DNA of 21,386 nucleotides from Polymyxa betae (Eukaryota > Endomyxa > Phytomyxea > Plasmodiophorida > Plasmodiophoridae): NCBI GenBank assembly GCA_003693705.1, contig RBZT01000841.1, forward strand, positions 1-21,386, written 5' to 3'. Under the pieces are notes generated by a model. It saw only the letters and a list, made by a program, of their open reading frames with translations. It did not search any database and was not told the origin of the DNA. Shown piece by piece: positions 1 through 21,386 of the stretch; the stretch's first letter is position 1, and each line of letters opens with the position of its first letter. The position numbers and the translations under genes are program-made.

Positions 1-525
1 GTTTGTCTCCTACGTGAACAAAGGCTTTATAATTGAGAGCACAATTGAATTATGATTTATTTGCAAAGATTACAGGCCCCAAGGCCTCGTCCAGGCCGGC
101 CGGGTAGTTTCGGACTCACGGAGGCCGGAAGGTGACACTACGGTGACTCACGCAGTTTCCGCCGCCACTGGGCCCCCAGTGGCGATTTGGCCCTTTGGGT
201 GTCTTTCACAGTGGCCCTAGGGTTTTCCACGGACTCGTTCCGATGGATTAATATACTGGATCAATCAGTGACATCGATTGACTCAGTTTGACTATTTGTC
301 TCTAATGTGAGACAACCATACTACACAGTAGGCACCCTCCAAATGCAACATACTCGAGCCCATATACCCGATACCGTATTCGCTTGGTGACCCCTGCTGA
401 AGATTATCTCTGGCTTCAGCTCATCTATATCACCCGCATCTTTTCGTTTTCATGGTAAACTTCCTCATAAATGTAGAATAATGCAGACTATGGCTAAACT
501 AAAATGGAGAGAGAATGGAACTTTA
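1..525. other. Gene-free stretch with a small perfect hairpin
   Basis: I see no convincing gene here. The first 250 bases are rich in GGCC-type words. A perfect inverted repeat lies at 164-183, with 9-base arms GCCACTGGG and CCCAGTGGC around a CC centre. The region beyond 300 has no recognisable signal. It lies downstream of the minus-strand retroelement relic and could hold its 3' end, but I find no LTR boundary. Confidence 0.5.
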
Positions 526-933
526 TCAAAATAAATCTTGGTGACAGCAACACAGGATATTACAACCTCTGTTTGCAACCAGAAGTCGGAGAAGTTCGGA
601 TTTTTTTGGCTTTGCCGGAATTGGGATTCCATTTTGCTGGCACTCTCGCCGCAAACTTCGAACATCAATGCTGGATATGATGATCATCTTTTTCATGAGC
701 TCGAGTTCTAGTGACAATATCAATGTTGATATCGAGCCCGAAAAATAGACTGTACCGAAGAACACATTTCGAAAGGGGATGCAGAGGAGAAAACAAGGAA
801 TTGTCAGGACTTTTGGGACATAACCAGGAAGATCGCCAGGCCTGTCCCTACACTCCTGGACTGTCTCAAGCAATGCGGGATTGACATTGAGTGACCCGAG
901 GGCGTTCGGCCAAGCCCTGTCTTCCATCAACAA
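526..933 (-). pseudogene. ORF fragment with a SAP-like motif
   Basis: A minus-strand frame of about 135 codons. The C-terminal third contains the piece SIDVRSLRRECQQNGIPIP followed by a KKSELLRLL stretch. This fits the helix-extended-loop-helix pattern of SAP domains, which bind DNA or RNA: a hydrophobic helix, a short loop with G, then K-x-E-L-x-x-L-L. The N-terminal part is not recognised, and one stretch is hydrophobic. The frame lies directly downstream, on the same strand, of other relic frames that include a reverse transcriptase, so it may be part of the same decayed element. The start is uncertain. I am fairly sure of the SAP-like pattern and unsure of everything else. Confidence 0.35.
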
Positions 934-939
934 TAACTA

Positions 940-1345
940 TCAGCGCTTTCGGAGATGGAAGGTCCGGCATGCATGAAGGGCGCAGCCTTTCAGCCCGTTC
1001 CAACTGATAGACTTTCTGTGGGACGGACTTTGCGAAGTCATTTCGCAGGCAAGAATGTTGCCATTCTCCAAGATAATATCTTCAAAAGCTGTCAAATGTG
1101 GATTCAACGGCGCCACCATAATCTTGTTTGGGAATCCGGAGAATAATTCGGTCAATGAGATGCGTGCTCCAAGGCGAGCCCAGAGGTCTAATTCGAATTC
1201 GCCTTTCAATGGATGCTTTCCATAACTGGGCCGAATGCTGTTTGGAAACATTCCGTTGAAGGGCTCTTGAAACCTCTTATTATTTTTGATTTCGTTCGCA
1301 TAACGTTTAGACCGGATTCGGACATGCAGATAGTCTGCGCCTTCG
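940..1345 (-). pseudogene. Unrecognised open frame downstream of the RT relic
   Basis: An open minus-strand frame with no stop from about 1345 down to 940, longer than its first Met (at 1251) suggests. Upstream of that Met it reads through a basic, Lys/Arg/Asn-rich stretch. It then gives a mixed globular-looking sequence containing SGFPNKIMVAPLNPHLTAF. It follows the reverse-transcriptase relic on the same strand in a different frame. I do not recognise the domain. It could be the downstream part of the same retroelement, or an unrelated fragment. Confidence 0.25.
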
Positions 1346-1364
1346 CATGGCTTAATTTGACGAT

Positions 1365-1876
1365 AATCATTCGCTCATAGTCATCATTACCACCAGCAAG
1401 GCGCTGTGGAAGTACCTGATATTGGAAAATGCCTTTCCCAAAAGCGGAGGCATTAGATTTCTGACGATCCGAAGCGAGTTTCAGGTTCCAGTAACCATTC
1501 TCGAACAGTCGGGACCTTGACTTTTTGGCACTGGAGTGTGCTTATTGACTGCTCGAAAATCGTGAACGAGACGTTTCTCATTAGTGCCTTTCATATGAAC
1601 GAGAAAAGTAGGGCTCAAGTCTTGATCTTTTAATTCAACCTCCTTAATAAAACCTTGTCTTATCATGTCTTGAATAATAATCAGCAGAATCTTATCTTGC
1701 GATTTCAACGACTGCCTTAAGGGGCGATGGGGATTTATGGTAAAACCAACTCCCTCGTTGCTTGGAAACCTTTTAACGTCACGATCCAAAATTGGACGGG
1801 AAGAAGAGGAAGCTATTAGTTTTTTGATTCCTCCTTTTGCACCACACTTTTCGCCGCCCGCAAGGCCTTTTTCCAT
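1365..1876 (-). mobile_element. Reverse-transcriptase fragment of an LTR retrotransposon, frameshifted
   Basis: The minus-strand frame 1876-1481 carries the N-terminal part of a retroelement reverse transcriptase. It has the helix DMIRQGFIKEVELKDQDLSP, then a TFLVHMK strand, then RLVHDFRAVNKHT. This corresponds to the family pattern 'G.I..S..SP....V.KK.G..R...DYR.LN..T'. Homology continues in another frame at 1487-1365, where ASAFGKGIFQYQVLPQRL matches the 'TAF....G.Y.....PFGL' block. So at least one frameshift separates the two pieces, and the short stretch between them seems to need another. The catalytic YxDD block is not seen. The arrangement resembles Ty3/Gypsy-type elements, but the subfamily is not certain. 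It is a dead copy. Confidence 0.6.
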
Positions 1877-2375
1877 GGACGGGGAGCGGGGTTCGGGCGC
1901 GACGAGGATATTTTCTTTAGCAGATTAAGAATTTGATCTTGTTTTGCTTCTGTATGAGCTTGATAGATTAGATCCTTGTCTAACGCGAGAATGCGTTCTT
2001 CCTCAGTCATTGATGAGAAAATAGCTTTCGCCTGAGTGAAGTTCGTCTCGAACCATAATCGGTAGAAATTAAGAGACGAAGATAGGAATCTGTTTAATTC
2101 CTCTGGTTTGGAAACCATTTCTTGACAACGATGAATAAATAAATATGACATAGGCGATCGATTGGTAGCTCCATACCCGGTTTATAGTCGTCTATTGGAA
2201 ATTCGTTGTCGAATGCTGTCCTTGTATTGGATTTCAGCAAGATCTGACGTGCATTATCAGATTGCGCCATCTTCAACGACTGAACGTCTTGCATTAATTG
2301 GTCAATCTTTCGTTCGGATCTTGTAATAGGAGCACTAGATCGTGAACGAGAAGTGCGACCCGAAGATGGGGAGGT
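1816..2375 (-). pseudogene. Gag-like ORF pieces upstream of the RT relic
   Basis: Two overlapping minus-strand frames sit immediately upstream of the reverse-transcriptase relic. The first is open from about 2375 to 2094. It begins with a Ser/Arg-rich stretch, then a predicted helix around KIDQLMQDVQSLKMAQ. The second (2151-1816) is charged and helical and ends in a basic Arg/Pro/Lys-rich tail that overlaps the RT frame in a different register. A basic, helical protein just before pol is what a Gag or Gag-Pol linker would look like. I see no zinc knuckle or capsid signature here, so Gag is an inference from position and composition. Confidence 0.35.
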
Positions 2376-4334
2376 TCATTGTGAGAACGGATCAACCTTT
2401 GCTTTCAGATCATTAAACGGCTCTAACATGGCTCTTGCTCATGTAGGAGTAGGAGGATCCGACATGCTTAATTCTTAAGTCAGAATTGGTCCCACCCAAC
2501 AATCCTGGTCAGGGCTTCCCGCAGGTTTATACATGACCTCAAAACTGTCTCCCAACTGGAACTCAGTATTTGGTATCCATTCTTTCAGAACCGGGGCACA
2601 GTTTCTACCAAGTCCTTGATTGAATTCTCAATAGCAGAAGGCATCGCTTGCAGCGACAACGGCACAGGCTTCACAAGGCCTAATTCAGCAAACATTCAGA
2701 TCAAATTTAGAGTCTTCTCCATTCCGCTACCTTGATGTAAATTTTTAATATGTCGTTTTCTGAACGAATTAGATAGTCGAAGTCGAAGTTACAGTCAGCC
2801 TATCTTCTGGCTATGACACTACCGACAGAATTAGGGGCTTATCCACTAAAGGACAGTGAGCCTAATCCCAGCCGTGCCAGCCTACAGAGGGAAGCTGAAA
2901 GCTGCTACCGACGACGATATCGCTAGACGAAGAGAGAGAGAGATACGACTGAAGTTAGCTGCTGCGACAGCGTCGTGGCCCCGTATCCTTTTCCAGAGGG
3001 CTCCGACCGGGTTGTACAACCCGAAAACCCGAAAATGAATAAAGTTTTCAGAAATCCGTACGGACAGTGGCTCTCCTGAATGATATCAAGGATGAGGTTG
3101 ACAAGTCGAGTTCGGAGTTATATCCATCACCACAGTATCATCGACAATCTCGGGGTCGATGGGGTCGGCCTCATCATTGCTGTGCCATTGGACAGCTTCC
3201 CACGTGCGAACTTCTTCGAGGGCTTCGTTATCGCTCGCAGTGCGTTGTCTGAGATCACTAGCTGGAAAAAAGCCGTCGTCCTCATGAGGATCAGAGAACA
3301 GTTGGCCACGTGGTTCACAATGTGAAGATCCAACAGTTGATCTCCCTCTTGATTATTGGGAGTCTCCATAAAAAACAGTTTCCAAATAGTAGTGCTGTCG
3401 CCAGAGTCATCCTTTCTATACCGGGGTCTTCCGACTATGTTAAGCGAGTTCTCAACACAGACGGGATATAATCGGACTTCGACGTCACTCTCTAACCCCG
3501 GAGACTTTGAGAGCGTTGATGTTTAGAAAGTGCCCTTAAATAACAGTCAATAAATTAAGAGATCTTAGCTTTTACAGAAAGGAGTGTTAGAACTGATTCG
3601 GGTACTACCTAAATCGACCCGATCGGAGCCCTATTCCCGGCAGAATAGCTGAGCTTGCGCACGATGAGACGGCATCCTGGATTCAGGCTCCTGATACATT
3701 ATCTGGACCCGGGAACTGGCCCGGGGGCTGGTACGACCCGTTATTCGCCATATGTCGACATGGCGACGAGTCGGCTCCGATATCTACAGACGAATAGACA
3801 GCAAATATCGTCACGGACAAAACCAGAGCTATGTATGTTGCGCGACGCTATTTTTTTAACTCTTCTTTTTTTTTATCGCGGCTCCAGTGCTGCGACTGGC
3901 CCGCTCTGCTGGCACTGTTCCGTGTAACTTCAATGAGTGCCTGCCATCTTAAATCGTATTGCACAGTCCGCGAAATCATCGAGTTCACCGACGATGGCGT
4001 CGACATTGACGCGATCGCATCCAACGGCGAACCCGACACGGCCTCAACTTTCTCGTAGCTATGCGCCGAGTTCAAGTCTGCCTCAGAGAAAACATTTTCT
4101 CAATAAAAACGGGTTTCAAGAATATTGGAAAGCGAATCAACACAGCGAAAGACGCAAAGAAAGGCAATGAAGAAATAAAACTGATGAAATGCTGAGACGC
4201 TTTTTTTCGAAAGATTCTGCAAGATTTTTATGATTACTTGATGTGAGAGGCAATCTTCTGTCATTAATTGACTCCAGCTTACATGACCTTCACCTAATGA
4301 ACTTCAGAACGACGGCGTCAACATCTCGGGGTGA
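2376..4334. other. Long stretch without a recognisable gene
   Basis: About 2 kb with only short open frames. Two pieces look mildly protein-like on the plus strand: one at 2856-3038 (no ATG start, basic, ends in an Arg/Lys tail), and frame-switching pieces around 3067-3325 that include SIIDNLGVDGVGLIIAVPLD. A minus-strand frame over the same bases (3127-3369) is equally open, so none can be preferred. T-rich runs occur near 3850-3880 and 4200. I cannot assign a function. Confidence 0.4.
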
Positions 4335-4532
4335 CAGAACCTCACAGTCGAAGACGCTGTTCACGATGTGCTTGTGTACAGAGGCAAGTTTGGCATGGGA
4401 GAGGTCCATGGCAAAGATGGCAAGCCTACAATCGTTAGGGTTAGGGTTTCGTTCACAGAGAGCTTCCCGATACTAACATCGTTTATGATTCATCAAACAG
4501 CCACGCAGTTCAATATGGGCGCGTGTCGATAG
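4335..4532 (+). pseudogene. Unrecognised coding-like fragment containing telomere-like repeats
   Basis: An open plus-strand frame of about 65 codons with no start; a TGA lies just before it. It reads as protein-like sequence with pieces such as NLTVEDAVHDVLVYRGKFGM and VSFTESFPILTSFM. In the middle, two TTAGGG units followed by TTT (4435-4449) are read as Val-Arg-Val-Arg-Val. The frame ends at a TAG. No family is recognised. It may be a gene relic, or a chance frame. Confidence 0.2.
4435..4449 (+). repeat. Telomere-like motif, two TTAGGG units plus TTT
   Basis: Direct reading: GTTAGGGTTAGGGTTT. It is a short interstitial copy, not an array. Confidence 0.7.
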
Positions 4533-4645
4533 GGCTTTCGTCGGCGGAAGGATAATGAATGACGACATGATGAAAGACGGCATAATGTTCATTTGACGAT
4601 GTCCAGCAGGGCCAATGATGGGACCGAAAATCGTACAGATGCCTG

Positions 4646-4663
4646 GGGTTAGGGTTAGGGTTT
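4646..4663 (+). repeat. Telomere-like motif, GGGTTAGGGTTAGGGTTT
   Basis: Direct reading of two and a half TTAGGG-type units, about 210 bases from the similar motif at 4435 and in the same orientation. Confidence 0.7.
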
Positions 4664-5277
4664 GCTCGAATGCAGACTATCAAGCTTACACAAAATTCTA
4701 TTTTTGCATGCAAAGGAAACTGAATATTCTTGTAAAATATAAAAGCCAATAAACAGCTGTTGCGGATTGTACATCGCTAAATGATGCAAGTTTATATGTT
4801 GAAGAAATCACGACGATTGAAATCCAGTCTCCATTACTATGACAGGGAGCTTAACAATTCGAAAACCCTGAAATCGCTGTTTTCAAGATTTTCTGAGTTT
4901 TTTAGAGTGCTGTTTTCTTTCATCTTTTTGTTTTTCAGTTTGTCTTTTTTTGCACTCTTGTAACCAGGCTGTAATCAGTTACAATTGTTGTCCATTACGT
5001 GATCGTAGTTCCGTGCGAGCAATGAATTCTCTGCTCTGATTCAGATATTCTTGATAGCTGCTACTGCTGTTGTTTTTAAAGCTGTATCCGGATAATGGCC
5101 GGCCTGAGCGTCGTATGCCCGAAACGCATACGTAGCCGTCGGACATGAATAGAAGTCGTCAACGACCAACTCGACCCTGCATCATTCGTTCACACACCCG
5201 GATGAAGCTAGCAAAAGCTTCACGGGCGGAACTCGCTTTGACAATGACCATCGGGATCTACTACCAACATATCAGGA

Positions 5278-5294
5278 AACCCTAAAACCCTAAC
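5278..5294 (-). repeat. Telomere-like motif in reverse orientation
   Basis: The plus strand reads AAACCCTAAAACCCTAA. This is the complement of mixed TTAGGG and TTTTAGGG units, so it points the opposite way to the copies at 4435 and 4646. Confidence 0.65.
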
Positions 5295-6116
5295 AAACCT
5301 GACGAATTCAGCCTCAGCTGTTCCTCTAGACCAATATCTCTTCTAGAGCTCCATCATTTTTACAAGTGTATCCGGGATCTGGCCTCGAAAAAAAATCGGC
5401 GATTACTAGATAGCTGATTTCGTGTGATCAGATCGGAGTCCAGATTGCCGATTCTGCCAGTACGGAGCTGCGATATCGTCATCGGCCCTATTGAGGCTGT
5501 CCATCTGATGCTGTCGCTTCAATGCGAATAACGACGCGAATGGGAAACAGCTGTTGCTGACTGCTCTAAAGGCTTTTGCTGCCTCATCAGTCCCCTGATC
5601 GGTAACATTACCACGCCTGAGCCACCCCCCTTTTTAAACGATCAAAATTCAGCCTCGAGAGTCAAGCCGAAGATGCCTTAATGCGACAGGCCGCGGGCGG
5701 CTTCTTCATCGAAAACGACGCCTTTTGAGAGGAGTTCCGGACTCTGGAAAGCCGATTTACAGCACTTTTTCCGTTACATGTAATTCCGCAACCGTGGTCC
5801 TTCTGGAAGCTTCCTCTATCTGCCTTCATGCGATAGGTGAGTGTTCGATCATACGTCAAAGCTTATTGATAAGCTGGACGGTCTTGATGTAGGATGGGGT
5901 TTGGGGTTTTAGGGCTGTGCATAGACTGCCACCTGCTAGGGACGGGAATCGGGGCGTATCTGAGCTCGACTTCGGTCTTGACCAGGAGGCCGGGTTCAGA
6001 TCCTTTCTTGGTTAAAACGGCGGAATATATGCATTCGGAGGAGCCGTACACACTTCCGGGCGATGACCAACAGCATGCATTTTGAAGTCAATCACATCTG
6101 ACTTTCACATGCTGTT

Positions 6117-6218
6117 AATGCTGATAAAAAAATGTTGGAAGTTTGTATCATCTGTTGCTGTATAGACTCAACAGCGCAGATTTCTAGTACTTCCGTAGAT
6201 CCCCAATGAAAAAAGTAT
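6117..6218 (-). repeat. 3' flank of tRNA-Leu copy 1, shared with copy 3
   Basis: Read on the minus strand, the DNA following this tRNA closely matches the DNA following the third tRNA copy (10076-10176). Shared blocks include ACGGAAGTACTAGAA, CTGCGCTGTT and the 19-mer CAGATGATACAAACTTCCA. There are scattered substitutions and small length differences. This shows the tRNA moved or was copied together with at least about 80 bases of its downstream flank. The second copy (8129) shares only the first few bases after the tRNA. Confidence 0.85.
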
Positions 6219-6302
6219 TGCACCAGACGGGATTCGAACCCGCGCCTTGCAAGCAAGATACGAACCTGAATCGTACGTGTTAGACCACTCCACCACCGGT
6301 GC
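6219..6302 (-). tRNA. tRNA-Leu (anticodon CAG), copy 1
   Basis: An 84-base type II tRNA with a full fold by eye. The acceptor stem is GCACCGG with CTGGTGC, and the discriminator base is A. The D stem is GTG with CAC. The anticodon stem is TACGA with TCGTA around loop TTCAGGT, giving anticodon CAG for CUG codons. A long variable arm (CTTGC with GCAAG, two-base loop) and a T arm (GCGGG with CCCGT, loop TTCGAAT) complete it. The long variable arm, A73 and anticodon CAG all indicate leucine. Internal A box (TGGTGGAGTGG) and B box (GGTTCGAATCC) are present, and a run of six T follows for RNA polymerase III termination. There is no intron and no encoded CCA. It is identical to the other two copies. 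Confidence 0.95.
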
Positions 6303-6347
6303 ATTTCCTGTATAAAACGCCAAATAATACCGCCTTTCGCGAATCAA

Positions 6348-6856
6348 TTGAGCAGAATCGCTTTAATCCACATCGGTTCAGGAGTGTGTTTGCACGTTCG
6401 TCATTGTAGTGACGATCTTTTTAAACACGAAGTTCCTTCCCATTTACAATTCCATATCCTTTTTGCGTTACGATCAATAGAACAGCTTCAAGCCGTTTCT
6501 GATGAGAAGTATGATGTTTACATCAGGAAGCGTTCGGTAATCAGGGCATGTTGCACCAAAGCGGGAAGTCCCAAAACACCACCTTACAACAATTGTATTG
6601 CTATCGAAGAAAGTTAAATGCATGTGGAATTTCACCAGTTGCGAGCTTCAACCATGAGGATCTGCCCTTGCCTTTGGAAGAAGTGTTATCAGATGATTAC
6701 AATTTGTCTGCATCGCAATCAGAATACGCCAAGTTTTTGGAGCAGTCGTTGCCTGATTTCTATGACTCAGTCATGGCCAGTTTGGAAGATGTTTTCTACC
6801 TGATTGGATCCATCTCCAGCAAGTTACTCGATTTCAGAACTTTTGTACATGGTTGA
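6348..6856 (+). pseudogene. Unrecognised ORF in two overlapping frames
   Basis: Two overlapping plus-strand frames (6348-6617 and 6548-6856) could be one broken gene. The first ends just after an acidic IEES. The second becomes convincing around 6615, with an acidic, protein-like stretch containing PLPLEEVLSDDYNLSASQSEY and then LPDFYDSVMASLEDVFYLIG. A frameshift near 6600-6615 would join them; a short intron there is less likely. No family is recognised and the 5' end lies within about 50 bases of the tRNA. It could be a hypothetical gene or a relic. Confidence 0.3.
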
Positions 6857-6965
6857 GCCACGCCTTACAACATCCGGCTGCAGGGTCGTGCAGCCAATGA
6901 AGGAGCATCCAGAGTTCAACTTGATGGTCGCTCATGAGCATAAAGTGCCTTCCATTATGCCAGCA

Positions 6966-7340
6966 TCAATCCAGCTCAGATAGAATGTTTTCGCGCAATG
7001 CTGAACGTATGAGAATGTCTAAAGACTTATGCCTGCTCTGAATGGCCATCATCGAAACCGGACAAAGTGGATTGATCCGATCATTTCGAGCGAAATCACA
7101 GTAAATTTGCGTGTGGCGACGACTGCGCTCTCTACGAGAAGATTGATTATCAGCAGAAGACGAATCATTTTCTGTAGAGTTTTCGCAGCGATCTGGAATC
7201 ATAATATGCCCAGACTCAGAAGGTTCTACAAGAGCTTTAGCTGGACGAAAAGCTGATTTCATGAGAAATGACATCCCGATGCAGTGATGAGCGTCCAGCT
7301 TGTGGATGGTATAGAAGGTACCCCTTATGAGGGAGACCAT
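6966..7340 (-). pseudogene. Unrecognised open frame downstream of the Gag/protease relic
   Basis: A 124-codon minus-strand frame. It opens with TFYTIHKLDAHHCIGMSFLM, continues through a Ser/Asn/Arg-rich polar stretch (SSADNQSSRRERSRRH), and ends in a short helical piece. It follows, on the same strand, the zinc-knuckle and protease-like relics. In a Ty3/Gypsy-type element this is where the end of the protease and the linker to reverse transcriptase lie. I cannot confirm homology, and the plus-strand frame at 7029-7256 appears to be its shadow. Confidence 0.25.
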
Positions 7341-7490
7341 TTCGACGAAGATGGATTTTTGCGCTTGTAGATCCGATTTCGAACACCAATTCGCTCTAGC
7401 AAAAGCGCCAAAACCAGATTGCTCGAAGTCCGTCTATAGCTCCAGCTTTCAACTTGAACCATTTTCTAGGCAAAAATTGTGTAAGATGCT

Positions 7491-7625
7491 TCATGCGCGC
7501 GAGATCAACCTCAGAAAGCAAGAAGAAGCCGCATGATCAATAAGAGCAAAAGTCGATATACGATGAAGTGTGATAGGAATGACAAAGCGAGCTGCTGGAA
7601 GAGCTGTTGTATCAAAGGTATCAGA
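7491..7625 (-). pseudogene. Retropepsin-like protease fragment with altered active site
   Basis: A minus-strand frame of about 44 codons with a region FALIDHAASSCFLRLIS. This lines up with the retroviral-type aspartyl protease core of LTR retrotransposons ('ALIDSGASxxFI'). The catalytic Asp is kept, but the usual Asp-Ser/Thr-Gly is Asp-His-Ala here, so the enzyme would be inactive. It lies just downstream, on the same strand, of the Gag zinc knuckle, in the expected Gag-then-protease order but in another frame. The short length and altered triad leave some doubt. Confidence 0.5.
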
Positions 7626-7679
7626 GACACAGAGGGAGCTATGAAAGCTTGAAGCTGTTGTATCTGGAGCGACGTCCGC

Positions 7680-7917
7680 TTAACTTTGCCTTTGGCCTTT
7701 TGCATGCTGACGAGCTCGTGCTAACAGAGCCCTTCCACATTCCGACATATTATGACCTTGGGCTCCCACAATACAGACACAATCCATCATCCACATGATG
7801 CTTAAGCTCTTCAGCCGTGAATTTGCCACGAGGGCTCCCAGATGTTGCGGTTGAATGGGGTGAACGACTCTTGGAATTAGATTTACCAATGTCCCTGGGA
7901 GTAGAGTCTGTTGAAGC
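7680..7917 (-). mobile_element. Gag nucleocapsid fragment with CCHC zinc knuckle, frameshifted
   Basis: The minus strand reads a Ser/Arg-rich linker, then KFTAEELKHHVDDGLCLYCG. This is the hallmark lead-in to the zinc knuckle of Ty3/Gypsy Gag proteins ('LT.EE...R...GLCLYCG'). The first two cysteines are at 7768-7779. The His (7752-7754) and last Cys (7737-7739), in the context GHNMSECGR, are read one frame over. One extra base in the run between them therefore breaks a normal C-x2-C-x4-H-x4-C knuckle. The linker is internally duplicated (see 7872-8008). The capsid domain is missing: the tRNA begins only about 200 bases upstream on this element's strand. Confidence 0.75.
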
Positions 7918-8008
7918 GAAAGATCAAGGAATCAAATGCCTGGAATTAGATTACCAATGTTCCTGGGAGTGGAATCTGATGAAGCGAAAGATCAAGGAAT
8001 CAAATGCT
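7872..8008. repeat. Two-copy tandem repeat, about 69 bases per unit
   Basis: Unit 1 is 7872-7940 and unit 2 is 7941-8008. Both run from TGGAATTAGAT to GATCAAGGAATCAAATGC, with a few substitutions and one base deleted in unit 2. The repeat lies in the linker region of the Gag relic on the minus strand. The one-base loss shifts frame, so the duplication is either older than the decay or part of it. Confidence 0.85.
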
Positions 8009-8064
8009 TGATAAGTGATAAGAAGATGGCCAAGGTTGAGGCATCCCATGGAAACCGAAACAAG

Positions 8065-8072
8065 TATAAAAA
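8065..8072 (+). promoter_or_regulatory. TATA-like element upstream of tRNA-Leu copy 2
   Basis: TATAAAAA lies 57 bases before the tRNA. The third copy has CTATATAGC about 40 bases upstream. Upstream TATA elements help RNA polymerase III start in some eukaryotes. Function is only inferred here. Confidence 0.3.
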
Positions 8073-8128
8073 CCCTTCTTCAATCCTCCACAATGGAAAT
8101 CATCCCTCCTTGATATACGACAAGAAAA

Positions 8129-8212
8129 GCACCGGTGGTGGAGTGGTCTAACACGTACGATTCAGGTTCGTATCTTGCTTGCAAGGCGCGGGTTCGAATC
8201 CCGTCTGGTGCA
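8129..8212 (+). tRNA. tRNA-Leu (anticodon CAG), copy 2
   Basis: All 84 bases are identical to the copies at 6219-6302 and 9992-10075, with the same type II fold, anticodon CAG, and A and B boxes. A run of five T follows six bases after the 3' end (CAATACTTTTTG), enough to stop RNA polymerase III. The upstream flank differs from the other copies apart from the short AGAAAA just before the gene, which is shared with copy 3. A Gag relic lies immediately upstream, pointing away. Confidence 0.95.
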
Positions 8213-8892
8213 ATACTTTTTGATTGATTATCAACCTACGGAATCATTCTCTGAAAACTGATCATTATCTCTCATTGCGAGAGCTGATTCTTCACGACCA
8301 ACTTCGAGCCAAGGACTTTTTTGGATCAAATGCGGAAGCCAAAACTAAACGCGCAATTGTTTGGATCAAGGATCCAAACGACTGGTTTTGGCTTTCTCGC
8401 CAAACCCAGAGCAACGGACCTAAATTTAGACAGTGCAGGAAAAATGACTGTAGAAGGTTGGGCCATGTTTTTCTTGATGACATTTGATTTATTGAAACTG
8501 TGAAGGGAAAGACTTGGTTCGAGGATGAGAATTTGTACCTTGCTCGATCTTTTGTTTATTGTTAGCCACGATCCGCAGAGAAGGACTTCCCAATCATCCA
8601 TAGATCTCTGTTCATCGCTACCCAGGCAGCTGAAAACTACACCAACTGTCTTTCCTCAGTGTCCTGCATGGCCATGAAGCCAGACTGAAGAAACCAGTTC
8701 GGCATGGACGACTAAACGGCCAAGTTGAAATTGACTGTATTGTCGGTATGGTAGCGGACGCCTTAACTCTACAATTGTCTCAATCCAAATTTGATGTTTT
8801 TGAGAGGCCGCGCAGGCATTTTAATAGTCAAGCTCGTTGATTATGGATTGGGGTATTGTTCTGTGGCCTCGATATCCTTGATCCGGGGTCCG
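8213..8892. other. Gene-free stretch with a nested hairpin
   Basis: Open frames occur on both strands (8224-8487 plus, 8326-8601 minus) but neither looks like a known protein. Their openness is partly explained by a nested inverted repeat. The outer arms are AAGCCAAAAC (8336-8345) and GTTTTGGCTT (8385-8394). The inner arms are GTTTGGATC (8359-8367) and GATCCAAAC (8371-8379). Confidence 0.5.
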
Positions 8893-9105
8893 CACCCGTT
8901 ATATTATAACGGGTCGACTTGTAGTGCAGGAATTTCACCGACTAAAATTCATATCAGCTAATAGCATACAACTAACAGAGCGTCTTTATTGCTGCCGTTT
9001 GCAAAGAACACTTTGATCTTTGTTAGCTCATCGTTTCGAAATCTCCCGAATCGGGAAATTCTCTAGATCTCTCAAAACCCCGTAGCCGTTATAATATAAC
9101 GGGTG
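8893..9105. mobile_element. Possible MITE with 20-base terminal inverted repeats
   Basis: CACCCGTTATATTATAACGG at 8893-8912 recurs as its exact reverse complement at 9086-9105, so a 213-base segment is bounded by perfect 20-base inverted repeats. Each repeat is itself nearly palindromic (CCGTTATA/TATAACGG). The inside is non-coding. I see no clear target-site duplication, so this could also be two copies of a palindromic protein-binding site rather than a transposon. Confidence 0.4.
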
Positions 9106-9991
9106 GGCTGCAGCAATTGCGCTTACATCGAGGGTCGGGTAGGGAAGATCTGACACGACGATCTGGGTATGAAAGCAAGCATCATTGTTTATTGATAAAG
9201 TATTCAAAAAAGTTGATCTAAGCCTTCAAGTTTGGGCGAAATACAATCAGCTCTGAGCTGTTGAACTTCTGCTCAGTTTCGAGTCCCGTTTTTCCTTTTG
9301 TTGTTTTCTTTAATTTGATTCGCGACTGTATAGCGCCAAGCACCACGGTCGAGCTCCTCCGACGGTTTCAATACTTCCAGATCGATGTCAAGGTTGCCGA
9401 GGAAAGCCTCGAGAATAGCCATGGGGGTAGTCAGTAACCCTTATTTATTTTCGATCCAAGCGATGGGATTCTGGATCAAGCTGAAAAACTGCGCAATCGC
9501 ACTTCATGAAGTTTTCCGTTTTAGGTTTTCGGTTGAATTTGCGCTTTGGAGATGCTCTCAGTATGAGTGATCAAGATCGAGCTCTAGGAGTGAGTTGGAT
9601 TGTCTGAATTACAACAAATCATGCTATCACAGCTCTAAAAAGTAAAGCCACTCTATAAAGGTAGATATGATGCTATCAATCTTGAGAGATTGCGCATTAG
9701 AAAGTGAGTGGGTGCTAAAGTGATCGATGCGGAATGATTTCCTGTCCATTTCCCCCCTGAAAGTTCCGTTTTTCTCTCAGTGTTATCAAATAACATGTGA
9801 GACAAATGAAGATGCTTGATTGGGCGGTTCCGGAAAAGATTCAGAATTCAGAATGCTTTGCGATACAAACGACAGGACTAATCTCAACGTTCGACACTGT
9901 AGCGAAGGAAAGACTGTTGTCCCGGAACCAGCCTCAAGAGCGATTCGATACGCCTATATAGCTCTATTAGTTTTCACTCGGGGACAGAAAA
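9106..9991. other. Gene-free stretch before tRNA-Leu copy 3
   Basis: Nothing recognisable over about 890 bases. A short plus-strand frame at 9385-9570 gives no family. A TATATAG motif near 9955 may serve the tRNA at 9992. Confidence 0.4.
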
Positions 9992-10075
9992 GCACCGGTG
10001 GTGGAGTGGTCTAACACGTACGATTCAGGTTCGTATCTTGCTTGCAAGGCGCGGGTTCGAATCCCGTCTGGTGCA
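9992..10075 (+). tRNA. tRNA-Leu (anticodon CAG), copy 3
   Basis: The same 84-base type II tRNA as the other two copies, with no substitutions. It is followed by CAATATTTTTTTT, a strong RNA polymerase III stop signal. Its 3' flank (10076 to about 10176) is a diverged copy of the flank of copy 1, in the same orientation relative to the tRNA, so copies 1 and 3 arose from one larger duplication that was inverted or transposed. A TATATAG motif lies about 40 bases upstream. Confidence 0.95.
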
Positions 10076-10176
10076 ATATTTTTTTTAAATGAAATCAACG
10101 GAAGTACTAGAACTCTGCGCTGTTTAGTCGATACAGCAACAGATGATACAAACTTCCAACAGTTTTTCAACATTAT
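10076..10176 (+). repeat. 3' flank of tRNA-Leu copy 3, shared with copy 1
   Basis: This matches the minus-strand sequence at 6117-6218 with scattered changes. The tRNA itself has none. The contrast suggests selection or gene conversion holds the tRNA while the flank drifts. Confidence 0.85.
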
Positions 10177-10447
10177 GCGTCACACTCGATCTGCAAATCT
10201 GCTATAACTGACTTTGAACCAAACTCTCTATGTAAAAACCAACATTTGAGAACGTTTTGCAATGAATATTCGGCTCAAGTGAAAGTTCAGCAGTGATGAA
10301 CGGGATCGGAGCGTTCCCAACTTCGGTCGCACTGGCCCTGCCCCGACCGGCCCCATGCTGGCCCACACACTCGAAATCACACTGCCTCCAACTACCTGAC
10401 AATTTCATCCGTTTCCCGTCGCCATAGTGATCCTCGCCTACCGCTCT

Positions 10448-12356
10448 ATGCCGTCCGCAACGATCACGATCTGGGCCGGGCTGGCCCTGGCCGTACTGGC
10501 CCAGCTCGACCAGACGGTCCCGCCCCCAGCTTTTACCCCGGTACCCGACCAGACCGTGACACCACCCGTGTTGAATCAGACTAATGTTACATTGCCGACA
10601 ACGAATCAGACTGCCGCCCCGATTGTGCCCGGGCCAGCACCACCGACTAATGTTACATTGCCGACAACGAATCAGACTGCCGCCCCGGTTGTGCCCGGGC
10701 CAGCACCGCCCACTAATGTTACATTGCCGACAACGAATCAGACTGCCGCCCCGGTTGTGCCCGGGCCAGTACCGCCCACTAATGTTACATTGCCGACAAC
10801 GAATCAGACGGCCGCCCCGGTTGTGCCCGGGCCAGTACCACCCACTAATGTTACAGCTGCCCCGATTGTGCCCGGGCCAGTACCACTGCCGCTGACCAAC
10901 CGTACGACGGCGCCACCGATCCCCGTTACAAGCCCAGTGGTGCCAGTGCAGAACGTCTCCGGTAACGTGACAGCTGTACAGCCACGACCGAATGTGACGG
11001 CGATCCCGATCCGAGGTGCCCCACGGAAAGAGTCGACAGCAGCCCCTGCGACGGTGATGCCGACCCCTGTCAGTGTAAGCGGTGGTATCATATCCCCATC
11101 CGTGGCCCGGCAACAGACTACACCACCAGGACGAACTTCTCCTGGACTTAACGCTAACGATGTTGTTATCATATCGGGATGGAATGGAACTATTATTGAT
11201 GGTGGAGAGACACTTCTCCTTAAGCTGCCTCGATCCCAGCAGCTCGATCTTCGCGTTCAGGTCGGGTCTTTATGTTTCAACTGTTACGCTGTTGCTCAGT
11301 TACAGTAACGTTTGCACCGTCGCTTGACATATTGGGTTCTCAATCTTTGATGTAACAATTGTATTTAACTCTATGTTCAGAACATTTTCGTCCCGGGTGC
11401 CGGAAGTACTGCCACGTTCCGCCCATTAGCAGATGGTAACGTGAACTTCATGTCCGAGTTGCTGTTACTGGACGATGAGATCCAGCTGGTGTTACGTTAC
11501 GCTCTATCAGCAGGTCTTGAGGCCACTGCACTACATTCGCACTTCCTGTTCGATCAGCCAAAAGCGTATTTCTTGCATCTGCATGCTGGCGGCATCGCCC
11601 CGGCGAAGGCCGCCTCCGCCCTACGTAACGTTACCAACGCGATACTCGGTGTCCGAGCAAACCCGCCGCCGCCGTCTGCGCCACCAATCGAGACGCGTAT
11701 CAGTTCGTTGACGTTACAGCCGATCCAAGCGGCGTTAGCGCCGTCCGGACTAGCGGCTACTAAACAGGACGATGGGACTGTATTGATGACTGCACCACCT
11801 CTCACATGCACTGTTATGGGCTATGTATGTTACATTATGGGGTTTTCAAACACCTGGTTCGGGTTTTAAGGTTTAGGGTTTGCTGCCCCCAATGCCGAAT
11901 CGAATTCCATTTTCGTTTGCGATGATCTTTGTGGATTTTTTTATGTTTCAGACTGCATTCCGTCATTATGTTTATGTTTCACTTGGCTGTGGAATGTAAC
12001 GTTTGTTAACCATGCTCTGACAGAACACGTCCTTCACAACCGGATGTCAGTCACTGTTAACATTTGCTGGATCCGACGGAGACGCGATCGTGTACGGGCA
12101 GTTCTGTTCCAACGAGTTCAACATGCAGAGGTAACGTTTCCGCGAACGTAACGTAGATCCCGGTACTGATACGTTACCTGCACTCAGAGTCCTGATCAAC
12201 AACTTGGTGCAGAATCTGACTGTGACGGCGATCGTCAACCATTTCGTCGGTGAGAACCCGGAGATCCTGTTCGTTCATTTCTGGGGACGTGGGCCAGCAC
12301 AGGACCTGGCCAGCAAACTGGCGCTGGTCGCCACGGACGCGTCCCGCACGCGGTAA
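10448..12356 (+). CDS. Secreted repeat glycoprotein with duplicated DUF1259 (LppY/LpqO-type) domain
   Basis: Four exons by eye: 10448-11260, 11381-11824, 12024-12130 and 12188-12356, giving about 510 residues. Introns start GTCGGG, GTATGT and GTAACG and end CAG. The ATG at 10448 is the first in frame and gives a signal peptide (residues 1-19, WAGLALAVLAQ). Residues 45-147 are a Pro/Thr-rich array of 22-residue repeats, each with two N-glycosylation sequons (NVT and NQT). From about 235 two half-domains match DUF1259. The first has a DDEI helix and the ATALHSHF...YFLHLH block (His 323 and 325). The second has LTVTAIVNHF...ILFVHFWGRG, where the first His of the usual H-N-H is Val. The biochemical role of DUF1259 is not established. 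An extracellular or cell-surface protein is inferred. The exon 2 end is the least certain boundary; 11812 is an alternative. Confidence 0.75.
10580..10888 (+). repeat. Coding minisatellite, 66-base unit, four full copies plus a part
   Basis: Units start at 10580, 10646, 10712 and 10778, exactly 66 bases apart. A fifth at 10844 lacks about 21 bases in its middle. Each unit begins ACTAATGTTACATTGCCGAC and encodes T-N-V-T-L-P-T-T-N-Q-T-A-A-P-[IV]-V-P-G-P-[AV]-P-P. Units differ at only a few bases, so the array is young or kept uniform. Copy number may vary between individuals. Confidence 0.95.
11261..11380 (+). other. Intron 1 of the DUF1259 gene
   Basis: It starts GTCGGG after CGCGTTCAG and ends CTATGTTCAG, phase 0. 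Removing it joins the strand region LLKLPRSQQLDLRVQ to NIFVPGAGSTATF, which is the continuous order expected for DUF1259. Reading through instead gives a stop at 11306-11308. Confidence 0.75.
11825..12023 (+). other. Intron 2 of the DUF1259 gene
   Basis: It starts with the strong donor GTATGT and ends CTCTGACAG, phase 0, 199 bases. It contains a telomere-type GGTTTAGGGTTT motif near 11871-11882. An alternative donor at 11813 would remove four more codons. Confidence 0.6.
12131..12187 (+). other. Intron 3 of the DUF1259 gene
   Basis: It starts GTAACG after ATGCAGAG and ends CACTCAG, phase 2, 57 bases. Splicing restores the frame into VLINNLVQNLTVTAIVNHF. The neighbouring acceptor two bases on would break the frame. 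Confidence 0.7.
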
Positions 12357-12408
12357 ACGTCGCCGCACCCTGTGTCACAATTTGATCGTTGTGTGTGTAA
12401 TAATAACC

Positions 12409-12414
12409 AATAAA
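12409..12414 (+). terminator. Candidate polyadenylation signal of the DUF1259 gene
   Basis: AATAAA lies 53 bases after the stop codon, a normal distance for a canonical signal. Confidence 0.55.
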
Positions 12415-12867
12415 ACTATCTGCTCTGTTACGTTACAACATTGCGACTGGAAACGTGAAACGATACGGCCGGTTTGTTGTTACAGCTCGGGGTACATCTG
12501 AGTGCGCATCCAATTTGCTAATATTAATTGTTGAAATTTCTCTTCTGTTGTAGAAAAGGCAACAGAAAACTGTGAGAAAAAGACCTCGTTTATCGTGACC
12601 CATCCTATTACTATGATTTAGGTGATTATCTGCATTGTTCAAAGGACAAAAGCAAAAGCTTATCAAAAAGGTTGTCGCTGCACTTCATGTGTATTCAAGT
12701 TGGGAAAAATTGCATTCTGCTAAAACAGAAAAAATCTAGAAAAGTTTTGAAAAAATCTGTGCAAAACCACCTAGTAGCTTGACTCATGATAATCGGACAA
12801 TGATTCAAGCGATGACAGGAAACCCTCTTACTTAACTAAATTAATAAGGATCAGATCCCCGTTATCT
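12415..12867. other. Intergenic region between the DUF1259 and PAP2 genes
   Basis: AT-rich, with no gene seen. It should hold the promoter of the gene at 12868. I see no clear TATA box or initiator motif. A GTTACGTTAC word lies near 12427-12436. Confidence 0.5.
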
Positions 12868-13926
12868 ATGAGGCGGTCGACCTCGCGCACGACGGACTCC
12901 GTCGACGAAATCATCGACTACACCTACGGAGGGAACGGTACGACGTCGACGACGGTGGCAGCCGCCGCATCGCCCCGGCGTCGGACTTGGTGCCCAACGC
13001 CGCAGCTGCTTGTGGCCGTCGCCACGTTTCTGTTCGGCGCCTTCATCAACAGCTTGGCGCAGGCCGTCCTACAACGCCAGCAGAACCCTGTTAAGCAAAC
13101 GTTACCGGACCTGGGTTTTGATACGTTACATTTCGTGCCAGAAGATTCGTTTTACGCAGATCTCACCTTGTTTCTGATCGACGGTGCCGCTTTCTTACGT
13201 TTCATGGCCGACCCGCTGTTACGTTGCGTGTTCCTGAGGCGGCGTCTGTTCGTCCATGGGGTTGTATTCCTGCTGCGGTCCGTGGCGATTTCCGTCACGC
13301 CGCTCCCGAATCCGTACCCGCATTGCAAGGCGCCACCGGTCAGCTACGGACCAGGCGTCACTGCCGTCCTCATCATGCTGGGCATGGTGAAGACATGTAA
13401 CGACGTCATGTTCAGCGGTCATGCTGCCTCTATGACGTTATCAGCGCTGTTCATGCTTTGGCACGGCGACTTCACGCGATTCCACGGCAAAATCAGTACG
13501 ACTGAGATTCGCCTTCACGTTTCGTTTTGTTCGTTGCCCTGCGGAATTATCACTTCACGGGTTTCTCTTACAGAATTAGTTCAATTTTAGATCGTTTCTT
13601 CGATGAAAATTGTTAAGTTTGATTCAGGTTATTCGTTCCTGCGGATATTGTCGATAGTGATGAAGGCGATAGTGATGGTTGGATGGATCATGGGCCTATT
13701 AACTCTAATCGCTACCAGATTTCATTACAGTCTGGACGTATTTATCGGTACCCTGATCGCTACATTGACCTTTCTACTACTCTATTCGCTGATCGCATTG
13801 GTTCGCCTATTCGACGATGATTTCGAAGAATATCCACCGGAGATGTGCGGCCCTATAATCTCATTCGTCGCGTGGTTTGAACACCACGAGACGAAATCCG
13901 CCGATCCAATCGGCCACCAGTTATGA
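12868..13926 (+). CDS. Sphingomyelin-synthase-like (PAP2_3) membrane enzyme
   Basis: Two exons, 12868-13495 and 13628-13926, joined in phase 1, giving about 308 residues. The N-terminus is cytosolic-looking and Ser/Thr/Arg-rich. It is followed by roughly six membrane segments: about 47-67, 97-117, 127-146, 163-178, 222-239 and 247-268. Three family signatures are visible. RRRLFVHGVVFLLRSVAISV followed by TPLPNP resembles the D1/D2 region. CNDVMFSGHAASMTL is the 'CGD..FSGHT' motif with His 185. RFHYSLDV is the 'HYT.DV' motif with His 242 and Asp 246. These form the His-His-Asp triad that moves a phospho-head group onto ceramide in sphingomyelin, ceramide-phosphoethanolamine or inositol-phosphoceramide synthases. 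G to N in CGD and T to A after SGH are departures from the consensus. The head group cannot be told from sequence alone. It probably sits in Golgi or plasma membrane. Confidence 0.85.
13496..13627 (+). other. Intron of the PAP2_3 gene
   Basis: It starts GTACGA and ends TTTGATTCAG, 132 bases, phase 1 (an A before it and GT after make a Ser codon). It separates the FSGH and HYSLDV halves of the catalytic triad. Without splicing the first exon reads to a stop at 13588-13590 and the triad is incomplete. Confidence 0.75.
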
Positions 13927-14353
13927 ATCCATGGGCGGAGATATATGCTGCTCATCATGTAATGTTACAAACCCTATGCCGGAATGCTCGGTATCGGATG
14001 CTAATTGCATTTAATATCACAATCGACTTGGTTCAAGTTAATGCAATCAAATCAAACTTTCAATTCAATTCTCTTTGTAAATATTGTAGCTGGATATTAA
14101 GATGATCTTGTGAAAGTGAAGTGACTGACTCTGCAGTATCAGAAAGTCGTGTGTTTTGTTTAGGGTTCCAATCATAGCAAATTTTCGTCTATCTGCAGAT
14201 AGTCTTAAGAGATTGCTGCCTTGACGGAGCCCACAGCGTCGTCTTTAATACGCCGTATCAGAAAAATCTATCATCGATATCAGCACGATACACAGAGCTA
14301 ATATTTCCTGCAATTTTAGAGTCGAATCGATTCGAGGGTGCACAGCATCGAGA
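13927..14353. other. Intergenic region after the PAP2_3 gene
   Basis: No gene is seen. It is AT-rich near 14030-14100, and a TTTAGGGTT motif lies near 14160. No canonical AATAAA is found close to the stop. Confidence 0.45.
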
Positions 14354-15062
14354 TCGCTGATGGTTGCTATGAGCACCGTAATGCTCCATAGAATCGTGAA
14401 CGTGAAGCTGTCGTTCAAGCTCGTACCTTGGCACGTATCCAATCATGGTGACAGTTTCATAGTGAATATTTTCGTCATCGGCCCCATCCCCTTCGTCTCA
14501 TTGTCCCTGCCCAACGGCCAGCTGGTCTCATTCCGCGCCTTTCTGACACTGATGGTGCTGGACGCCCTGGTCGTATCGTTGTAAGCATCAACCTGGCTCA
14601 AAGCCGAGCTACAACAATGTCATTTTGATCGCATGAAGGGGTTTGGTTTATGTTACAGCCTCAGGATAAATTAGCAGTGGGCGCAGCCACAGGATTTATC
14701 AAAGCAGTGGGCGCAGCCACCAGTCTTACAAAAGTCAAGGCGGAACCCCCGAACCTCTTCACATTGCTTCTCTTCATCATTCTGCCTCATATCATTTCAA
14801 AACATTTTAATGTTCGGAACACTGGCTCGCTGATCATGATGCTGACTATCAGCGGCAAGAAGATGAGTGATAGTGAGGAGCAGCATCGGATCCGCACGCA
14901 GTTTGGTTGAGAGGCGTTCGGCGCGTTGGGGATACAATGTTTTTGTAAGTATTGTTTGTAATATGGCAGCCCATGTACCGGCCTAGGCTCTGCTGATATT
15001 CTTTTTGCAATCGCTGGGCCTATCACTGTTTGCCATCCATACAATGGTGGAGTTAAAGCCGA
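14354..15062 (+). pseudogene. Decayed relative of the PA/7TM gene at 15809
   Basis: Three pieces line up in order with the gene at 15809-17146. At 14360-14584 is the region around NAVFFHRIIN to LMMLDALV; here it reads MLHRIVN and LTLMVLDALV. At 14691-14910 is FIIAVGAAASL to ISDEQRRIRMSF; here FIKAVGAATSL, RNTGSL and SEEQHRIRTQFG. At 14985-15062 is the last membrane helices to VMALKP; here TMVELKP. A TGA at 14908-14910 stands where the intact gene has a Trp codon. A TAA at 14582-14584 and missing bases break the frame further, and 30 bases are tandemly duplicated at 14663-14720. The signal peptide and PA-like region are not found. A GTAAGT near 14946 suggests a former intron. Confidence 0.8.
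14663..14720 (+). repeat. 30-base tandem duplication within the pseudogene
   Basis: AGCAGTGGGCGCAGCCAC occurs at 14673-14690 and again at 14703-14720. It is preceded each time by an AGGAT-like stretch. The intact gene has one copy, so the duplication happened in the pseudogene. Confidence 0.9.
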
Positions 15063-15808
15063 TGCCCAGAGCGCACTGCTCTCCAGAAAAGAAATCTCGT
15101 CGATGATGTCGTCACACTTTGTAGGACGTCGTGCCGATCGACCAGGAACATTCAATCATCCCGAATACAACTTCCAACATCACTCACTAGACGCTAACCG
15201 CCAGTCTTGATTGTGAGCTAATATCTGTATGGCTCTCAACGTTTGGCGTAGTTCGCCGATCCCGAATTGGGGATGTCCAGGAAGATTGGTATTGCTGCTG
15301 TCGTCGCAATCTCCCTCGATTTCTTTATTGAAGAGCAAACGTTAAAAACCGATGTTCGCATCACTATTCAGTCATAGTTTCCACATGATGGCAGTCCATT
15401 CAAGTGCAATAAGACAGCCGCAATGAAAGGCGACGATGATCCATCAAGATTTGCATCTTCTCAGAAAATTCCTTGAATATTAGAATGGCTTGTATGGGTA
15501 TATTGCAATTCGTCCAGCCTCTATGGTTTCGTGTCTCGTCAATGAAAAGTTTTCTGGTTGTAATATAACACAGGTAGAAATGCTGGAAGGCCAAATTTCT
15601 GTTAACGACAGATTACTATTACTTATTGAATCGTTTGATTTACAGTCTTCTCAAAACAATTACATTCACCATTGTCGAACGTGTTTATCCACGAATATCT
15701 GTAGACAGATCGAAGTTTCTTACGATCCCCAAGATATTTACGATGCTCGAGAAGTTTGTTAACTTGTTCACCATGGCAAAATTTTAAGCATTCAAGTTAC
15801 TGTGTGCT
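15063..15808. other. Region between the pseudogene and the PA/7TM gene
   Basis: No gene is assigned. Around 15590-15780 two plus-strand frames are open at once, one of them ending 15777-15779 with a hydrophobic reading containing LIYSLLKTITFTIVERVYP. Neither is recognised. The last few hundred bases are likely to hold the promoter of the gene at 15809, though no TATA box stands out. Confidence 0.4.
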
Positions 15809-17146
15809 ATGATGAGATTATTCCTTCTCAGCGCTCTCTTCCTAACGTCATTCTGGAAAGCCGCTTCATTAGAAGTCATCGACTCCAATCATATAACGTA
15901 TGATATCCCGTCATTCGAGTTCGGCTCGCAATCAAAGGTGAGTTTCCGATCAACTGTCGCTCGAGAGCGATTCCTTCCAAATGTGACCTCGTTAGTGCAT
16001 GTAACTGCTTTAATGTTTCCCATTCAAGAATATGTCGATCGATGCCAAGCTGCCGGTTGCCGAGGGCTTATCTTGTACACCGACTCCGATCTCCAGGCGG
16101 TCTTAGAGATCGCCGCCTGGACAGAACCTGTCGAATCCGCTTCGATTCCAGTTGTCGCTCTTGGACGAACTGATGTTGATCTCAGCAAAATTACAGAGAC
16201 GCGATTCTTGACTGATTCCGCTGCAAACCGGTTCGGAGAGGCGAATCAATCTAGAGCTCTCATCATGCTCATGAATGCCGTGTTTTTCCACCGTATTATC
16301 AATACCTTCTACTGCATCTACAAATTGGTCGAATTCATCAAGTCCCGCAGCAAAATTGTTTATCCCATCTTGGTCATCATCTCGTATGTGATCTCCGGCG
16401 TTATCGGAATCGTTGCCTTCGAATCGCTTTCGCTGCACGGCGCCACTCTGCTATCATTTCGGGGCATGATGTTTCTGATGATGCTGGACGCCCTGGTCCT
16501 TTACTGCGGTCGTATTGCCATGGGCATGAACTTGGCTGCGAGCCGAACGAAAACGATGTCAAGCAAGACCTATTCGTTTGATGCCATTAAAGATCACATT
16601 ACAGCGTTAGGGTTTATTATAGCAGTGGGCGCGGCCGCCTCCCTTTGTACAGTCAAGGTGCTACCCTCTGGCTTCTTTACGTTGCTTCTATTCGTCATCA
16701 CTCTTCCTCACATCATCTTCATTGCTTTCAACGCTCGCAACACCGGCTCGCTGGTCAATCTACTAATTTCAAATGGACGGACGCTGAGCATCAGCGATGA
16801 ACAGAGGCGTATCAGAATGTCGTTCGCCTGGAAGGCATTCGGGGCTACCGTCGCCGGACTTGTAACCGTTTTATTGCAGGTGCTCTTTATATTCCTTCAG
16901 TCTTGGGGGCCATTTGAGTTTGTATTACTATATTCGCTGCAAGCGTTTAGCATATCGCAGGTCGCAATCTACACCGTGATGGCGTTGAAGCCTGCAGTTA
17001 AAAGCTCAACAGCTCCTGGCAAGCAATCCTCGCAACCTCACACGAAACAAGAAACAGCAGCGCGACGTGTTAATTCAACTACAACAAATACTGTTGGCAC
17101 CGCACAGACTGCCAGTTCGAAGCATTCAGTGATTCCAAACACTTAA
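15809..17146 (+). CDS. Membrane protein with signal peptide, PA-like ectodomain and about seven TM helices
   Basis: One uninterrupted frame of 445 codons from ATG 15809 (a second ATG follows at once). Residues 1-20 are a signal peptide (LFLLSALFLTSFWKAAS). Residues 65-125 have the pattern of a protease-associated (PA) domain: VDRCQAAGCRGLILYTDSD, then IPVVALGRTD. Sequons NVT and NQS lie on this side. Membrane segments follow at about 150-172, 184-205, 218-240, 262-284, 287-307, 340-363 and 369-393. The tail (394-445) is polar, Ser/Thr/Gln-rich and probably cytosolic. There are no peptidase, E3 RING or kinase residues. A receptor-like or sorting role is possible but unproven. It has no intron, unlike the two genes upstream. 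A broken relative lies about 750 bases upstream. Confidence 0.75.
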   Translation: MMRLFLLSALFLTSFWKAASLEVIDSNHITYDIPSFEFGSQSKVSFRSTVARERFLPNVTSLVHVTALMFPIQEYVDRCQAAGCRGLILYTDSDLQAVLEIAAWTEPVESASIPVVALGRTDVDLSKITETRFLTDSAANRFGEANQSRALIMLMNAVFFHRIINTFYCIYKLVEFIKSRSKIVYPILVIISYVISGVIGIVAFESLSLHGATLLSFRGMMFLMMLDALVLYCGRIAMGMNLAASRTKTMSSKTYSFDAIKDHITALGFIIAVGAAASLCTVKVLPSGFFTLLLFVITLPHIIFIAFNARNTGSLVNLLISNGRTLSISDEQRRIRMSFAWKAFGATVAGLVTVLLQVLFIFLQSWGPFEFVLLYSLQAFSISQVAIYTVMALKPAVKSSTAPGKQSSQPHTKQETAARRVNSTTTNTVGTAQTASSKHSVIPNT

Positions 17147-17393
17147 ATCTCTGCTTTAAGCTAGACCGGTTAACATATATGATTTCTTTATATGGAGTCT
17201 TACCTTCAGGTTCGATACAGCCTTTCATATGCAAATTGTATATTGTGGTCAATTGATTGGCGAGACTATACTGTACGCAACCAGAGTCTGGACCTGTCAG
17301 GACCCAGCAGGTATAATTTGTTAGCTGATTGGAAACCCGTTATTGGGTCAAGAAATGCCTTGATAATAACCGATACATTCATTAGTTTTAAAG

Positions 17394-17399
17394 AATAAA
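17394..17399 (+). terminator. Candidate polyadenylation signal after the PA/7TM gene
   Basis: AATAAA occurs about 250 bases past the stop codon. I see none closer. The bases between hold a short frame (17192-17398) with no recognisable features. Confidence 0.35.
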
Positions 17400-17414
17400 T
17401 ATTGTATTAAAGTA

Positions 17415-17684
17415 ATGGAAATTGAGATTAAAGCGAAAACACGAGGACGAGGCCCAGATAGGAAGCCTCGTGATAGGAAGCCTCGTGTTGTGATGTTTTC
17501 TCATAAGATTCACGACCTTGGAATAGAATGGCGTCAAGATAAACAAGAGTATTTTAATAGATATTATATTGCATTTGGTTCTGAGAAAATTCCTTGCCAA
17601 TGCGGTCGTGTAATAAAAAAATTCCGTCTTACGAAACACCTGAAAAGTAATTGCCACAAAAAGAGGGTTGAATCAGTTTTATAG
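17415..17684 (+). CDS. Small basic protein with a C-terminal Cys/His finger
   Basis: An 89-residue frame from ATG 17415 to TAG. The N-terminus is very basic, with a duplicated DRKPR (a 15-base tandem repeat at 17457-17486). The C-terminus reads CQCGRVIKKFRLTKHLKSNC followed by H, that is C-x-C-x11-H-x5-H, likely to bind zinc. Short finger modules of the type 'C.CG........RH..S..H' are common in proteins of large DNA viruses and of mobile elements in protists; this is a resemblance, not proven homology. AATAAA overlaps the end of the gene (17686-17691). The surroundings are AT-rich and decayed, so it could be a real small gene or an insertion remnant. Confidence 0.45.
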   Translation: MEIEIKAKTRGRGPDRKPRDRKPRVVMFSHKIHDLGIEWRQDKQEYFNRYYIAFGSEKIPCQCGRVIKKFRLTKHLKSNCHKKRVESVL

Positions 17685-17691
17685 TAATAAA

Positions 17692-18089
17692 GCCAAACCG
17701 ATTTCTTTATTAATAATAATGGTGGCTGTTTCAGAACTTACACGAGGTGATTTAAGATATTCGGGATTCAATGGTTAGGCTTTGTGAATCTCGGGTTGCC
17801 CAACACAACCCGTAATTCTGGCTATTTAGAACAGACTCGCAGGGTTCTAGCAATGAATCGACCCCGAACGAATTATGAGATTCAAGCGAGTTGTTAGAAC
17901 TACGGTTCCAGTCGGCAACGTAACAGCGTCGGGGAAGCGTCAAGATAGCCGTACTGCCATGAGAGCGTGCGTTAGATGGGGCCTAACATCATGTCTGATT
18001 GTTTATTAGGGTCACATGCCCCATTAGTACGTTACGATCGATAGCACGCGATCGCACGGAGTCTGTCAACTCCAACACGAGTATTAGAA
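17692..18089. other. Stretch without a recognisable gene
   Basis: No supported coding region. A minus-strand frame at 17752-17943 has no recognisable features. Confidence 0.45.
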
Positions 18090-19527
18090 ATCACTATGTT
18101 CAGAGTTAATGAACAAAGGGAATTACAACAAAGAATCAAATTACATACAAAGAATTGAAAGGATTCCCGACGCGGCATATCAAGAGTCATACTCAACTTG
18201 ACCGTTTATTGGAACACATTAGAGGAAACAATACGAAACGTCTTGTGAATAGTCTGCCCGAAGGTGTTCCGAGTAATCGGGAGGAATCACAGCGGACGAT
18301 GGATTGTTGTTGGCGAGCTACATTACGTCTATGACCAAAGCGAAAAAGAAACCAGAATAGAACCTTATATGCCAGTAGAGATAACAAGTAAGACAAGACC
18401 AAATACAGAACAGATTCGCGAAACTGCTATTGACGTTCTTAATGAAACAAATTGGTGGAATTCGCGAATACGAAATCGGTGATATAACGCGATTGATAGT
18501 AATGAGCTGTCACAATCCTAATCAAATTCTTATGCGAGGCATCGGTGACGGTGGCTGGCATAATTCAGCTATGGCAAGATACAAGACTGGGGATTACACT
18601 CAGCAATAACGACATTGTGTTGTTGATAGGTTGTATGAGAAATTTCGTTATGAAGGATGGATGATATCACAGAGGTAGTTCGAGCAGCGTTTCTATACTT
18701 TCTGTGGTGATTGTCCAGATAGAGTTGGTCCAATACATTCAAGAGGATCACACTAATGTTTCATTGATTGTATTGGACGCTTTGGGTGATGTTATCGCTC
18801 GATTGGGTGCTAAGCGACGACGAACAAGAGACAATCACATCTGGCGTGGTGCTGTTTGTTGTAATGAGCATTTGAATCCCATTGATGATGTTCGCGATAT
18901 CAAGAAATTAATGAATGCAAAAGTCGGCGATGACTACATTTCCGAATTATTGGGAATCTGTAAGATTAATTTTGACTTTCGTAATGCTATGTATACTCAC
19001 ATTGAAGACCGAAAGAAGGAGGATACTGATTTGGATTTTACGATTGGAGACAAGAAGACACCAGTTATCACGAATGTACCGATTAGCATCTTATTATGGC
19101 ATTCCAATTGAGATATCCACGAGTCTTGATTTCAAATAATAGCATCGACAAGAAGACGTTTGTGAATCGCTTGACTGAGGGAATTGTGTGCTCAATGACG
19201 GACTACAACGAGCGAAGAAAAGCATTGGATTGTATTCGCGAGACGTTTGGTGATGATACTCCCAGGAATTTTTGGAATTCGAAGTCAATACCTTTGCTGT
19301 GATGGCTTGCGACTTGTTCAGCTATCGTTTTGGCTCGATGGAAAAGTCATACATCAATGACTTGATTTTCGACTTGAAAATGAGACATGCGCCCAAGGCC
19401 AATAATCAAGTGTTTATGAAACCAGAAGACGTTGATAGATACAAGAACAAAGCGTGTATTGATATTAATGGAAGCTACTACAATGCTGTCCTTGATTATT
19501 TCGATGCCACTCCGAAAAGTGAGTGCA
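18090..19527 (+). pseudogene. Chain of frameshifted plus-strand coding pieces, family unknown
   Basis: Successive plus-strand frames each look protein-like and hand over to one another. The first, about 18127-18330, is basic (TYKELKGFPTRHIKSHTQLD). The second, 18264-18470, has GRWIVVGELHYVYDQSEKET. The third, about 18460-18609, has LMRGIGDGGWHNSAMARYK. The fourth, about 18735-19100, contains VLDALGDVIARLGAKRRRTR and an acidic stretch. The fifth and sixth are 19110-19302 and 19272-19527 (DLFSYRFGSMEKSYINDLIF). Amino-acid use is even and Lys/Asp/Ile-rich, unlike chance frames. The simplest view is one ORF of about 400-450 residues broken by five or more frameshifts. The end near 19527 coincides with a sharp rise in GC. 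I do not recognise the family. Confidence 0.4.
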
Positions 19528-21051
19528 GGTCCGACGTCTCGTTGTGGGAGGGAGGTCGTGAGCGACGATCTGATCTGGGCGACGACGCATACAGGCGCTG
19601 GGGTCCACCGTTAGGCAATGGCAAGATAAGTACAGTCTCTCAACTGATCCCGCCGACGATACTCACGATAGTCGAGCGGCACAGAGAGGCCCCGCCATCA
19701 CGCTTTCAGGCCCGACCTTCATGGTAAAGCCCAGAAGGCGGCCTTTTTAGCGGCGGTGATCAGGACTGGACGAATCTCGATTCGATTCCAGTTCAGTCTA
19801 AATGGCCAATTGATTTGCTCGACAAATCATGGCCATGGACTCGCTCAAAAATCTCAACCAAACTCAATCAATCAATATTACAAAAGCACGCAAAACAACA
19901 CTCCACCTAGATAGGACGAATCATGATAGAACACGACAATACTATACAGCAAATTTCATAGCAGCACAGACCCTAAATAATCTTTCCATACAACGATACG
20001 AAAAAGCACAACCAACGAAATCATTCATCAAAATTCTAATAAAATACCTAAATCCGTGTCGGACTCCGCCACGGTCACCTCGGCGGAGCCCAGCCAGGCT
20101 CCAGACTAGCCCTTCTCTCGACCATCAAGAATGGCATCCCAACAGAGAGCTGCAGGAGCTCGCATGCTGACTGACCACGGAAGTTGCTAACAGCGGACGC
20201 TTCACAGATTCTGTCCCCACCGGATGCATTGAGTAGGCACTCGAAAAGAACCAAAACAGATTAAAACGTCCCAACTAACAAACCGAAAAAACGAATCAAC
20301 CATTACTCGGAAAGTTAATGGGCTATGAACCTCCACCCAAAATCAAGCGCGATGATTCTAACGACACGTCTGCAATCATCAAATGCGGAAAACCCAACGA
20401 AGAACAAAAACAGACCCATTGGATCGAACTTCAGAATATGCTCCCAAAGCCCCATTCCTTAACAAACTCACATCCCAATATATAGATTTTAATGCTAACA
20501 ACGGAAACATCACCATAAAGTCTCTCAAACCAGGTCTGTACCCCGAAATTTTCGTAGTCAAGTCGACAACCAATAAGAAATATACATCACAGGCCGATTT
20601 AAAATACTAAAAAAAGCCGCCGAATCCCTCAGCCGAACAGACTGCGTCATTCCCCATCCGGCGGCAAAAGGAGATTGGGATCGTCAAATCACAGACTTTT
20701 CTTCTTGTCACTACAGTATTACTTTGTTTTCCTAGTCCAATTTGGTGTTCGCTGCCTGGGTACATTACTCCCAGCGCAATGATAACGCTATGTCGACATG
20801 GAATCTTCTGAAGGAGAAGCTGCCGTCGATTGTTTCGTTGGAGGTAAGCGGTTACAAGGAGCGATACTGAAAAACCGGTGGAAAAAATTCTTCTCAAAAC
20901 AACAAATACTGTTAAGATCACTTTTAACACGGCTGCAGAAGCCCAGGCTGTCTGCGCAAGAGGCCATATCATCATCCTCGGTCACCCATACAAAATCAGT
21001 CAGTCTACCTGGCGTCGCCAAAATACATCCAGTGGAGCCGACATTGCTTAA
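19528..21051 (+). mobile_element. LINE-like relic: GC-rich leader and ORF1-like pieces
   Basis: At about 19528 the sequence changes abruptly to a GC-rich leader (to about 19760) and then to a strongly A/C-biased plus strand. This is typical of the sense strand of non-LTR retrotransposons. Open pieces follow in order: 19829-20170 (basic, with RTPPRSPRRSPARL), 20383-20610 (with ITIKSLKPGLYPEIFVVKST) and 20736-21051. In the last, the frame changes near 20848-20868, and the second part reads VKITFNTAAEAQAVCARGHI. That resembles the RNA-recognition or gag-like ORF1 segment 'V.I.F.....A..... G......'. No CCHC knuckle, endonuclease or reverse transcriptase is present. The assignment rests on composition and one weak motif. 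Confidence 0.3.
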
Positions 21052-21386
21052 TTGAATTAGAACAAATTGCGTTTTCTGTTGAATGGCAAAATTNNAATTA
21101 CAAAATTTACATTTCATTTTATTATTATAATTTTCATTTTTTTAATATAATTTTTGAAAATCCTATATTTTTATAAATTATCATAAATTTACAAAGATTC
21201 GCCGAAAAATAAGGTTATTGGGTGTTATAACGTGGATTATTAAGGTTTTTGTATGGGAAAAAATGGATTTTCAAAATCCGTTCTCAAACCATACGGATCG
21301 TTCACTGCTTGTAATACCAAGAGAATTATCATTAAAATTAGAAATAAATTCTGTGATATTATAATTTCCTTCTGGTAATGTAATAT
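21052..21386. other. AT-rich tail with two ambiguous bases
   Basis: Composition changes to strongly AT-rich. Two N bases at 21094-21095 may mark a scaffold join or an uncertain base call, so continuity across them should not be assumed. Confidence 0.7.
21271..21384 (-). CDS. C-terminal end of an ORF running off the window
   Basis: A minus-strand frame open from the window edge, with 37 residues before the TGA at 21271-21273. It begins ITLPEGNYNITEFISNFN. A strand-Pro-Glu-Gly-Asn-Tyr-helix piece of this kind is familiar from structural proteins of some polinton-like and other DNA viruses ('IPEGNYS...L...LN'). Only the tail of the reading frame is visible and the motif is short, so a viral origin is a suggestion only. 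The stop soon after the motif may be a truncation. Confidence 0.3.
   Translation of the reverse strand: MTLPEGNYNITEFISNFNDNSLGITSSERSVWFENGF

Follow-up and report, generated by a model that had tools for sequence, protein, structure and literature searches.

We found, in the window (the whole 21,386-base stretch of DNA that was analyzed, which is an entire contig of a 24.4-Mb assembly of 541 contigs), a gene of open, profile-supported structure whose product belongs to the DUF1259 family, carries two tandem lobes and has lost a conserved residue in the second of them. The explanation that we favor, and regard as probable, is that this is a single-locus eukaryotic gene for a secreted glycoprotein whose two-lobe DUF1259 body is of bacterial origin and acts as a binder in metal or oxyanion (chromate-type) stress. 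In this scheme, the two-lobe body behind its proline-rich linker would have come from a bacterium long ago; after the transfer, introns would have been gained inside the lobes, the lipobox would have been lost and sequon repeats would have been gained. The product would be a secreted protein with a repeat-rich, N-glycosylated stalk in front of the two-lobe body. The H-x-H motif and the later histidine of each lobe would form a ligand or metal site, with three of these histidines kept in lobe 1 and two in lobe 2, and the protein would serve as an extracytoplasmic binder in metal or oxyanion (chromate-type) stress like ChrL, mainly by means of lobe 1.

Structure of the DUF1259 gene

The gene model consists of the following features.

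10448-12356 (+): whole DUF1259 gene, ATG at 10448, TAA at 12354-12356, 510 residues when spliced
10448..11260 (+): exon 1, opens with a segment resembling a signal peptide (about residues 1-18), then stalk and start of lobe 1; reading frame open, GT donor at 11261
11261..11380 (+): intron 1, 120 bases, phase 0, with in-frame stops
11381..11824 (+): exon 2, bulk of lobe 1, then linker and start of lobe 2
11825..12023 (+): intron 2, 199 bases, phase 0, frame-shifting and with a stop inside
12024..12130 (+): exon 3, middle of lobe 2
12131..12187 (+): intron 3, 57 bases, phase 2, with an in-frame stop
12188..12356 (+): exon 4, remainder of lobe 2, then the stop codon; PF07485 match at 12210-12323
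12409..12414 (+): AATAAA, resembling a poly(A) signal, 53 bases 3' of the stop

The coordinates given in the initial annotation, 10448..12356, proved correct at both the start and the stop codon. Its four-exon structure also stands in outline: all three introns run from GT to AG, retention of any one of them breaks the frame, and the profile supports the model. The exact exon borders, in contrast, are predicted rather than proven, because alternative donor and acceptor choices also leave the frame open and intron 1 has a donor (GTCGGG) that looks weak by eye. Exons 2, 3 and 4 each encode a part of lobe 2, and exon 4 alone scores 38.2 bits against PF07485; thus, the profile favors introns 2 and 3. 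Splicing of the predicted exons raises the PF07485 score, and all three chosen junctions are gap-free when the spliced protein is aligned to bacterial two-lobe relatives. The two lobes pair with those of ordinary bacterial LppY/LpqO proteins in the same order. G+C is 0.51-0.60 in the exons and 0.39, 0.40 and 0.51 in the introns. We expect that the transcript would be spliced along these lines.

The DUF1259 body and its two lobes

The presence of a DUF1259 domain had been proposed from the unaided sequence, with a profile search of the spliced protein as the suggested check. Against PF07485, the spliced protein scored 115.7 bits (E 1.4e-33) in two stretches, where the Pfam gathering cut-off for this family is 25 bits. 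In the Pfam copy used, PF07485 is labelled DUF1529 and its description is DUF1259.

11243..11638 (+): DUF1259 lobe 1, residues 266-357, cut by intron 1; 64.9 bits, profile 27-120 of 121
11795..12323 (+): DUF1259 lobe 2, residues 410-500, introns 2 and 3 fall inside it; 57.7 bits over profile positions 25-116 of 121

The two copies had been described as half-domains. Each of them spans roughly three quarters of the profile, and when scored apart (64.9 and 57.7 bits) they are near-complete domains, so the half-domain reading was dropped. Exon 2 contains a PF07485 match of 62.6 bits at 11396-11638. Two PF07485 stretches occur in the window protein, in P0001 (the best single match, at 35% identity), in the Arthrobacter protein and in the Cupriavidus protein; no NCBIfam family was matched by the body or by P0001.

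Structures were predicted for P0001 (from eight rows; mean pLDDT 80, pTM 0.74) and for exon 2 (from 33 rows; mean pLDDT 82.7, pTM 0.62). Each lobe is predicted to be a ferredoxin-like alpha/beta unit, a reading based on how strands and helices follow one another and on middling structural matches, and in the predicted models H-x-H begins at the end of a strand. The best VIA-align matches were among ferredoxin-like, ACT-like and microcompartment-type chains, with Z under 8 (at best 7.2 for P0001 and 6.8 for exon 2). With the P0001 model as query, Foldseek returned two matches with an E of 0.001 or lower, which are chains of one large glutamate dehydrogenase with query TM-scores of 0.12-0.15; none of the rows listed exceeded 0.19. 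A comparison with solved structures by sequence gave two matches up to E 10, the best at E 1.2. On these models there is no clear relative of solved fold, which proves nothing about novelty.

Signal, stalk and predicted localization

Of the features named in the initial annotation, the signal peptide is probable and the sequon-rich repeat was borne out. The protein begins with a signal-like hydrophobic stretch (about residues 1-18, by hydropathy), and the stalk behind it (residues 19-230) contains 14 sequons compared with 2.2 +/- 1.4 in 2000 shuffles, the maximum of which was 8. Most of these sequons stem from one tandem repeat.

10580..10855 (+): tandem repeat with a 66-base unit, 4.2 copies and 97% matches; two sequons in each full unit of 22 residues

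By hydropathy, the N-terminal signal is the sole strongly hydrophobic stretch and the C-terminal tail is not hydrophobic. Surface anchoring, by GPI or by a transmembrane segment, was considered and set aside, as hydropathy offered no supporting segment. No lipobox cysteine follows the signal, and the only cysteines are at 414, 427 and 447. The protein is probably secreted free rather than anchored, and its secretion and glycosylation would follow from the signal and the sequons read in the sequence.

The stalk had also been interpreted as the outcome of a fusion to a surface stalk, a claim that is not supported. Among the 127 database rows of relatives, which were found mainly with the profile of P0001 and are not a random sample, 101 have a linker of at least 25 residues between signal and body, mostly P/A/S/T in 96 of the 101, and 90 have a lipobox-like motif. 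Since bacterial-type relatives already have a signal, a Pro/Ala-rich linker and two tandem lobes, the layout is ancestral and a fusion is unnecessary; the stalk as a novel fusion was therefore ruled out. With linkers this common among the relatives, the stalk looks like an ancestral linker that was expanded and gained sequons. As judged by comparison of the sequences, what is new in the window protein is its introns, its sequon repeats and its lack of a lipobox, and the two-lobe layout itself is already known.

Conserved histidines and divergence of the body

In each lobe of the relatives, three histidines stand at fixed columns in 127/127 database rows and in 11/11 plasmid rows. This triad is a feature of our alignment and not a published definition, and it likely forms a ligand or metal site. 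An alignment of 166 rows gives the same pattern, its locus rows having been filtered on such motifs.

11534..11542 (+): H-S-H of lobe 1, His323 and His325; the third conserved histidine, His337, lies downstream
12234..12242 (+): V-N-H of lobe 2, Val471 replaces the histidine of the relatives; His473 and His485 are kept

Lobe 1 of the window protein thus has a complete triad (3/3), and that of lobe 2 is broken, with Val471 (codon 12234-12236) in place of the first histidine. The second copy had been said to lack the first histidine of its H-x-H pair, and this loss is real, at a position that is histidine in all of these relatives (127/127 and 11/11).

The divergence extends beyond the histidines. 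Among 61 columns that are conserved in at least 93% of the 166 rows, the window protein keeps 38 and changes 23. The changed columns include, in domain numbering, Asp33, Trp49, Gly64-Asp65, Asp213, Glu220 and His239; the Asp, the Trp and the Gly-Asp pair fall in lobe 1, and the later Asp and the Glu in lobe 2. The kept columns include His473, Glu477, Pro479, His485 and Trp487 of lobe 2. The DUF1259 body is, by these alignments, recognizable yet strongly diverged, and with 23 of 61 conserved columns changed its activity may be lost or altered.

There is a second way to read the gene, in which structure and origin are as in the favored explanation and the ancestral chemistry is gone. The body would then be a globular part with a structural or adhesive role in a secreted, mucin-like protein, and selection would act on the glycosylated stalk. 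The changed columns, the broken triad of lobe 2 and the very long branch of the window protein (see below) all point that way, as does the recent look of the stalk repeat with its 97% matches. Set against this are the complete triad of lobe 1, the 38 conserved columns that are kept and a frame that is open across four exons. We regard loss of the chemistry as a possibility to be taken seriously, if clearly the lesser one, and keep the binder as the preferred reading.

Relatives and origin of the body

With residues 235-510 as the query, eight of 6995 candidate proteins matched with an E of 0.001 or lower, the best at 35% identity. A profile built from the window body and P0001 brought in 5125 of 8000 scored candidates at E 0.001. 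The named relatives (43 loci) belong mostly to Gemmatimonadota and Acidobacteriota MAGs, with one MAG labelled Methanosarcina, and plasmid-borne relatives come from Pseudomonadota, Bacteroidota, Actinomycetota and Bacillota. The proteins of the P series, P0001 included, carry no organism names and were called bacterial from their layout.

Bacterial origin is the likeliest history of the gene because the family is abundant in bacteria. The initial annotation had suggested an old acquisition from bacteria followed by intron gain. The first part remains likeliest on the strength of that abundance, with direction and age of the transfer deduced from comparison with collections that are prokaryotic. 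As to the second part, the introns lie inside both lobes, as expected if they were gained after arrival, and the gain itself would be a deduction from their position.

In a tree of 33 rows, the window protein falls on the side of Cupriavidus, Burkholderia, Alteromonas, Pseudomonas and P0001 with a support of 77/96. A topology that places it with the other 16 rows is 1.47 log units worse and is not rejected (p-AU 0.388), and one that places it with nine Gemmatimonadota/Acidobacteriota-type rows is disfavored (p-AU 0.017). Its branch is extremely long (4.72 in the 33-row tree and 7.08 in a tree of 44 rows). The tree with bacterial relatives that had been proposed as a check therefore gives a weak lean toward the ChrL side; with a branch of this length and the other side not rejected, the placement is unsettled and the donor cannot be named.

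A long branch with no close bacterial donor, together with introns inside both lobes, is also what would be expected if DUF1259 were an old eukaryotic family too, one that scattered lineages have retained without a recent donor among bacteria. The named collections compared consist of prokaryotes, their plasmids, and viruses and phages, so that named eukaryotic relatives could not appear there, and we make no claim to a first case in a eukaryote. Thousands of relatives were nevertheless obtained from genomes and metagenomes, and among the 120 candidates listed of the 5125, for which organisms are not shown, none has a name that points to a eukaryote. Exon 2 alone as a query found no relative at E 0.001 among 227 candidates, which also speaks against an old eukaryotic family. 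In the literature on DUF1259, PF07485, LppY and LpqO, no eukaryotic case stood among the titles listed, which is not proof of absence. We consider an old eukaryotic family unlikely and retain descent from a bacterial gene.

As for a giant virus or phage as carrier, 90 stretches of the viral contigs matched a search pattern and none encoded a relative, and P0001 had no match in phages; such a carrier may still have been involved.

Host genome and neighborhood

The genome has 14 actin matches, with one gene scoring up to 745 bits against PDB actins, an eEF2 gene and 11 matches to a GT2 family with chitin-synthase-like matches; a search for the chlorophyll-binding family Chloroa_b-bind found no match in the genome. 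Fungal_trans had no match either, and gave none in its controls. Set beside PDB chains, the actin and the eEF2 suggest no more than that the sequences are opisthokont- or amoebozoan-like. Three tRNA-Leu genes without an encoded CCA stand on the window contig, and neighbors of the DUF1259 gene have paralogs on other contigs of the assembly. From the actin, the eEF2, the type of the tRNA-Leu genes and the paralogs of the neighbors, the contig and the genome read as eukaryotic, and the host genome of the DUF1259 gene is eukaryotic. A profile search of the 24.4 Mb found no second copy, the PF07485 matches being confined to this one gene.

6218-6303 (-), 8129-8212 (+), 9992-10075 (+): three tRNA-Leu (CAG) genes, identical cores within 4 kb, a T-run behind each
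7872-8007: 68-base tandem repeat, two copies, 92% matches
1481-1924 (-): ORF with a stretch that we take to be reverse-transcriptase-like from a motif recognized by eye; no Pfam match
12868-13923 (+): gene of the PAP2_C family (lipid phosphatase or sphingomyelin-synthase-like), split in two by what looks by eye like an intron around 13490-13628
14273-14928 (+): broken tandem copy of the gene at 15806-17143, which encodes a membrane protein; two matching pieces, two TGA inside one

We found no supporting evidence for contamination by bacterial DNA or for a frame that is open by chance, and either is highly improbable in view of the three frame-breaking GT-AG introns, the profile score far above the cut-off, the eukaryotic-type tRNA genes on the contig and the paralogs of its neighbors.

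The G+C of the DUF1259 gene resembles that of the first exon of the adjoining PAP2 gene (0.593). The C-terminal piece of the latter scores 31.8 bits against PAP2_C and the first piece 21.5, under the cut-off of 27. The hexamers TGTAAC, TAACGT, GTAACG and AACGTT and their complements, with overlapping words counted, occur 38 times in the 1909 bases of the DUF1259 gene (10448-12356; exons and introns together, with only 5 of the 38 in the stalk repeat). The density is 19.9 per kb there, 8.5 per kb in the PAP2 gene (9 in 1056) and about 1 per kb at the contig ends. The hexamer family and the G+C shared with the PAP2 neighbor would suit a resident gene, but do not account for the extreme density. 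The membrane protein gene at 15806-17143 has a weak PA-domain match and a further paralog (31%) on contig C77.

A possible link to chromate stress

Among the 11 plasmid relatives, a sample biased towards metal resistance, eight have a chr (chromate) gene within the displayed stretch of their records, where the flanks displayed were 6000 bases for L046, 4000 for L079 and 600 for L073-L078; the other three (L072, L080 and L081) have none within 600 bases. According to two papers, deletion of chrJ, chrK and chrL in Arthrobacter FB24 lowered chromate resistance (PMC2751784; repeated in PMC7060636), chrL of this strain was 63-fold up at 5 mM chromate (PMC2751784), and chrL of CH34 is chromate-induced (PMC7060636). 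The same table that holds the chromate value gives 12.5-fold for H2O2 (PMC2751784), and the chrL response may therefore not be to chromate alone.

The genome that carries the DUF1259 gene also has matches to the ChrA family, all on a different contig.

Contig C155, 12678-14619 (-): ChrA-family (PF02417) matches, five pieces, apparently one spliced transporter gene (L070)

Since ChrA-family matches occur in 9 of 14 control genomes (DUF1259 in 1 of 14) and the two genes lie on separate contigs, their co-occurrence means little. An extracytoplasmic role in metal or oxyanion stress like that of ChrL is first among our functional guesses, and a tentative one; a chromate-type role of the window protein would be by analogy with these relatives. 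It seems distinctly unlikely that the gene encodes a domesticated bacterial extracytoplasmic chromate-stress protein, now secreted as a binder with a single site and a glycosylated stalk, that works with the genome's own ChrA-family transporter against toxic oxyanions.

Meaning and comparison with known systems

Bacteria have many DUF1259 proteins (5125 profile matches), yet the family is hardly characterized. The eukaryotic version, with one intact and one broken histidine site, offers a natural experiment that could tell which of the two lobes matters, and the gene probably illustrates how a bacterial gene takes on eukaryotic gene structure. If the link to ChrL is true, it would point to extracellular handling of metals or oxyanions in the host lineage.

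Two known systems invite comparison. With ChrL (Cupriavidus metallidurans CH34 pMOL28; Arthrobacter), the window protein shares the two-lobe family, and it stands on the Cupriavidus side of the tree with weak support (77/96; p-AU 0.388 for the other side). The two differ in that bacterial chrL genes adjoin chrA/chrB, whereas no chr match was found among the nine proteins scanned in the window, and in that the bacterial proteins are described (PMC2751784, PMC7060636) as lipoproteins or membrane-anchored, whereas the window protein has no lipobox cysteine. From the LppY/LpqO family, represented by P0001, the window protein differs in its introns, in the sequon repeats of its stalk and, again, in the missing lipobox cysteine, as well as in the replacement of the first histidine of lobe 2 by Val and of the Gly-Asp of lobe 1 by Ser-Glu. 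What it has in common with that family is the signal, the proline-rich linker and the two tandem lobes, together with H-x-H, the later histidine and the HFWGRG motif in lobe 2.
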